From positions 1-64,000 of the forward strand of contig JADGEK010000009.1 in NCBI GenBank assembly GCA_016744395.1: DNA of 64,000 bases. Reading direction: 5' to 3'. Every line of letters begins with the position of its first letter. The stretch's first letter is position 1. Below are positions 1-64,000 of this stretch, piece by piece. This DNA is from Gammaproteobacteria bacterium. Its GTDB lineage: Bacteria > Pseudomonadota > Gammaproteobacteria > GRL18. The notes under the pieces were generated by a model. The model ran no database searches. It saw nothing but the letters and a program-made list of their open reading frames with translations, and had not been told where the DNA came from. The position numbers and the translations under genes are program-made.

Positions 1-111
1 CTATTACCTTTAGAGGCAGACTTTTCTGAGCATCTATTTCATAAACATCCCGTTAACGAATTGTGCTTTTGTACAGATTTAGTAAAGTCTAACCACCAGG
101 CTTTTTCATAA
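1..111 (+). CDS. possible C-terminal end of a gene cut by the window edge
   Basis: Frame 1 is open from the first base to a TAA at 109-111, giving 36 residues with a coding-like mix (ends ...KSNHQAFS). No start lies inside the window and the fragment is too short for me to recognise a family. It could equally be a chance open frame. Nothing downstream on this strand continues it. Confidence 0.25.
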   Translation, partial: LLPLEADFSEHLFHKHPVNELCFCTDLVKSNHQAFS

Positions 112-445
112 AGACCAGTTTATTAAATTTAGGTTTAACTCCCCCGATCCCCTCGGTTATTTCGTGAACCTATGAGAACATAATAAAAAACACAAAAATA
201 GAAGGGTTAACCCTAGATTTTAGTAAAAATACGAAAAATAAGGATATTTATCAGTATATTATGAATCATTAATTAACTTTTCATTGACTGTATCAGGGAT
301 AAAACAATTTAATAGTGTCTAAAATACATATATTAATGAGTAAAAATGTTCTTTTACTCATTATTTTATAAGTACATGAAAATGAGGAGAGCTGACAAAA
401 TTAATAAAATAATCTCAAATGATAATAGCAAGCGGTTCACTCTTC
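112..445. other. AT-rich intergenic stretch
   Basis: No gene is visible here. The stretch holds a perfect 12-base palindrome at 203-214 (AGGGTTAACCCT) and the hairpin at 335-362 listed separately. Otherwise it is AT-rich DNA between a possible gene end on the left and the 3' end of the CobW-family gene on the right. Confidence 0.5.
335..362 (-). terminator. AT-rich hairpin downstream of the CobW-family gene
   Basis: AATGAGTAAAA at 335-345 pairs perfectly with 352-362 around a 6-base loop (11 bp). It lies about 80 bases past the stop codon of the minus-strand M16/CobW gene group. The T-run after the stem is interrupted, so it is at best a weak Rho-independent terminator. Confidence 0.35.
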
Positions 446-1480
446 TTACTGAAGACAGTTCAGTAATTGCCCTTCAACTTCATTCCAGTCATGATAATCC
501 TCTTCAATTATTTCAACTCGGCTGTCATTACTCTTTTCATAATCTTGCTTTGCATACTGATCATCTGAACGATTCAAGAGAATCCAACCCTCATTAGTGC
601 GAAAAATTCCTTTTACTCTGGTAAACACATCACTTTTCACAAATTTTTCAAGTCTTGCTTCATCAAAGATAATAGAGGGATCAAAAATCCAGCCACAACC
701 ATAATAGCCTTGACCATTATTTTCATATTTTTGCCACTGAAAATTTTCTTCTATTTTATCCACAGGGCTTTTTTCATGATGATTATGGGCATCATCATGC
801 GACTCATGCTTATTCTTTTTTATACTATGGGCATCAGGAAACACAACACAACGTTGCGAATTACGTTTAATATCAAGCAAATCTGCAGAAAACTGGCCAA
901 ATTTAATGCTGGCAACATGATCTTTGGCAATATCAAAGGATTCACTGAATTTAAAAAAATCACCCAGATCCTCTTTAGAGGTTTGATCGGATTTGCTGGC
1001 AAGCATAACATCCGCTATATTAAGTTGATCGATAAAAGTTTCATTCGAAAGATATTTTTCTTCTTTGAGTTTATGAGCATCAACTAAACAGATGGTCGCT
1101 TTTATGTCTAAAACCGTTTGATAAAACTCACCGAGTAAGGTGTCTAAAACCTTTTTAGGATGACCCACTCCTGTTGGTTCTATCAGTATTCGTTCAGGTT
1201 TTGCTTTTTTAATTAATAGATTCAATGCAATTTGCAAAGGCAGGCCTGCTGCACAGCAAATACACCCCCCTGGTACTTCTTTTATAAAGACTCCTTTTTC
1301 TTGACCACTTTGCTCTAGCATCGCTCCATCAATACCAACGTCACCAAATTCATTCACTAAGACTGCCCAATTGGAATTTTTAGGCCTGCTGTTCAACAAA
1401 TGCAAAATAGCAGTGGTTTTACCACTGCCTAAAAAACCTGTAATTAAATTGGTTGGAATGGCCTGAATTTTTTGTGTCAT
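446..1480 (-). CDS. CobW/COG0523-family GTPase (putative metal chaperone)
   Basis: COG0523 proteins are P-loop GTPases that deliver or insert metals, often zinc or cobalt. The 344-residue product has a Walker A loop GFLGSGKT (residues 15-22) and the family CxCC metal motif (GGCICC, residues 71-76). The usual NKxD base-recognition motif appears as SKSD (162-165). A histidine-rich linker at about 218-235 precedes a CobW C-terminal domain. It is the last gene of a minus-strand run after the two M16 peptidase genes, 52 bases downstream of the second. Because M16 peptidases need zinc, a role in supplying metal to them is attractive but is only inference. The metal cannot be told from sequence; it is not obviously the cobalamin enzyme CobW itself, as no cobalamin synthesis genes are nearby. 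Confidence 0.85.
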   Translation of the reverse strand: MTQKIQAIPTNLITGFLGSGKTTAILHLLNSRPKNSNWAVLVNEFGDVGIDGAMLEQSGQEKGVFIKEVPGGCICCAAGLPLQIALNLLIKKAKPERILIEPTGVGHPKKVLDTLLGEFYQTVLDIKATICLVDAHKLKEEKYLSNETFIDQLNIADVMLASKSDQTSKEDLGDFFKFSESFDIAKDHVASIKFGQFSADLLDIKRNSQRCVVFPDAHSIKKNKHESHDDAHNHHEKSPVDKIEENFQWQKYENNGQGYYGCGWIFDPSIIFDEARLEKFVKSDVFTRVKGIFRTNEGWILLNRSDDQYAKQDYEKSNDSRVEIIEEDYHDWNEVEGQLLNCLQ

Positions 1481-1532
1481 TTAAGGTGAACCTGTCAATA
1501 GAATAAAATAAATAACTGAGTAGAATAAGCAA

Positions 1533-3119
1533 CTATTGATGTAATGGCAATTGATATTCTGTGTAGTGATAATCTGAAAGTTTGTCATGAAAATTATTCT
1601 CCAGCTGGCTTGTATCACCCGCTGCAATAAAATATGCAGGACCACAGAGATATTTATTAGCAACAGTCAGCAACTGCTGACTGCTGATATTGGGTATTTG
1701 ATTTTTAAACTCATCTAAATAATCATCACTCAAAGAATTTTCCAATTGTTGTATTTTATTGGTTACCATTTGTGAGTTAGTTTGCAGCTTAAAAAGAATT
1801 GCTCTTCTCAGTTGCTGCTTAATTTGAATCAATTCACTCTTTGTAATTTCATTTTTACAGAGATAATTGAGATGATTACTAATGCCTCTTATAGCGGGCA
1901 CTAACTTGTCGTGGGCAATAGACGTTTGAATTAAAAAAGGGCTGGAATAAAGACCCGCAGTTTGTTGTGCTGAAATATAATAAGCCAAACCCTGCTTTTC
2001 ACGCAAATCATTAAAAAGCCTCGAACTGGGCCCACCACCAAGTAATGTGGCAATCATTTTTAGACTGATCCAGTCTGAAGACGTTCGTGGCACAGTGACA
2101 ACACCATACAATAGATCAATTTGTTGTGACCCCTTACGCTCAATAAAATTTAATACAGGCTCTTTATGCTTACTTTTCAGCTCAGCATTTTGAGTCAATA
2201 CCAGTGAATTCACTGCTATATTATATTGACTGTCTGTTTTCTGGTTGTATGGCGGTGCATCCCAATCAGCAAAGTAATGTTGAATTTGTTGGTTTACAGC
2301 ACTTAACTCTATATCACCAGAAATAATGATCGTACTCCGATTAGCCCTGTATTTTCTTTCATAAAAATCAATTAAATCATCTCTAGTCACCCTTTTAATT
2401 TCTTTACTATTAGGTTGATGGGAATAATATAAGTGATTAACAGGGTAATTTTTTTGATAAAACAGCAATTTAGTTAAGTACGACCCAGATGATTCAGATA
2501 GTTTATTTTCGAGTAGCTGTTGTTCAATGACTTTTATCGTTGTCTGATCATCGGGCATCGTATGAGCTAATTGTTGTGATAGTAAATCTAAGGCAAAACC
2601 AATATCTTGAGGCAAAATTTGAGTTGAAATAACAGAAAATCGTGCAGTTTGTTTATAAATGATGGGCCTGCCTAACCAGGCCATTCTTTTTTGCAGTTCT
2701 TTTTTAGAGTATTTTTTCGTCCCTTGTTTCAAAAATTTTAAGGCCAAAGGTGACAATCGTTCATCTATTGCTTTCAATTGATGTTTTCCAGACTCGACAA
2801 TTATAGCAACACTGACTTCGGGTATATCATGACGTTGCTGAATGTATATTTCTAAACCATTTTTTAGAGTCATTTTATTAAAATGCTTGATTTGCTTAAA
2901 GGTCGCTTGGTACCCATCTTCAATATCAGTCACTGATGAGGGTAAAAAATCAAGTTTCCTCTTTATAGTGACATCATAGGCAGACATTCCCTGAGTTTGA
3001 GCATTTGATTCCTTCTTCCCCTTCTGAATTTGGTTAAAAAAACTGCATCCACTAAGAAAATAAGTGTATAATATTGCTAACGAAATGGGGTAAAGCTTTG
3101 ATGCAAATTTACTTAACAT
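1533..3119 (-). CDS. M16-family peptidase, non-catalytic partner (lipoprotein)
   Basis: The 528-residue protein has M16 (insulinase/pitrilysin) architecture but lacks the HxxEH zinc motif; at the corresponding place (about residues 100-115) it reads SPLALKFLKQGTKK. The N terminus carries a hydrophobic segment and a lipobox LSGC with Cys25, so it is probably an exported lipoprotein. The C-terminal part retains the glycine-rich M16 stretch LLGGGPSSRLFNDLREKQGLAY. It begins 51 bases after the stop of the catalytic M16 gene. In many bacteria such active and inactive subunits form a heterodimeric clamshell, which I infer here. The substrate is unknown. Confidence 0.85.
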   Translation of the reverse strand: MLSKFASKLYPISLAILYTYFLSGCSFFNQIQKGKKESNAQTQGMSAYDVTIKRKLDFLPSSVTDIEDGYQATFKQIKHFNKMTLKNGLEIYIQQRHDIPEVSVAIIVESGKHQLKAIDERLSPLALKFLKQGTKKYSKKELQKRMAWLGRPIIYKQTARFSVISTQILPQDIGFALDLLSQQLAHTMPDDQTTIKVIEQQLLENKLSESSGSYLTKLLFYQKNYPVNHLYYSHQPNSKEIKRVTRDDLIDFYERKYRANRSTIIISGDIELSAVNQQIQHYFADWDAPPYNQKTDSQYNIAVNSLVLTQNAELKSKHKEPVLNFIERKGSQQIDLLYGVVTVPRTSSDWISLKMIATLLGGGPSSRLFNDLREKQGLAYYISAQQTAGLYSSPFLIQTSIAHDKLVPAIRGISNHLNYLCKNEITKSELIQIKQQLRRAILFKLQTNSQMVTNKIQQLENSLSDDYLDEFKNQIPNISSQQLLTVANKYLCGPAYFIAAGDTSQLENNFHDKLSDYHYTEYQLPLHQ

Positions 3120-3170
3120 ACGATTTCACCTCAATTCAACCCTTGATTAAACTCTCGATTTTGCTCTGCT

Positions 3171-4682
3171 TTAAAAGTATTGCAGCTCAATTCTCTTACT
3201 CACACTTTGAGGCAAGATTTCCATTAACCATTTAACAAAACGCATTCCTGGTCCTGGCACAATTTCTAAAGCTAGCCAGTCATCTGTAAAATATTGACGT
3301 GCGACCTGTTGTATTTTAGAGTTATCCACATCCTGATATGCCCTTAAATCAGCAATCATTTGCATTGGGTTATTAAAAAATAAAACACCATCACCAATCA
3401 ATTGTGTCATTTCTCTATTATTTGACATTTTTTGTAAAATAATAAGCTGTCTGTGTTTTTTTGCGCTGCATAATTCTTCTTGTGAAACCCCCTTCCTATG
3501 AATTTGCTCAATTTCATTTTTCACAACAGCTTGAATCTGAGAAAAATTGGCGTAGCTATGGGGCACCATTCCCATTGCAGTAATGCCTGCTTGCTCAAAT
3601 GTCAGGGGAAAACCAATGGTTTCAAAAACCAATTCTTGTTCTTCTTTTAACTGCCGTTTTATTCTCGACGCATCATGATTGAGCAAAATATCCGCAAGCA
3701 GCTCTACAGCAAAATAATCTGAATTATGTTTCCCAGGTGTATGCCAACCAAGCGCGTATAATGGAAAGGGTGCTAATGGATCAAAGTGACTTTCTGATTT
3801 TCCAGATAAAGAGGAGCTGCTAGTTTTAGTCTCATGTTCAGGTATATGCACTGCCCTTCCTGTAGAATTAACATTAATAATAGACTTCATACTATTGTTA
3901 CTAAAGTTAAAATAGGATTGTATTTTATTAATTGAAGATTCTACATCAACATCGCCAACTAAAACTAATACAGCATTATCGGGTTGATAATAACGGTCAA
4001 AAAAATTCTGTACCCGCTGTACTGTTGCCTTATTCAATTCTTTTTCAGTACCAATGATTAAATGGTCATAATCTGTTCCCTGCCATGCAGAAACCATGAA
4101 TTCACTGGCTGTTTTGAAATAAGGCACGTTATCAATTCGTAATAACTTTTCTTCCAATACTGCCTGACGTTGATTTTCAAGATTCGTTTCATTAATCATT
4201 AGGCTTTGAAGTCTTTCTGCTTCTAACCACAAGACCCGGTCAAGAAAAATGCTAGCAGCTTCAGTCCAATAATCAGTTTTATCATAGTCAGTTGAAGCAT
4301 TAAGCTGCCCACCAATCGCTCTTATTGCCTCAAAATGTCCACCATCTGGTACATTTTTTGAGCCTTTAAACATCATATGTTCAAAAAGATGGGCATAGCC
4401 ACCTTCTCCTGGCTGCTCATCCCCAGCACCAACATTAAAAACGAGCCGCAAAGTAAAAATTGGCAATTGGTGATTTTCCAGGATGTAAACTTTAAGCCCA
4501 TTTTCCAATTGTCGGAAGTGTATTTGAGAAGAACTAACGGCATTGAGCTGCTTCTCTGTTAATAACTGACAAGAGTAGTCCAGAATGCCTCCCTCTTTAT
4601 CAGAAGTATAACTATTAACAATACAGGAATAAGTAGCCCCAAAGAGAATGAGAAACAAACGTAAATGATTGTTTATGTTCAT
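3171..4682 (-). CDS. M16-family zinc metallopeptidase, catalytic subunit
   Basis: Exported processing peptidase of 503 residues. The zinc motif HxxEH is present as HLFEH (residues 98-102), followed by the family signature MMFKGSKNVPDGG and, about 75 residues later, the glutamate-rich segment (NQRQAVLEEKLL) that supplies the third zinc ligand. The N terminus has a hydrophobic signal segment ending near residue 25. It is the first gene of a minus-strand group with the non-catalytic M16 gene and the CobW-type GTPase, and is divergent from fimV. Family assignment is firm; substrate and whether it works as a heterodimer are inferred. Confidence 0.9.
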   Translation of the reverse strand: MNINNHLRLFLILFGATYSCIVNSYTSDKEGGILDYSCQLLTEKQLNAVSSSQIHFRQLENGLKVYILENHQLPIFTLRLVFNVGAGDEQPGEGGYAHLFEHMMFKGSKNVPDGGHFEAIRAIGGQLNASTDYDKTDYWTEAASIFLDRVLWLEAERLQSLMINETNLENQRQAVLEEKLLRIDNVPYFKTASEFMVSAWQGTDYDHLIIGTEKELNKATVQRVQNFFDRYYQPDNAVLVLVGDVDVESSINKIQSYFNFSNNSMKSIINVNSTGRAVHIPEHETKTSSSSLSGKSESHFDPLAPFPLYALGWHTPGKHNSDYFAVELLADILLNHDASRIKRQLKEEQELVFETIGFPLTFEQAGITAMGMVPHSYANFSQIQAVVKNEIEQIHRKGVSQEELCSAKKHRQLIILQKMSNNREMTQLIGDGVLFFNNPMQMIADLRAYQDVDNSKIQQVARQYFTDDWLALEIVPGPGMRFVKWLMEILPQSVSKRIELQYF

Positions 4683-4927
4683 TAGTAATCTCCAATGGTT
4701 TGGGATATTGGCAACATTATTTCGTTAGGTCTGGAAATTCATAGTTACAAATTAGGGACAGGCTGACTCATTGAAATCATAATTAAAGTATTATTGATAT
4801 TTCAATTAATTAGGTGTAATAGCCAATTCCATTTCTATACTTAATTATAAATCATCGAGCTTAAGATGATTTTTTACATTTCTATCTTAGAATAAAGTTT
4901 AAATAAGTAGGCCAAAAACTTGATTTA

Positions 4928-4957
4928 TTGTGATAATTACATATTTTTAGGTATAAT
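4928..4957 (+). promoter_or_regulatory. candidate sigma-70 promoter for fimV
   Basis: TTGTGA at 4928-4933 and a perfect TATAAT at 4952-4957 are separated by 18 bases, giving a leader of about 75 bases before the fimV start. The remainder of the 4683-5038 intergenic region, which separates the divergent M16 gene from fimV, is AT-rich and shows nothing else I can identify. Confidence 0.5.
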
Positions 4958-5038
4958 GTCGTAAAAATGAAATCAAATTTACACCAGTTTACACCATATC
5001 TATAAAAACACCGCCAAATAAGGTTATATTTTTCTATT

Positions 5039-7123
5039 ATGTACAAGAAATCAGTATATTACATTTTTTTCTTTTTAATGATGCCCTCCCTGAGTTACGC
5101 GCTAGGTTTAGGGAATATCACTGTTTTTTCTAAGTTAAATGAACCTTTAAAACTTCAGATTGAACTCATTAATTCAAAATCAACTCAACTTGATAGTATC
5201 ATTGTCAAAAATGCCAGCCGGGATATTTATAGACGCTCCAATTTACCTCGACCTGAAGCATTTAACAAAGTCCATTTTAAAATAAAAAAAATCAATAATG
5301 GTTCCTTAATCGTTGAGTTAACCAGCAAGCGACCTGTCAGAGAACCATTTATTACCTTCATCGCTGTGCTTAAATGGAAAAGTGGCCATATTAATCGAGA
5401 ATATACTTTCTTACTGGACCCGCCTGAATTTATTCAAAAACAAATTTATAAAAGTAAAACAAAAAAAGTCAGCTCAAATAAGAAGGCTTCCAATCAAAAA
5501 ACATCTTCTCAGCGTGCACCTCGAAAAGTAACACACCGTAAAATTGACTACAGTACGACAATAGCTAATCATGTTGATGGTGACACTTATACTGTTAAAC
5601 GCGCTGATACTCTTTGGAACATTGCCAAAAAACTTAAGCCTGCTAATGTCAGTACCTATCAAACAATGCAAGCTCTGTTTGCCTTAAACCCACAAGCTTT
5701 CATCAATGATAATATTAATTTATTAAAGCAGGGACAAACATTAGATATTCCAACACAGAATGAAATATTACAAATAAACGGTAAAGCACCACTTCCCAAA
5801 ACATCGACTCAAACCAATACAAAAAAAGCAGCTTCAAACTCGTTAAGCAAACAAGCTAAGAGCAGCCATGCGAAGACAGCTACCAAGAAAAACATTCAGC
5901 AAAAAACTCAAATTAAAACGAATAAGGCCCAAATTGATAACACCAATGAAGGCCAGGCTGAACTGAGAATTATTCCCCCCAATGAAGTTTTATTAAATAC
6001 GCCCGTCACCAGCAATGAAGATCTTATGATCATCAATAAAGCCTTGCAAAACTCAATTACAACAATTAAAAGCTTGAGTAATGAAAATGAAATATTAAGC
6101 GACAAAATAAAGAGTTTAACTGAGCAACTGAATAAACTAGATGGCCACAATCGTGGCCTTAATGATAAAATTGAAGAAATAAACTCACAACTAAACAATC
6201 AATCAATCACACAAGAAGGTGCTTCCAATGTTTCAGCTAGAGAGACGACAAACTTGGCAAGCTCAAATGCACCTGACAATGACTCGACTAAAGCCATTGA
6301 CAACAATACTTTAAAGGTTGAATCTGATCTTGCCAATAACATTAAAACCCGCTCATTTATTCGTGAACTCTTAACAAGTCCTGTTATTACCATTGCTTTG
6401 GCAATCTTTACCATAATCATTCTAATAGCAATTCTGTTTACCATTCGAAATCAAAATGAAAAGAGAAAACAACGGAAGCAAGATACTCACAAAACTTTCC
6501 CAGATAGCATTAAAGAGAAAGATCCACTGACTCAAACTCAAGTCATAGCTAAAACCTATGGTGAAGATTCACAAAACAAAGTAAGTGCTTCAGCAACCTC
6601 ACTGCAAGGTACTGATATCAGTGATGATAATGATGAAAAAGATGAAGAAGACATGGACTTTTTCGAATATTTTGAGAAAAAAATAAATGCACCTGACTCG
6701 GTAATGCTTTCTCCCAAAAAGACCACTCAAAAATTAACACCCGAGACAGAAAACACATCTGAAATCAGTTTTAATTTGGATATAAGCCCAGATGAAATAG
6801 AGGCCTATGAAAAAAGCATTTCTGAGCCTGAGAAAAAATCAGTTAGCACAACCCTAAGTGAAATTGACACCTATCTTGCCTATGGAAACTATGCCGAAGC
6901 AGAGAAACGACTCATAGATGAAATCAAACGTACACCCAATGATAAAAACTTACACCTAAAACTATTTGAATGTTATACCTATTCAAATAATCGTTATGAA
7001 TTTATCCAACATGCAGAAAATAATATTAAGTTACTTAATATTGATATGGTACTCCGCCATCGCGTTGAAAATATCTTTCAACAGACCTGGAATGAAGCAT
7101 TGGATATTAATAGTTTTAATTAA
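5039..7123 (+). CDS. fimV: FimV-like polar hub protein
   Basis: FimV is an inner-membrane protein that binds peptidoglycan and organises the cell pole, affecting type IV pili and polar signalling in Pseudomonas and Vibrio. This 694-residue protein starts with a signal peptide, then the FimV N-terminal domain (LGLGNITVFSKLNEPL...), a lysine-rich linker, a LysM domain (YTVKRADTLWNIAKKL, about residue 180 on), a coiled coil near 330-390, one membrane segment near 445-465, an acidic cytoplasmic region, and the C-terminal TPR-like FimV domain (YLAYGNYAEAEKRLIDEI...). It is shorter than Pseudomonas FimV (about 900 residues), mostly in the acidic part. It stands alone, ending 27 bases from the convergent regulator gene. 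The domain order makes the call secure. Confidence 0.92.
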   Translation: MYKKSVYYIFFFLMMPSLSYALGLGNITVFSKLNEPLKLQIELINSKSTQLDSIIVKNASRDIYRRSNLPRPEAFNKVHFKIKKINNGSLIVELTSKRPVREPFITFIAVLKWKSGHINREYTFLLDPPEFIQKQIYKSKTKKVSSNKKASNQKTSSQRAPRKVTHRKIDYSTTIANHVDGDTYTVKRADTLWNIAKKLKPANVSTYQTMQALFALNPQAFINDNINLLKQGQTLDIPTQNEILQINGKAPLPKTSTQTNTKKAASNSLSKQAKSSHAKTATKKNIQQKTQIKTNKAQIDNTNEGQAELRIIPPNEVLLNTPVTSNEDLMIINKALQNSITTIKSLSNENEILSDKIKSLTEQLNKLDGHNRGLNDKIEEINSQLNNQSITQEGASNVSARETTNLASSNAPDNDSTKAIDNNTLKVESDLANNIKTRSFIRELLTSPVITIALAIFTIIILIAILFTIRNQNEKRKQRKQDTHKTFPDSIKEKDPLTQTQVIAKTYGEDSQNKVSASATSLQGTDISDDNDEKDEEDMDFFEYFEKKINAPDSVMLSPKKTTQKLTPETENTSEISFNLDISPDEIEAYEKSISEPEKKSVSTTLSEIDTYLAYGNYAEAEKRLIDEIKRTPNDKNLHLKLFECYTYSNNRYEFIQHAENNIKLLNIDMVLRHRVENIFQQTWNEALDINSFN

Positions 7124-7150
7124 CACTTGTATTAAAGAACAGATATAAAT

Positions 7151-8560
7151 TTATTCTGCACCTTTTAGTTTACGATACAACGTTCTTTCGCTAACGCCAA
7201 GTTTTTTAGCCAGAACCACATTATCATATTTAAAATTTTGTTTTAGCCAGTGTAAATATTCATTTTCATGCTGTTCAAGTGTTACTATTTTGTCAAATTC
7301 ATTACTGGCACTCTCATAATCAATCTGTTGTTGATGAGTGGTCTGATTCTTCTCATTATGAAGTAAATCGTCAGGCAAATGCTCAAGTTCAATGACCTCA
7401 GAGTCTGTCATGACACGTCCCAATTCAAGAATATTTCTTAATTGTCTAATATTGCCTGGAAAAGAATACTGTTTAAAAAATTCTAATACGGTATTAGAAA
7501 CTCGCATTTTTTTTTGACCCGTAATGCGTTCCAAGATAGTATCAACCAGTAATGGAATATCTTCCCTCCGATCTCTTAACCGTGGAAGTCGAATTGGAAA
7601 AGTGCTGATTCGATAAAAAAGATCTTCTCTGAACTCACCCAACTTTACCATTTCTATTAAGTTTCTATGAGTTGCACAAATCAAGCGAAAATCCGCATTG
7701 AGTTGTTCAACACCACCCACACGACGAAATGTTCGTGTTTCAATCAAACGAAGCAGCTTAACTTGTAGACTCATAGGCACATCTCCTATTTCATCAAGAA
7801 ACAAGGTTCCTCCTTCTGCTTCTTCCACTAAGCCTTTCTTTTTATTCACAGCACCTGTAAATGAACCCTTTTCATGGCCAAACAATTCACTTTCAAAGAG
7901 AGATTCAGAAAGGCCTGAACACTCAACAGTGACACATGCCATAGAATGTCGTAAACTGGCCTGATGAACAGCGTGGGCTACAAGCTCTTTACCACTACCT
8001 GAATCCCCTTGCAGTAAAACAGAAATATCATATTCCGCAACACGATTAATCAAACTTAATAATTTATTAAAAGCAGGTGACTTTCCAACCATACCTTTTA
8101 GAACTGATTTTGGACTGGCATGTTTAATGGTTTTCATTACTTCGAGGAAATAGAGTTGATTATCTTTACCCCTGATAGGGAACAAAGACACATCAACATG
8201 CTCTTCACCGTAGCGTGTATGATGAACATGTAAAACCCTCTGGTTAGTTTGGGTCGACTTGGCTAATTGAAGTGGACATGACTCCCCTTCCTGGTCACAA
8301 CTACGAGAATACTTATGTGAAATTTCATAACAATGATGCCTCCTGGATAACTCAGCCTTACCATCAATAATCTTTATCACTGAATCATCGGTAACGTAAC
8401 CATCCAGTGTTTCTGAATGATGGCCATGCGCTTCTAGATTATACAATTCCAGGTAGGCCATGTTTGCTCTGATAATGACATAATCATCAGAAACTAACAC
8501 TGCAGGATCTTCATAAGATTCAACAATGTCTTGCAAATTTAAGACAGGCATCGTTTTCAT
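7151..8560 (-). CDS. sigma-54-dependent activator with cysteine-bearing PAS domain, FisR-like
   Basis: A 469-residue enhancer-binding protein. The N-terminal PAS-like domain holds three cysteines at 77, 88 and 95 (HHCYEISHKYSRSC..ESCPL). The AAA+ domain has Walker A GDSGSGKE (185-192), the sigma-54 contact loop as GSFTGA (232-237) and Walker B LFLDEIGD (253-260). A Fis-type helix-turn-helix closes the protein (LAKKLGVSERTLYRKLKG). The cysteine spacing (11 and 7 residues) matches what I recall for FisR of Cupriavidus, where Cys53, Cys64 and Cys71 sense sulfane sulfur and switch on sqr. Here the gene is divergent from sqr, so a sulfide/persulfide-responsive role is a strong inference. GSFTGA instead of GAFTGA is a modest variation. 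Confidence 0.88.
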   Translation of the reverse strand: MKTMPVLNLQDIVESYEDPAVLVSDDYVIIRANMAYLELYNLEAHGHHSETLDGYVTDDSVIKIIDGKAELSRRHHCYEISHKYSRSCDQEGESCPLQLAKSTQTNQRVLHVHHTRYGEEHVDVSLFPIRGKDNQLYFLEVMKTIKHASPKSVLKGMVGKSPAFNKLLSLINRVAEYDISVLLQGDSGSGKELVAHAVHQASLRHSMACVTVECSGLSESLFESELFGHEKGSFTGAVNKKKGLVEEAEGGTLFLDEIGDVPMSLQVKLLRLIETRTFRRVGGVEQLNADFRLICATHRNLIEMVKLGEFREDLFYRISTFPIRLPRLRDRREDIPLLVDTILERITGQKKMRVSNTVLEFFKQYSFPGNIRQLRNILELGRVMTDSEVIELEHLPDDLLHNEKNQTTHQQQIDYESASNEFDKIVTLEQHENEYLHWLKQNFKYDNVVLAKKLGVSERTLYRKLKGAE

Positions 8561-9244
8561 AAAAAAATAGTCACCAATTAAGTAAGTGGAAATGCATATT
8601 TATACAGCTTATTTAAATGGCTGTTCCTAAACTTAGATCACGTTAATGAAGGAAATGCCATATAAGAGCAGGTAATATTTAATAGATCGAGGTACCAGCA
8701 AACACCTGCATAAGAATAAAATAATATATAAATATAACACAATCGATATTAACGATAACCTAAGCCATAATAAAAGGCTATCATTGAATCAATTTACACT
8801 AAATCATAAGTAGGAATCACTTTTTTACTATAAAACACTTTACTTTTATAAAAAAAAAGTTATTATTAAGAAAAAATAATAAAGCTATAACTCAGACCTA
8901 TCATTAAGTGTACAAGTATGTGTAAAACTCTTTAATTTGCAGATTTTTTTATAGATTTGACTCTATAAATACCAATAATAAAATTTATAAATCTGACTTT
9001 TAAATCATTAACAAAACTCATTCTTGTAGCGTAACAACTTCAGCCATGACTGACTTGACCTATTTGTGCCAGCCAGATACAAAGCAGAGTTGCACACTTA
9101 TTAAGCATAATAAGTCATAAAATAATTCCTTCCAAACATTTGTTACATATTTCTTTCGTTTTGAAATTAATGTGCTATTTTAATTACTATTATTAAAAGA
9201 ATTAAATTCAATTTCTTATTTAAATTATCAGGAGATAATATTCT
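8561..9244. promoter_or_regulatory. fisR-like/sqr divergent intergenic region
   Basis: A 684-base AT-rich region between divergent regulator and sqr genes. I looked for a sigma-54 promoter (GG, ten bases, GC) in both directions and found none; the nearest resemblance, TTGCAC-N5-TTAA at about 9089-9103, lacks both invariant dinucleotides. A good ribosome-binding site (AGGAGA) sits just before the sqr start. There is no other gene visible. The long leader is compatible with distal activator binding, but I see no clear repeated operator. Confidence 0.55.
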
Positions 9245-10513
9245 ATGGCTCACGTCGTTATTATTGGTGCTGGAACTGGGGGAATGCCTTGCGCATATGA
9301 AATGCGTGACGCATTGGGTAAAGAGCACCTTGTCACAATGGTTAGTGAAAATGAAACATTTGATTTTACCCCATCAAATCCCTGGGTTGCTGTTGGCTGG
9401 CGTCAAAGAAAAGACATTAGCTTTGAGTCAAAACCCTATCTTGAAAAACGTGGAATCAATTTTATTGCACATCGCGTTGACAAAATTGACCCTGCGAATA
9501 ATGAACTGACGCTCAATAATAATGAAAAAATAAGCTATGATTATTTGGTCATTGCAACTGGCCCCCGACTTGCTTTCGAAGAAGTTGAAGGCTCAGGCCC
9601 TGACGCAAATTCGCAATCAATTTGCTCTTTACCACATGCAGAAACTGCCTATGAAGATTTTGAAGCATTAGCCGCCGATCCAGGCCCTGCCATTGTCGGT
9701 GCAATGCCATTTGCCAGTTGTTTTGGCCCCGCTTATGAGTATGCATTTATTCTCAACAGAGAACTACAAAAACGTAAAATTCGTGACAAAATCCCTCTGA
9801 CATTAGTGACTTCTGAACCTTATATTGGTCATTTAGGCTTGGGTGGTGTGGGGGATTCTCAGGGCATGCTTGAATCTGAATTGCGTCAGCATTCCATCAA
9901 ATGGATCTGCAATGCTAAGACCACTAAAATTGAAGCGGGCAAAATGTTCGTCGATGAACTCAATGACGATGGCAGCCTAAAAATGCAACATGAACTCCCT
10001 TTCAAACACGGTATGATGTTACCTGCTTTTAAAGGTGTTAACGCAGTTGCTGAAGTTGAAGGCTTATGCAACCCTCGTGGTTTTGTGATCGTTGACAAAC
10101 AACAGCGCAGTCCCAAATATAACAATATATTTTCTGCAGGCGTATGCATTGCCATTCCACCAGTTGAAGCAACGCCTGTTCCAACAGGCGCACCTAAAAC
10201 AGGTTATATGATTGAGTCAATGGTCACAGCTATTGTTCATAATATTGCTGATGAATTATCTGATGTTGAACCATCAACTGAAGGTACCTGGAATGCAATT
10301 TGTCTTGCCGATATGGGTAATACAGGTGCTGCGTTTGTTGCAATTCCACAAATTCCACCAAGAAATCTGGCCTGGTTCAAAAAAGGAAAATGGGTACATT
10401 TAGCGAAGATTGGCTTTGAAAAATACTTTATTCGTAAAATGAAGTCTGGTTCAAGTGAACCTATCTATGAAAAGTATTTATTGAAAGCTCTGGGTATTAA
10501 TCGTCTGAAATAA
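9245..10513 (+). CDS. sqr: sulfide:quinone oxidoreductase
   Basis: SQR is a monotopic membrane flavoprotein that oxidises sulfide to sulfane sulfur/polysulfide and passes electrons to quinone. The 422-residue protein has the FAD loop GAGTGG (8-13) and all three catalytic cysteines, Cys127 (SQSICSLPHA), Cys159 (ASCFGPAYEY) and Cys353 (NAICLADMG), at almost the positions known for Acidithiobacillus ferrooxidans SQR (128, 160, 356). Other matching segments are TSEPYIGHLG, TGAPKTGYMIESM and the C-terminal KWVHLAKIGFEKYFIRKMK membrane-anchor region. The FCSD-type flavocytochrome alternative is unlikely because there is no signal peptide. AGGAGA precedes the ATG. It lies opposite a FisR-like regulator, which probably controls it. 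Confidence 0.95.
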   Translation: MAHVVIIGAGTGGMPCAYEMRDALGKEHLVTMVSENETFDFTPSNPWVAVGWRQRKDISFESKPYLEKRGINFIAHRVDKIDPANNELTLNNNEKISYDYLVIATGPRLAFEEVEGSGPDANSQSICSLPHAETAYEDFEALAADPGPAIVGAMPFASCFGPAYEYAFILNRELQKRKIRDKIPLTLVTSEPYIGHLGLGGVGDSQGMLESELRQHSIKWICNAKTTKIEAGKMFVDELNDDGSLKMQHELPFKHGMMLPAFKGVNAVAEVEGLCNPRGFVIVDKQQRSPKYNNIFSAGVCIAIPPVEATPVPTGAPKTGYMIESMVTAIVHNIADELSDVEPSTEGTWNAICLADMGNTGAAFVAIPQIPPRNLAWFKKGKWVHLAKIGFEKYFIRKMKSGSSEPIYEKYLLKALGINRLK

Positions 10514-10545
10514 TGAGTTTCTACAAACTCAATAGTGCACATCGA

Positions 10546-10620
10546 GTACCAGAATGATTGATTGGTTGTTGAGCGATTTGACGAAGTCCGAGCACAGCAG
10601 TCAATCACTCATTTTGATAC
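10546..10620. repeat. long imperfect hairpin between sqr and the relA-like gene
   Basis: Bases from GTACCAGAATGATTG (10546) pair with those ending CATTTTGATAC (10620). About 29 positions pair, counting G-U, with four mismatches, around a loop near GATTTGACGAAGTCC. It lies between the ends of two convergent genes. There is no poly-T run, so it is not a standard terminator. It could be a dispersed palindromic repeat, a structured RNA or a Rho-type end. A second copy is not visible in the window. Confidence 0.55.
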
Positions 10621-10690
10621 GGGTTTTAAGTGACTCATGTTAAATAAAGAGTGATCACCGTTTTGAAATAGCTCTCCAGGATAAAAAATA

Positions 10691-12913
10691 TCAATCACTG
10701 ATTCGATACACTTCTATCACATTTGACAATTGTGTGATTCGGTTCAAAGCACGACTCAATTGTGCAATGCCTGCAATCTCCAGAGTTAGTCTCATTCTTG
10801 CAGAGTAATCAGATTTGTTTGTTGAAGTATTAACCCCTAAAACGTTAATTTCCATATTAGCTAGAATCGAAGTGACATCTCTTAATAAACCCTGTCTATC
10901 CATTGCAATCAACTCAATCATGACGGTATAACACTGATTGATTTCATGGTTCCATTCAACTTCGGTTAAACGCTCACTGTTTTCTTCCAGCGCATGCTGA
11001 ATATTATGACAATCACTGCGGTGAATAGTAATACCACGTGTTTTGGTGATAAAGCCAATAATTTCATCGCCTGGTACAGGCTTACAACATTGAGCAACCT
11101 GTGTCAGAATATTATCAACACCATAAATGGTGACATCACCAGAACCTTGTGGCAACAATTCAATGGTTTGTTGAACAGGTTCATCATTAATAAACGAAGT
11201 CGCTTCACTATGACCACCTAACTCCTGAATAGACGAAGCAATTTGACCCGTTGTAATTTCACCTCGACCAATTTCAGCAAAAAGGTGATCGGTATTATCA
11301 AAATGAAAATGTTGTGCTAGTTTGGCATGAGATATATTGGAAATGCCCAAACGATGTAATTCTTTTTCTAAAATTTCACGACCAGCCAATAAATTTTGAT
11401 CGTAGTTCTGTTGTTTAAACCAATGCCTGACTTTCGCTCTGGCTCTGGAAGTTTTTAAATAGCCTAATTGGGGATTCAGCCAATCTCGACTGGGAGAACC
11501 ATTTTTGGTGGTCAGGATTCTAACTTGTTCACCGCTTTTTAATTCATAAGTCAAAGGTACCATTTTCTCATTCACTTTGGCACCACGACAACAAGCCCCC
11601 ACCTCAGTATGCACATAAAAAGCAAAGTCCAGAGGTGTAGCACCTTGGGGCATATCAATAATTTCACCTTCTGGTGTCATCACATAGACGCGATCCTGAA
11701 ATACTTCAGATTTAAAGCGATCAATAAAATCACCCGCATCTTTTTCTTCGTCCTTCCAATCCAGTAACTGCCTTAACCAGGCAATTTTTTGCTCATAGTG
11801 ACCACTTTGTTTACCACCTTCTTTATAGCGCCAATGTGCAGCTACACCGTATTCAGCATGTTTATTCATGTCATAGGTACGGATTTGTATTTCCAGAGTT
11901 TTCCCTTGAGGACCTATGACGGCAGTGTGAATTGACTGATAGTTATTTTCTTTGGGTGTGGCAATATAATCATCAAATTCATAGGGAATATGACGCCAGA
12001 TAGTATGCACCACCCCCAAGGCATGATAGCAATCCTTAAGTTTATCAACATGAATTCTAACAGCACGTAAATCATATAGCTGATGAAAGCCTAGGTTTTT
12101 ACGCTTCATTTTTTTCCAGATACTGTAAATATGCTTGGAGCGACCAGTTACTTCACCTTCAATGTGGTTGTCGGTCAAGTTGTTCTGAATGATCTGTACG
12201 ACATCTTCAATGTATTTATCACGATCAATCTTGCGCTCCGCAAGATATTTGGCAATTTTCTTATAATTATCTTCATCAAGAAAACGAAAAGCCAGATCTT
12301 CGAGTTCCCACTTAAGTTGCCAAATACCAAGACGATTGGCAAGTGGTGCATAAATTTCAGCCGTTTCACTGGCGATTATTTTTTGTTTACGAGGAGATAA
12401 AGAATCAAGGGTTCGCATATTATGAAGACGATCAGCCAACTTAATCATCACAACACGAACATCTTCGGCCATAGCCAGCAATAATTTACGAAGGTTTTCA
12501 GCTTTCAAGCCTTCTTTTTTGATTGTGTCTTTCAAGTCAGGTTTTAAAGTTGCAAAGGCCTTCATTTTAGTGACACTCTCAACCAAAGTAGCCACTTCTT
12601 TGCCAAACTTTTTCTCAAGCTGCGCTAAAGTCACTTCTGTGTCTTCTACCACATCATGAAGTAATGCCGCCATTAGGGATGGGGTATCAAGGTTAAGACT
12701 AAGGAGAATTTCAGCCACGGAAATGACATGAAAGACATAGGGTTCACCAGATGCTCTCACCTGTCCTTTATGCGCATTGTCCGCATAAACAAATGCCTCA
12801 TACAAAGCTTCAAGATCAAGGTGAGCATGACTGTCCTTAATCTTGACAACTAATGCATTAAAACGCTCCAGGGGCGTATCATGGACATCTGAGACTGCTT
12901 CTACATAAACCAT
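10691..12913 (-). CDS. (p)ppGpp synthetase/hydrolase, RelA/SpoT family
   Basis: A 740-residue long RSH enzyme controlling the stringent response. The N-terminal hydrolase domain keeps every signature residue: His48 and His62, HD at 86-87, ED at 90-91 and the DRLHNMRTL motif. The synthetase domain follows (YDLRAVRIHV, NYQSIHT, EIQIRT), then TGS (YVMTPEGEIIDMPQGATPLD), the helical region, a conserved cysteine/zinc-finger segment (VAQCCKPVPGDEIIG) and a C-terminal ACT domain. The synthetase acidic loop reads EFDD (312-315), the form typical of monofunctional RelA, whereas the intact HD site is typical of bifunctional SpoT/Rel. Phylogenetically I would place it with RelA; I infer it may be bifunctional. 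The 3' end faces sqr. Confidence 0.9.
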   Translation of the reverse strand: MVYVEAVSDVHDTPLERFNALVVKIKDSHAHLDLEALYEAFVYADNAHKGQVRASGEPYVFHVISVAEILLSLNLDTPSLMAALLHDVVEDTEVTLAQLEKKFGKEVATLVESVTKMKAFATLKPDLKDTIKKEGLKAENLRKLLLAMAEDVRVVMIKLADRLHNMRTLDSLSPRKQKIIASETAEIYAPLANRLGIWQLKWELEDLAFRFLDEDNYKKIAKYLAERKIDRDKYIEDVVQIIQNNLTDNHIEGEVTGRSKHIYSIWKKMKRKNLGFHQLYDLRAVRIHVDKLKDCYHALGVVHTIWRHIPYEFDDYIATPKENNYQSIHTAVIGPQGKTLEIQIRTYDMNKHAEYGVAAHWRYKEGGKQSGHYEQKIAWLRQLLDWKDEEKDAGDFIDRFKSEVFQDRVYVMTPEGEIIDMPQGATPLDFAFYVHTEVGACCRGAKVNEKMVPLTYELKSGEQVRILTTKNGSPSRDWLNPQLGYLKTSRARAKVRHWFKQQNYDQNLLAGREILEKELHRLGISNISHAKLAQHFHFDNTDHLFAEIGRGEITTGQIASSIQELGGHSEATSFINDEPVQQTIELLPQGSGDVTIYGVDNILTQVAQCCKPVPGDEIIGFITKTRGITIHRSDCHNIQHALEENSERLTEVEWNHEINQCYTVMIELIAMDRQGLLRDVTSILANMEINVLGVNTSTNKSDYSARMRLTLEIAGIAQLSRALNRITQLSNVIEVYRISD

Positions 12914-13049
12914 TTTCTAATAATACTTACGATTGAGTTAAAAGGTACTAATAAATTAAATAAAGAAAAAATCCTTATATATTACTATGATAGACAAAGA
13001 AACTATAAAAACCATTAAAAATAATTATATTTTTAATTTTTTTTCAAAA

Positions 13050-13280
13050 CTAAGAACCTGTCTGATCTTTCAAGTAAAAAAGAGATTTTAAAAATAATAG
13101 AATAATCGGTGTACTGTGCATCAATAAATCAAATATATCGAGAGGCTTAACCAGAGTGCCCGCCATTAACATATTTATTTTTTCTATTAAATGCGGCTCA
13201 GCACCAAAAGGAGCCATACCTAATAATACAGCCATAACAATTAAAATAGGGAATGGAAAATTATCCAGAAATTTTTTCAT
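13050..13280 (-). CDS. small conserved inner-membrane protein
   Basis: A 76-residue protein with two hydrophobic helices (PFPILIVMAVLLGMAPF and STPIILLFLKSLFYL) around a conserved central segment (EPHLIEKINMLMAGTLVKPLDIFDLLMH). I recognise this pattern from small gammaproteobacterial proteins often labelled 'RND transporter', although it is far too short to be a pump. No function can be assigned. It is upstream of, and codirectional with, the relA-like gene, 136 bases away. Confidence 0.7.
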   Translation of the reverse strand: MKKFLDNFPFPILIVMAVLLGMAPFGAEPHLIEKINMLMAGTLVKPLDIFDLLMHSTPIILLFLKSLFYLKDQTGS

Positions 13281-13384
13281 GGTGAGTGTGTTTTCATATC
13301 ATGTTATCAGTCATTTATACCCAGCTATTTTATTAGTTAAGCATATTCTTATCAAGATTAATTTTGATTAATTGTTCACCATTA

Positions 13385-13412
13385 CTGACAAAATTCAATA
13401 ATCACCTATACT
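13385..13412 (+). promoter_or_regulatory. candidate promoter almost touching the DsrE-like gene
   Basis: CTGACA (13385-13390) and TATACT (13407-13412) are separated by 16 bases. The ATG of the DsrE-like gene begins only six bases after the -10 element, and no ribosome-binding site is seen, so transcription from here would give a leaderless mRNA. Confidence 0.4.
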
Positions 13413-13418
13413 GAGTTT

Positions 13419-13976
13419 ATGACTCATTTATTCAGAAGCTTTAAAATCAAAAAAATAAAACTGTTTCAAGTTTACTTATTGATCATATTAAGTGTGCTGT
13501 CCTGCCCTTCATCTTCTGAAGAAGCAAAGGCTCAAATCATTGACACACCCTATGCCGATGAACAGAAAGTCCTTTTTGAATTCTTTCTTGATGAGCCTGC
13601 AAAAATTCACTCAGCCCTATATTGGTTACGCTCCTATATGAATACCTTAACATCTGAGCCTTATGGTTTGGCACCTGAATTTATGAACGTCATCGTCCTG
13701 ATTCATGGTACAGAGATTGTTACTGTGGCTAAAAAAAATTATGATCAATACAAAAATGCTGTTGAACGAATGCGTTATTATGAGCAACTGGGCGTGGAAT
13801 TCAGAGTCTGTGGTGATGCCGCTGATGATTACGGCTATACGGCCAATGATTTTCAGGACTTTATAAAAATTGTACCCTCCGCTATTGTAGAGCTCGCTCA
13901 TTGGCAAACTCAGGGGTATGCCATTATTCGACCACTGGTTTTTGAAAAAAAATACACGATTGAAGAAATTCGCTAA
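13419..13976 (+). CDS. DsrE/DsrF-like exported protein
   Basis: A 185-residue protein with an N-terminal hydrophobic export segment (VYLLIILSVLSC, residues about 17-28) followed by a DsrE/F-like alpha/beta domain. The pattern VLFEFFLDEPAKIHSALYWLRSYM, MNVIVLIHGTEI, and FRVCGDAADDYGYTANDFQDFIKIVPSAIVEL is typical of the periplasmic COG1416 group, with a single conserved cysteine in the FRVCG motif. DsrE proteins carry sulfur as persulfides in sulfur oxidisers; the periplasmic branch is poorly characterised, so a sulfur-carrier role is inference. It stands alone. The Cys in LSCPSS near residue 28 could also be read as an imperfect lipobox. Confidence 0.75.
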   Translation: MTHLFRSFKIKKIKLFQVYLLIILSVLSCPSSSEEAKAQIIDTPYADEQKVLFEFFLDEPAKIHSALYWLRSYMNTLTSEPYGLAPEFMNVIVLIHGTEIVTVAKKNYDQYKNAVERMRYYEQLGVEFRVCGDAADDYGYTANDFQDFIKIVPSAIVELAHWQTQGYAIIRPLVFEKKYTIEEIR

Positions 13977-14127
13977 TATCATCAACTCATTTTAAATGAT
14001 ATTGGTCATATAAAGACTCAAATTCATCTTTTTTTCAATAATTTAGAACCATTTAAGACTTCCACTGTACGGTAAAATCAACGATAATGCACTCCTCTTA
14101 GTTTGGACTGTTTGGTGATTATTACAC

Positions 14128-14976
14128 ATGAAATTTACGATTGATGAATTCCGTCAGTGGGAAAACAAAAAAGTGACATTGCTTGGCATGTCGGGGGTCG
14201 GTAAAACCTACTTATCTACTCTATTGAGGGACTCACAATGGTTCCATTTTTCTGGTGATTATCGCATTGGTACCCGTTACCTTGATGAACCCATCATGGA
14301 CATGATTAAACAACAGGCCATGCAAGTCCCCTTCTTAAAAGAATTACTTAGAAATGACTGGATTTCCATTAAAAACAACATCAAAGTTCACGATCTCGGT
14401 CCTGTTTTGAGCTACATTGGTCAATTAGGCAACCCTGAGCTGGGTGGTGTTGAACTGGAAGATTTTATTCAACGCCAAAGTTGCTATCGTGAAGGTGAAG
14501 TTGCTGCAATGATGGATGTGCCCAGCTTTATAAACAAAGCACAGAACATTTATGGTTATCAACATTTCGTCAATGATGTGGGCGGTAGCCTTTGTGAACT
14601 AGACAATCCTGAAGTCATTGATGTTCTGGTGAAACATACCCTAATCCTCTATATTCAAGTCACTAATGAAGGGGAAGAAAACAAGCTGATTCAACGGGCA
14701 CAAAGTACACCGAAACCCCTTTATTATCGCCCTGAATTTTTACAGGAAGAACTGGCGGTTTATCTTAAAGAAAATAATATTCAATATGCAGCACAAATGG
14801 TGCCTCATGATTTTACACGATGGATTTTTCCAAGACTGTTTCATTCAAGAATACCTCGTTATGAACAAATAGCAAAACCACATGGTTACACAGTCACATC
14901 GGAAGAAGTATCACAGGTTCGGGATCAGCAGGATTTCCTGCATTTACTTGAAACAGCCATTGCAAGAACCCATTAG
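14128..14976 (+). CDS. P-loop ATPase/kinase-like protein of unknown function
   Basis: A 282-residue soluble protein with an N-terminal Walker A loop (GMSGVGKT, residues about 19-26) followed by a region resembling small-molecule or nucleotide kinases (WFHFSGDYRIGTRYL). I do not recognise a Walker B. Distinctive segments are FVNDVGGSLCELDNPEVIDVL and RWIFPRLFHSRIPRYEQIAKPHGYTVTSEEV. I believe it belongs to a conserved uncharacterised 'ATPase' family of marine proteobacteria, but cannot name it. It is 95 bases upstream of metA on the same strand and may share its transcript. Confidence 0.7.
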   Translation: MKFTIDEFRQWENKKVTLLGMSGVGKTYLSTLLRDSQWFHFSGDYRIGTRYLDEPIMDMIKQQAMQVPFLKELLRNDWISIKNNIKVHDLGPVLSYIGQLGNPELGGVELEDFIQRQSCYREGEVAAMMDVPSFINKAQNIYGYQHFVNDVGGSLCELDNPEVIDVLVKHTLILYIQVTNEGEENKLIQRAQSTPKPLYYRPEFLQEELAVYLKENNIQYAAQMVPHDFTRWIFPRLFHSRIPRYEQIAKPHGYTVTSEEVSQVRDQQDFLHLLETAIARTH

Positions 14977-15071
14977 AATTAAACAGTGTCACTGTGTTGA
15001 TGAAGCCTCTAGCAGCACTCATTTTTAGGTGCTAACAAATCAATACACACGAGTTAATCAGAGTATGAAAG

Positions 15072-16166
15072 ATGCCATTAGTTGCACACAATCAGTTACC
15101 TTCATTTAAACGCCTGCAAGACGAAGGCATTAAAGTATTAACTCCTGTTACAGCACAGCATCAGGATATACGTGAGCTACATATTGGGCTACTCAATATG
15201 ATGCCAGATGCTGCTTTAAGTGCCACTGAACGACAATTCTTTCGTCTTATCGGAGAAAGTAATCCCATTGCTCAGTTTTATGTTCATCCCTTCACTCTGG
15301 ATGAAATTCCCCGCTCAGAAAAAGCCAGTGAATACATAGCTCAATACTATGAAACATTTGATGACATCAAAGAAATGGGGCTGGATGCTTTAATTATTAC
15401 AGGGGCCAATGTATCTGGTCCAGAGTTATCCAACCAAGCCTTCTGGAAACCGTTAATCGAAGTATTTGACTGGGCATGGAGTAATGTCACTTCCACTCTC
15501 TGTTCCTGCCTGGCAACTCATGCTGTCATGGAATTTCGCTATGCTCAAAAACGTACCCCCCAAGAAGAAAAAACTTGGGGGGTTTTTCCACATCATGTGG
15601 TTATTAAAGAGCACAAAAAGCAACACCCACTGATAAAAGACATCAATACCCGCTTCGATGTGCCTCACTCACGCTGGAATGTCGTCACAGCTAAACAGTT
15701 CAAGCAAAAGAATTTAAAGGTTCTAGTCAAATCAGATGAAGGTATGGTGCATCTTGCAACCAGTCCTGATGGCTTTCGTCATGTTTTATTCCAAGGGCAC
15801 CCTGAATATGACACCATTTCATTATTAAAAGAATATAAGCGTGAAGTACTATTATTTCAACAGGGAAAACTTAAACACTACCCGCCTTTTCCTAAACATT
15901 ATCTGGGTGTTTTTGAAAAAGCCATTTTAAAAGAGTATCGTTTTTATTGTGAAAAAAACATGCAGCAAGGGCAAGACTTTACACTCAATGCAGAACAACG
16001 TGAGTTCCCTGAAAAGCTCATCCGTCAAAACATTGATATTACCTGGCATGACACGGCCGTCGAAGTGGTGGGGAATTGGATGGGCCTGATTTACCAAATT
16101 ACTCATAACGATCGGCATCTACCATTTATGGATTCAGTCGATCCCAATAACCCATTAAATTTGTAA
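15072..16166 (+). CDS. metA: homoserine O-succinyltransferase family enzyme
   Basis: Acylates homoserine at the start of methionine synthesis. The 364-residue protein follows the MetA fold: an LNMMPD motif (residues 41-46), TGANVSGPE (110-118), the nucleophile in SCLATHA (Cys146, equivalent to Cys142 of E. coli) and the catalytic pair in QGHPEYD (His243, Glu245). It is longer than E. coli MetA (309 residues), mainly at the C terminus (NWMGLIYQITHNDRHLPFMD). Succinyl versus acetyl specificity cannot be settled by eye. Its stop overlaps the modA start by one base, so metA and modABC look cotranscribed. A terminator-like hairpin lies inside the gene at 15556-15587. Confidence 0.88.
   Translation: MPLVAHNQLPSFKRLQDEGIKVLTPVTAQHQDIRELHIGLLNMMPDAALSATERQFFRLIGESNPIAQFYVHPFTLDEIPRSEKASEYIAQYYETFDDIKEMGLDALIITGANVSGPELSNQAFWKPLIEVFDWAWSNVTSTLCSCLATHAVMEFRYAQKRTPQEEKTWGVFPHHVVIKEHKKQHPLIKDINTRFDVPHSRWNVVTAKQFKQKNLKVLVKSDEGMVHLATSPDGFRHVLFQGHPEYDTISLLKEYKREVLLFQQGKLKHYPPFPKHYLGVFEKAILKEYRFYCEKNMQQGQDFTLNAEQREFPEKLIRQNIDITWHDTAVEVVGNWMGLIYQITHNDRHLPFMDSVDPNNPLNL
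15556..15587 (+). terminator. terminator-like hairpin inside metA
   Basis: CCCCCCAAG at 15556-15564 pairs perfectly with CTTGGGGGG at 15574-15582 across a nine-base A-rich loop, and five T follow at once. This is the form of a Rho-independent terminator, yet it lies within the coding sequence for TPQEEKTWGVF of MetA. A short inverted repeat (CCACA-TCA-TGTGG) follows at 15588-15600. It may reduce read-through to the rest of metA and modABC; whether it acts is unknown. Confidence 0.55.
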
Positions 16167-16975
16167 TGCCACAATTCAATATTCTCTTTAAGTTATTGTT
16201 TCTAGTCTGTCTGACAAATACCTCTATGGCAGATGAAATACGTATCGCAACAGCAAGTAACTTCAGTGAACCCCTGAGAATTATCGCGCACTTGTTTGAA
16301 AAAAAATCCAATCATAAAGTCACCGTAATTTCAGGCTCAACAGGAAAGCTGTACGCGCAAATAAAACATGGCGCACCATTTGATGCTTTTTTTTCAGGTG
16401 ATAAACAACGAGCTGAATTGTTAGACAAAGAAAATATTGCTCAAAAAAACAGTCGTTTTACTTATGCCATAGGCAAACTCATTTTATGGAGCCCTAAAAA
16501 ACAGTTTATCGATCAACAAGGTAAAGTGCTTCATAATAAACAGTATCGATACCTCGCAATTGCTAATCCAAAATTGGCTCCTTATGGAAAAGCCGCTTTT
16601 GAGTTTTTACAACATCAAAATCTGTGGTCTCAATTACAGAGTCGCATGGTTCGAGGAGAAAATATTGGTCAAACCCTTCACTTCGTAAAAAGTGGCAATG
16701 CTGAATTAGGCTTAGTTGCCTATTCCCAAATCAAACGCCCAGGTCATGTAATAAATGGTTCTTACTGGAAAGTCCCTGAAACACTTTATACTCCAATCCT
16801 ACAACAAGCCGTGTTATTGAGTAACAAACAACCCGCTATTGAATTTTATGACTTTGTTAAAACCAGTGACGCACTTCAAGTGATTAAAAGCTTTGGTTAC
16901 AGTCTAAGTATAAAGGCTGAAATTGATTCCACGCCCTCTTTACATTCCAGCGTAAAAGATAACCATGCTCAATGA
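16166..16975 (+). CDS. modA: molybdate ABC transporter substrate-binding protein
   Basis: Periplasmic molybdate/tungstate-binding protein of 269 residues. It has a signal peptide with likely cleavage after SMA (residue about 22), then the ModA pattern: IRIATASNFSEPL, VISGSTGKLYAQIKHGAPFDAFFSGD, LAIANPKLAPYGKAA and ELGLVAYSQI. It starts at the metA stop (one-base overlap) and overlaps modB by eleven bases, so translation is probably coupled. The C-terminal 20 residues beyond SLSI are a nonconserved tail. No ModE site was recognised upstream. Confidence 0.92.
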   Translation: MPQFNILFKLLFLVCLTNTSMADEIRIATASNFSEPLRIIAHLFEKKSNHKVTVISGSTGKLYAQIKHGAPFDAFFSGDKQRAELLDKENIAQKNSRFTYAIGKLILWSPKKQFIDQQGKVLHNKQYRYLAIANPKLAPYGKAAFEFLQHQNLWSQLQSRMVRGENIGQTLHFVKSGNAELGLVAYSQIKRPGHVINGSYWKVPETLYTPILQQAVLLSNKQPAIEFYDFVKTSDALQVIKSFGYSLSIKAEIDSTPSLHSSVKDNHAQ

Positions 16976-17657
16976 TTCTGATTTAACTGCTCTACTTATT
17001 ACTTTAAAGCTGGCGGCTTTGACAACGGTCATTTTGCTTTTGATCGGCACTCCAATTGCCTGGTGGCTGGCTCGTTCACGCTGGCGTTTTAAGTTTATAA
17101 TTGAAGCAGTCATAGCACTTCCATTAGTGCTTCCTCCTACTGTACTTGGTTTTTATTTGTTAATTGCTCTCGGCCCAAACGGCCCCATTGGCGGCCTGAT
17201 GCAGTCTCTTGGAGGGCAGCCATTGGCCTTTACATTTACTGGTTTAATTATTGGTTCTGTTTTTTATTCTATGCCCTTTGTTGTACAACCTTTGCAAAGT
17301 GCTTTTAATACCATTGGACATCGTCCCTTAGAAGTGGCAGCGACATTAGGCGCATCACCTATTGATCGTTTTTTTACCATTGCAGTACCACTTGCACGAC
17401 CTGGTTTTTTGACTGCGATGGTATTGGGTTTTGCACATACTATTGGTGAATTTGGTGTCGTATTGATGATTGGTGGCAACATTCCAGGACAAACACAGGT
17501 ATTGTCCATTGCCATATATGATCATGTTGAAGTACTGGAATACACTCAGGCTCATTGGCTTTCCGGGGGCTTATTATTACTTTCTTTTGTCTTATTAATC
17601 AGTGTCTATGCATTGAATCGTCGTTATGCCTTACCAAAAATTGGTGGTGATTTATAA
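16965..17657 (+). CDS. modB: molybdate ABC transporter permease
   Basis: Inner-membrane permease of 230 residues with five hydrophobic segments and the EAA coupling motif (EVAATLGASPIDRFFTIAVPLARPG, near residues 124-148). The N-terminal LKLAALTTVILLLIGTPIAWWLA is typical of ModB. It sits between modA (eleven-base overlap) and modC (immediately adjacent), completing a standard modABC set. It can be distinguished from CysT/W sulfate permeases by its neighbours and by length. Confidence 0.93.
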   Translation: MLNDSDLTALLITLKLAALTTVILLLIGTPIAWWLARSRWRFKFIIEAVIALPLVLPPTVLGFYLLIALGPNGPIGGLMQSLGGQPLAFTFTGLIIGSVFYSMPFVVQPLQSAFNTIGHRPLEVAATLGASPIDRFFTIAVPLARPGFLTAMVLGFAHTIGEFGVVLMIGGNIPGQTQVLSIAIYDHVEVLEYTQAHWLSGGLLLLSFVLLISVYALNRRYALPKIGGDL

Positions 17658-18725
17658 ATGACGATTGAAGCTCAATTTAAGATAGCACGACAAGATTTTA
17701 CCCTCGACGTTGAATTGACAATTCCTGACAATGGAGTCACTGCAATTTATGGCGATTCAGGCTGTGGAAAAACAACCTTACTAAGAGCCATTGCTGGACT
17801 TGAACACAGTCCTGAAGGCTTTTTAAAAGTGGGACATAAAATATGGCAAGACGGTTCATTCTTCTTACCTCCTGAAAAACGTGCACTGGGTTATGTCTTT
17901 CAGGAAGCCAGTTTATTTTCACATCTTAACGTGCGTAAAAACCTTGAGTATGGACTCAAGCGAGTCAAAAAAAATGAGGGTAAAATATCATTGGATCGTG
18001 CCATCGAACTACTGAGTATTAGCCACCTCTTGGATCGTTCGACCACTCAGTTATCTGGTGGTGAGCGCCAACGGGTTGCAATTGCAAGAGCTCTGGCCAC
18101 CAGTCCCAGAGTATTACTAATGGATGAGCCTTTATCGGCACTGGATCTAAAACGTAAACAAGAAATCATGCCCTATCTTGAATCTCTGCATGATGAGCTA
18201 AAAATACCGATATTGTATGTCAGTCATGCACCAGGGGAAGTGGCTCGCTTAGCCGATCATTTAATACTGCTTCAAGACGGGCAACTTAAGGCTTCAGGAA
18301 AGCTCGATACGATGCTTACCCGCCTTGACTTACCTCTTGCCCATGGCGATAAAGCCGCCGCTTTGATTCATGCAACCGTTGCAGGTCACGACAGTGAATT
18401 TAACCTGACTTATCTTGATTTTCCAGGCGGCCGTTTTACTGTCGCCCATAAAGACCTTAAAATAAACCATCCCGTTCGCTTGCGAGTCATTGCCCGTGAT
18501 GTCAGCTTAACTTTAGAACATCAAAGTAATACCAGTATTTTGAACATCTTCCCTGCCATCGTTGATGAAATTACGGCTGAAGGGACAGCACAAATCATGA
18601 TTCGTTTACTCATAAACGACATTCCGTTACTGGCTCGAATCACCCAAAAATCAGCCTCATTACTAAAACTTAAAGTCGGAAAGCAAGTCTTCGCTCAAGT
18701 CAAGTCAGTGGCATTACTTTCCTGA
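17658..18725 (+). CDS. modC: molybdate ABC transporter ATP-binding protein
   Basis: ATPase of the molybdate importer, 355 residues. Walker A is GDSGCGKTT (about 31-39), the ABC signature LSGGERQRVAIARAL lies near residue 133, and Walker B is VLLMDEPLSALD. The C-terminal third contains a Mop/TOBE-type domain (SILNIFPAIVDEITAEGTAQIMIRLLINDIPLLARIT) that binds oxyanion and can inhibit transport. It starts directly after the modB stop. The cell is therefore equipped for molybdoenzymes, though none is encoded here. Confidence 0.94.
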   Translation: MTIEAQFKIARQDFTLDVELTIPDNGVTAIYGDSGCGKTTLLRAIAGLEHSPEGFLKVGHKIWQDGSFFLPPEKRALGYVFQEASLFSHLNVRKNLEYGLKRVKKNEGKISLDRAIELLSISHLLDRSTTQLSGGERQRVAIARALATSPRVLLMDEPLSALDLKRKQEIMPYLESLHDELKIPILYVSHAPGEVARLADHLILLQDGQLKASGKLDTMLTRLDLPLAHGDKAAALIHATVAGHDSEFNLTYLDFPGGRFTVAHKDLKINHPVRLRVIARDVSLTLEHQSNTSILNIFPAIVDEITAEGTAQIMIRLLINDIPLLARITQKSASLLKLKVGKQVFAQVKSVALLS

Positions 18726-18794
18726 TTCATTCTAAGGAAAAGCACTGTAAATACAAAAACATAAAAACAAAGCAATATCATAAAGGCATAAACA

Positions 18795-19004
18795 ATGGAA
18801 ACATTTGAACTTAAAGACCATGAATATATTGAGTTAAACAACCTCTTAAAAGTCACTGGTTTGTGTGAAAGTGGTGGTGTCGCAAAAAAGTTAATTGCTG
18901 ATGGCCAGGTCTCAGTCGATGGCGAAATCGAATTGCGCAAACGTTGTAAAATTCGCCATGGACAGACAATTTCATTTAATAATTATCAAGTCAAAGTGGA
19001 TTAA
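18795..19004 (+). CDS. ybcJ: small S4-domain RNA-binding protein, YbcJ-like
   Basis: A 69-residue protein consisting almost wholly of an S4 RNA-binding fold: LNNLLKVTGLCESGGVAKKLIADGQVSVDGEIELRKRCKIRHGQTI. This matches the YbcJ type (about 70 residues) rather than the larger Hsp15. It binds RNA by family, with no defined role. It lies between modC and a GreA/GreB-like gene, with 12 bases to the latter. Confidence 0.85.
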   Translation: METFELKDHEYIELNNLLKVTGLCESGGVAKKLIADGQVSVDGEIELRKRCKIRHGQTISFNNYQVKVD

Positions 19005-19016
19005 TCTGTAGCATTC

Positions 19017-19499
19017 ATGGACAAGCAAGCCTTACATAAACAAATCATATCTGAACTTGAAACAGTTTATCAGGGTGCTGTGGATGCAGCCCAACGGGCT
19101 TATGACACCGCTGTAGATGAAGAGAACGAAGCTGAAAACAAATACGATACCATGGGATTGGAAGCCTCATATCTAGCTCATGGTCAGTCGCAACGTATGG
19201 CCGAATGTCTGGATGATATTGTCACATTTAGAGCATTACAGGTCACTCAATTTTCTTCACTAACACCCATTAATATCGGTGCATTAATTTATCTTAAAGA
19301 TGACCATGATGATGAACACATTATTTTCTTAAGTCCTGTAGCAGGTGGGCTTAAAGTTTTATTTAATAAAAATGAGATGACTCTTATCACACCATCATCC
19401 CCTATTGGACAAGCTTTATCAGCATCCTTTGTCGGTGATGAAATTTCCGTTAAGATAAAAAGTGATATTAAGCAGTATGAAATTATAAAAGTGTATTAA
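19017..19499 (+). CDS. GreA/GreB-family transcription factor-like protein
   Basis: A 160-residue protein with an N-terminal helical region (LETVYQGAVDAAQRAYDTAVDEENEAENKYD) and a C-terminal FKBP-like Gre domain ending TPSSPIGQALSASFVGDEISV, the hallmark of the Gre family. The segment KYDTMGLEASYLAHGQSQRM is characteristic of a divergent 'GreAB' group seen in proteobacteria. True GreA and GreB rescue stalled RNA polymerase; whether this divergent member does is unknown. It probably shares a transcript with the S4 gene 12 bases upstream. The 253 bases between its end and the convergent kinase gene hold nothing I can name. Confidence 0.75.
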   Translation: MDKQALHKQIISELETVYQGAVDAAQRAYDTAVDEENEAENKYDTMGLEASYLAHGQSQRMAECLDDIVTFRALQVTQFSSLTPINIGALIYLKDDHDDEHIIFLSPVAGGLKVLFNKNEMTLITPSSPIGQALSASFVGDEISVKIKSDIKQYEIIKVY

Positions 19500-19752
19500 G
19501 AAATACCAATCCTCAATGCATATTCTAAGCAACTCTTCCAAAAGCCACATATCAGAAAAAATGATTTTTACCTGGATGTGAGGTTTTAGCATTGCATATT
19601 TACGGACTCAATAACTGTGGCCTGAAAAAAGTCTAAAAGCAGTTTACACTCATAAATTTTGATTTATATTAAACCTTAGAGTACATCATGGTAATAGATA
19701 TTGAATGAATTACAATTATTTGACATTTAAAAAGAAACGAAGAAATTGAAGT

Positions 19753-22464
19753 TTATCCAAGCAGTTCTTCCACTCGTTCCAATAATTCATCAGAGGTGTA
19801 AGGCTTAGATAAAATAGTTTTATGAAGAAGATCATCTTGATGTTTCAAATGACGGTCATCACTGAAACCACTGGATAATTGAATTTTAATATCAGGATAA
19901 AGTTCTGATACAATTTTTGACAGTTGGTAGCCATCCATATCAGGCATTATCACATCACTGACTAATAAAGATATTTGTTCATTTTCTTTTGTTTCACCCA
20001 GTATTTTAAGTGCTGACTTAGCACTATCAGCAGTAACCACTTGATAGCCATGGATGCTTAACATTTCTTCGCCTAATAAAAGCAAGGCTGGTTCATCATC
20101 TACCAGTAATATTCTTTCACCATGACCGTGTAAAAATTGAGTGTCAGCTTCAGTTTTAACCAACGGTGCAATCACTTTTCCTGTAAACTCTGGAAAAAAC
20201 AAAGAAAAACTGGTGCCATGGCCAAGTTCAGAATAAACATTAATAGCGCCTTCAGCACTCTGAACAAATCCATAGACCTGGCTTAAGCCTAAGCCAGTAC
20301 CAATATCATCTTTAGTCGTGAAAAAAGGATCGAAGACCCTATTGCGAGTTTTTTCATCCATACCAATACCTGTATCAGTGATAGAAATGTGCACATAATT
20401 GCCAGCTTTGAGGTTATGCAACTTAGCCTGTTCTTCCGATAAATAAACATTTTCTGTGTGAATTGTTAAAATGCCTCCATCAGGCATTGCATGCATTCCA
20501 TTGATACACAGATTGATGAGAACATCTTCCATCTCACCTTTATCAAATTGAACAGTCCATAGCTTATCTGATAACTTATACTTTAATTCAATTTTAGAGG
20601 TCAAACTTTTAGCCAGCATATGATAGTTATCATTGAGCAGAGCATTGAGATCAACCAATTCCAATTTACCATCTTTACGTCTGGAAAAAGCTAATAACTT
20701 TTGAGTCAGTTTTTTACCTCGATTACTAGCATGTTGAATTTGATCAACATATTTGACCAAATTAGAATCATTAGTTACTTTTAATAAAATCAATCCAGAA
20801 TACCCTAAAATCACACCCAGTATATTATTAAAATCATGAGCAATACCCCCTGTTAACTTACCCAGTGCATCCATTTTTTGTGAGCGGCGTAATTGTTCTT
20901 CCTGATATTTTTGCTCGGTTCTATCAGAACAGGAGCAAATGTAATGCTGATTACCATTTTTATCAAGACTGAGTTTAGCTAATGAGAGTCGTATAGGAAA
21001 TTGTGTACCATTTTTATGCTCTGCATTCAGGTCAACAAATACTTCATTTTTATCTTGTCTGCGAATACCAATTAAATCAAAAACATCCTCATCTTCATCA
21101 TCTTCTTCATTGGAACGATTATCAGGCATTAACGAAGACAAATCAGCAGCTGAAAGCAACATTGCAAAAGATTTACCTATGATTTTAGATGCTTGATAAC
21201 CAAAGATTTTTTCCGTAGCATAATTGCACGTCAGTATAATTCCCCTGTCATTAAGAGTAAAAACCCCATCAAGCATATTATCCAGTATTTCACTTTGTTC
21301 TTGTTCTTTTGATAAAATAATGCTCTCAAAATTCTTTTGCTGACTCACATCACGGGCAATGCCTTCTACAGAAACGACTTGGCCATTATCATCAAAAACA
21401 GGCACTTCCGAGATATTAAGCCAAATTTTATCTCCATTTTTATGATAAATTTCTATCTCATATGAGGGTTGCAATTGTCCTTTAATACTATTATCCGTGT
21501 GTATTTTTGCCAGTTTGTTGATTGGATGAAGCGTAAAGAAACTTGTACAATCTATCTTAAATTCTTCAGGGGAATAGCCTAAAATAGTTTTTACAGATTC
21601 TGTTGCAAAGGTAAACACACCATCACAATCATGTGCAAAAAGAAAATATTCACTGCCTAAGCCTTTAACCAAATGATGAAATTTCACTTCACTCTTCAGT
21701 AAAGCGTCATGAGTTTGCTTCACTTTCTTTTCTTGCTCCTTAATGCTGAGCAACATCAGGTTAAAATCCTGACTTAAAACACCAATTTCATCCTGGCGAT
21801 CAATAATACATTCCACATCTCGATTTCCTTTAATCACTTGATTAATAGCAAAAGTTAATCGACGAAGTGGAAATGTCATGTTTCTGGCCATAAACCAGGC
21901 AAACACAATTCCAATACTAATGGCAATTAAAGTATAAACCAATCCTTTCTTCGTCACTAAATTAAGACTATGATCAATTTCATGACGATTAACTCCAACC
22001 CTGGCCCAGCCAACCTGTTGATTTTTTATCATCACAGGTGCGGCAACATCGATAAATGAAGGGTTATTGATTAATAACTGGGTAATAGAAGGAGTCTTAA
22101 ATAAAGCCAGACTAATGCTATCTTTAATGTATAACCCCACTTTTTCTCTTTGTGTATAGCCCAACACCTTGCCATTAAGATCCAGAAACATGGCATAATC
22201 TAAACCTGGAAACCGTGATTGCGAACGTATTACTTCTTCGATTCCAACCACATCATTAGATAAAATCCATGATGAACCATTTGCTGCAAGCGTTTCTGCC
22301 AGACCTTTAACCTGAGCAGTACTTTGCTCAATCATGAATACACGCTGGCGCCCCACCAGGTCAAAAACAAAAATACTCATTAAAATTGCGTGAACTAAGG
22401 CAATTCCCAGGATCAGCTGTCGGGCAACAGATGCAGACCAGATATTTTTTAATTCATTTATCAT
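19753..22464 (-). CDS. membrane hybrid sensor histidine kinase (HAMP-PAS-PAS-HisKA-HATPase-REC)
   Basis: A 903-residue kinase. TM1 is near residues 15-35, a periplasmic Cache-like sensor near 40-170, TM2 near 174-192, then HAMP (ARNMTFPLRRLTFAIN), a PAS with PAC (ILGYSPEEFKIDC), a second PAS (FGYQASKIIGKSF), HisKA with GGIAHDFNNILGVILGYSGL (phosphoryl histidine near 545), the HATPase (INLCINGMHAMPDGG, DTGIGMDEKTRNRVFDPFFTTK, GTGLGLSQVYGFV) and a receiver domain (LLVSDVIMPDMDGYQL). It lies 30 bases after a PhnD-like lipoprotein gene, itself 28 bases after a stand-alone receiver gene. I infer one sensory unit in which the lipoprotein presents a ligand to the kinase. Confidence 0.92.
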   Translation of the reverse strand: MINELKNIWSASVARQLILGIALVHAILMSIFVFDLVGRQRVFMIEQSTAQVKGLAETLAANGSSWILSNDVVGIEEVIRSQSRFPGLDYAMFLDLNGKVLGYTQREKVGLYIKDSISLALFKTPSITQLLINNPSFIDVAAPVMIKNQQVGWARVGVNRHEIDHSLNLVTKKGLVYTLIAISIGIVFAWFMARNMTFPLRRLTFAINQVIKGNRDVECIIDRQDEIGVLSQDFNLMLLSIKEQEKKVKQTHDALLKSEVKFHHLVKGLGSEYFLFAHDCDGVFTFATESVKTILGYSPEEFKIDCTSFFTLHPINKLAKIHTDNSIKGQLQPSYEIEIYHKNGDKIWLNISEVPVFDDNGQVVSVEGIARDVSQQKNFESIILSKEQEQSEILDNMLDGVFTLNDRGIILTCNYATEKIFGYQASKIIGKSFAMLLSAADLSSLMPDNRSNEEDDEDEDVFDLIGIRRQDKNEVFVDLNAEHKNGTQFPIRLSLAKLSLDKNGNQHYICSCSDRTEQKYQEEQLRRSQKMDALGKLTGGIAHDFNNILGVILGYSGLILLKVTNDSNLVKYVDQIQHASNRGKKLTQKLLAFSRRKDGKLELVDLNALLNDNYHMLAKSLTSKIELKYKLSDKLWTVQFDKGEMEDVLINLCINGMHAMPDGGILTIHTENVYLSEEQAKLHNLKAGNYVHISITDTGIGMDEKTRNRVFDPFFTTKDDIGTGLGLSQVYGFVQSAEGAINVYSELGHGTSFSLFFPEFTGKVIAPLVKTEADTQFLHGHGERILLVDDEPALLLLGEEMLSIHGYQVVTADSAKSALKILGETKENEQISLLVSDVIMPDMDGYQLSKIVSELYPDIKIQLSSGFSDDRHLKHQDDLLHKTILSKPYTSDELLERVEELLG

Positions 22465-22494
22465 AATTGTTAATATCTAAAATACTTTTCAATG

Positions 22495-23436
22495 CTAATT
22501 AATTGGCCTGACTTTTTCAGAAAACTGCCTGACAAAATCACGAACAGAATCATAAGTGTTATTATTTGCAGTTTCAAATCGAGATAAATGCATAGCCGAT
22601 AGGATTTGCTTACCTTCATCCGTATTATGGAAATCAAATAGGAGTTCACTGACATTGTTGACTATGGATTGGGGCACATCCGACAAAACAATGAGACTGT
22701 TATTGGGTAAATGAGAGGTTGTCCAAATGACTTTTAACTCTTTCTTTAACTCAGGCCGTTCATCCGACAACGCTTCCCATGGTGGTGGCCAGGTCGCGCC
22801 TGCTGCTGTATTTTTTAGGTAAACATTCATAATGGAGGATTCCTGAGATCCCACATATTGGTTATCCAGATCATTCATCACATCAACACCATGGGTTTGC
22901 AAATAATACTGAGGCATCATGGTAGCAGCCAAAGCAGTGGGGGCAGGATAACTCACCGATTTTCCAATCAAATCAGTTTCCTTTTCAATACCACTGTCTT
23001 TGCGGACTATAATAATACCACGAAAATTTTCGTCATCTGCCATTTTACCAAAAACTTGATAGCCTTTATCTACTGCATTAATAGTCTGGAAAGGGTTTGG
23101 CAATGAAAAATGAAATTTTTGAGCATAGAGTTTTTGATCATAAGACGCATAATTTCTTGAAGCTTCTAATTTAAACTGAGCATTAGGAATATTAACACTG
23201 AGATAAGTCATAAGAGGTCCAAAAACTTCTTGTAATCGTTGAGGATTATGCAGTGGATGTACTCCAAAAATATATTCGGTGTTTGCCTTATTGTGTGGAA
23301 TATCAGTAAATTCTGGCTTGTAGGATTGCTGAGAAAGCGAATTATTATCAGTACAAGAGGATAATAAAAAAATAAGGGCAATAATTAACAGAATTTTGAA
23401 AAGACGGTAACCCAAAATACATTTAAATGCTTTCAT
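22495..23436 (-). CDS. PhnD-like periplasmic binding lipoprotein
   Basis: A 313-residue member of the PhnD/phosphate-phosphonate binding-protein superfamily. It has a lipoprotein signal with lipobox LSSC (Cys28). Fold landmarks are EYIFGVHPLHNPQRLQEVFGPLMTYLS, GIIIVRKDSGIEKETDLIGKSVSYPAPTALAATMMPQYYL, and the C-terminal PNNSLIVLSDVP. The PhnCE transporter partners are absent; instead it lies between a receiver protein and a hybrid kinase on one strand with short gaps. That context suggests a sensing role. The ligand cannot be predicted; oxyanion is one option because of the family. Confidence 0.85.
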   Translation of the reverse strand: MKAFKCILGYRLFKILLIIALIFLLSSCTDNNSLSQQSYKPEFTDIPHNKANTEYIFGVHPLHNPQRLQEVFGPLMTYLSVNIPNAQFKLEASRNYASYDQKLYAQKFHFSLPNPFQTINAVDKGYQVFGKMADDENFRGIIIVRKDSGIEKETDLIGKSVSYPAPTALAATMMPQYYLQTHGVDVMNDLDNQYVGSQESSIMNVYLKNTAAGATWPPPWEALSDERPELKKELKVIWTTSHLPNNSLIVLSDVPQSIVNNVSELLFDFHNTDEGKQILSAMHLSRFETANNNTYDSVRDFVRQFSEKVRPIN

Positions 23437-23464
23437 ATCAATACTAATAATGATCCAATCGATT

Positions 23465-23836
23465 TTAAAAAGTACTTTTTAAGTTTTCCAAAAGATCACT
23501 GATGGCAGAAATACTCATTGGCTTCGTAAAAGTTTCTACCACATTTAAATCAAGGGCTTCAGCAATTCGTTGTGACGTTTGCAATAACTCTTGATCAAAA
23601 CCACTCATAAGAATAAGGGCGGCTTTGCTTTTTCTCTTTCCTAATTCCGCAATCACTTCAATACCATCAACATCAGGCATCGTTAAATCAAGAAAAATAA
23701 CATCTGTTTCTTTGTTGTGTTCAATGAACTTAGAAGCTTCAGTAAAAATCAAGTTTTCATAGCCCACCATTTCACAGACTTCGGCTAGTAACTCAGCTAA
23801 TTGAATTTCATCATCAATAATTATGGCTTCAGGCAT
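23465..23836 (-). CDS. stand-alone response regulator receiver protein
   Basis: A 123-residue CheY-like receiver with the acidic pair (IIDDE, residues about 6-10), phospho-acceptor Asp in VIFLDLTMPDVDG (about residue 51), the Ser/Thr position in ALILMSGFD, and the Lys in TFTKPMS. There is no output domain. It is the first gene of the group with the PhnD-like lipoprotein and hybrid kinase and is presumably phosphorylated by that kinase or relays phosphate to another protein. Confidence 0.88.
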   Translation of the reverse strand: MPEAIIIDDEIQLAELLAEVCEMVGYENLIFTEASKFIEHNKETDVIFLDLTMPDVDGIEVIAELGKRKSKAALILMSGFDQELLQTSQRIAEALDLNVVETFTKPMSISAISDLLENLKSTF

Positions 23837-23926
23837 TATTTTACAATTTCCAATAAAATATTATAATAATGAACTTGCACATCTGTGAGTCTGCATTTTT
23901 AAACGAGCACACAAATCAGAATTAAT

Positions 23927-24304
23927 TCAATTCAATAACTGCTGCCCACTCGAATGAATAAAAAAATGCTCACCCTTTAATTTTTTGCTCTGGAAGCAAC
24001 CACTGGTTAACTCTTTCCAGGCTAAAACAATGTCGCCATTCGCTCTATGATCTCCTGAACCTTCAAATGCAGTGATATTAATATCTAGTTTATCATAGTG
24101 CTCGTTATGAGTATAAGTGTCACAAAGTTAAAAATCAGCTCGAATAACAGGCAATACTGACTTCATTAACTCTTTATTATCCAGTACTTCAATGGGAGTA
24201 CCATTGAGTTTTCGTAACTCTGTCATTCAATCATCTTTGGGTAAATCATATATCCTTCTTGCTTGAAAATGAATATGCATTGCTCTACATCCTGACACAA
24301 ACAT
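23927..24304 (-). pseudogene. decayed type II thioesterase (GrsT family), C-terminal part
   Basis: One reading frame on the minus strand encodes, with two internal stops, the C-terminal part of a nonribosomal-peptide/polyketide type II thioesterase. It reads MFVSGCRAMHIHF..RRIYDLPKDD-stop-MTELRKLNGTPIEVLDNKEL..VLPVIRADF-stop-LCDTYTHNEHYDKLDINITAFEGSGDH..ANGDIVLAWKELTSGCF..KGEHFFIHSSGQQLL. The family hallmarks FVSGxRAPH, ELRxLNGTP, LPxxRADF, CDxY, ITAFxGxxD and GxHFF are all recognisable. The stops are TGA and TAA in frame. The N-terminal half with the nucleophile serine is missing; the upstream 24305-24529 sequence shows no match. No peptide synthetase genes are nearby, so this is a relic. 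Confidence 0.75.
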
Positions 24305-24529
24305 TTAAGATACTCTTATTGTTAATTCTAATTAAAGAATCCTAATAGATCTATTAGGGAGACACCTAGTAAAGCCATGAAATACCATAGTCAGATACTT
24401 GTTTAATAAGAAAAATCTTTTTTAAACACAGGTTTCTAGTGATTTTACTTTAGTCATTTGCTATAGTCTTAATAACCAAGCTAATTACTAGGTTTTATTC
24501 CATACATTATCAATCGAACGGAAATTAAG

Positions 24530-24880
24530 ATGAGTACAAAAATATACCATAATCCACGTTGTTCTAAGTCACGTCAAACGCTACAATTATTAGAAGAAAA
24601 TGGTGTAAAACCTGAAATCATTGAGTACTTAAAAACACCGCCGTCTCGAGATGAATTAAAGTCCATTCTAGAAGCATTAAATATGAGTCCAAGAGATTTA
24701 ATGCGTAAAGGTGAGTCTGAGTATAAGGACAATAATTTAGCCGATGAATCTTTAAGTTATGATCAACTTATTGATGCCATGCTTGAATACCCTAAATTAA
24801 TTGAGCGCCCTATTGTTGTCACATCAGACAATAAATTCGCTTTAGGTCGCCCACCAGAAAGTGTATTAGAAATTATTTAA
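24530..24880 (+). CDS. arsC: ArsC-family glutaredoxin-dependent arsenate reductase
   Basis: A 116-residue thioredoxin-fold protein of the ArsC type. The catalytic cysteine is in NPRCSKSRQT (Cys11), and the conserved arginine motifs follow as LMRKGE and the C-terminal RPIVVTSDNKFALGRPPE. The family reduces arsenate with glutathione/glutaredoxin; some close relatives (YfgD type) have no proven arsenate activity. No arsR or arsB is present beside it, so the physiological role is uncertain. The next gene begins 24 bases later behind a good ribosome-binding site. Confidence 0.85.
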   Translation: MSTKIYHNPRCSKSRQTLQLLEENGVKPEIIEYLKTPPSRDELKSILEALNMSPRDLMRKGESEYKDNNLADESLSYDQLIDAMLEYPKLIERPIVVTSDNKFALGRPPESVLEII

Positions 24881-24904
24881 AAGTGAAACAATGGAGGTTC
24901 TAAT

Positions 24905-25324
24905 ATGTCCAGTCAAACTCAACCTGAAAATATGTCTGAAAATGCTATCATAGACAACGAAGTGAGTGAGAAAGACAATAATATTGCAATATTAGCCGAA
25001 GGTTTATTTCTTGCAAACCTACTACTAATACCTGTCATTCCCTTTTTGGTGCTATTTCATCTCTTTAGAAAACACTCAAAAAAACCTGAGTCAGTTGCCT
25101 ATAATCATTTGAAGCAGACTTTAATTGCCAGTATTTTAGCGGGTATTTTTATTGTCATTATCGCAGGTGTTTTTTATTTCTTTAGTAGTACAAGCGCCGC
25201 CATAACCTGGACTATTATTTTGACCTATCTGACCTGTGTGCACAGTCTCTTTGTTATGTTAGGCATCTACGGCTTATCAAAAGCCATGGCAGGACAAAAA
25301 GTAAAGTTTCCATTAATAGGATAG
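24905..25324 (+). CDS. uncharacterised inner-membrane protein
   Basis: A 139-residue protein with an acidic cytoplasmic N terminus (about 35 residues) and three hydrophobic segments (LFLANLLLIPVIPFLVLFHL, ILAGIFIVIIAGVFYFF, IILTYLTCVHSLFVMLGIYGL). The layout and the SVAYNHLKQTL and SKAMAGQKVKFPLIG segments resemble DUF4870-type membrane proteins. GGAGG precedes the ATG. It is probably cotranscribed with arsC. No function known. Confidence 0.7.
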   Translation: MSSQTQPENMSENAIIDNEVSEKDNNIAILAEGLFLANLLLIPVIPFLVLFHLFRKHSKKPESVAYNHLKQTLIASILAGIFIVIIAGVFYFFSSTSAAITWTIILTYLTCVHSLFVMLGIYGLSKAMAGQKVKFPLIG

Positions 25325-25344
25325 GATTAATTTAGAATTTTGAA

Positions 25345-25391
25345 TGATGAATTAAAATCAAAAGCAGGAACCTCTTCTTTTTAATTCATCA
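25345..25391. terminator. bidirectional terminator between the membrane protein gene and thrC
   Basis: TGATGAATTAAAA (25345-25357) pairs perfectly over 13 bases with 25379-25391 across a 21-base interior. It lies between two convergent genes, 21 bases after one stop and 10 bases after the other, and is flanked by T-rich or A-rich tracts. A shared terminator is the natural reading. Confidence 0.6.
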
Positions 25392-25400
25392 CACATTAAT

Positions 25401-26870
25401 TTACAGGAAGGCTAAAATTTCTTTTTCGATGTCTTGCTTATCAATAATTGTCTTCTGAGCAATTTCTTTATCGAATAATTCATTAATAATGGCTGGGATT
25501 GATATATTGGCTTCTTTAGCGATTGATTTCAACGCATCCAAATCATGAGTATCGGTCTCACCCGTCAAAGCATTTGCAATCGTTGGTGAAAATTTAGTCC
25601 ATTCAGCAGTTGAATAAGCAATCGTGGCTAAAGGTTTATCACGACAGGTATCATAGGCTTTAAAACAAGTTGCCGTATGAGGGTCCATCAGGTAACCATC
25701 AGCGAAGGCATCTTTAATGTATTTTTTACCCTCTTCATCTTCACAAAAGTCTGCAGAAAATATGGATTGGAACTGTGACAGTTCTTTCGCATTCAGTTCA
25801 TAATGATTCTCAGAATCAAGCTGAAACATGAATTCTTTAGTTCGTTGTGCACCAAACAGGTCAAAGAGAACCCGCTCAACATTCGATGATTTTAAAATAT
25901 CCATTGCAGGAGAACTGGTTGAAACAACGGACATTTCACGCAAATCATATTGCCCAAATTTGATCAGCTGAGTTAAAACATTATTTTTGTTAGAAGCAAT
26001 TAAAATCTTTTCAACAGGTAGCCCCATTTTCATTGCATAATAACCGCCCAAAGCATTACCAAAATTGCCACTGGGTACATCTAAATACACCTTATCGCCA
26101 AAATTAATGGATTCCATACGCACTAATTCTAAGTAGCTGTAGATATGATAAATCAATTGAAAAATGATTCGCCCAAAATTAACAGAATTTGCAGCCGATA
26201 AATGAATATTTTTTTCTTTTAGTTGAGCCTTAAACGTTGCAGAACCTAAAAGGCGTTTCAAAGCATTTTGAGCATCATCAAAATCACCATGAATGCCTAT
26301 CACTTTAAGGTTTTTGGCATCTTCTGTGACCATTTGCAGGCGTTGAACATCAGAAGTACCACCATCAGGATACAGACAGGCAACCTGAACATTCGCACGG
26401 TTTTTAAAGGTTTCTAACGCTGCGGGTCCTGTGTCACCACTGGTCGCTGCCATGATAAGATAATTTTCGTTGCGCTTTTGAGCCAGTGAAGATAATACGG
26501 CTCCAAAAGGTTGTAAAGCCATGTCTTTAAAAGCTCTTGTTGGCCCATGATAGAGTTCACTGACAAATAGATCGTCTTTAACTTTAGCAAGAGGCACAGG
26601 ATTGCTAGCATCATCGAAGTCATCATATAGACTCAGGGCTTCATCAATCACATCTGGGTCAATATCAATTTCAAAGGCCGCTAACACATCTTTAGATAGA
26701 GTTTTATAACCCGAATTAACGTGTTTTTGTAAAAAGTCATCACCTAGTTCAGGTAATGCTTTGGGTACATAAATACCACCATAAGAAGCAATAGGCGCAA
26801 GAATGGCTGAGGAAAAGCTCACTTCCAGAGGGTGTTCACCATCATTACCACGAGTTTCAATAAAATTCAT
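25401..26870 (-). CDS. thrC: threonine synthase
   Basis: PLP enzyme converting O-phosphohomoserine to threonine. The 489-residue protein is of the longer type. The N terminus has the typical MNFIETRG..GEHPLEVSFSSAILAPIASYGGIYVP; the PLP lysine is in GPTRAFKDMALQPFG (Lys115) and the phosphate-loop in MAATSGDTGPAALE. A good ribosome-binding site (AAGGA) precedes the ATG. Unusually it is apart from hom (32863-34203), being separated by mfd and two other genes. The 26871-27201 region between thrC and the divergent mfd shows no clear promoter or other feature. Confidence 0.94.
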   Translation of the reverse strand: MNFIETRGNDGEHPLEVSFSSAILAPIASYGGIYVPKALPELGDDFLQKHVNSGYKTLSKDVLAAFEIDIDPDVIDEALSLYDDFDDASNPVPLAKVKDDLFVSELYHGPTRAFKDMALQPFGAVLSSLAQKRNENYLIMAATSGDTGPAALETFKNRANVQVACLYPDGGTSDVQRLQMVTEDAKNLKVIGIHGDFDDAQNALKRLLGSATFKAQLKEKNIHLSAANSVNFGRIIFQLIYHIYSYLELVRMESINFGDKVYLDVPSGNFGNALGGYYAMKMGLPVEKILIASNKNNVLTQLIKFGQYDLREMSVVSTSSPAMDILKSSNVERVLFDLFGAQRTKEFMFQLDSENHYELNAKELSQFQSIFSADFCEDEEGKKYIKDAFADGYLMDPHTATCFKAYDTCRDKPLATIAYSTAEWTKFSPTIANALTGETDTHDLDALKSIAKEANISIPAIINELFDKEIAQKTIIDKQDIEKEILAFL

Positions 26871-27201
26871 ATTTTTCCTTTCTTTTTCCTATTTTTACAA
26901 AAGAGCCTAAAGCTACAAACAAAATGACTGATAGCCAATTATACCTAAGCCATTGTCTAAGAGCACCAAAAAATGGAAAATAGACCTATAAAAATAATTA
27001 CGTATAGGCATCAAGGTGAAACATAAAAACTGAATTCATATCAAAAGAATAAGAAAAGAGCAACATGTTTAAAAACTGAGAGCAATGAAAAATGTGAAGC
27101 CCAAAATTCATCGATAAGCCTGATACAACTACTAATATCACAACAGATTCATTATAATTGCTGCTCTGAAAACTCTAAAGCCTAAAACAGCCTGATAAGA
27201 C

Positions 27202-30200
27202 ATGGATACACTTTACTCGCCTCTTTGCCCCGAATTCATCAATAAACCTGGTATGAAAAGTCACTGGGGGAAACTCTATGGAAGTGCCCTGGCTCTCGCC
27301 ATCAGTAATCTTGCTCTACAATCAGAGCAATTCATTACTTTGATTAGCTCAGACATGCCTTCTGCACAGAAATTGAAATATGAATTATCTTTCTTTTTAG
27401 AAGAGTCTGAGCTTAACATCTTAACTTTACCTGACTGGGAAACATTAGCCTATGATCAGTTTTCACCTCACCAGGATATTATTTCAGAACGTTTAGCAAC
27501 ACTGTATCACTTGCCCAAACTAAAAAAAGGAGTGTTAATCGTTCCATTAAACACCTTAATGCATCGTTTAATGCCTCTTGACTATATTAATAATAATACC
27601 CTTCTTCTTGATAAGGGCATGACACTGGATATTGCAAAATTTCGTCGCGACCTAGAGAGAAGAGGCTATCGCTGTGTCGCTAATGTCTATGAACATGGTG
27701 AATTTGCAGTTCGTGGCAGTCTTATCGATTTGTATCCTATGGGCAGTTCACTGCCCTATCGTATCGATTTATTTGATAATGAAATCGATAGCATTAAAAC
27801 CTTTGACATAGAGACTCAACGCTCACTAAAGAGCATTAATTCTATTAATATGATGCCCGCCAGAGAATACCCTCTGGATAAAGCAAGTATTGAGCTGTTT
27901 CGTGAACAATATCGCCACTTATTAGGTGGTGAGCTGACTGATAGTGTTATTTATAATGAGGTCGGTCAAGGCATATCACCCGCAGGCATTGAATATTACC
28001 TACCCCTGTTTTTTACTCAAACAACAACACTCTTTGATTTTTTACCCAAAAAAACAGTCATCGTTAACTTTACTGAACTGGAAGCTGTCACTGATCAATT
28101 CATTGATGATACGGCACAACGGTATGAACAATACCAGCACAATGTAACTCGTCCTATTTTAGAAGCTCATCATTTATTTTTAAAAACGGATGAATTATTT
28201 TCAAAACTGAAGCAATATCCTCGAATCATCTGCCAAAGTTTCGAGTATCAGCAAAAAGCAGGTGTTTTTAATTTTGCCAGTGAAAAACCACCTTCATTAA
28301 CAATTGCGACCCAAACAGCGACACAAATAGAATCCGCATTGGATAAACTGCTTCTTTATATCCAACAAGCAAAGCAAGAGAATCAGCGCATTTTATTTTG
28401 TGCAGAAACCGCTGGTCGCCGTGAGACACTACTAGAACTTTTCAAACCTTATAAAATCTATCCCAAAACCTTTACTGGCTGGAGGGCCTTTCAAAAAACC
28501 GAGAAAACAATGGGTATATGCATTGCCCCCCTTGATGAGGGTTTGCAATTAGATAACATTGTCTTAATCAGTGAATCTCAGCTCTATGGCCTCCAGGTCA
28601 TGCAACGTCGCCGTAGAAAAAACAAATCACAAGATAATGATGCCATCATTAATACCCTGGCTGAACTGCAAGTAGGCGCACCTGTTGTTCATGAAGATAA
28701 CGGTGTTGGCCGATATTTAGGCCTTGAAACCATTACCCTGGGCGATGAAACCACTGAGTTTCTGTCTTTAGAATATGCTGGTGGTGATAAACTTTATGTC
28801 CCCGTAGCTTCATTGCATCTGATCAGTCGATATACAGGCTCTAATCCTGAAACGGCGCCATTACATAAACTCGGCAGTGGGCAGTGGGAAAAAGCTAAGC
28901 GTAAAGCACGAGAAAAAATTCGAGATGTCGCTGCTGAACTATTAGAAATTTATGCTCAACGAGAAGCTCAACAAGGTTTTATCTATCGCTATGAAGAGCA
29001 GCAGTATCATGCCTTCTCAAGTGAATTTCCATTTGAAGAAACGCCTGACCAACAAAAAGCCATTGAGAATGTGATTGAAGACATGAGCGGTCCCAAACCA
29101 ATGGATCGTCTTGTTTGTGGCGATGTAGGCTTTGGAAAAACTGAAGTTGCCATGCGAGCTGCCTTTCTTGCCGTATCTGGTGGTAAGCAAGTGGCCATTT
29201 TAGTACCAACCACCTTGCTCAGCCAGCAACATGCAGAAAACTTTCAAAGTCGCTTTGCAGAATGGCCTATAAAAGTAGCGGGATTGTCTCGTTTTCAGAC
29301 CAAGAAAGAACAGACAGTTATTCTCAAAGGAGTAGCTGAAGGCACAATTGACATTGTGATAGGGACTCACAAATTACTACAAGATAGCATCAAGTATAAA
29401 CGTTTAGGTATGGTTATCATTGATGAGGAACATCGTTTTGGTGTACGTCAAAAGGATCGTTTCAAAAAATTGCGCAGCAAAGTAGACATTTTAACTTTAA
29501 CTGCCACCCCAATTCCAAGAACACTCAATATGTCACTGGCTGGAATTCGTGATTTCTCAATTATTGCCACTCCCCCTGCAAGACGTCTTTCAATTAAAAC
29601 CTTTGTTCAACAATGGAGTAATGAAACGATAAAAGAAGCCTGTCAGCGTGAAATCATGCGTGGTGGACAAATTTTTGTTTTGCATAACAATGTTCAAACC
29701 ATTGGAAAAAAAGCACGTGAACTTTCAGAGCTGATACCAACGGCAAAAGTTAATATTGCTCATGGTCAAATGCGTGAAAAAGAACTTGAACAAATCATGA
29801 GTGATTTTTACCACCAACGCTTTAATGTCTTAGTCTGCACTACTATTATTGAAACAGGCATTGATATTCCAACAGCCAATACCATCGTTATTGAACGTGC
29901 CGATCGATTTGGCTTGGCACAACTTTATCAACTACGCGGTCGAGTAGGACGTTCTCATCATAAAGCTTATGCCTACTTAACAGTACCAGAAAAAAAATTA
30001 ATGTCTGGTGATGCCATTAAACGCTTGGAGGCTATCGAAGCCATTGAAGATCTAGGTGCTGGTTTTACATTAGCGACTCATGATCTAGAAATTCGAGGCT
30101 CAGGTGAATTACTCGGAGAAGGACAAAGCGGACAAATTCATGAAATTGGTTTTACTCTGTATACCGATCTATTGGAAAGAGCGGTTAAATCATTAAAAGA

Positions 30201-30672
30201 AGGTAAAGACCCTGAGCAAGAAACTGCTGCACATCATGGCACTGAAATTGACTTGCACATTCCAGCTCTGATCCCTGATGACTATTTACCCGACATTCAT
30301 ACCCGTTTAGTAATGTATAAGCGCATTGCTAATGCAAGAGATGATGTGACTCTTAAAGACATTCAAGTAGAAATGATCGATCGCTTTGGCTTACTCACTG
30401 ATCAGATTAAGAACTTGTTTGCCGTGACTTCATTGAAGCTTAAAGCAACGCCTCTGGATATACTCAGCATTGACTATAGTGAAAATGGCGGACGTATCCT
30501 ATTCAGCGAAAAACCCAATATTGACCCAATGAAGATCATTAATTTAATACAGGCTAAATCAGTGCTTTATAAATTAGATGGAAATAGTAAATTAAAATTA
30601 TTAAAAATGGAAACGGATATCCAAAAGCAGTTTAAATATCTTAATAATTTACTGGATCATTTGGCGAGTTAA
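27202..30672 (+). CDS. mfd: transcription-repair coupling factor
   Basis: Mfd removes RNA polymerase stalled at lesions and recruits UvrA. The 1156-residue protein has a UvrB-homology region (ALAISNLALQSEQFITLISSD...), the polymerase-interacting domain (VGAPVVHEDNGVGRYLGLETI, near 490), a RecG-like translocase with Walker A GDVGFGKTE and DEEH box (IIDEEHRFGVRQKDR), helicase motifs TATPIPRTLNMSL and QLRGRVGRSHHKAYAYL, and the C-terminal TRCF domain (IPDDYLPDIHTRLVMYKRIA). Length and order match the E. coli protein (1148). It stands alone, ending convergent to the rhodanese gene. Confidence 0.97.
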   Translation: MDTLYSPLCPEFINKPGMKSHWGKLYGSALALAISNLALQSEQFITLISSDMPSAQKLKYELSFFLEESELNILTLPDWETLAYDQFSPHQDIISERLATLYHLPKLKKGVLIVPLNTLMHRLMPLDYINNNTLLLDKGMTLDIAKFRRDLERRGYRCVANVYEHGEFAVRGSLIDLYPMGSSLPYRIDLFDNEIDSIKTFDIETQRSLKSINSINMMPAREYPLDKASIELFREQYRHLLGGELTDSVIYNEVGQGISPAGIEYYLPLFFTQTTTLFDFLPKKTVIVNFTELEAVTDQFIDDTAQRYEQYQHNVTRPILEAHHLFLKTDELFSKLKQYPRIICQSFEYQQKAGVFNFASEKPPSLTIATQTATQIESALDKLLLYIQQAKQENQRILFCAETAGRRETLLELFKPYKIYPKTFTGWRAFQKTEKTMGICIAPLDEGLQLDNIVLISESQLYGLQVMQRRRRKNKSQDNDAIINTLAELQVGAPVVHEDNGVGRYLGLETITLGDETTEFLSLEYAGGDKLYVPVASLHLISRYTGSNPETAPLHKLGSGQWEKAKRKAREKIRDVAAELLEIYAQREAQQGFIYRYEEQQYHAFSSEFPFEETPDQQKAIENVIEDMSGPKPMDRLVCGDVGFGKTEVAMRAAFLAVSGGKQVAILVPTTLLSQQHAENFQSRFAEWPIKVAGLSRFQTKKEQTVILKGVAEGTIDIVIGTHKLLQDSIKYKRLGMVIIDEEHRFGVRQKDRFKKLRSKVDILTLTATPIPRTLNMSLAGIRDFSIIATPPARRLSIKTFVQQWSNETIKEACQREIMRGGQIFVLHNNVQTIGKKARELSELIPTAKVNIAHGQMREKELEQIMSDFYHQRFNVLVCTTIIETGIDIPTANTIVIERADRFGLAQLYQLRGRVGRSHHKAYAYLTVPEKKLMSGDAIKRLEAIEAIEDLGAGFTLATHDLEIRGSGELLGEGQSGQIHEIGFTLYTDLLERAVKSLKEGKDPEQETAAHHGTEIDLHIPALIPDDYLPDIHTRLVMYKRIANARDDVTLKDIQVEMIDRFGLLTDQIKNLFAVTSLKLKATPLDILSIDYSENGGRILFSEKPNIDPMKIINLIQAKSVLYKLDGNSKLKLLKMETDIQKQFKYLNNLLDHLAS

Positions 30673-30698
30673 AAAATACGGTGACTGCTAATGGTGAT

Positions 30699-31553
30699 TT
30701 ATTTCTGTTCTTCTCGCAGCATACTATAATAAGCGGCGGCACCACCCTTCATAAAGTAATAGTTTTCTAGTCCATAGGATTCAAGAGTGTATTGAAGCCA
30801 CCTGACCTGCTTACCTTTTTGATCGTAAAAATACAATGTTGAGTTATTGGCTACCGCTTTACGAATCACTCTTTCCAATTTTTGTATGTTTGCAAGTTCA
30901 ATATTTTTATCTCTAAACATAAAAAGTCCGCTGCCGCCTCGACGCTGTTCACGATCTCTAATATCATAAATCAATGAGTTTTCAGCTAAAGATTTATTGG
31001 CAAACTCTTTTGGTGATAATTGACGAATTTTAAAATTATCTTTAGAGATAATACTATCCTTTAACACAGGTGTTTTATTCAATAAAACCGCTTGATCAGG
31101 ATAAGCCTGAGCCCATTCAAAAACACCTGCATCATAAGAATAACAATTTTTGACATTATAATTCAGTGCTTTTATTCCTGCTTTATAGGACTTATAACAG
31201 CTTCGGCCATTACAATAAAAAACAATGTCTTTGTCCGTTTCAGCACGTAGTTTTTTTAAGTGAGTTGGAAATGATTTTTTTGCAACGGGAATATTGACCG
31301 CATTGAGGATCTTTAAAGTTTGATATTCGTATTCAGAACGAACATCGACCACAACAACTTCATTGTTTGCAATTTTATCGTAAAGCTGTTCAGCGCTTAA
31401 TGTTTTTACTTTTGGATAGAGTTTTCGTCCTGGAAAACCATCATCAGCAAAAGAATAAGCACTGGCTAATAGAAGTGATGTCATTAATAAACTGATAGTC
31501 ATGAAAGCATTAAAATCAGCTATTTTGTGATAAAGAACACGTAACATTATCAA
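30699..31553 (-). CDS. periplasmic double-rhodanese protein
   Basis: A 284-residue protein with an N-terminal hydrophobic export segment (ISLLMTSLLLASAYSFA, ending near residue 36) and two rhodanese-like domains. The first keeps the catalytic cysteine (FYCNGRSCYKS, Cys114) and the DVRSEYEY motif. The second has DIRDREQRRGGSG but the cysteine position reads YFYDQKGKQVRW, so it is probably inactive. Rhodaneses transfer sulfane sulfur; a periplasmic member fits the sulfur-oxidising theme. It is the last gene of a minus-strand series, 94 bases after the RpfE-like gene, and may be independently transcribed. Confidence 0.82.
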   Translation of the reverse strand: MIMLRVLYHKIADFNAFMTISLLMTSLLLASAYSFADDGFPGRKLYPKVKTLSAEQLYDKIANNEVVVVDVRSEYEYQTLKILNAVNIPVAKKSFPTHLKKLRAETDKDIVFYCNGRSCYKSYKAGIKALNYNVKNCYSYDAGVFEWAQAYPDQAVLLNKTPVLKDSIISKDNFKIRQLSPKEFANKSLAENSLIYDIRDREQRRGGSGLFMFRDKNIELANIQKLERVIRKAVANNSTLYFYDQKGKQVRWLQYTLESYGLENYYFMKGGAAAYYSMLREEQK

Positions 31554-31647
31554 AAACCTATAAAGTTATTATTTTTATTGCAAGAAGTATAGCCATGAAG
31601 AAAATTAAATCAACTGATATACTAATAACATTTATAAATCAAAGGTC

Positions 31648-32838
31648 TTATTTTTTAAAATGTTCACCAGTGCTCAAAATGGAGTGAAACATTTGACTTT
31701 TTTTCCACCAACGCTTTAATAATTTTTTGCTGACTAAAAGACTCCGTCCAGAGGGTGAAACAACTTCAACTTGATGAATACTACCCACCTCAATTGCATC
31801 CACAATTGGGGTCAGGTAGTTCATATTAAATTGATCCAATAAACCAATCCAGGTAAAAATATCTTTATTATTAATTGCCTGGTAAAAATCATCGATGACA
31901 TAGATGATCTTTTTGGAAGCACTGTCCGTACATTGCTCATATTTCAAAGGCAATTCAGAACACTTTCCCTCCACTAATTGGCTGATACTCTGAACAAAGG
32001 GATTATTCGAATACATCTGTATGGCGAATTCGTCATTTAAAGAAAAAGAGGGATGGTCTATCCCTTTTCCTGCACCCCAGAACCAGAGACTATTAATTGG
32101 CGTCTTTTTTTCTTGTGTCCTGATTTTATTGACTTCACTTTGATGCAAAATCATCTGAAACTCATTAAACAAACTCAACCAGTGGCGTGTATCATGACTG
32201 GCTTCCTCTTTTAATTTTTGATTACTGAATAAAAATGGTTTAACTGATTGCCCTATGACCATTTCAGGGGGTACGGATGAAATATCAATCGGCTTATCCG
32301 AAATAATATACCAGCGTTGAGGCGAAACGACTTTTAATGTCCAAAAATTTTCATCATCGTAATTTTTAAAAAAAGAGTTAATCTCATCTGCTAATAATAT
32401 GGCTTCTTCAAAAGAAAGTTCAAAGTCTCCTGTGCGTGCCAGCACTATTTGATCTCTATCTGCCACCATAAAACAGGGATCAGCTCTCATTACCCATTTA
32501 TTAGATAATGAAATATTGGATAATTCATCATTTTCATGAGAATCATGATGAATCATGTTTGATTGCTTAAAATCAGCAAGATAAGTTAAGCTGGCAACGG
32601 GCGTTGCTTGATCAGCACCCAGAAAATTATTCATAGTTGTCATTTCTTTCATGACACAAGAATAAAGGTTATCAAATTTATTATTGGCATCTGCTGGAAT
32701 ATTAAAATTCCCACGAGACAACATTTTTGAAAAAACGGTTAACTCAGGTAGGTCCTGAACGGGTAATTGATCGAGATAAGGAACCGGGTCAAGAAGACCC
32801 GGAACAATCAAAGTAAGCGAACCAGTCGTCCGTTTCAT
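31648..32838 (-). CDS. RpfE/COG4255-like phosphoglycerate-mutase-related protein
   Basis: A 396-residue protein of the COG4255 family (alkaline-phosphatase-like fold, annotated as cofactor-independent phosphoglycerate mutase or RpfE). Landmarks are the N-terminal LTLIVPGLLDP, MRADPCFMVADRDQIVLA near residue 118, and NSLWFWGAGKG near residue 247. In Xanthomonas and many gammaproteobacteria this gene neighbours recJ and homoserine-pathway genes; here it is 24 bases after hom. Enzymatic activity of the family is not settled, and I assign none. Confidence 0.75.
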   Translation of the reverse strand: MKRTTGSLTLIVPGLLDPVPYLDQLPVQDLPELTVFSKMLSRGNFNIPADANNKFDNLYSCVMKEMTTMNNFLGADQATPVASLTYLADFKQSNMIHHDSHENDELSNISLSNKWVMRADPCFMVADRDQIVLARTGDFELSFEEAILLADEINSFFKNYDDENFWTLKVVSPQRWYIISDKPIDISSVPPEMVIGQSVKPFLFSNQKLKEEASHDTRHWLSLFNEFQMILHQSEVNKIRTQEKKTPINSLWFWGAGKGIDHPSFSLNDEFAIQMYSNNPFVQSISQLVEGKCSELPLKYEQCTDSASKKIIYVIDDFYQAINNKDIFTWIGLLDQFNMNYLTPIVDAIEVGSIHQVEVVSPSGRSLLVSKKLLKRWWKKSQMFHSILSTGEHFKK

Positions 32839-32862
32839 AGATTAAAAATAAAAAAAGTGAGA

Positions 32863-34203
32863 TTAATCAGCATCCAGATGTTCTAAACGTATGCGCACAA
32901 CATCATCACTAACAGCTTCTAAGGCATTAATTTTTGATAGTGCTTCGTTCATATTTTTTTCTATCGTTGTATGCGTTACGATAATGATAGTCGCTTTATC
33001 ATCTGCAGGGTTAATGCTGCATTTATGTTCTTTTTGTAACATGGAATCAATGCTGATTCCATTGTCTGCCAGTATTGTTGTAATATTCGCCATAACACCC
33101 GTCTGATCAGAGGCCGCAATACGGAGATAATAAGCCGTTTCAACTTCTTCAATTGGTAAAATCGGCAAATCAGACAGTGATTCAGGTTGAAAAGCCAGAT
33201 GAGGTACGCGATTTTCAGGATCAGAAGTCAGGACCCGGACAACGTCAACAATATCACCTACAACCGCTGAAGCAGTCGGTTCAGCACCTGCACCTGCACC
33301 ATAATACAGTGTTGGCCCTACGGCATCACCCTTCACCAAAACGGCGTTCATGACTCCGTCAACATTGGCAATTAAACGACGCTTAGGTATTAATGTCGGA
33401 TGAACACGTAACTCAACACCACTTTCTGTACGGCGAGAAACACCAAGGTGTTTTATGGTAAAACCAAGTTCATTAGCATAGTCAACGTCTTCGCCTGTTA
33501 TTTTACTAATCCCTTCGGTATACACTTTTTCAAATTGTAGAGGAATACCAAAAGCAATGGATGCAAGAATGGTCAGTTTATGTGCGGCATCAATACCTTC
33601 AACATCAAATGTCGGATCAGCCTCGGCATAACCAAGACGCTGTGCCTCGGCCAAAACGGAATCAAAATCACGCTGTTTATCGCGCATTTCTGTCAGGATA
33701 AAGTTACCAGTACCATTAATAATGCCCGCTAGCCATTCTATTTGGTTACCAGCCAGTCCTTCTCGAATGGCTTTAATAATTGGAATACCACCCGCAACAG
33801 CCGCTTCAAATGCGACCATCACACCCTGCTTTTGTGCCGCTGAGAATATTTCATTACCATGCTTGGCGATTAATGCTTTATTGGCCGTAACAATGTGCTT
33901 ACCATTGGCAATGGCTGTCAGCACTAATTCACGAGCGAGTGTATCACCACCAATTAATTCAACAACAATGGAAACATCTGGATCAGTCACAACATCTGTT
34001 GGATTTTCAGTAAGTTGAATACCATCGGTCTTACAGATACGAGGTTTATTAACATCACGCGCTGAAGCATGACTTACAACAATCCCACGTCCAGCACGAC
34101 GTGAAATTTCTTCTGCATTACGCTGCAGAACATTAACTGTACCACCACCAACAGTACCTAAGCCTAATAAGCCAACCTTAACGGGTTCCAATAGATTCTC
34201 CAT
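32863..34203 (-). CDS. hom: homoserine dehydrogenase
   Basis: NAD(P)-dependent enzyme reducing aspartate semialdehyde to homoserine, the branch point to threonine and methionine. The 446-residue monofunctional form begins with the Rossmann loop GLLGLGTVGGGTVNVL. The catalytic region includes GIINGTGNFILTEM and EADPTFDVEGIDAAHKL, and a regulatory ACT domain lies near residues 360-430 (YYLRIAASDQTGVMANITTIL). The product feeds both metA (15.1 kb) and thrC (25.4 kb). The leader has a candidate promoter and a perfect dyad, described separately. Confidence 0.96.
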   Translation of the reverse strand: MENLLEPVKVGLLGLGTVGGGTVNVLQRNAEEISRRAGRGIVVSHASARDVNKPRICKTDGIQLTENPTDVVTDPDVSIVVELIGGDTLARELVLTAIANGKHIVTANKALIAKHGNEIFSAAQKQGVMVAFEAAVAGGIPIIKAIREGLAGNQIEWLAGIINGTGNFILTEMRDKQRDFDSVLAEAQRLGYAEADPTFDVEGIDAAHKLTILASIAFGIPLQFEKVYTEGISKITGEDVDYANELGFTIKHLGVSRRTESGVELRVHPTLIPKRRLIANVDGVMNAVLVKGDAVGPTLYYGAGAGAEPTASAVVGDIVDVVRVLTSDPENRVPHLAFQPESLSDLPILPIEEVETAYYLRIAASDQTGVMANITTILADNGISIDSMLQKEHKCSINPADDKATIIIVTHTTIEKNMNEALSKINALEAVSDDVVRIRLEHLDAD

Positions 34204-34214
34204 TCTGTTTTATT

Positions 34215-34241
34215 ACTCTGTTTAAAGTATTTAAACAGAGT
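34215..34241 (-). promoter_or_regulatory. perfect 12-bp dyad in the hom leader
   Basis: ACTCTGTTTAAA (34215-34226) is mirrored by 34230-34241 with only a GTA spacer. It ends 12 bases before the hom start codon. Upstream on the minus strand is a perfect TATAAT (34277-34282), with a poor -35, and a CAAAGCTTTG palindrome (34285-34294). If that promoter is used, the dyad falls in the 5' leader. There is no T-run, so an operator or a translation-blocking hairpin fits better than a terminator. Confidence 0.5.
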
Positions 34242-34322
34242 TATTGTAATAGGGTTATTTCAATTTTTGCGCGGGCATTATAGCAAAGCTTTGGCCTAAA
34301 ATAAGAAAAATATGTCTAAATA

Positions 34323-35555
34323 CTAGGATTTAACATCTTCCTTAAAAATGCCAATACCATCTTTTTTGAACATTTCTCGCAAGCCACGCATTGCCTGGCG
34401 TGTTCTATGCTCATTTTCAATCAGACTAAAGCGGACATGATCATCACCATATTCACCAAAGCCAATACCTGGAGAAACAGCAACTCTGGCTTCATTAAGT
34501 AACTTCTTAGAGAACTCAAGAGAGCCCATCTGTTTATATTCTTCTGGGATAGGAGCCCAGAGAAACATGGTGGCCTTAGGTTTCTGTACTTCCCAGCCAA
34601 TCGAATCGAGGCCTGCGCATAAAACATCACGACGAGCCTGATACATTTCACGGATTTCAACAACACAATCCTGAGGACCATCCAGAGCCTGGATAGCAGC
34701 GACCTGGATGGGTGTAAACATGCCATAATCCAGATAGGACTTCATTCGTGTTAATGCTGCAACCAGAGTTGGGTTACCACACATAAAACCAACACGCCAA
34801 CCAGGCATATTGTACGTTTTAGAAAGTGAATAAAATTCTACTGCGATGTCTTTAGCACCAGGAATTTGTAGAATTGACGGTGCTTTATATCCATCAAAAA
34901 CAATTTCAGCATAAGCGATATCATGCACCACCCAAATATTGTGTTCACGGGCAATTTTGACCACTTTTTCAAAAAATTCCAATTCCACGCATTGGGTCGT
35001 TGGGTTGCCAGGAAAATTCAGTACCAACATTTTTGGTTTAGGCCATGAATCTTTAATCGCCTTCTCTAACTCAGCAAAAAAATCAACATTAGGTGTCATT
35101 GGTACATGACGAATATCGGCACCTGCAATAACAAATCCATAAGGATGAATTGGGTATGATGGATTGGGTACCAAAACGGCGTCACCAGGTCCAACCGTTG
35201 CCAGAGCCAAATGCGCTAAACCTTCTTTGGAGCCAATTGTAACGATAGCTTCTGATTCAGGATCCAGATCGACATCATAACTGCGCTTATACCAATTACA
35301 GATGGCTTTGCGTAATCTTGGTATGCCTCGTGATACAGAGTAACGATGGGTATCATTTCTCTGCGTTGCTTCAACCATTTTATCGACAATGTGTTTAGGT
35401 GTTGGCTGATCTGGATTCCCCATTCCAAAATCAATGATGTCTTCACCACGGGCTCGGGCTTTGGCTTTCAATTCATTTACAATGTTGAAAACATAAGGGG
35501 GTAAGCGCTTAATCCGCTGAAAGTCGTCGTTCAAAAATATAGCCTCGTCAATCAT
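34323..35555 (-). CDS. alaC: AlaC-type class I/II aminotransferase
   Basis: PLP-dependent aminotransferase of 410 residues. The sequence [48 protein letters not shown] and the PLP lysine in [17 protein letters not shown] are typical of the alanine/glutamate-pyruvate transaminase AlaC (YfdZ), which makes alanine from pyruvate and glutamate. In many gammaproteobacteria it neighbours hom and thrC, as here, where it is 119 bases upstream of hom. A diaminopimelate or aspartate aminotransferase activity cannot be fully excluded. Confidence 0.88.
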
Positions 35556-35771
35556 CTGAAGATTAATAAAATCACAGATCAGGTTTTAATATTAAAACAT
35601 TGTAAAATACTTACCCAGAGGGATTCTGTCAATCTCTAAAAGCATATTTTACTGTTTTTTTTCAATAATAATGTCAAAGCATCAAAAATTTGTGATTTTA
35701 AGCTCTTTTTTTGCCAAAATAGCTTAAAATTAATTCTTACTTTCCCCGAGTCGGCAATAAAGGATATTGAT

Positions 35772-36203
35772 ATGTTACAGCTTGAAAACATCGAAAATGC
35801 TTATTCATTTCACTCCTATGATGCTCACAGTGCCAAACTCATCACACCAAACAAGAACATTCACTCCAATTCAACCCATAATGATAATTTATTAGAAATT
35901 ACAAACACCACACTCATTTATAAAGAATTAATTGAATCCACAGGGTTTCCTGCCTCTTTTACTGACTTTGATGAAAATTGCATCAAGCAACTGCTCAAAC
36001 AAGATGCAGAGATTTTTTTGATAGGTACAGGTCAATTATCCAAATTTCCAGAAAAACCCATTTTACAATACATTGCTCAGCACAAACTCTCAATAGACTT
36101 TATGGATACTGGAGCAGCATCTCGTACCTTTAACATTCTTACAGGTGAAAACCGAAAAGTGGCAGCACTCATCTTTTTTGATCAGACAGATGAAAACAAA
36201 TAG
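35772..36203 (+). CDS. Mth938-like (DUF498) protein
   Basis: A 143-residue protein with the Mth938/NDUFAF3-like fold: IYKELIESTGFPASFTDFD is less conserved, but DAEIFLIGTGQLSKFPEKPILQYIAQHKLSIDFMDTGAASRTFNILTGENRKVAALIF is characteristic. The eukaryotic relative helps assemble respiratory complex I; the bacterial role is unknown. An AAAGGA precedes the ATG by nine bases. It is transcribed away from alaC across 216 AT-rich bases. Confidence 0.8.
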   Translation: MLQLENIENAYSFHSYDAHSAKLITPNKNIHSNSTHNDNLLEITNTTLIYKELIESTGFPASFTDFDENCIKQLLKQDAEIFLIGTGQLSKFPEKPILQYIAQHKLSIDFMDTGAASRTFNILTGENRKVAALIFFDQTDENK

Positions 36204-36548
36204 GAATTGGGTATTGCAAAAATACGTGCTATGAAGACAACTTTCTGAAGTATCCCCCCTTTCAATCAAATTACCGTTGCTCAATTCATTCGTCTCCCTA
36301 AATGGCATGAATAACATCACAGTGAGCAACTACTTGCCAAAGCCAGCATTCAATATGACAGCACTATTTGGAACAAAACTATGTGGGTAAGTCTTTGCAA
36401 CGGTCAACAAATACAGATCTAACACCAAAAGTCACTGAAGCGATAGGAGAAAATATTAAGTTTTGAGTTAAAATCAAAAAAAGAATACTCCCATTTTTTC
36501 ATGGATAATTTGTAAGCTTTAAATGGGAGTCCTGAATGACAATTCTTA
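36204..36548. other. intergenic region with possible decayed frame and a terminator
   Basis: No intact gene. Around 36276-36416 a plus-strand frame broken by one stop reads FIRLPKWHE-stop-HHSEQLLAKASIQYD...WVSLCNGQQIQI, which looks coding-like but which I cannot assign. The right end holds the terminator of the collagen-like gene, listed separately. Confidence 0.4.
36476..36530 (-). terminator. Rho-independent terminator of the collagen-like gene
   Basis: ACTCCCATTT (36487-36496) pairs perfectly with AAATGGGAGT (36521-36530) over a 24-base loop. Read on the minus strand, the stem is followed by ATTCTTTTTTT. It lies 18 bases after the stop of the collagen-like gene. Confidence 0.6.
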
Positions 36549-37202
36549 TTAATTATTATCTTGTTGTGCTGAGTTAGCAGTGGCTTCTGGAGCATCCGCA
36601 CCTTGTGGACCTATTGGACCAGCAGGTCCAGTTTGACCGATAGGGCCATCAGGACCTTCAGGGCCTTCTAATCCTTCTGGTCCCATAGGACCTTGAGGAC
36701 CAACTGCTCCTGTTTGACCGATAGGGCCATCTGGCCCTTCAGGGCCTTCTAAACCTTCTGGTCCCATAGGGCCTTGAGGCCCTACTGGTCCCGTTTGACC
36801 GATAGGGCCATCTGGCCCTTCAGGACCTTCTAAACCATCTGGTCCCATAGGACCTTGAAGTCCTACTGATCCCGTTTGTCCGATAGGGCCATCTGGCCCT
36901 TCAGGACCTTCTAAGCCATTTGGTCCCATAGGACCTTGAGGTCCTACTGGTCCCGTTTGACCGGTAGGGCCATCTGGCCCTTCAGGACCTTCTAGACCAT
37001 TTGGTCCCATAGGACCTGCAGGCCCCATAGGGCCAGTAGCACCTCGCTGTTTAATAGCCTTATTTATTTTTGCTTCCAAAGTCTCGACTCTACTGATAAG
37101 TAAAGCTATTAATTGTTTCTTTTTAACCTTTTTGCTGGTGCTCGATTTTTTATTTATTGATTTATCTATTTTTTTGTTGGATTTTTTTTTCTTTTTTGCC
37201 AT
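36549..37202 (-). CDS. collagen-like repeat protein
   Basis: About 217 residues from the preferred ATG (37202), which has AGGAGG eight bases upstream; an ATG two codons earlier is too close to that site. The N terminus is extremely lysine-rich, followed by a short coiled coil (LIALLISRVETLEAKINKAIK) that could trimerise the chain. From about residue 54 the protein is an uninterrupted Gly-X-Y run of roughly 50 triplets, containing five copies of a 27-residue unit (GPMGPxGLEGPEGPDGPxGQTG...), i.e. an 81-base DNA tandem repeat, and ends in a polar tail. There is no signal peptide. Bacterial collagen-like proteins serve as surface fibres, phage tail parts or structural elements; none can be chosen here. 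Confidence 0.85.
   Translation of the reverse strand: MAKKKKKSNKKIDKSINKKSSTSKKVKKKQLIALLISRVETLEAKINKAIKQRGATGPMGPAGPMGPNGLEGPEGPDGPTGQTGPVGPQGPMGPNGLEGPEGPDGPIGQTGSVGLQGPMGPDGLEGPEGPDGPIGQTGPVGPQGPMGPEGLEGPEGPDGPIGQTGAVGPQGPMGPEGLEGPEGPDGPIGQTGPAGPIGPQGADAPEATANSAQQDNN
36590..37044. repeat. 81-bp tandem repeat inside the collagen-like gene
   Basis: Five near-identical 81-base units encode the 27-residue Gly-X-Y block. Units differ by a few bases (for example GPNG, GPDG or GPEG at the sixth position and GPV, GSV, GAV or GPA near the end). Such repeats expand and contract by slippage or recombination, so copy number probably varies between strains. Confidence 0.8.
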
Positions 37203-37443
37203 GTCCATGACCTCCTTTAGTCACTTTTTTTATAGTATTATTATCAAAGAATAGCTTAAAATCAGATTAATTCATCATGGAAATTTTAAGTACAAATACC
37301 ATTAAGTTAATAGTCAACTATGTGAAATATTGGCATACTTTCATAGGAAGCTAAGTTTCATATCAGCTTAACCAAACTCCGTTTAAAGTCATTAAATATT
37401 ATCTTGTTTTGAAGTGCTATTGATAATCCTCACAATAACAACA

Positions 37444-38439
37444 TCATTGAATAAGCTGATCAATCTGTCCTATTTTATCAAGATCTAATGGAATTTTCTT
37501 TTTATTTATGAGTTTAATATTTAGTAAATTACTAATCGACAGAGGTTGCTCAATTTTATGATCAGCGATACGCCAGTTATTATCCATTATGTCACTGATC
37601 ATTTCTGCCCCCTGAACACCAAGAGCATAATGGTCTGCCTCCACTGAAAAAGTACCAAAATTCAAACTGGTTTTAGTTAAAGCCTTAATTCCAACAAGCA
37701 CAGGTTTGTCGAAACGTTTAAGCAAAGGTATCCAGACATTTTGTAAATATCGCGCTTGTAATAAGCCATTATCATTAACGACCCACAGCGCATCGATATC
37801 TTTTCGCAATAAATGTTTCAGTTGATAATTAAGATGTCTCATTGAAGGCTTGTCGGAAATTTTTATACCCATTAGTTGAATACTTTCCTGTAAGCAATAA
37901 GCTTGATTTTGTTTGATAAAATCACTCATCCACTCTCGGTAGATAACACCGACTTTTTTGATAGGACGTTTAATGATTGAACGAAGTTGTACCAGACTGG
38001 TTACTGCTGGAATTTCAAAGCGAACACCAATGATATTTTTCATATCTCTTACTTGACGATCAAGATACAAAGCAGACAAAGCAATACTTGGTGGGAAATC
38101 AGAACCAATATATTTCTTCTGATATTGAGAATAAGCTTGTAATGGTTTATTGCCCAAAAAAACCAACATTTTAGGATTAATATCATGAATGTGTTTTGTA
38201 ATAATATCCTCACCCATATTATCAGTGATTGAATGCTCAACAAACGTCACATCATCTTCCAAATCATCCTTTAATCCCTTAATAGTATATTGAAAATTTT
38301 CTCCTTCAGGGCTGAGGACTAAAATACGTTCTTTGGCTAAAACATTGTTATCTCCCCAAAAGATAAGCAAAAATAATATGACAACGAATAATAGTATCCT
38401 GTTTATTATAATTGAAACACAGTGGGACATAGCATTCAT
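37444..38439 (-). CDS. ABC-type substrate-binding protein (TrpX-like family)
   Basis: A roughly 330-residue exported binding protein of the ABC_sub_bind (PF04392-like) type: ILVLSPEGENFQYTIKGLKDDL, KMLVFLGNKPLQAY, PIKKVGVIYREWMSDFIKQ, DIDALWVVNDNGLL, and the final domain with FGTFSVEADHYALGVQGAEM. A hydrophobic signal segment lies near the N terminus. I prefer the ATG at 38439, because it overlaps the preceding gene's TGA as ATGA; an upstream ATG adds five residues. No permease or ATPase is adjacent. It is the last gene of the 37-45 kb minus-strand signalling island. Ligand unknown. Confidence 0.8.
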   Translation of the reverse strand: MNAMSHCVSIIINRILLFVVILFLLIFWGDNNVLAKERILVLSPEGENFQYTIKGLKDDLEDDVTFVEHSITDNMGEDIITKHIHDINPKMLVFLGNKPLQAYSQYQKKYIGSDFPPSIALSALYLDRQVRDMKNIIGVRFEIPAVTSLVQLRSIIKRPIKKVGVIYREWMSDFIKQNQAYCLQESIQLMGIKISDKPSMRHLNYQLKHLLRKDIDALWVVNDNGLLQARYLQNVWIPLLKRFDKPVLVGIKALTKTSLNFGTFSVEADHYALGVQGAEMISDIMDNNWRIADHKIEQPLSISNLLNIKLINKKKIPLDLDKIGQIDQLIQ

Positions 38440-39158
38440 GGTATTACTTCCCAATGATCAACACCCAACAATGCATTGGTTTGCTCATCGAACTTTTGAA
38501 TACAATGTGTTATTTCATTGTTAGTCTGATGGTAAATACCAGTCATGGCAAGACCAATATAAATACCTGTCTGAGTTGCTATAAGATTTTGTTTGGACTT
38601 ACTTTGTAATTTATTAAAGGTACTTTTTGAAACAAAAATTGCATCGGCCAATTGAAATGTCAGTAAAGGTAAAAAATCTTCTGTTTTGATGACACGTTTA
38701 ATTTTAACTTTACTTTCAAACAAATCATTCATAAAGCGTTTCATTGGCTTACGACCTAAAATATCCAAAACACCAATTTTTAATTTTGAAAGTTCTTCTA
38801 TATTCACTGCTTTATCAAGCGACACAAGAAGGTATTCTTCCTCATATTGTCCATTTTTACCACCTTTAAGATTTGTCTCTTTGGGCTGTTTACGTGTGAC
38901 AACTGGATTCAAACTAAGAATAGCATTGGGTGGAATATGATCAATTTGTCGATAAAAATCAAACACCCTGCCAAAAGCGACCGTCTTAATTTCCGGACAA
39001 ATGGCGTTGATCTTTCCTTGAAGAGATTTTGGGCGGACATCGGTTGGATAAAAGACATAGAGATTCGCTGCACTGGCCGATAAAGCCCCCATAAGAACAG
39101 TCAGAGAAAATAAACTGATAATAATATAACGAATTACGGACATCATAAATAAAAGCAA
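38436..39158 (-). CDS. PhnD-like periplasmic binding protein
   Basis: A 240-residue exported protein resembling the PhnD/phosphonate binding superfamily in shortened form. It has a signal peptide (SLFSLTVLMGALSASAANLYVF) and the core FGRVFDFYRQIDHIPPNAILSLNP, EEYLLVSLDKAVNIEELSKLKIGVLDILGRKPMKRFMNDLF and ADAIFVSKSTFNKL. The extended frame begins with TTG; ATGs at 39146 and 39143 are equally plausible starts. It overlaps the next gene (ATGA). It follows the TonB receptor gene by 102 bases. Ligand unknown; its role may be to capture what the receptor imports or to signal. Confidence 0.75.
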   Translation of the reverse strand: MLLFMMSVIRYIIISLFSLTVLMGALSASAANLYVFYPTDVRPKSLQGKINAICPEIKTVAFGRVFDFYRQIDHIPPNAILSLNPVVTRKQPKETNLKGGKNGQYEEEYLLVSLDKAVNIEELSKLKIGVLDILGRKPMKRFMNDLFESKVKIKRVIKTEDFLPLLTFQLADAIFVSKSTFNKLQSKSKQNLIATQTGIYIGLAMTGIYHQTNNEITHCIQKFDEQTNALLGVDHWEVIP

Positions 39159-39260
39159 TTACCCCCGTTAATAATATTTTTAATGTTAGCAGATAAATCA
39201 TTGTCTTGCAGAATTTAAACGATAGCATAATTTCTAAAGCAACCAAATTAATGACTTCGT

Positions 39261-41474
39261 TTAATTATTTGGCAAATGGTAACGAATCTCAGCATAAATA
39301 CTGCGTTCATTTAATGGATAGTCATCGGGAATACTGCCATCACTGGGTTCATAAGCATTTTCATCAAAGAGGTTTTTGATGCTTGCAGAAACTTCCCAAG
39401 TTCCCTTAGCATCAGAAAAACGTAGGTTTGTTCTGCGCAATATCATGTTGACCAGAGTATAATTGTCAATTGCCTTACGTATATCATCATCAGCCCTTTC
39501 CCTGTCAGCAATCCAACTCAGCTGACTAGACAGTTCCCATTCAGGTTTGAATTTCCAACGGGCATCCAGATAAAACTGTTGCTGAGGGACGTATGCAACT
39601 TGTTCGTGGGTATCATCATTTTTAGTACTTTGATAGGCGTAGTTAGCCATTAGTGTCCATTGTTGATTAATAGTCCATAAGCCTTCAAGTTCAATCCCTT
39701 TTCCAGTTAAACTTTTATCATTTTTTGCTGATTTATTACCATTACCATCGGGAATAAAATCAATCATATTTTTTGTTTTATAATGATAAAGATTTAATCC
39801 TGTCATAAAATCAGAAGTCATTTCATAATTAAAAACCAGTTCAGTTGTTTTTATAGTTTCAGAATCAAGACCTGAGTTGCCAATGACTACTGGATTATTT
39901 TGACCATATAATTCAGAAAAGGCTGGTGCTCGAAAAGCAGTACCATAAAGAAATTTGGTGATCAGTTTATCCGTGGGAGTCCAAACAAGTGCACCTCTTA
40001 AATTAGTCGTAGAACCAAAGTCTGAATAATCATCATATCGAACGCCAGCGGTTAACGTCCAGTCAACATCAAATTCCCAAATATCTTGTATAGAGACATA
40101 TTTTACCGTTCTATCCTCATCTGGAATATAGATCAGAGATGTGCCAGTAACATCAGTCAAAGTGCCATCAATTAGTGAAACCGTACCATCGATAACACCA
40201 AGTCCAAAATTTTTAGTGGCTTTTGTTTCAAGTTTTTCTTGTTTTCCACCCACATTAAATCGCCAGGTATGATCAACCCAACCATCAAATAAAGCAATCA
40301 GATCAAGTTGAGGTATCTTATTTTCCCGCCCCGGGTTACCAATGACACCGTCTGGAAAATAAACTGGGTTGAATGGTGAAGTAAACAAATTCCCGTCCGA
40401 GCCAATTAAAGACACATTTCCAGGAGGAAAAATACTAAGATTATATTGCTGATCAATATATTGATAACTAAACTTTCCAGTCAGTTCAAGGTTATCAAAC
40501 CAATTTTTATTACTATATTCCAGAGAAAATAATATTTGATCGATATCGGCATAGCCGTTTTCATCAAGAGCCTGAGCAATGCCAGCTCCTTGACCAATAT
40601 CACGTTGAGCCCAACCATCAATACCAACTTTCCAATTTTCATCACTCAGATGCACATTATAAGTTGTCGATTTATAGCGTCTATCAATATGATTTGGAGC
40701 CAATGAAGCATTTGTGCCAAATAAAGTATCCAGACTTGACTGAGAATCACTGTCAACAATTCTGCTTTTATCTGCACCTTGATCCATATATTCAACATTG
40801 ATCGCTAATTCCCAGCCATTGCCAATATTTCCACCATATTGTCCCCAAAGATTCTGTGTGTCATTTGAACCACCACGAACACCAGCTTGAAAACCATTCA
40901 ATTCCTGTGCAGTTTTGGTGATGATATTCACCACTCCTGAAAAAGCATCTGCACCATAGACAGATGAACCTGGACCACGGATCACTTCAATTCGTGAAAT
41001 ATTTTGAACATTGATTACTCCACTTGATGGAAAAATACCACTGGAAACATCTGACGATATTCGATGGCCATTTAATAAAATGAGTACCTGTGGTGTTTGA
41101 GATGTCTGAATACCACGAATAGATATGATAGAAGATGCCGTTAATGTTGAAGGACTCATATGAAGGCCAGGCACAGACTCCAAAACTTCATCGATGGTTA
41201 AAGCACCCATTGCTTCAATATCTTTGGCAGTAATTAATGTTGCGACAGCTGGTGTTTTTTCAAGTGGAACGGCTGTGCCAGTTGCAATTTCTACCAGTGG
41301 CAGTTCATAAAGTCCTTCCAGAGAAATTTCATTCATAATACTCTGTTCAAGTTCATTCTTTTCGCTAGACGCCTGCACAGTCAAAGGTATTGAACAGACA
41401 AGAGTGAAACAAATAAAAAAGAAGCGTATTATCTTTTGTCTGATTTTAATATAGCCTATTACATCCTGTTTCAT
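39261..41474 (-). CDS. TonB-dependent outer-membrane receptor
   Basis: A 737-residue receptor. After a signal peptide comes the plug domain (VATLITAKDIEAMGALTIDEVLESVPGLHM, SIRGIQTSQTPQVLILLNGHRI, ISRIEVIRGPGSSVYGADAFSGVVNIITK), then a 22-strand-type barrel ending in the aromatic IYAEIRYHLPNN. The last residue is not aromatic, an oddity for an outer-membrane barrel end. The N-terminal LPLVEIATGTAVPLEKTPA is typical of receptors of the 'TonB-box-like ... ATGT' type seen with signalling genes. It is flanked by kinase genes and two binding-protein genes, not by siderophore genes. Substrate unknown. Confidence 0.9.
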   Translation of the reverse strand: MKQDVIGYIKIRQKIIRFFFICFTLVCSIPLTVQASSEKNELEQSIMNEISLEGLYELPLVEIATGTAVPLEKTPAVATLITAKDIEAMGALTIDEVLESVPGLHMSPSTLTASSIISIRGIQTSQTPQVLILLNGHRISSDVSSGIFPSSGVINVQNISRIEVIRGPGSSVYGADAFSGVVNIITKTAQELNGFQAGVRGGSNDTQNLWGQYGGNIGNGWELAINVEYMDQGADKSRIVDSDSQSSLDTLFGTNASLAPNHIDRRYKSTTYNVHLSDENWKVGIDGWAQRDIGQGAGIAQALDENGYADIDQILFSLEYSNKNWFDNLELTGKFSYQYIDQQYNLSIFPPGNVSLIGSDGNLFTSPFNPVYFPDGVIGNPGRENKIPQLDLIALFDGWVDHTWRFNVGGKQEKLETKATKNFGLGVIDGTVSLIDGTLTDVTGTSLIYIPDEDRTVKYVSIQDIWEFDVDWTLTAGVRYDDYSDFGSTTNLRGALVWTPTDKLITKFLYGTAFRAPAFSELYGQNNPVVIGNSGLDSETIKTTELVFNYEMTSDFMTGLNLYHYKTKNMIDFIPDGNGNKSAKNDKSLTGKGIELEGLWTINQQWTLMANYAYQSTKNDDTHEQVAYVPQQQFYLDARWKFKPEWELSSQLSWIADRERADDDIRKAIDNYTLVNMILRRTNLRFSDAKGTWEVSASIKNLFDENAYEPSDGSIPDDYPLNERSIYAEIRYHLPNN

Positions 41475-41626
41475 TTAATATACCAACGTTTGTAAAAGAT
41501 GTGAGAAAAACTCAACTTATTCTTATACACCTACTTTTATTATTGTTATTAACTATAAATGATTTAAAAAGAAAAGATAAGAGAACACCACTATTTAGTC
41601 ATAATTGTTGATAAAATTTTTTTATA

Positions 41627-43708
41627 TTAAAAAAGTTTATGTAAGGCATCAATATCGTATTTGGTTGCCATTTCACAAACATAATTACCCAACTGTGAAT
41701 ACAACTTCTGTTCTTTTAAGTCTTTAGCATATTCACGAACACCTTTAAGGTTACCATCTTCAATAATCTGCTGAAGTTGTTGGCGGTATTTCTCAGGTAA
41801 CTCAATTAATTGACCATGTATTGCAGTCAAATCATAAGACTGATTTTGTTCGTCATTAAACAATGTTTTGTAGTAATAATTGACACCAAGATATTGAGAA
41901 ATTATTTGAAAAAGTTTTTCTGCATCCAGTGGCTTTCCGAGGAAAGCATCCGCGCCACTTGCGATTAACTTTTTTTCCTGTGCGCCCAAAACATAGGAGG
42001 ATGTTAGAATAACAGGCAAATCAGGCTTAATGAGTTTAAGTTTTTTTAATAGTATTTCTCCATCCATGAGGGGCATTTTTACATCACTAATGACCAGATC
42101 AATAGGAAATTGATTGACAGAATTATCCAGCGTTTGCAAATTCTCAACTGATTCAAAATTATCAGTAGAAACAGAATTTTTTAATTCTTTTAAACAAGTA
42201 AACAGTGCTAACCCCTGTTTTCCATTATTAGCCAGAGTAACAGCAAAGCCAACATTTTCTAACAGATCACGTAAAAGTTCACGGCTAACATCATTATCAT
42301 CAACAACAAGCAAATGCCATTGTTTTTTTTGTTGATTATTTCTATTGTCAATGGCAACAATTTTTTGACCAATATCTTGTTCTAAAAGAGACGATTTAAC
42401 CTCAAGAAGCGGTATATCAAAAAAGAATCTTGACCCCTTATTCACTTCACTCTCAACTTCTAACTTGCCATCCAAGAGGTTAATAAAATTGGTGCAAATG
42501 GATAACCCAAGACCCGTGCTGTCTTCACCACTGGAAGCATTTGATTGATGAAAAGGTTCAAAAATTTTTTCTTGATCTTGTTTTGGAATGCCCTGTCCAG
42601 TATCTAGAATATTAAATTGAATTCGCTGCTCCTTCAGCAGCTTAACACTCAGTGTTATTTCACCATAAGCAGGTGTATATTTAACTGCATTACCCAATAG
42701 GTTGATGATAATTTGGCGTAATTTTCGCTCATCACCTGACACAACTTTAGGGATATCAATAGTTACATCAACAGATAGTACTAAATGTCGACGTTGACAA
42801 CGTGGTAACAACATTTGCTTCACATCATCGATCAATTGGTGCAAATTGAAATGTGTTTCACTCTTTTCCATCAGTCCTGATTCAATTTTACTCAGGTCTA
42901 AAACATTATTAATTAAGCTCAGTAAATGATTTCCACATCGCTGAATTGTATTGAGATTCCGTCCCTGTGATTCACTCAGCTTGTCTTCTCTGCTCATCAA
43001 ATCGGCATATCCCAAAATACCATTGAGTGGTGTTCGTAACTCATGACTCATATTGGCAAGAAAACTAGATTTGGCTCGATTGGCCACTTCTGCATCGATT
43101 TTTGCTTTTTCAAGGGCTTCAGTCCGACTTTTTACAGCCAACTCTAATTCTTCAATGTGTTTCTGATTTTTTTTATAATAGCTGGACTTCATCGCCAAAG
43201 ACAAAGCCAACTGCTTGGCTTCCATAGTATCAAATGGTTTTTTTAACAAAAGCAGTCGATGAGAAAGACCTAAGATGTCACTAAAATCATCCCAAGTATA
43301 GTCAGAATAAGCCGTGCAAATGACCATTTCAAGCTCAGGATGTTTTTTCCAGATATGTTGTATCGTTTCAATGCCATTCCAACCAGGAGGCATACGCACA
43401 TCCATGAACACAATAGAATAGGGCTGCTTTTCAAAATAGGCCTGATCGACCATTTTTGCAGCTTCTTCCCCCTGAAAGGCAAAATCCAGCTTGAATGTAT
43501 AGGGGTTGTGTTTGAAAGCTGATACAGGTGATTCAGCAAAAACTTCAGACATTAATTCATCAAGCTCTTGCTCTTCCACATCTACCAATAATAATTCAGG
43601 GGTTAAGATGGACTTGAAGTCATTATGAATTTGTTGATTATCATCAACAATGAGTACTCGAACATTTTTACTTGTATTTGAATGATCTACTTCAATGCTT
43701 GTTGTCAT
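41627..43708 (-). CDS. soluble hybrid histidine kinase (REC-HisKA-HATPase-REC)
   Basis: A 693-residue cytoplasmic protein without membrane segments. An N-terminal receiver ([29 protein letters not shown]) is followed by a coiled coil, HisKA ([23 protein letters not shown]), HATPase ([52 protein letters not shown]), a second receiver ([27 protein letters not shown]) and a C-terminal helical tail of about 90 residues that may be an HPt-like or docking module. It starts 7 bases after the HD-GYP regulator gene and precedes the TonB receptor gene. Confidence 0.92.
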
Positions 43709-43715
43709 TTTGACA

Positions 43716-44804
43716 TTACCACTGTTTTATAATTTTATTGTACTGCCTTATTAGGGAAATATTTGACCCTTTTTGCATTGTTTCAAAGATTCTATCAAAT
43801 TTTTCTTCGTGTATTGTAAATTGCTTAAGAATTTCTGGGTCAAAGTGTTCAGGCTGTGTCCTTGAATCACCTTGAGTAATGATATTCATGGTCTGCTCAT
43901 GTGAAAAGCCTTTTTTATATGGACGCTCTGATCTTAGAGCATCATAAACATCACACAGGCTAGTGATACGTGCAGAAACAGGAATATCCTGACCAATCAA
44001 GCCAATAGGATAGCCAGAACCACTATAAGATTCATGATGTCCATAGGCAATTTCAGCAGCCATTTTAAGTAATTCATTATATTGGCTTTTTTTGCTTAAT
44101 ATTTCACCACCTATCGTGGCATGCGTTTTCATTACATCCCATTCAAGCTTATCTAAAGGCCCTTGTTTGTGAAGAATATTATCAGGAATACCGATTTTTC
44201 CAACATCATGTAATGGTGCAGCATAGAGAATTATTTCACAATCATGTTCCGACCACCTGAGTTTACTGGCAAGTAATGCTGAATAGAGTCCCAGTCGATT
44301 GTTATGCATGCCTGTCTCATAATCACGGTATTCCGATGCAACTGATAGCAGTGAAAGTGCATCTTCATAGGCATGATGTAATTCATGAGTTCGTTGTTCA
44401 ACTTGCTCAGAAAGGCTATATCTCAGCTGGCTTAGTTCAATATGGGTATGAATACGAGCAAGTAATTCCTGTCGTTGAAAAGGTTTGGAAATATAATCAA
44501 CACCTCCTGCCTCAAGTGCCTGCACTTTGCTGTGAACATCATCCAAAGCAGAAAGAAATAAAATCGGAGTATGTTTTAGAACAGGATCATTCAAAATCTG
44601 ATGTGCTGTTTCAAAACCATCCCAGCCTGGCATCATGATATCCAATAAAATCAAATCGGGTAGTTGATTCTGTGCAATTTCAAAACCTCGCTCTCCACTG
44701 GTTGAAACCAGAACATTATATTGTTCATGTTCTAGTATATTTTCGAGCAAACCAAGGTTTTCTGGTGTATCATCAATTGCTAAAATTGTTAGATTCTTTG
44801 CCAT
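43716..44804 (-). CDS. response regulator with HD-GYP domain (putative c-di-GMP phosphodiesterase)
   Basis: A 362-residue regulator. The receiver domain has [15 protein letters not shown] and phospho-acceptor Asp in [13 protein letters not shown]; a coiled linker leads to an HD-GYP domain with [54 protein letters not shown] and [14 protein letters not shown]. The HD and GYP residues are intact, so c-di-GMP hydrolysis is likely by family. It is the first gene of the minus-strand signalling island, 74 bases from the divergent membrane kinase. Confidence 0.93.
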
Positions 44805-44878
44805 TCAGCCATCCTGCGTGTATTCTTCTTATTATTAATATAACATACTATCTTTAAGGTTATTAATTTGCAATTATT

Positions 44879-46747
44879 ATGGCATCTAGTATACGAACAA
44901 CATTAATACGACGAGTTACTATTATTTTGGTCATATCATTTATTGCCGTATTATCAATCGTTGCGATAATGACAATTTACACGGCCAACACCAATTTAAA
45001 AAATTCTGAACAACAGCTATTTCAGGCTTTAGTGACCAAGGGAAACACTTTGGTTGTAAACAATAGCCAGGCATTAATTGAAATGGTCAGTGATAATTCA
45101 TTTTCAGCCATTCACAATCTCGTGTCCGCTACGGTAAACAACGATAATGATATTGTTTACGGGGTTTTTATGGATACCTCTATGCAACCCTGGACAATTA
45201 TTAATCAGCCTTCAGCAGAAAAAAATGGAGCACAATACCCTGTTTTAAATGATCCACTTTCTCTGTGGGCTGGTAATTTGGCACAGAGTGGTTATATAAA
45301 AATTGATTCTAATTCTCTCCCTCCTTATTATGCAGATAATCATAAAACAGTTATTTATGAGTTTGCTGCACCCGTATTTGGTGCATCTGAACAAGAGATT
45401 GAGGCAAACACAGACAAATCCACACCAAATCAATTATTAGGTACCATTCGATATGGTATTTCTACCTATCAATTAGAAAATGCAAGAACAAAGGCAAAAT
45501 TTTTCACTTTAAACATTATGCTTATGACTTTATTTATCATATTTCTACTGGGTTGCATGGCTGTATTTTTTTCTTATATGGCCACACGTTATACAGCGAC
45601 ACTTATTAGTCAACCACTTGCGGAGTTGTCACAGGCTACAGTCGATATTTCTCAAGGAAATTATAACACTCCCATCATTATTAAGAGTGATAATGAAGTC
45701 GGCATATTAAGCAAAAGTTTTGATACGATGCGGTTAAAAATTAAAGAAGCTTTGGAGCAATTACTACTGCACCAAAAAGACTTAAAGGACAAGAACAAAC
45801 GTCTTAAAATCACTCAGGATGAACTGACAAACCTAAATCAACATCTCGAAGATAAAGTAAATGAACGTACTAAAGAACTAAAAGTAGTACAAGACAAGCT
45901 TGTTAAAACAGCCCGTGCCGCTGGTATGGCAGAAATTGCAATTAATGTACTACACAATATCGGTAATGTCATTAATAGCGTTAATGTCGCCAATCAGGAC
46001 AATTACGCAATGCTTAAACGTTCAAGAATTTCAGGCATTACAAAAACAAGTGAATTAATTGAACAACATCGAACAAACATGGGCCAATTTATAAATAATG
46101 ATCCAAAAGGTAAGAAATTACCCGAGTTATTAAAAAAACTGGGGATAGCACTCAATAAAGAACATCAGGCTCTGCTTGAAAATTCTAAAAGAATGAATCA
46201 AAGTATTGGCGTTATAGGAAATATCATCGCAACTCAGCAAAAACTTGCTAAGAGCAGCTTGTATATTGAAAAGCTAGATTTTCAATCAATTATTAACGAA
46301 ATACTGGATATTCAAAAAAATAGTTTTGAGAGTCACTCCATTCAGGTAATCACTCATTTTAAAGAGGTTCCTCCCTTGTCAGCTGATCAAGCAAAACTAC
46401 ATCAAATATTAACCAATCTTATCGTTAATGCTAAACATGCTTTGCTGGGTAATTCTAAAGATAATCGCATCTTAGACATAAAATTATTTGCAGACCTAAA
46501 GTTTTTTATATTCACAATAAAAGATAATGGCAGTGGAATTTTAAAAGAATCGATTACTGATATATTTCAACATGGTTTTACAACTAAAAGTAATGGGCAT
46601 GGTTTTGGCTTACATTCATGTGCCAACTTGATTGGAGAAATGGGAGGAAAAATAAATGCACAAAGTGATGGACTCGGAAAAGGTGCTTCTTTTATAGTAA
46701 AATTACCAATAAATAATCAGTTTTTTGATGAATCAATAGTAAATTAA
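44879..46747 (+). CDS. membrane sensor histidine kinase with HNIGN-type H-box
   Basis: A 622-residue kinase. TM1 lies near residues 13-35, a periplasmic sensor near 40-205, TM2 near 210-235, HAMP near 240-295 (ISQPLAELSQATVDISQGN), and a long coiled coil to residue 345. The phospho-acceptor region reads AGMAEIAINVLHNIGNVINS (His359), a distinct H-box rather than the standard HELRTPL. The HATPase domain is present (ILTNLIVNAKHAL, FTIKDNGSGI, GHGFGLHSCANLIGEMGG). It has no receiver of its own. It is divergent from the HD-GYP gene and probably phosphorylates that regulator or the REC-kinase-REC protein. Confidence 0.9.
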   Translation: MASSIRTTLIRRVTIILVISFIAVLSIVAIMTIYTANTNLKNSEQQLFQALVTKGNTLVVNNSQALIEMVSDNSFSAIHNLVSATVNNDNDIVYGVFMDTSMQPWTIINQPSAEKNGAQYPVLNDPLSLWAGNLAQSGYIKIDSNSLPPYYADNHKTVIYEFAAPVFGASEQEIEANTDKSTPNQLLGTIRYGISTYQLENARTKAKFFTLNIMLMTLFIIFLLGCMAVFFSYMATRYTATLISQPLAELSQATVDISQGNYNTPIIIKSDNEVGILSKSFDTMRLKIKEALEQLLLHQKDLKDKNKRLKITQDELTNLNQHLEDKVNERTKELKVVQDKLVKTARAAGMAEIAINVLHNIGNVINSVNVANQDNYAMLKRSRISGITKTSELIEQHRTNMGQFINNDPKGKKLPELLKKLGIALNKEHQALLENSKRMNQSIGVIGNIIATQQKLAKSSLYIEKLDFQSIINEILDIQKNSFESHSIQVITHFKEVPPLSADQAKLHQILTNLIVNAKHALLGNSKDNRILDIKLFADLKFFIFTIKDNGSGILKESITDIFQHGFTTKSNGHGFGLHSCANLIGEMGGKINAQSDGLGKGASFIVKLPINNQFFDESIVN

Positions 46748-46793
46748 ATTGTAACTATTCAGCATGAATTTCTAAAAAAAATTTAAAACGAAG

Positions 46794-46808
46794 AGACCTC
46801 GGAGGTCT
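46794..46808 (+). terminator. short hairpin after the membrane kinase gene
   Basis: AGACCT-CGG-AGGTCT, a six-pair stem 46 bases after the kinase stop. There is no proper T-run, so confidence is low. The rest of 46809-47190 is AT-rich. A 54-codon open frame there (46921-47085, starting MNTNGQRFDLSSLQSFYRLF) has no ribosome-binding site or recognisable family. Confidence 0.3.
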
Positions 46809-47195
46809 TAGAATTTATAATGGCTTAAATCGATCCACAGATCGAAATATGCAAAAAAATCTCATGATAGAATTGCTCTATTAAATGAGTAATTGAAACA
46901 TTCTCGCTCGGTGAAGTGCTTATGAATACGAATGGTCAGAGGTTTGACTTGTCTTCCTTACAGTCGTTTTATAGGCTCTTCATCGAGTGGGAAACATTTC
47001 TCTTTCTGTTGATCTTGAACTACTGCAATGCTCACTTAGCTGTATGTATAGAACAACTTAAAAAACCTTTATTTTTGTCTTTTTAGAAACAAATGGTGAC
47101 ATTTGATTGACTTTAATATACAGATTAAAATAAAAAGAGTTAAAGTGATTTTACTTGACAGCAATTTTATTAATCACTAGAATAGCTCAAAATTT

Positions 47196-47400
47196 TTGTG
47201 GTGCTTTATCCAAATAAAAAGTGATAAAGCAGGGAAGTTGGTTAAATGCCAACGCTGCCCCCGCAACGGTAATTGATTGTACAATAGTAAAGCCACTGTC
47301 CAGTGCTTCCAATGAAGAAGCTTTGAATGGGAAGGAACTATTCATACGTAAGAATCTCTTTATAAATTCTTACCCCTCATAAGCCCGGAGACCGACCATT
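47196..47400 (+). promoter_or_regulatory. cobalamin riboswitch
   Basis: The core elements of the adenosyl/methyl-cobalamin aptamer appear in order: AAAGCAGGGAAG near 47226, the near-invariant GCTGCCCCCGCAACGGTAA at 47254-47272, GCCACTGTCCAGTG near 47292, GGGAAGG near 47330 and the B12 box AAGCCCGGAGACCGACC at 47381-47397. A perfect eight-pair side hairpin (GTAAGAAT...ATTCTTAC) lies at 47348-47373. It precedes a BtuB-type receptor gene by about 170 bases, a leader long enough for an expression platform, which I cannot resolve by eye. High B12 is expected to shut off the uptake operon. Confidence 0.93.
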
Positions 47401-47571
47401 AAAATCACTCTTAGCTATGCGGTGGGCGTGCAACGGGTCAGTTTGCCAATCGTTGCTAAACTCACTATCTGGCTTTCTTGATCCTTTTGCTCTATAGCAC
47501 ATAATTTGTATCTTACCCCTGCATTATAATTTACTTTTTCATTCACACGGGGTGTGTGTTCAGGGATCATT

Positions 47572-49455
47572 ATGACTCAAAAATCACCTAATTTATTAAC
47601 GCCATCAACTATTACTTGCTTACTACTATCAAGTTTTCATCTTGCGACTGTACATGCTGAACAAAATCAAGATAATTCAGAAATTGTGGTGACTGCCAAT
47701 CGTACAGCCAATACAGTCGATGAAACATTAGCACCAGTCACTATTATTACCAAAGAAGATATCGCACGCACGCAAGCAAGTTCTTTACCAGAGTTATTGC
47801 AAACCACTCCAGGATTAAGTTTTACTGGAAGTGGTGGCTTTGGAAGTGCATCAGGGTTTTCAATGCGAGGCACTAATACCGATCACATTCTTTATCTCAT
47901 TGATGGTGTCCCTATAGGTTCTGCAACCAGTGGCCAGACTTCCATTCAGTACATTCCTATTGCACAGATTGAACGCATTGAAGTGGTAAGAGGCCCGCGC
48001 TCCAGTTTATATGGTTCGGATGCTATTGGGGGAGTTGTACAAATATTTACTCGTAGATCAGGTGAAGAAAACTTAACTGCCAGTGCAGGTTATGGTTCAG
48101 ATAACACCAAAGAAATGACAGCCAACTATTCAAATGGTAATGAAAATTCTCACTTTTCAAGTGGCGTTTCAATTTTCAATACCGAAGGATATGATTTTTA
48201 TGGTTATAAGACAGGCTTCCCCGCACCCACTGCAAATCCTGCCGATCAGGATGATGATAGTTATAGCAATTATTCACTTTCTTTAAATGGTGATCACAAA
48301 CTGACAAACTCATTAAAGCTCTCGGGCTTGTTTTTACGTAGCCAGGGTGAAAATGAATTTGATGGCTACGCTAATAAAGATTCATATACAGATTTCACCA
48401 GTCAAGTAATGAGTGGGACTCTGGGTTATCAAGCCAATGAACTATGGAATACACAGCTAACAATCAGTCGCAGTTATGATAAGCAGTATAATCAATTGGA
48501 AGATAACACCTCAAAAACTCGTTTTAATACAAGCTCTGATTTAATCAGCTGGCAAAACAATATCATTGTTCGAGATTATGATCTATTAACTTTGGGCTTG
48601 GATTATAAAGAAGATAAAGTAGACAGTAGCTCTAATTACACGGAAGACAGTCGTTGGAATCAAGCTGCTTTTGTTCAATATCAATACGTTGGTGATGTGT
48701 TCAATACCCAAGTGTCTTTTCGGTATGATGATAATGAATCCTTTGGTTCTCATAATACCTGGAGTTTTGCTACAGGGTTTAACCTCGATGAAAACGTTCG
48801 TGTGACCACTTCTTATGGGACTGCATTTAAAGCCCCTACATTCAATGATTTATACTGGCCCGCTGATTCTTTTTTTAAAGGTAACCCAGATTTGAAGCCA
48901 GAAGAATCAGAAAGTTTTGATTTTGGTCTTGAACTAACAACAGGTGAAACACTGTGGACTGCCCACTACTTTGACACCAATGTGACTAACCTGATTGCCT
49001 ACGTGAATTCCTACCCATCTATCAGCATGATGGAGAACGTCAATAAAGCCAATATCAGTGGTTTTGAGCTCACAGTGGCAACCAATATTTATGGCTGGCA
49101 GTTAACAGGTAATGCTTCTTTTATAGATCCCACTGACGATGAAACAGGGCTTATGTTATCCAGAAGAAGCAAAAGAAACCTGAATATTTCCCTGGATAAA
49201 ACGACAGGCGCTTTCAGTTATGGGGCCTCAGTCATTGCCAGCTCAGAACGATTCAATAAAACCAATGAAAGAGAACAACTGCCTGGTTTTGGCCTGATGA
49301 ACATCAGGGCCGCATGGGAAATAAACAAACAATGGACTATCAAAGCAAAAGTTGATAACCTTTTTGATAAAGAATATGCACTGACTCAAAATGGCGGCTT
49401 TGACTATAATCAACCTGATCGATTTGTCTTTACGTCAATTCATTATCAAATGTAA
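47572..49455 (+). CDS. btuB: TonB-dependent vitamin B12 receptor, BtuB-like
   Basis: Outer-membrane receptor of 627 residues from the ATG at 47572 (AGGGA six bases upstream); a GTG further upstream is possible. After a signal peptide (cleavage near VHA) there is a TonB-box region (NSEIVVTANR), a plug (SSLPELLQTTPGLSF, FSMRGTNTDHILYLIDGVPIG, IAQIERIEVVRGPRSSLYGSDAIGGVVQIFTRR) and a barrel ending FVFTSIHYQM. Length and plug match BtuB (about 600). The riboswitch upstream and btuCDF-like genes downstream make B12 the substrate with good confidence. Confidence 0.92.
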   Translation: MTQKSPNLLTPSTITCLLLSSFHLATVHAEQNQDNSEIVVTANRTANTVDETLAPVTIITKEDIARTQASSLPELLQTTPGLSFTGSGGFGSASGFSMRGTNTDHILYLIDGVPIGSATSGQTSIQYIPIAQIERIEVVRGPRSSLYGSDAIGGVVQIFTRRSGEENLTASAGYGSDNTKEMTANYSNGNENSHFSSGVSIFNTEGYDFYGYKTGFPAPTANPADQDDDSYSNYSLSLNGDHKLTNSLKLSGLFLRSQGENEFDGYANKDSYTDFTSQVMSGTLGYQANELWNTQLTISRSYDKQYNQLEDNTSKTRFNTSSDLISWQNNIIVRDYDLLTLGLDYKEDKVDSSSNYTEDSRWNQAAFVQYQYVGDVFNTQVSFRYDDNESFGSHNTWSFATGFNLDENVRVTTSYGTAFKAPTFNDLYWPADSFFKGNPDLKPEESESFDFGLELTTGETLWTAHYFDTNVTNLIAYVNSYPSISMMENVNKANISGFELTVATNIYGWQLTGNASFIDPTDDETGLMLSRRSKRNLNISLDKTTGAFSYGASVIASSERFNKTNEREQLPGFGLMNIRAAWEINKQWTIKAKVDNLFDKEYALTQNGGFDYNQPDRFVFTSIHYQM

Positions 49456-49519
49456 GCACTTTCCTGCTATCCTCTTTTTCGAGTTAAATTGAGGATAGTA
49501 ATGAGATTTATATAACTGA

Positions 49520-50509
49520 ATGAAGTTAAAAAAGCATCCATTAATATTTTTAAGCAGTCTTATTCTGCTGGTTTTTCTGAGTTTTAATTTTGCCCTGCTC
49601 ACTGGTTCAGGCAACCTGTCATCTCAAGAATTCTTTTCTCTTTTCTTTTCCCTAATCGATGGAACGGCTTCGCCTTTACATCAAAGTTTAGTGTTTGAAT
49701 TGCGTTTGCCAAGAGCTCTGGCTGCTTTTGCAGCAGGTGCCCTACTCTCAATTGCTGGTGTTTTAATGCAAGTGCTATTAAGAAACCCATTAGCCGACCC
49801 CTATGTACTGGGCGTCTCAGGTGGTTCGGCATTGGCAGCCCTACTGGCAATGCTTATGGGGTTTAATACCTTATGGCTCACAGGCAGTGCTTTCTTAGGG
49901 GCATTATTATCCATTTTTCTGGTTTTCTCATTTGCTCATAGCCAAGGTTGCTGGACCATTTCCAGACTATTACTCACAGGAATCATTTTAGCTTCAGGCT
50001 GGGGTGCCTTAATCAGTTTCGTATTGGTCATCTCACCACCCGAAAAAATTCATGGCATGTTGTTCTGGCTTATGGGTGACCTCAGTTATGACAGGCCGTT
50101 ATTACCGTCTTATTTAATTTTGCTATTTGGTTTTATCTTTACAATGGCAATCAGCCGTCAACTTAACATTCTATTGTGGGGAGATATACAGGCAGGTAGT
50201 CTTGGCATTAACATTAGGCGACTGAGAACATACATCTTTTTTATATCCTCATTACTCACTGCTGGCGCCATCACATTGGCGGGCAGCATTGGTTTTGTGG
50301 GCTTAGTCATACCTCATCTGGTACGTCTGATGATTGGTACCGATCACCGCTTACTTATCCCTGCCAGTGCACTGATGGGTGGTGCTTTATTGATTATTGC
50401 AGATACCTTAGCCAGAACCATGTTATCGCCACAACAATTACCCGTGGGTGTTCTCACTGCTTTAATCGGTGTGCCGCTGTTTCTTTATTTATTAAAAAGG
50501 AGCCAATAA
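49520..50509 (+). CDS. btuC: B12 ABC transporter permease
   Basis: FecCD/BtuC-type inner-membrane permease, 329 residues, about ten hydrophobic helices. Family motifs include LRLPRALAAFAAGALLSIAGVLMQVLLRNPLADPYVLGVSGGSA, GWGALISFVLV and AGSIGFVGLVIPHLVRLMIGTDHR. It follows btuB by 64 bases and precedes the ATPase gene by one base. Siderophore permeases share the fold; the riboswitch-driven operon points to cobalamin or cobinamide. Confidence 0.92.
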   Translation: MKLKKHPLIFLSSLILLVFLSFNFALLTGSGNLSSQEFFSLFFSLIDGTASPLHQSLVFELRLPRALAAFAAGALLSIAGVLMQVLLRNPLADPYVLGVSGGSALAALLAMLMGFNTLWLTGSAFLGALLSIFLVFSFAHSQGCWTISRLLLTGIILASGWGALISFVLVISPPEKIHGMLFWLMGDLSYDRPLLPSYLILLFGFIFTMAISRQLNILLWGDIQAGSLGINIRRLRTYIFFISSLLTAGAITLAGSIGFVGLVIPHLVRLMIGTDHRLLIPASALMGGALLIIADTLARTMLSPQQLPVGVLTALIGVPLFLYLLKRSQ

Positions 50510-50510
50510 A

Positions 50511-51299
50511 ATGTCTCTGAAAATAAAGAATTTAAGCCTTTCAATTGCTGATAAAGCCGTATGTACTCAACTGGATATCAGTTTTAATCCTGGTGAGTTT
50601 TGGGGCATAATGGGCGTTAATGGCGCAGGTAAAACAACACTTTTACAAACCATCATCGGACTTCCCAATCACAGTACACAACTCAATTCAGATTCAGGGA
50701 AAATTACTCTGAATGAACTCAATATCTATGATTACAAACGACTGGAGTTGGCAAAAAATATAGGATTGATGTTGCAGGAATATGAGTATAATTTTCCTTC
50801 AACCGTGCTTGAAGCCACATTGATTGGACGTCACCCGTTTATAAATAATTGGCAATGGGAAAATAAAAATGATAAAACCCTTGCAAATAAGGCCTTAGAT
50901 GCAGTGGGCATGGCCAGTTTTTCTGAACGCTCTGTCAATACACTGTCAGGTGGAGAAAAAAGACGATTGAATTTAGCTACTCTTTTGACTCAAAATCCTG
51001 ATTATTATTTACTAGATGAGCCCGTTAATCACCTCGATTTAAAAGCCCAGCTCGAAATTTTAAGCCTGCTAAAAAATATATTTAAACAGAAAAAACAATG
51101 TGGCATCATGGTCATTCATGATCCCAATCTGGCGTATCGGTACTGCGATCACATGCTATTACTGTATGATAATGGCCAATGGATATCAGGTAAGACACAA
51201 GATATTCTAACTCAGGACAACCTCAGCCGTTTATATCACTGCCCTATTCATCAATTAAATGATGAACAACACACTCTTTTTGTGCCTTTGCACGCTTGA
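50511..51299 (+). CDS. btuD: B12 ABC transporter ATP-binding protein
   Basis: 262-residue ATPase of the BtuD/FepC class. Walker A is GVNGAGKTT (near residues 36-44), the Q-loop QEYEYNF, the signature LSGGEKRRLNLATLL and Walker B YYLLDEPVNHLDLKAQ with the switch HDPNLAYRYCDH. It begins just after btuC. The gene end nearly abuts btuF, so the three ABC genes are surely one transcript. Confidence 0.92.
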   Translation: MSLKIKNLSLSIADKAVCTQLDISFNPGEFWGIMGVNGAGKTTLLQTIIGLPNHSTQLNSDSGKITLNELNIYDYKRLELAKNIGLMLQEYEYNFPSTVLEATLIGRHPFINNWQWENKNDKTLANKALDAVGMASFSERSVNTLSGGEKRRLNLATLLTQNPDYYLLDEPVNHLDLKAQLEILSLLKNIFKQKKQCGIMVIHDPNLAYRYCDHMLLLYDNGQWISGKTQDILTQDNLSRLYHCPIHQLNDEQHTLFVPLHA

Positions 51300-51312
51300 A
51301 ACAGAACCAATA

Positions 51313-52221
51313 ATGACCCACAAACACACCTTGAAAAATCCATTTCATCCAGACACTCTTATCAATTTTTTTATTATTTTTTGTTACTTAGCGGTGAGCA
51401 CACCTGTTTGGGCACAAGTCCAGGTAGTTGATGATTCAGGCCAAATAATCACTCTGAAACAGCCCGCGAAAACAATCATCAGTTTATCGCCTGGACTGAC
51501 TGAATTAATTAGCTCTGCAGGTGGCCTGCCACTACTCAAGGGAGTCGTTAGCTATAGTGACTATCCTGAAGCAGCAAAACAGTTACCACAAGTGGGCAGC
51601 TATAATGCATTAGATATCGAAAAAATTCTGGTAATGCAACCCGATTTAGTCATTGCCTGGCAAAGTGGTAACCCTAAGCATCAGGTAGAGCAATTAAAAA
51701 AACTGGGACTCACCGTTTACATCAGTGAACCCAATGATTTTATGGACATCCCTGTCACTATAAAAAAACTGGGGAAGTTAATGGCGACTGAAGAAATTGC
51801 CAAAAAAAATGCTGAGAGTTTCATTAGGCAATTTGAAGCTCTTAAACAAACCTATCCAAATAACAAAAATAAACAAAGCATTTTTATTCAAATCTGGAAT
51901 AATCCTGTTATGAGTGTCAATGAAAAACATCTGATATCAAAAGTCATTACATTTTGCGGAGGCAGCAACATCTTTGCCAAGGCAAAAGGTTTAACTCTTG
52001 AACCTTCAATTGAGTCCATATTGGAAAACAACCCCAAAATTATTATTGCTACTGGTATGGCAGACACGTCAAAAGCATGGCTGAAAAGATGGGAACAATG
52101 GGGGTTTTTAGATGCCGTTAAAAATAAACGATTATACGCGACTAACCCCGATCATCTCGTACGACACACCCCAAGAATAATACTGGGCATTAAAGACATC
52201 TGTAGAATTATTAATAGATGA
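51313..52221 (+). CDS. btuF: B12-binding periplasmic protein
   Basis: Periplasmic binding protein of about 302 residues from the ATG at 51313, 13 bases after the btuD stop; an upstream ATG at 51259 would overlap btuD and put a poor signal sequence first. Signal peptide ends at PVWA. The TroA/BtuF-type fold shows in IISLSPGLTELISSAGGLPLLKGVVSYSDYPEAAKQLPQVGSYNALDIEKILVMQPDLVIAW and GFLDAVKNKRLYATNPDHLVRHTPRI. SYSDYPEAAKxLPxVG is a typical BtuF segment. The stop faces hemC, 30 bases away. Confidence 0.9.
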   Translation: MTHKHTLKNPFHPDTLINFFIIFCYLAVSTPVWAQVQVVDDSGQIITLKQPAKTIISLSPGLTELISSAGGLPLLKGVVSYSDYPEAAKQLPQVGSYNALDIEKILVMQPDLVIAWQSGNPKHQVEQLKKLGLTVYISEPNDFMDIPVTIKKLGKLMATEEIAKKNAESFIRQFEALKQTYPNNKNKQSIFIQIWNNPVMSVNEKHLISKVITFCGGSNIFAKAKGLTLEPSIESILENNPKIIIATGMADTSKAWLKRWEQWGFLDAVKNKRLYATNPDHLVRHTPRIILGIKDICRIINR

Positions 52222-52250
52222 AGGCTTTTCTTTTCAATCACCACTCAAGA

Positions 52251-53186
52251 TTACAGTCCGTTTTTATAGACTTCAGCTAAAATCTCTTTCGCGCCTCTGG
52301 AGAGTAAGTCATCTGCAAGCTCAATTCCCATTTTTTCAGCATCACTGGCAAGACCTGCAATAGTGCCTTCAACCAACTCTTTGCCATCTGGAGAACCAAC
52401 AAAAGCACGCATGGATAAATTATCACCGTCTAATTCTGCAAAGCCACCAATAGGCACCTGACAGCCACCTTCCAAACGTTTATTTAAGGCACGTTCAGCG
52501 GTCAGGCGAATGGTGGTTTCATCATGTGCCAGTGCAGAAATTAATTCATGGGTTTGCTCATCATTAATACGGCACTCAATACCAACAGCTCCCTGTCCCA
52601 TAGCGGGTAAACTTTGCTCTGTCGATAGGTAACTGGTAATACGGTCTTTCATTTCAAGACGAATCAAACCTGCTGCCGCTAAAATAATCGCATCATATTC
52701 ACCATCATCCAGTTTCTTTAGGCGAGTATTGACATTGCCGCGTAAAAATTTAATTTGTAAATCTGGGCGGTATTTCAGTAACTGGCTCTGACGGCGCAGA
52801 CTGGAAGTACCCACCACTGAACCCCTGGGTAAATCATCCAACTGGGAAAAAGTGTTTGAAACAAAAGCATCTCTGGGATCTTCACGCTCACAAATCACTG
52901 CAAGATGCAGACCTTGAGGAAACTCAACAGGGACATCTTTCATTGAGTGGACAGCAATATCAGCATCACCTGCGAGCAGACCTTCTTCCAATTCTTTAAC
53001 AAATAATCCTTTGCCGCCGACTTTAGCCAACGGTACATCCAGGATTTTATCCCCTTTAGAAACCATTTTGACTAATTCAACTTCCAAGTCATCGTGTTTT
53101 GCAAGTAATTCATCTCGGACAAAATAAGCCTGCCATAATGCCAGGGGGCTTTTTCGGGTTGCAATTTTGATTGTTTTTTTGCTCAT
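52251..53186 (-). CDS. hemC: hydroxymethylbilane synthase (porphobilinogen deaminase)
   Basis: Joins four porphobilinogens into hydroxymethylbilane for haem and related tetrapyrroles. The 311-residue protein has the standard N terminus ([20 protein letters not shown]), [40 protein letters not shown], and the dipyrromethane-carrying cysteine in [14 protein letters not shown] (near residue 242). The gene stands alone with no hemD behind it, contrary to the common hemCD arrangement. Nothing is recognised in the 229 bases to the next gene. Confidence 0.97.
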
Positions 53187-53415
53187 AATGCTCTGTCAAC
53201 TAAAGTGTATTTATAAAAGAAGCAATTGTACCAGACTCATGAAAGATTCTCATTTTTTAGTTCTAATGAAATATAAACTATTTGTTTTGATCTATTGTCT
53301 TTATAAATACTGACTTATAGTTCGCGGGACAAGCCAGCAATACATTGAGCAATATTGTGACTCAGTCTAAAAGAGTGGCCATTGATGTCGTACTTTCTGA
53401 CATGTGCCCTATTGA

Positions 53416-54195
53416 TTAATCTGAATTAAGTTTCAGTTTTAATTTTAAAACAAACTGTTGCAAGCTTATATTATCAGGATCGAGTTCTAATAACTTTTCC
53501 GCATAATGATAGGCTTCTGCAGAATTATCATTATCCTGATTAATCGATACCAAAGCCGTTATAATTTCTTTATCAGCAGGATGTAACAAATAGGCTTTAT
53601 TTAAAATAACCAAAGCCTCTTCAGGTCGTTGATATGAATTCATAGCAATACCGTAAACATAACTGTAATGAGGATTTTCTGGCGCTAACAAAGCGGCATG
53701 AGCCAAGGAAACAATAGCCTCTGAAAGCAGTCTTAAGCGCACCTGAATGAGCCCTGTTTCATGATAGATATCAGCATTATCAGGTATCTTCGTTATGCCA
53801 TTTTGCAAGACTTGAAGCGCATCTTTTTCTCGATTTAAATTACTGTAAAAAGTGGCTAGCTTTAGCCAGACACCTGGTGTATCAGATTTGACTTGAAGTG
53901 CCTGACGATAAGCTCTTTCTGTCTCCAGATAGTTGCCCAATTCATAATAGGTGTCTGCTGAATGCATCAAAAGTTGAGATAACTCTTCTGCGGATGGCGT
54001 TCTTGGTACAAATCGTTCATGATGAAGACATGAACTTTGATAATCTAATAAAACAGGATGATCAAGGCATTTCTCAGACGATCCAGCTCGCCCTAATGAC
54101 TCCTGAGAAAAAGACAAGCCATAGGAATTTACAGAACTGAGTAAAATCAATGAGCAGAGAATAAATTTATCAGTCAAAATACTTCCAAAGCACAA
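53416..54195 (-). CDS. exported TPR-repeat protein
   Basis: A 259-residue protein with a hydrophobic N-terminal segment (KFILCSLILLSSVNSYGLSF) suggesting export, then at least four tetratricopeptide repeats from about residue 80 (HSADTYYELGNYLETERAYRQAL, LATFYSNLNREKDALQVL, HETGLIQVRLRLLSEAIVSLA, YHYAEKLLELDPDN). TPR proteins are scaffolds; no partner is evident. The pre-TPR segment contains two cysteines (EKCLDH, SSCLHH). Confidence 0.75.
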   Translation of the reverse strand: MCFGSILTDKFILCSLILLSSVNSYGLSFSQESLGRAGSSEKCLDHPVLLDYQSSCLHHERFVPRTPSAEELSQLLMHSADTYYELGNYLETERAYRQALQVKSDTPGVWLKLATFYSNLNREKDALQVLQNGITKIPDNADIYHETGLIQVRLRLLSEAIVSLAHAALLAPENPHYSYVYGIAMNSYQRPEEALVILNKAYLLHPADKEIITALVSINQDNDNSAEAYHYAEKLLELDPDNISLQQFVLKLKLKLNSD

Positions 54196-54295
54196 ATGAT
54201 TAGAATAGCATCCAATGTAACAAAATAATGCCTTTAGTTAAAAATTATGTAAAATATACTTCATTAAACCCATTTTATGACGAATTGCAGCCTAT

Positions 54296-55435
54296 ATGAG
54301 AACGATACTTCAAGATACAATTTTAACACAACGTAAAATTCTGGTTGATTTACTGAAACAACCTCTGTCAAAACTGGTTTTAAAACTGGCAACTGACATC
54401 ACAAATACTGTTAAATTAGAAGCCGCTTTGCACGAAGCATTCCCCGTTTTTCAACATTGTAAATACCTCTATATCATGGATAACAATGGTATTCAGATCA
54501 CACAGACTATTTTAGCTCATAGCAGTGAATCCAGAAGCCTGGGTAGAGATCGTTCCAAACGTCCCTATATGCTGCATGACTTCTCTGTCGATGACTTTTC
54601 ACTGTCAGAAGCTTATATCAGTAAACACAATAAACGTCCATCAGTCACAGCAATTCATGTGATTAAAGATCACCAAAACACTCTCATTGGCTACCTGGGA
54701 GTAGACTATGATTTAAGAGAATTGCCAGGCACCAATCACCTTTATAAAGAGAACTATAAATGGCAGCAAATTAAAGGCGATCCAGCCATTCGCAGTGGTC
54801 TTTTTGCACAACAACGAATGCAAAGTGATATGGATAATCATCTTGAAAATGTGTTCGCCCTCATGCAGGCACTAATTTGTGAACACGGTGTTTTTCATGG
54901 AAAGTTTCATTTTTCCAGTAGCCGAACGACCATCTGGCTATTTGATGATCCTTATAACTATCGCCTTTTAAGCATGAATGAATTGAATGATCCTGATATC
55001 TGTCTGGCTTACCCGCGACATCCATATTCTGAACTTGCACAAGTGCCTGAGGCTGCTATACCAAAAATATTTGAATATTTCCAACAATTGCGTTTTGCAG
55101 ATGAAATCATTTATTTACGTGCAGGCTCTATTAATGTGGTCAATGGTATGATCAGTCTCAATTTTTCTTGTGACGGCTCTCATTATTTACCCTATCAAGA
55201 ATTTTTAAATAAAGGTATGGGATTTTGGTTTGGCACTGAGGAAATTGATCCCTTTCAATACGATGAACTCATTGAGATCATTTGCGGTAAAGGCTGTGAA
55301 TTTGTTTATAAACTCATTAAACAACACCGACAGGGAAATAAAGTAGAGGAACTGAGTAACATACCTCACGTTGAACAAGACAAAATAGTGAAAGAGCTGG
55401 AAACCATTATGCAGGTCTACAGTCATACCAATTAA
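54296..55435 (+). CDS. PDC/Cache-sensor domain protein
   Basis: A 379-residue soluble protein with a Cache-like (PDC) sensor in the first half: EAFPVFQHCKYLYIMDNNGIQIT, SLGRDRSKRPYMLHDF, SVTAIHVIKDHQNTLIGYLGVDYDLRELP. The second half contains a conserved region (GVFHGKFHFSSSRTTIWLFDDPYNYRLLS, LRFADEIIYLRAGSINVVNGMISLNFSCDGSHYLPY). I recognise it as a conserved 'PDC sensor domain-containing protein' of gammaproteobacteria with no assigned role. No membrane segment is visible, odd for a Cache domain. It stands alone, divergent from the TPR gene. Confidence 0.7.
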   Translation: MRTILQDTILTQRKILVDLLKQPLSKLVLKLATDITNTVKLEAALHEAFPVFQHCKYLYIMDNNGIQITQTILAHSSESRSLGRDRSKRPYMLHDFSVDDFSLSEAYISKHNKRPSVTAIHVIKDHQNTLIGYLGVDYDLRELPGTNHLYKENYKWQQIKGDPAIRSGLFAQQRMQSDMDNHLENVFALMQALICEHGVFHGKFHFSSSRTTIWLFDDPYNYRLLSMNELNDPDICLAYPRHPYSELAQVPEAAIPKIFEYFQQLRFADEIIYLRAGSINVVNGMISLNFSCDGSHYLPYQEFLNKGMGFWFGTEEIDPFQYDELIEIICGKGCEFVYKLIKQHRQGNKVEELSNIPHVEQDKIVKELETIMQVYSHTN

Positions 55436-55488
55436 AATTGAAAGTAACTACAGTAATGTCAACTTCATTAAGCGCATTATATTAAACT

Positions 55489-56058
55489 CTAAAGCGATTG
55501 AATAATGAGTAATGTTTGAGCGGACAGCTTATTATTCACAAATTGACCTGGATAAGAAAAAACCTGTTCCACTTTTCCAGAAAAAGTGGCATAAAGTTTC
55601 GTATGATCTAAGTGCCATTGCACATGGACTAATTTATTTTTGGCAGTCGCATATTGGGCCTTTGCTTTAGAATATAGAATTTGAGCTTGCTGAAGTTCCT
55701 GTTCTGACAGTACAGTTCTATCATATAGCTCTTCCGCCCTTTCAAACTCTTTTTTGGCTTCCACCTGATTTAATTGCTCAAAACTGAGTTTTGCCTTAGC
55801 CGCCAATAGATTACTCATAATCAAATCAGAATCAAATTCAAGCAGCAACTCACCTTTTTTAACCGTTTGACCCGAAGTCACATGCACCTTTTTTACCAGG
55901 CCTGTGATGGGTGAAGTTATTTCATAACCCGCAATTACAGTACCTTCTGCCAAAACATTAGTAGACCATAGCTGTACGCTAACAATTAGAAAGCAAGTCA
56001 ACAAAAAGATACAATGTTTTTTCGAGATATAAGACATAAGCGTTTGTTTTTTATTCAT
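55489..56058 (-). CDS. short HlyD/MFP-type periplasmic adaptor
   Basis: A 189-residue exported protein with a signal segment near residues 17-37 (LLTCFLIVSVQLWSTNVLA) and only the lipoyl-hairpin-lipoyl core of a membrane-fusion protein: ITSPITGLVKKVHVTSGQTVKKGELLLEFD, an alpha-hairpin of about 70 residues, then LYATFSGKVEQVFSYPGQFVNN. The barrel and membrane-proximal domains found in RND or HlyD adaptors (usually 300 or more residues) are absent. It ends right after the lipoyl half, with a normal stop, so it looks naturally short. It overlaps tolC by eight bases and is the last gene of the group. No pump gene follows. Confidence 0.78.
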   Translation of the reverse strand: MNKKQTLMSYISKKHCIFLLTCFLIVSVQLWSTNVLAEGTVIAGYEITSPITGLVKKVHVTSGQTVKKGELLLEFDSDLIMSNLLAAKAKLSFEQLNQVEAKKEFERAEELYDRTVLSEQELQQAQILYSKAKAQYATAKNKLVHVQWHLDHTKLYATFSGKVEQVFSYPGQFVNNKLSAQTLLIIQSL

Positions 56059-57406
56059 AATAATTCATTACATTCCCAAGAAGTGAATCCAGTTTTGCCC
56101 AGGAAACTGCCAGTTCAAAAAAAGTTTGTGCTTTAAAAAGTTGTGCTTGACTGAGTTCTACCATGGCATCCCCCAAGTCACTGGTCACTTCCAGCTCATA
56201 CAATGCTCTGCTTTTATCAAGATACAAATCACGATATTCCATATTAAAATCGGGATCCGAATATTGTTGTTTCAAGTCACTGATTTTAAGCCAGAGCTCT
56301 AAAACTTGCTGTTCCAGTTCATATTTGATTTGCAGTTTTTCTGCTTTTAATTGTATTAATTCCCCTGCTGCATGCTTGATTTTCGCATTTTCCTGACCTG
56401 CCTGATAAAGAGGTACCCTCACTTGAATACCTGCACGGTATTTATCAGAACTGCCTAAATCACGTGCATAGTCAGCAGCCTGTAAATGCACACTGAACAC
56501 GGGGTACTTTTCTGCTTGAAACGCACTGAGTTTCAAGCGCATGGACTCAAGCTCGTGTTCAACAGCAATGAGCCGGGGATTTTTTTTATTGGCCAGTATA
56601 TACAGCTGCTCAACATCTTCAAGTTTTCTACTCACCGATAAGGCAGGTAAAGCATCAAGGTTAGGTTTATCCAGTTTTATTGACAATTGACCAGGGTTAA
56701 TGAGTTGAGCAAGGCGATGACGAGTCGCTCGTTGATCACTTAAGGCCTGAGTACGCTCCCTACGAGTGGCCCGGTAATCATTTTCGACCTTTAGCAATTC
56801 AATATCGGATATTTGTTTTAATTCAAATCTAGAGCGAACCTTATCAAGAGAAACAAAGTCAACAGCCATTGCCTCATTGGCATGGTCATAAATAATGTCC
56901 GCCAATAACACATTAAAATAGGCCTGGAGAATACTCACCTTACGTTTTGAAACATAGTCCGTATACAATGATTCGACTGAGGCCAGATGAGACTTACTGG
57001 CTTGAATATTCGCACTGGTTCGACCAAAGTCGTACAGTCGTTTGTGTATATCAAGACTGAGCTTACTGTCATTTGTTTCACTGGAAGGCACAATACTGGA
57101 TGGATCCACATAGCGCAATCGGCCATTAATTTCAGCAAATATTCCCTCTTCAGATAAAGCCAAATCTTGGTCAGCCACAGCCATCTGGCGCTGCGCAGAA
57201 TAATTCATTATTTCAGGTGATTCAGCTCGCTCTGCTCGGGCTAAAGCATATTTTAACGTCAAAGGTTCTGGCATTGTCGCTTGTGAATACGTTCCCAAAG
57301 ACTCATTTTCTGAAAAGTCTGAAGCAACGACACTCAAAGGCAACGTCATAAAACAACCGATTACCCCCCAGGACATCACTGTATTTGAAAAAGAATATTT
57401 TACCAT
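56051..57406 (-). CDS. TolC-family outer-membrane efflux protein
   Basis: About 451 residues from the ATG at 57406, which has the signal peptide (SNTVMSWGVIGCFMTLPLSVVAS) at its start and lies one base after the preceding stop; an upstream ATG adds 26 residues inside the previous gene. The OEP pattern of long helical hairpins shows in LKYALARAERAESPEIMNYSAQRQ, KSHLASVESLYTDYV, RSRFELKQISDIELLKVEN and YRAGIQVRVPLYQAGQENAKI. The family forms the exit duct of type I secretion and efflux systems. A TolC and a short adaptor adjoin, yet the inner-membrane partner is missing here. Confidence 0.85.
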   Translation of the reverse strand: MVKYSFSNTVMSWGVIGCFMTLPLSVVASDFSENESLGTYSQATMPEPLTLKYALARAERAESPEIMNYSAQRQMAVADQDLALSEEGIFAEINGRLRYVDPSSIVPSSETNDSKLSLDIHKRLYDFGRTSANIQASKSHLASVESLYTDYVSKRKVSILQAYFNVLLADIIYDHANEAMAVDFVSLDKVRSRFELKQISDIELLKVENDYRATRRERTQALSDQRATRHRLAQLINPGQLSIKLDKPNLDALPALSVSRKLEDVEQLYILANKKNPRLIAVEHELESMRLKLSAFQAEKYPVFSVHLQAADYARDLGSSDKYRAGIQVRVPLYQAGQENAKIKHAAGELIQLKAEKLQIKYELEQQVLELWLKISDLKQQYSDPDFNMEYRDLYLDKSRALYELEVTSDLGDAMVELSQAQLFKAQTFFELAVSWAKLDSLLGNVMNYYE

Positions 57407-57407
57407 T

Positions 57408-58025
57408 TTACTGAGATTTTTTTGCTTTATGAGCTCTTTTATATTTTGAAAATTTTGTTTTCTCATATTCTTTATCTGCGACATACTGACCTAATAACAG
57501 AAATTCATCAACGCTTCCAGTTCGGCCTGTGAAGCGCATCACTCGTTTACCCTGCAAATCAAAAAAAGCAATTACAGGGGTTGCTCTGACACGGTTTTCT
57601 TTAAAAGCAAAGTCTTTTTGAGTCATTGCTTTACCTTGAAAATTAGTCATTTCAACATCCCCTTCAATATCAACAGAAAAAATTAAGAAATTTTTCTTAT
57701 AATATTCCTGAACCGCTATCTGGTTAAGCACATTGGTTTTCATCCAATGACAGAACGGACACTCATCCATTTCAAAGAAAATTAAAATACCTTGCTTACC
57801 CTGCTCTTTTGCTGTTTCCAATTCCTCTGAAAAGTCACCAAAAGTGGCATCAAAAAAATGTTCTTCTGGATTTTTACTTGTTCCAGCAAAACTGCTTAAT
57901 ACCAAACCAAAACATAATACTAAAAAAGTAACACTTTTTATCCGGATGTTTGTGGTTATAAACTTACTATAAATACCAATAGACAATTTATTTCTCCTGT
58001 TAACTCTTGTCTGCAAATTGTGCAA
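57408..58025 (-). CDS. SoxW-like thioredoxin-fold protein
   Basis: A periplasmic thioredoxin-like protein. The frame opens at 58025, inside the preceding gene, but an AGGAG seven bases before a TTG at 57986 suggests that start. A signal segment (TFLVLCFGLVLSSFAG) precedes the domain, whose CxxC is in ECPFCHWMK; the cis-proline loop is RATPVIAFFDLQGKRVMRFTG. This combination matches the SoxW/thioredoxin-2-like group found in sulfur oxidisers and others. It overlaps or follows tlpA and is followed immediately by tolC. Reductase versus oxidase role is not decided. Confidence 0.8.
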   Translation of the reverse strand: MHNLQTRVNRRNKLSIGIYSKFITTNIRIKSVTFLVLCFGLVLSSFAGTSKNPEEHFFDATFGDFSEELETAKEQGKQGILIFFEMDECPFCHWMKTNVLNQIAVQEYYKKNFLIFSVDIEGDVEMTNFQGKAMTQKDFAFKENRVRATPVIAFFDLQGKRVMRFTGRTGSVDEFLLLGQYVADKEYEKTKFSKYKRAHKAKKSQ

Positions 58026-58485
58026 TCAATTTATTTAATCGACGTTCAGTGACCATACCTGTGATTTTTTTAGCCACATTACCCTCTTGATCAATCAGGA
58101 TGGAGGTTGGTAAACCTCGTGGTTCACCTAAAGCATCAATAATTTCATCATTCACTCGGGTTATAGGGTAAGAGACCAGATACAAAGCAATAAACTTTTT
58201 CAAACGCTCATCTTTGAGTCCTGGTTCATAATTAACACCAATAACGACAGCATCTTCGTTGTCCAGATGAAAATCTGACAAATCAGGAATTTCTTTTCGA
58301 CAAGGAGGACACCAGGTCGCCCAAAAATTAACCAAAACCCACTTTCCCTTATATTGGGACAGTTTATGCGTCTCACCTTCTGTATCTGTAAAAGAAAAAT
58401 CAACGGCGAATGCTGTTGATGAAAGAAAAAGAGCAATAGTTAAGGTTAAAAGCTGAATAATTCGATTTATTTCTTGTTTTAACAT
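58000..58485 (-). CDS. TlpA/ResA-like thiol-disulfide protein
   Basis: A periplasmic thioredoxin of about 161 residues. ATG at 58485 is preferred to the upstream one at 58512 because the signal segment (RIIQLLTLTIALFLSSTAFA) begins there. The active site is WCPPC (FWATWCPPCRKEIPDL) and the cis-Pro loop RGLPTSILIDQEGNV. TlpA-type proteins reduce disulfides in cytochrome c or oxidase maturation or in other exported substrates. It lies between yihY and the SoxW-like gene, overlapping the latter's open frame. Confidence 0.85.
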   Translation of the reverse strand: MLKQEINRIIQLLTLTIALFLSSTAFAVDFSFTDTEGETHKLSQYKGKWVLVNFWATWCPPCRKEIPDLSDFHLDNEDAVVIGVNYEPGLKDERLKKFIALYLVSYPITRVNDEIIDALGEPRGLPTSILIDQEGNVAKKITGMVTERRLNKLIAQFADKS

Positions 58486-58528
58486 AAAAATGGCCATGAG
58501 ATTTTTTATCATATATATTTCGTTCTTT

Positions 58529-59731
58529 TTATTCGTTATAAGTTGTAAAGAGTATTTTTACGGGTACATTCAGAACCTCAGAAAGTGCCTTATTGCTTTG
58601 ACCTATCAAGTGAGACAAAGGTTCCTCTGATGTTGATTTTGGTAATGGATAAGGCAATTTCTGATACAGATCCCATAGTGTTATGGGTTCCAAATCAATT
58701 CCAATAGCCCATTTATCAGCGTCAGTTTTTAAAATCCATCCTAATGATTCTAATTCTAACAGAATATCATTGAGTAATTTCTCATGCCGTAAAAAAGGTT
58801 CGTTGTGAATTTCTTCATCGCTTAATGTGTCACCTGTTAAAGAGGCCTTAGATAAAGTCCTAAGCACATGAAAAGCAGATTGAAATTGATGCACGGTATA
58901 GGAATGTTGAGAAATAGAGAAATCAAATAATGACATTGAGCGAGTGGTGACAGCCCCTAATAAGGTGACCAACCATGAAATATAAATCCAGATTAAAAAG
59001 ATAGGTACAGTCGCCAAAGCGCCATAAAGACTGTTATACGTTGTATTGTGGCTGACATACAATGCAAAACCTCTTTTTGACAATTCGAAAAAGAGCGTTG
59101 CAGCCAGCCCGCCGATCAGAGCATGTAATAATTTCACTCGGGTATTAGGTACCACAAGATAAATTAATGTAAAGGCCAAAAATGTCATAATCATCGGAAT
59201 CATTAATAACATCTGAGAACGCACACCAATGGAGTCTGCGGCACTGGTAATCAATGGCAGTGAAACAATATAAGATGTAACCATCAAACTCATTCCCATT
59301 AACACAGGCCCCAAAGTCAATACAGCCCAGTAAGTCAGAAAAGTACGTAATAGGTTTTTACCCTTATTAACACCCCAGATATGATTAAGAGCACGATCAA
59401 TTTGCCACATAAGCATTAATGCCACAGCAAAGAGCCCTAGCAATCCCACCAATGTGAGCTGAGATGCCTTACCTACAAACTCATTGAGATAATCCTGTAT
59501 CTGTTCACTGGACGAAGGAATAAAATTGGCAAAAATAAAAGATTGAATTTGTTGAAATAAATCCTGGAAAACCGAAAAGGATGAAAAGCCAGCGAAGATA
59601 ACGGCCAGCAGAGGAACCAAAGATAAAAGAGACGTGTAGCTCAGTGATGATGCCGCTTCAGTACATCGTAGTTGTGTAAATCGTTGGAACACAAACAGAA
59701 TAAAACGAAAAAAAATATTGAAATACTTCAT
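58529..59731 (-). CDS. yihY: YihY/UPF0761-family membrane protein
   Basis: Integral membrane protein with six hydrophobic segments and the family signature AASSLSYTSLLSLVPLLAVIFA, plus MWQIDRALNHIWGVNKGKNLLRTFLTYWAVLTLGPVL and YNSLYGALATVPIFLIWIYISWLVTLLGA. A soluble C-terminal extension of about 120 residues follows. The ATG at 59731 (MKYFNIFFRF) is preferred: the frame continues to 59848, but that end contains the terminator hairpin of the upstream gene. The family was once called RNase BN in error; its function is unknown. It seems to head the tlpA-soxW-tolC-adaptor run. Confidence 0.85.
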   Translation of the reverse strand: MKYFNIFFRFILFVFQRFTQLRCTEAASSLSYTSLLSLVPLLAVIFAGFSSFSVFQDLFQQIQSFIFANFIPSSSEQIQDYLNEFVGKASQLTLVGLLGLFAVALMLMWQIDRALNHIWGVNKGKNLLRTFLTYWAVLTLGPVLMGMSLMVTSYIVSLPLITSAADSIGVRSQMLLMIPMIMTFLAFTLIYLVVPNTRVKLLHALIGGLAATLFFELSKRGFALYVSHNTTYNSLYGALATVPIFLIWIYISWLVTLLGAVTTRSMSLFDFSISQHSYTVHQFQSAFHVLRTLSKASLTGDTLSDEEIHNEPFLRHEKLLNDILLELESLGWILKTDADKWAIGIDLEPITLWDLYQKLPYPLPKSTSEEPLSHLIGQSNKALSEVLNVPVKILFTTYNE

Positions 59732-59817
59732 CTGAATAAATATCTGCTTAATCTGTCCAATGGAAAAAATGATAGCAGGTAAACCTTTTTCAAAGCCTCT
59801 TATGACTTTTTCAATAA

Positions 59818-59845
59818 AAAAAGGGAGATTTTCATCTCCCTTTTT
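59818..59845 (-). terminator. Rho-independent terminator after the SoxXA-binding-like lipoprotein gene
   Basis: AAAAAGGGAGA (59818-59828) and TCTCCCTTTTT (59835-59845) form an eleven-pair stem with a six-base loop, ending in a T-run on the minus strand. It lies 32 bases after the stop of the lipoprotein gene and separates it from yihY. Confidence 0.85.
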
Positions 59846-59876
59846 CAAGATTAAATACCTTTAAAGTATTCTATAG

Positions 59877-60239
59877 CTACTTAAAACGTGCTGCAACTGC
59901 TTTATCTTGCTCAGCACTTTGTTTTTTAGCCATTTCTGACTGCTGTAGTGCTTTAGTAGCCAAAGATGTTGCCTTAGCGGTATCCCCTTCTGCAAGCGCT
60001 TTTTCAGCTTGCTTGATGAATTTACCTGTATCACGCCAAGCATAGCCATCCGCAACAGCAACTTTAAGTTTTGCTTTTGCATCATTGATGATGTTTTGTA
60101 CTTTTTGGTCATTTGCAGAAAGCGTCTTTTCAGTGGCCGAAGAGCCCGCTGAAGATGATTCTGTTGTTTGACAACCTGTTACAAGACCCATTGCTAAAGC
60201 AGCCACCCCCAGATACTTAGCATATTTTGTAAATTTCAT
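59877..60239 (-). CDS. small helical lipoprotein, SoxXA-binding-protein-like
   Basis: A 120-residue lipoprotein with lipobox VTGC (Cys23), a Ser/Thr-rich spacer and a helical core (KVQNIINDAKAKLKVAVADGYAWRDTGKFIKQAEKALAEGDTAKATSLATKALQQSEMAKKQ). The WRDTGKxIKxAExA..GD...A..LA pattern is the one I know from proteins annotated as SoxXA-binding proteins (SoxK/SAXB) in sulfur oxidisers; alanine-zipper Lpp-like proteins are the alternative. It ends at a strong terminator. No sox genes are in this window. The 60240-60564 region upstream shows no convincing gene. Confidence 0.65.
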   Translation of the reverse strand: MKFTKYAKYLGVAALAMGLVTGCQTTESSSAGSSATEKTLSANDQKVQNIINDAKAKLKVAVADGYAWRDTGKFIKQAEKALAEGDTAKATSLATKALQQSEMAKKQSAEQDKAVAARFK

Positions 60240-60549
60240 TCTTTTAACGACTCCTGATTCTATTTATTCAGATGTTATTGTTAATTAAGATATTCTCAAT
60301 TAAGCTCTGTTTCTTTAAGCTATATTCGTTTAAGCTATGCCAAAGTTACCACTGCCTTAGAAGACTGTCAAGGAAAGCCTGAAGCTAAACACAACCATAA
60401 AGATAGTTTAATGTACTAATATAAGGCCTTTTTATCCATTATAATGTATTTTTTTATAAGCTTAACCTATAAATCAGTATTATTGAGCGATAATTTTTAC
60501 ATACGTAACTTAAAATCTAGACTTTATCATTTTATGAACAAACCGTTAA

Positions 60550-61173
<624 letters not shown>

Positions 61174-61206
61174 ATTTAACCAAAAATAAAAAAGTCATCT
61201 TATACA

Positions 61207-61629
61207 ATGCTTGATAATTCACCCGAAACACACAAAAAACTTCATTTTTATCAAAATTTGGCATTAATCGGTTATTTTTCTCTATTAATCATATTAATGA
61301 TCAATATTGTTTGGCTTATCCCCTCTCAACATTTTCCCACAGCTCTTGTGTTGATTGTCATTGCTGGTCCATTACTGTTACCTATGCGGGGTTTGCTGAA
61401 CAACGACCTTTACACTTATCAATGGGCACATTTTCTCACCCTGGCTTATTTTGCACATGGCATCAGCGAAGTGTCAGCCTATCCTGAGGTTTGGTATGCG
61501 GGGATTTTTCAGACATTAGCATCACTTGCCATGTATTTAGGCTGCGTTATGTACGCACGAATTTTTAAACAAGATTACAAGAAACAACTGAAAGAAAAAG
61601 AAGAGATAGAAAAGGAACAAACCCCTTAG
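61207..61629 (+). CDS. DUF2069 inner-membrane protein
   Basis: A 140-residue protein with four hydrophobic segments and the DUF2069 pattern LLPMRGLLNNDLYTYQWAHFLTLAYFAHGISE. A charged C-terminal tail follows. No function is known. Its place between wrbA and hda is the usual gammaproteobacterial one. Confidence 0.82.
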   Translation: MLDNSPETHKKLHFYQNLALIGYFSLLIILMINIVWLIPSQHFPTALVLIVIAGPLLLPMRGLLNNDLYTYQWAHFLTLAYFAHGISEVSAYPEVWYAGIFQTLASLAMYLGCVMYARIFKQDYKKQLKEKEEIEKEQTP

Positions 61630-61716
61630 CAATAGATTCATTGCCAGGTAGAGTCAGAGCATAGCATATGTCTACCATTTATAATCGGTAACTTAAGGCC
61701 TTTTAAGATATTTTGC

Positions 61717-62391
61717 TTAGAGGTATTGTTTAATGAAGGGTATAGTGACTTTTCTTTGTTCAGCCAGACTTTCATAATCCAGTTTTTCTAATAACGTCAT
61801 TAAATCGGTCATATTTCGTGTTGCACGTTTAAGTAAATAGTTCGCAATGTCATCCGTCATTTCAAAGCCTTTTTGATGAGCGCGAAGCTTTAACACATCA
61901 ATTTTATCGTGATCATTTAAAACTTTTGCTTGATAGGTCAGTCCCCAGGTCAGACGTGATTTCAAATCAGGTAAATGAATACCCAAGTTAATGGCACTAT
62001 TATTTGCAGCCAATATCAGGCGGCCACTATTGTCACGTATGCGATTAAAAAAATGAAATAATGCTTCTTCCCATTGATGATCTCCACTGACATTATGTAA
62101 GTCATCAAGGCACACCAGATCCATCATTTCTAAGCCATCAAGCAATTCTGGTGGGTAATCATCATCCAGTTGCAGTGGAATATACAGTGCATTCAAACCT
62201 TTATTTTGATAATGCCCCGCAATCGCTTGCAGTAAATGTGTTTTTCCCGAGCCATTTTCTCCCCAAATAAAGACTAACTGTTCCTTTTCATTTTCTAACG
62301 AATGAAGTAGTTGTTGATTCTCACCAGCAATATAATTCTCAAAGGCCGCATTTTCTGGTGCTTGAAAAGAAAAAGGTAATTGATTTTTCAT
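61717..62391 (-). CDS. hda: DnaA regulatory inactivator Hda
   Basis: Hda with the sliding clamp triggers ATP hydrolysis by DnaA, preventing over-initiation. The 224-residue AAA+ protein has the N-terminal clamp-binding motif as NQLPFSF (residues 3-9), a complete Walker A (GENGSGKT, 44-51), Walker B-like MDLVCLDDLHNVSGD, and sensor regions LILAANNSAINL and DLKSRLTWGLTYQ. The complete GxxGxGKT loop differs from E. coli Hda's altered loop and resembles DnaA more closely. A short DnaA would carry domain IV, which is absent. It is convergent with the DUF2069 gene. Confidence 0.9.
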   Translation of the reverse strand: MKNQLPFSFQAPENAAFENYIAGENQQLLHSLENEKEQLVFIWGENGSGKTHLLQAIAGHYQNKGLNALYIPLQLDDDYPPELLDGLEMMDLVCLDDLHNVSGDHQWEEALFHFFNRIRDNSGRLILAANNSAINLGIHLPDLKSRLTWGLTYQAKVLNDHDKIDVLKLRAHQKGFEMTDDIANYLLKRATRNMTDLMTLLEKLDYESLAEQRKVTIPFIKQYL

Positions 62392-62515
62392 GTGTTTGTT
62401 GGCTATAAACTCTTAGTCATAACAGGTGAACACAACTATTTGTCATTCACCTAAAATGAACATTATAATATTTGTACCAAAATTCATAAACAGTTAAAGT
62501 TGAAATTGTCGAACC

Positions 62516-63511
62516 ATGTTAACAAAAAAACCTTCTATTCCACTACAACGCATTCAACACCCATTGTTCCAAGACAAAGGGCTCACTCTTGATTTATTAA
62601 GAATAGATAAAACCGATCCCATCATTTCTGGAAATAAATGGTTTAAGCTCAAATACAACCTGATTGAAGCAAGACATCAAGGCTTAAGCACTCTCGTCAG
62701 CTTTGGCGGGCCTTACTCCAATCATTTGCATGCGCTGGCCTCAGCAGGAAAGGCAAATCACTTTAACACCATAGGAATCATTCGTGGAGAACCCCATTTA
62801 CCTCTGAACCCCACCTTATCTGATGTTAAAGAACAGGATATGGCACTTTACTATATTGATCGAAAAACTTATCGAAGCAAGCATCTACCCAAAGTGATTA
62901 AATCCATAAAACAACTCATTGCCAAAGAAGATCCTTTCAATGAAGGTGATAAAGCCGATCAATTCTATCTGGTTCCAGAAGGAGGAACCAATCAATTAGC
63001 GGTTAAGGGTGCTTCAGAAATTGCATCTTTCATTCCCCATGATGCGAACTTTATTTGTGTACCCTGTGGAACTGGCGGCACAATCGCTGGAATTATTACA
63101 GGACTTTCACTTAACAGTTCAATAAAAATTCCCCCTCAAAAAACAATACTCGGTTTCCCGGCAATGAAGGGTGGACACTTTTTACAACAGGTGATTCAGG
63201 AACTCATCAATGAACACCTCCAACCCACAGCCATAAATCACTCACAGATATCATGGAAATTAATCAATGACTGGCATTTTGGTGGTTTTGGAAAAATTAA
63301 TAAAGCACTCGCATTATTTATTCAGGATTTTGAAAAAAAATGTTCAATAGAACTCGATCCAATTTACACAGCGAAAATGATGTATGGTATTGTAAGCATG
63401 ATCGAGGATGATTTTTTCCCCCGCGGCAGTAAAATTATTGCAGTACACACTGGGGGACTACAAGGAAAAAGAGGCATGGAAGACAAAATAAACTCGCTAT
63501 TAACAAAATAG
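62516..63511 (+). CDS. D-cysteine desulfhydrase/ACC deaminase-family PLP enzyme
   Basis: A 331-residue fold-type II PLP enzyme. The PLP lysine is in SGNKWFKLKYNL (Lys41), and the family segments LVSFGGPYSNHLHALASAG, VPEGGTNQLAVKG, CVPCGTGGTIAGIITGLS and AVHTGGLQGKRGM follow. D-cysteine desulfhydrases release sulfide, pyruvate and ammonia; ACC deaminases are close relatives, and distinction by eye is unsafe. It stands alone, divergent from hda. Confidence 0.82.
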   Translation: MLTKKPSIPLQRIQHPLFQDKGLTLDLLRIDKTDPIISGNKWFKLKYNLIEARHQGLSTLVSFGGPYSNHLHALASAGKANHFNTIGIIRGEPHLPLNPTLSDVKEQDMALYYIDRKTYRSKHLPKVIKSIKQLIAKEDPFNEGDKADQFYLVPEGGTNQLAVKGASEIASFIPHDANFICVPCGTGGTIAGIITGLSLNSSIKIPPQKTILGFPAMKGGHFLQQVIQELINEHLQPTAINHSQISWKLINDWHFGGFGKINKALALFIQDFEKKCSIELDPIYTAKMMYGIVSMIEDDFFPRGSKIIAVHTGGLQGKRGMEDKINSLLTK

Positions 63512-63584
63512 TTCTAAGCATCAATAGATTGATAGTCACAGCCCAGACACAGTTCAACTAATCCAAGGGGATAAAACAAACTTC

Positions 63585-64000
63585 ATGGAACTTAAAAATA
63601 CAATTTTACAACTTTTTCCCAAGCTCAATAATGCCATTGGTACCGATGGCATCAATATACTGGAACACTCACAACAGATGACGATTCCAGAGGGAACCAT
63701 AGTTTTCCATCAAGGTGATCAGTGCCTTAATTATTTATTGATTATTTCTGGCTCTGTCAAAGTAATTACCCGGGCAGAAAATGGACGTGAAATTGTTCTT
63801 TATCACATCACCAGTGGTGGCTCCTGTGTATTGACCACCAGTTGCCTGATTTCATCCGAGGACTACCCTGCAGAAGGCGTCACTGAAACCGATATTTTAG
63901 CACTTGCTATTCCAAAACCTGTTTTTGAGCAATATATGGGCGAGTCCAAGGCATTTAGGAAACAGGTCTTTCATTCTTATGGTGACCGCCTGATTAAATT
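63585..64000 (+). CDS. Crp/Fnr-family transcription regulator (N-terminal part, cut by window)
   Basis: An open frame from ATG 63585 runs off the window after 138 residues. It encodes the cyclic-nucleotide-binding-type beta-roll of a Crp/Fnr regulator: MTIPEGTIVFHQGDQCLNYLLIISGSVKVITRAENGREIVLYHITSGGSCVLTTSCLISSE. Cysteines are present at the CLNY and SCVLTTSCL positions, but the N-terminal CxxC pattern of a [4Fe-4S] Fnr is not. The helix-turn-helix lies outside. The GRE(I/M)xLYxxxxGxxCxLTTxCL form is common in Crp/Fnr members of unknown effector. Confidence 0.8.
   Translation, partial: MELKNTILQLFPKLNNAIGTDGINILEHSQQMTIPEGTIVFHQGDQCLNYLLIISGSVKVITRAENGREIVLYHITSGGSCVLTTSCLISSEDYPAEGVTETDILALAIPKPVFEQYMGESKAFRKQVFHSYGDRLIK

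Follow-up and report, generated by a model that had tools for sequence, protein, structure and literature searches.

A conserved thioredoxin pair, TolC-like channel and cut-down adaptor without a pump, hinting at unrecognised outer-membrane transport, perhaps of sulfur compounds

TolC channels are understood as the exits of pumps. What could such a channel serve when it is encoded with two thioredoxins and a miniature adaptor, and no transporter stands beside it? The question is raised by a locus in the window (the whole stretch of gammaproteobacterial DNA that was analysed, 64,000 nucleotides in length), where an earlier note had described five genes, tightly packed on one strand. All five (YihY, TlpA-like, SoxW-like, TolC-like and adaptor) are present on the minus strand at 55489-59848, and each gene name is supported by Pfam and NCBIfam searches, the name SoxW being given by analogy only. 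The features are as follows.

55489..56058, minus strand: mini adaptor, 189 aa (Biotin_lipoyl_2, RND_mfp, AlphaFold2 and AcrA fold match)
55705..55740, minus strand: hairpin-tip RLS motif RAEELYDRTVLS, adaptor residues 107-118 (regex)
56051..57484, minus strand: TolC-like outer-membrane factor, 477 aa from the first ATG (Pfam OEP, TIGR01844)
57408..58025, minus strand: SoxW-like periplasmic thioredoxin with a CPFC active site (Pfam Thioredoxin_2)
58000..58512, minus strand: TlpA/ResA-like thiol-disulfide oxidoreductase, 170 aa, WCPPC (NCBIfam ResA/TlpA, Pfam AhpC-TSA)
58529..59848, minus strand: YihY/BrkB family inner-membrane protein (TIGR00765)
59877..60239, minus strand: SoxAX-binding-protein-like small lipoprotein, upstream neighbour (NF052674 SAXB)

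The adaptor and TolC-like genes overlap by 8 bases, while the TolC-like/SoxW-like junction is either an overlap of 77 bases or, from an alternative internal TolC ATG at 57406, a gap of 1 base. The SoxW-like gene (uncertain start, TTG at 58025) overlaps the TlpA-like gene by at most 26 bases, and 16 bases separate the latter from YihY, whose reading frame runs to 59848 with its likely start at the ATG at 59731, the end used in the earlier note. The lipoprotein gene directly upstream of YihY is a likely member of the set that the earlier description did not include.

The mini adaptor comprises an N-terminal hydrophobic segment (a signal peptide, judged by eye), a lipoyl half, an alpha-hairpin and a second lipoyl half, after which it stops. 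It matches Pfam Biotin_lipoyl_2 (4.5e-10) and NCBIfam RND_mfp (TIGR01730; 90.5 bits, below the curated cut-off of 94.9), and its AlphaFold2 model (pLDDT 91.7) contains the lipoyl domain and alpha-hairpin and nothing more, superposing on AcrA residues 65-209 (Z 16.0, rmsd 2.0 A, 145 residues); Foldseek and VIA-align return the same kind of adaptors for this structure. The beta-barrel is absent from the model. The membrane-proximal domain is absent both from it, which ends at the lipoyl domain, and from the model of a relative's long adaptor (L156), which ends at the barrel. The model and the fold comparison thus bear out the earlier view of a 189-residue adaptor lacking both domains. Among the hallmarks of a periplasmic adaptor, the lipoyl domain with its hairpin and the RLS motif are retained, while the beta-barrel and membrane-proximal domain are missing. 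The motif, RxxxLxxxxxxS, is the TolC-docking signature at the adaptor hairpin tip as set out in an excerpt of PMC3391258; it is intact here, occurs in its strict form in all 12 short adaptors and in 29 of the 45 longer ones, and no stretch of the aligned family is better conserved than the hairpin tip (alignment rows used: A1 15, A2 59, A3 30, made up of the window sequence and 29 of the 58 long TolC ORFs, and A4 43).

The lipoyl domain, alpha-hairpin and RLS motif are common to the mini adaptor and the AcrA/MexA/MacA-type adaptors (RND_mfp, TIGR01730), from which it differs in its missing beta-barrel, membrane-proximal domain and transporter partner gene, and in its sub-cut-off score. Loss of whole adaptor domains is also seen in EmrA, an adaptor with no membrane-proximal domain that nonetheless partners an MFS pump (PMC4158417), and in the atypical BesA, which has no hairpin. 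However, EmrA keeps the barrel and the pump, and BesA has lost the TolC-facing hairpin, whereas the mini adaptor retains exactly the TolC-facing half.

Shortness of this kind, along with the RND_mfp score slightly below the family cut-off, could be read as the decay of an ordinary efflux operon into a pseudogene, and one close pair with a dN/dS of 0.51 (very few changes, dS 0.05) points the same way. Nevertheless, the adaptor ORF is intact in relatives, with short versions in 12 of 57 loci and five further genomes; dN/dS is 0.07-0.17 in the other three of the four pairs, the more diverged ones, indicating purifying selection; and both barrel halves are gone while the remaining fold is intact. 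Judged from the intact ORFs and the selection on them, the mini adaptor is not a relic, and decay is so improbable that it was set aside. A paralogous full efflux operon as its parent, which the earlier note had named as a possible refutation, was likewise rejected after a search of the genome: no other adaptor-family match scores above about 40 bits against the mini adaptor, and the stronger matches are neighbours of RND genes of their own.

The channel itself is a divergent member of the TolC family. It carries the two OEP repeats of that family (Pfam OEP 4.7e-25, two stretches, 88.9 bits) and its profile matches solved TolC chains (5e-12), but it reaches only 75.7 bits against TIGR01844 (cut-off 225) and is encoded with thioredoxins instead of a pump. 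No RND, MFS or exporter ABC gene adjoins the set within the window, in agreement with the earlier note; BtuC/BtuD-like genes at 49520-51299 resemble, by eye, a vitamin B12 importer. In tripartite efflux pumps an inner-membrane transporter is co-encoded, while none accompanies this channel and adaptor.

The inner-membrane part of a normal tripartite pump may nevertheless be encoded elsewhere. TriA pairs with TriB, and the mini adaptor may similarly be an accessory that pairs with a full-size adaptor. At least 15 RND genes, 15 of them with an adjoining adaptor, stand against only 6 outer-membrane-factor genes in the genome, so that outer-membrane factors must be shared and this TolC could serve unlinked pumps; moreover, the top solved match of the adaptor profile is an RND adaptor fusion entry (6vej, 1.8e-56). 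On the other hand, the search for an orphan pump that the earlier note proposed found an adaptor on the same contig for every strongly matching RND gene (weaker RND matches lie on contigs C173, C145, C37 and C19), except for a half gene on C36, which may be the other half of a gene at the end of contig C56. No tripartite pump travels with the set in relatives either: none was found beside the short or long adaptors in the loci examined, nor among 78 neighbour-cluster representatives (those of at least 180 aa, out of 143; 25 of 106 Pfam families listed, many-TM proteins read singly). Adaptors without pump-facing domains also occur in more than one lineage. A channel shared with an unlinked pump is the strongest competing reading, one to be taken seriously though not probable.

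Most relatives carry an adaptor of 250-287 residues with a beta-barrel and no membrane-proximal domain; 45 of 57 relatives' adaptors are long enough for a beta-barrel, the barrel being confirmed by a model for one of them, L156, in which it is the only addition to lipoyl domain and hairpin. Barrel-less adaptors occur in several lineages, and the TolC tree (with three rows on very long branches) implies at least three switches between short and long adaptors, two of them forced by well-supported branches.

The set recurs well beyond this genome. In a sample of 369 genomes spread evenly over the class, 84 carry a SoxW-like gene next to a TolC-like gene in the same orientation, which is beyond chance and disposes of the earlier concern that the gene order might be poorly conserved. 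An adaptor follows the pair in at least 75 of these 84 genomes and stands next to TolC in at least 79 of 90 TolC genomes, counts from which adaptors of distant type may be missing. Carriers include Thiohalophilus thiocyanatoxydans DSM 16326, Candidatus Thiodiazotropha endoloripes and Sedimenticola. The link to sulfur metabolism by co-occurrence is strong: soxB or dsrA is found in 82 of the 84 pair-bearing genomes (soxB in 80, dsrA in 63) vs 81 of 285 others (Fisher p ~3e-33, with genomes treated as independent and kinship ignored), and soxB accompanies the SoxW-like gene in 90 of 97 genomes. No sox gene cluster surrounds the SoxW-like gene, the soxB genes of this genome lying on contigs C162 and C99 and the window on C88.

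The SoxW-like protein matches Pfam Thioredoxin_2 (1.6e-15) and, weakly, DsbH, and no SoxW model is hit in the Pfam and NCBIfam search; its identity is 85% to the nearest relative and above 50% across families, and CPFC is present in 79 of 80 ORFs. The relatives compared here are the best 80 out of 370. The two thioredoxin-fold proteins share with SoxW/SoxV and TlpA/ResA/DsbD proteins a thioredoxin fold with CxxC and the tie to sox-bearing genomes, whereas the CPFC lineage, outside any sox cluster in the window, is a separate family joined to TolC. The TlpA/ResA-like protein scores 98.2 bits against NCBIfam ResA and 75.3 against TlpA, both under cut-off (Pfam AhpC-TSA, 4.6e-21), and the lipoprotein scores 69 bits against SAXB (E 4.1e-19; curated cut-off 95 not reached), while YihY/BrkB exceeds its cut-off (250.5 bits, TIGR00765). 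Automatic ORF picking at 79 loci (with L125 and L138, which both have TolC, miscounted) places TlpA upstream in 47, a relative of the lipoprotein in 40 and YihY in 28, which makes YihY a looser neighbour.

These neighbourhoods could also reflect two functions in one sulfur-linked operon, with the TlpA-like and SoxW-like proteins reducing cysteines of periplasmic Sox proteins or cytochromes and the TolC and adaptor doing something unrelated, such as stress export. In 12 of the 80 loci, of Chromatiaceae type, the SoxW-like gene is kept without TolC and adaptor, so the thioredoxin has a role independent of the duct; TolC and adaptor lie away from it in two genomes (G257 and G143); the partial presence of TlpA fits as well; and soxW of Bradyrhizobium responds to thiosulfate (PMC5748708). 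Against this, of the 89 genomes with both a SoxW-like and a TolC gene, 84 have the two side by side, mostly with an overlap or no more than 20 bases between them, and we consider such a division of labour unlikely.

The observed gene content, conservation, domain architecture, intact docking motif and sox/dsr link lead us, tentatively and with somewhat less than even confidence, to a sulfur-oxidiser-specific TolC conduit from periplasm to outside, which a soluble adaptor would open and thiol-redox proteins would serve. Such a system would combine a dedicated TolC-type channel with a soluble periplasmic adaptor cut down to its TolC-binding parts, whose hairpin ring would use the RLS motif to contact the tip of TolC and would open the channel, as published tip-to-tip docking suggests. 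As the adaptor retains no domain that could sit on an inner-membrane transporter, loading would come from the periplasm itself, presumably passively. The TlpA-like and SoxW-like thioredoxins may maintain the proper thiol/persulfide state of the load, or of its carrier, and would probably be re-reduced by a DsbD-type protein; in one relative (L130) the adaptor is immediately followed by a DsbD gene, and this genome has a single DsbD-type gene, away from the set. The likeliest load would be reduced or zero-valent sulfur (polysulfide, persulfide or thiosulfate-derived sulfane) passing between the Sox machinery of the periplasm and the cell exterior. Of the earlier suggestion of a cargo or duct dependent on thiol or sulfur chemistry, the sulfur-metabolism link stands, with redox genes kept and the DsbD neighbour in addition, while export, cargo and thioredoxin target are still what we infer. 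Counting against the conduit are the beta-barrel kept by most relatives, which can contact a transporter, the MFS pump of the similarly truncated EmrA, and the location of soxB on other contigs. The fuller proposal is of a pumpless conduit in two parts, for export or exchange, which is driven by thiol/persulfide chemistry instead of an ATP or proton pump and serves sulfur-oxidising gammaproteobacteria as their sulfur gate in the outer membrane; it is rather doubtful.

Searches of the open-access literature found no earlier work connecting a TolC/adaptor set with a SoxW-like thioredoxin, nor any barrel-less adaptor, the latter including the accessible sections of a 2026 review (PMC13328181). 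In the passages seen of two related papers, a TolC/Cus remark on Thiohalobacter concerns another cluster (PMC6504805), and the TolC abundant in small Riftia symbionts cannot be assigned to a particular TolC (PMC7787665). Since the set is present in named, cultured or well-studied organisms, it is amenable to testing. If the conduit is real, a conserved TolC with only the TolC-binding half of an adaptor, no pump and thioredoxins for company would mean that adaptors can act alone as channel openers, and would provide a concrete candidate for how sulfur oxidisers carry reduced or zero-valent sulfur over the outer membrane.

Five genes of the window had been described in the earlier note as packed (YihY, TlpA, SoxW, TolC and adaptor) and without a neighbouring pump. 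This description stands: the five lie at 55489-59848 and no pump gene adjoins them in the window. Their family assignments are backed by Pfam and NCBIfam, several with scores below the curated cut-offs, as follows.

55489-59848, minus strand: five-gene set of adaptor, TolC-like, SoxW-like, TlpA/ResA-like and YihY genes (Pfam and NCBIfam)
Minus strand: adaptor, 189 residues; RND_mfp 90.5 bits (curated cut-off 94.9)
Minus strand: TolC-like protein; TIGR01844 75.7 bits (curated cut-off 225)
Minus strand: SoxW-like thioredoxin (named by analogy); active site CPFC
Minus strand: TlpA/ResA-like thioredoxin, WCPPC; ResA 98.2 bits (curated cut-off 170)
Minus strand: YihY protein gene; family backed by Pfam/NCBIfam
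59877-60239, just upstream of the set: small SoxAX-binding-protein-like gene; 69 bits (cut-off 95)

The downstream border is a convergent gene (54296-55435), whose 379-residue product has 82-87% identity in close relatives and only a sub-threshold Cache match. SoxAX-binding-protein-like lipoproteins lie upstream of the set in relatives as well, with a LysM-like tail added in at least one (L054; by eye). Elsewhere, the window holds a cobalamin riboswitch (47182-47414, 77.2 bits) upstream of TonB-receptor-like and BtuCDF-like genes (by eye), and, at 36549-37208, a protein of 219 residues whose Gly-Pro repeats are long and collagen-like (by eye).

A search for the gene order in other genomes, as the earlier note had proposed, found it across the genus: where contigs are long enough, the order SoxAX-binding-protein-like, YihY, TlpA, SoxW-like, TolC, adaptor is kept, with single members absent in some genomes. 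Clear adaptor orthologs (about 168-201 residues) occur in most genus genomes searched. Three pairs gave adaptor dN/dS values of 0.074 (dS saturated), 0.130 and 0.168. The fourth value, 0.512, comes from a pair whose members are very close and differ by few changes. That the adaptor is a product of decay is highly improbable.

Of 369 genomes sampled evenly across the class, 97 gave a strong SoxW-like match (E no higher than about 1e-39, with a clear gap to paralogs near 1e-30) and 90 matched the TolC profile (E 1e-40). Both occurred in 89, and in 84 of these the two genes are neighbours with order and strand conserved; the adaptor came next after TolC in at least 79 of the 90, and the triple was complete in at least 75 of the 84. 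Pair-bearing genomes carried soxB in 80/84, dsrA in 63/84 and either in 82/84, the counts for the other sampled genomes being 71/285, 54/285 and 81/285. The odds for either gene are large (p = 3e-33), and such p-values overstate independence because the genomes are related. Since the window's own genome has two soxB loci (C162 and C99) and two dsrA loci (C75 and C205), it is, by gene content, a sulfur oxidiser.

Scanning the SoxW-like alignment against 84,980 species genomes gave 370 relatives, the best 80 of which were kept; these are recorded as gammaproteobacteria and unplaced proteobacteria, including Thiohalomonas, Thiohalophilus, Sedimenticola, Thiodiazotropha and Chromatiaceae. Among these 80, TolC follows the SoxW-like gene in 66 (64/79 counted automatically, plus L125 and L138), the locus stops at a contig edge in two, and TolC and adaptor are missing in 12, all from Thiohalocapsa, Halochromatium, Thiocapsa, Thiorhodococcus or another Chromatiaceae. 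The adaptor was found in 57/80, followed by an acylphosphatase-like gene (named by eye) in 34/56. At L109, L117, L120, L127, L150, L152, L157, L161, L162, L163, L166 and L170, the SoxW-like gene adjoins the acylphosphatase-like gene with TolC and adaptor absent between them; these 12 loci look like sets that have lost their middle part. A YqhA/UPF0114-like membrane protein (by eye) takes the TlpA position in L106, L108, L112-L115 and L134.

The AlphaFold2 model of the window's adaptor (59 sequences, pLDDT 91.7) predicts a hydrophobic helix at the N-terminus, then lipoyl strands, two helices (78-113 and 119-151) and again lipoyl strands to the end, aligning to AcrA residues 65-209 (VIA-align; Z 16.0, rmsd 2.0, 145 aligned, 24% identity). 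The modelled 257-residue adaptor of Thiohalophilus thiocyanatoxydans (L156; pLDDT 94.3) has an extra barrel, matches AcrA up to residue 298, and likewise lacks the membrane-proximal domain. Adaptor lengths among the best 80 of 370 relatives are bimodal (12/57 at 168-196 and 45/57 at 250-287 residues), and further short forms occur in G318 (166), G076 (179), G131 and G247 (158 each) and G214 (about 175). The L118 adaptor is short though its relatives are long, and the TolC tree demands at least three switches of adaptor type. The smallest adaptors seen (158 residues; L216 and L217, genomes of 1.4-1.6 Mb) lie in one run with SoxW-like and TolC genes. The best-conserved part is the hairpin tip; a strict RxxxLxxxxxxS, described in PMC3391258 as serving TolC docking, occurs in 41/57 adaptors, including all 12 short forms. 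EmrA and BesA offer precedents for domain loss (PMC4446572).

A Pfam scan covered representatives of 78/143 neighbouring gene clusters, taken from the region between 4 kb before the set and 5 kb after it. Among the 25 families listed out of 106, no RND, MFS or MacB-type family was found near the set, and the single ABC match was a soluble-type ATPase (L154). The proteins predicted to have many membrane segments, checked individually, were an ammonium transporter, a DsbD, an acyltransferase-like protein and a chromate transporter. In L130, DsbD and then a TlpA-like gene lie directly downstream of the adaptor (L130:12928-15282), the best direct hint of reducing power being fed to the set. The channel and adaptor may instead serve an unlinked pump; the earlier note had proposed looking for an orphan one. 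The own genome has 15 RND genes adjoined by an adaptor on the same contig, which leaves no obvious orphan pump for the mini adaptor; however, the genome has only six outer-membrane-factor genes, so these factors are shared and the explanation stays alive, as a possible but slightly less favoured one. That the operon houses two separate functions is unlikely.

The best fit is, tentatively, a periplasm-loaded conduit with thiol-redox helpers, whose cargo can be guessed at from the link to sox and dsr genes. The proposed opener retains the TolC-facing half of an adaptor, the pump-facing half being absent wholly in the window's copy and partly in other genomes. No prior description of this combination or of the reduced adaptor was found in the open-access literature searched; the component families are already known, and their combination and the reduced adaptor form a new variant. 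The set reads as a TolC channel with its opener, part of the periplasmic sulfur machinery.
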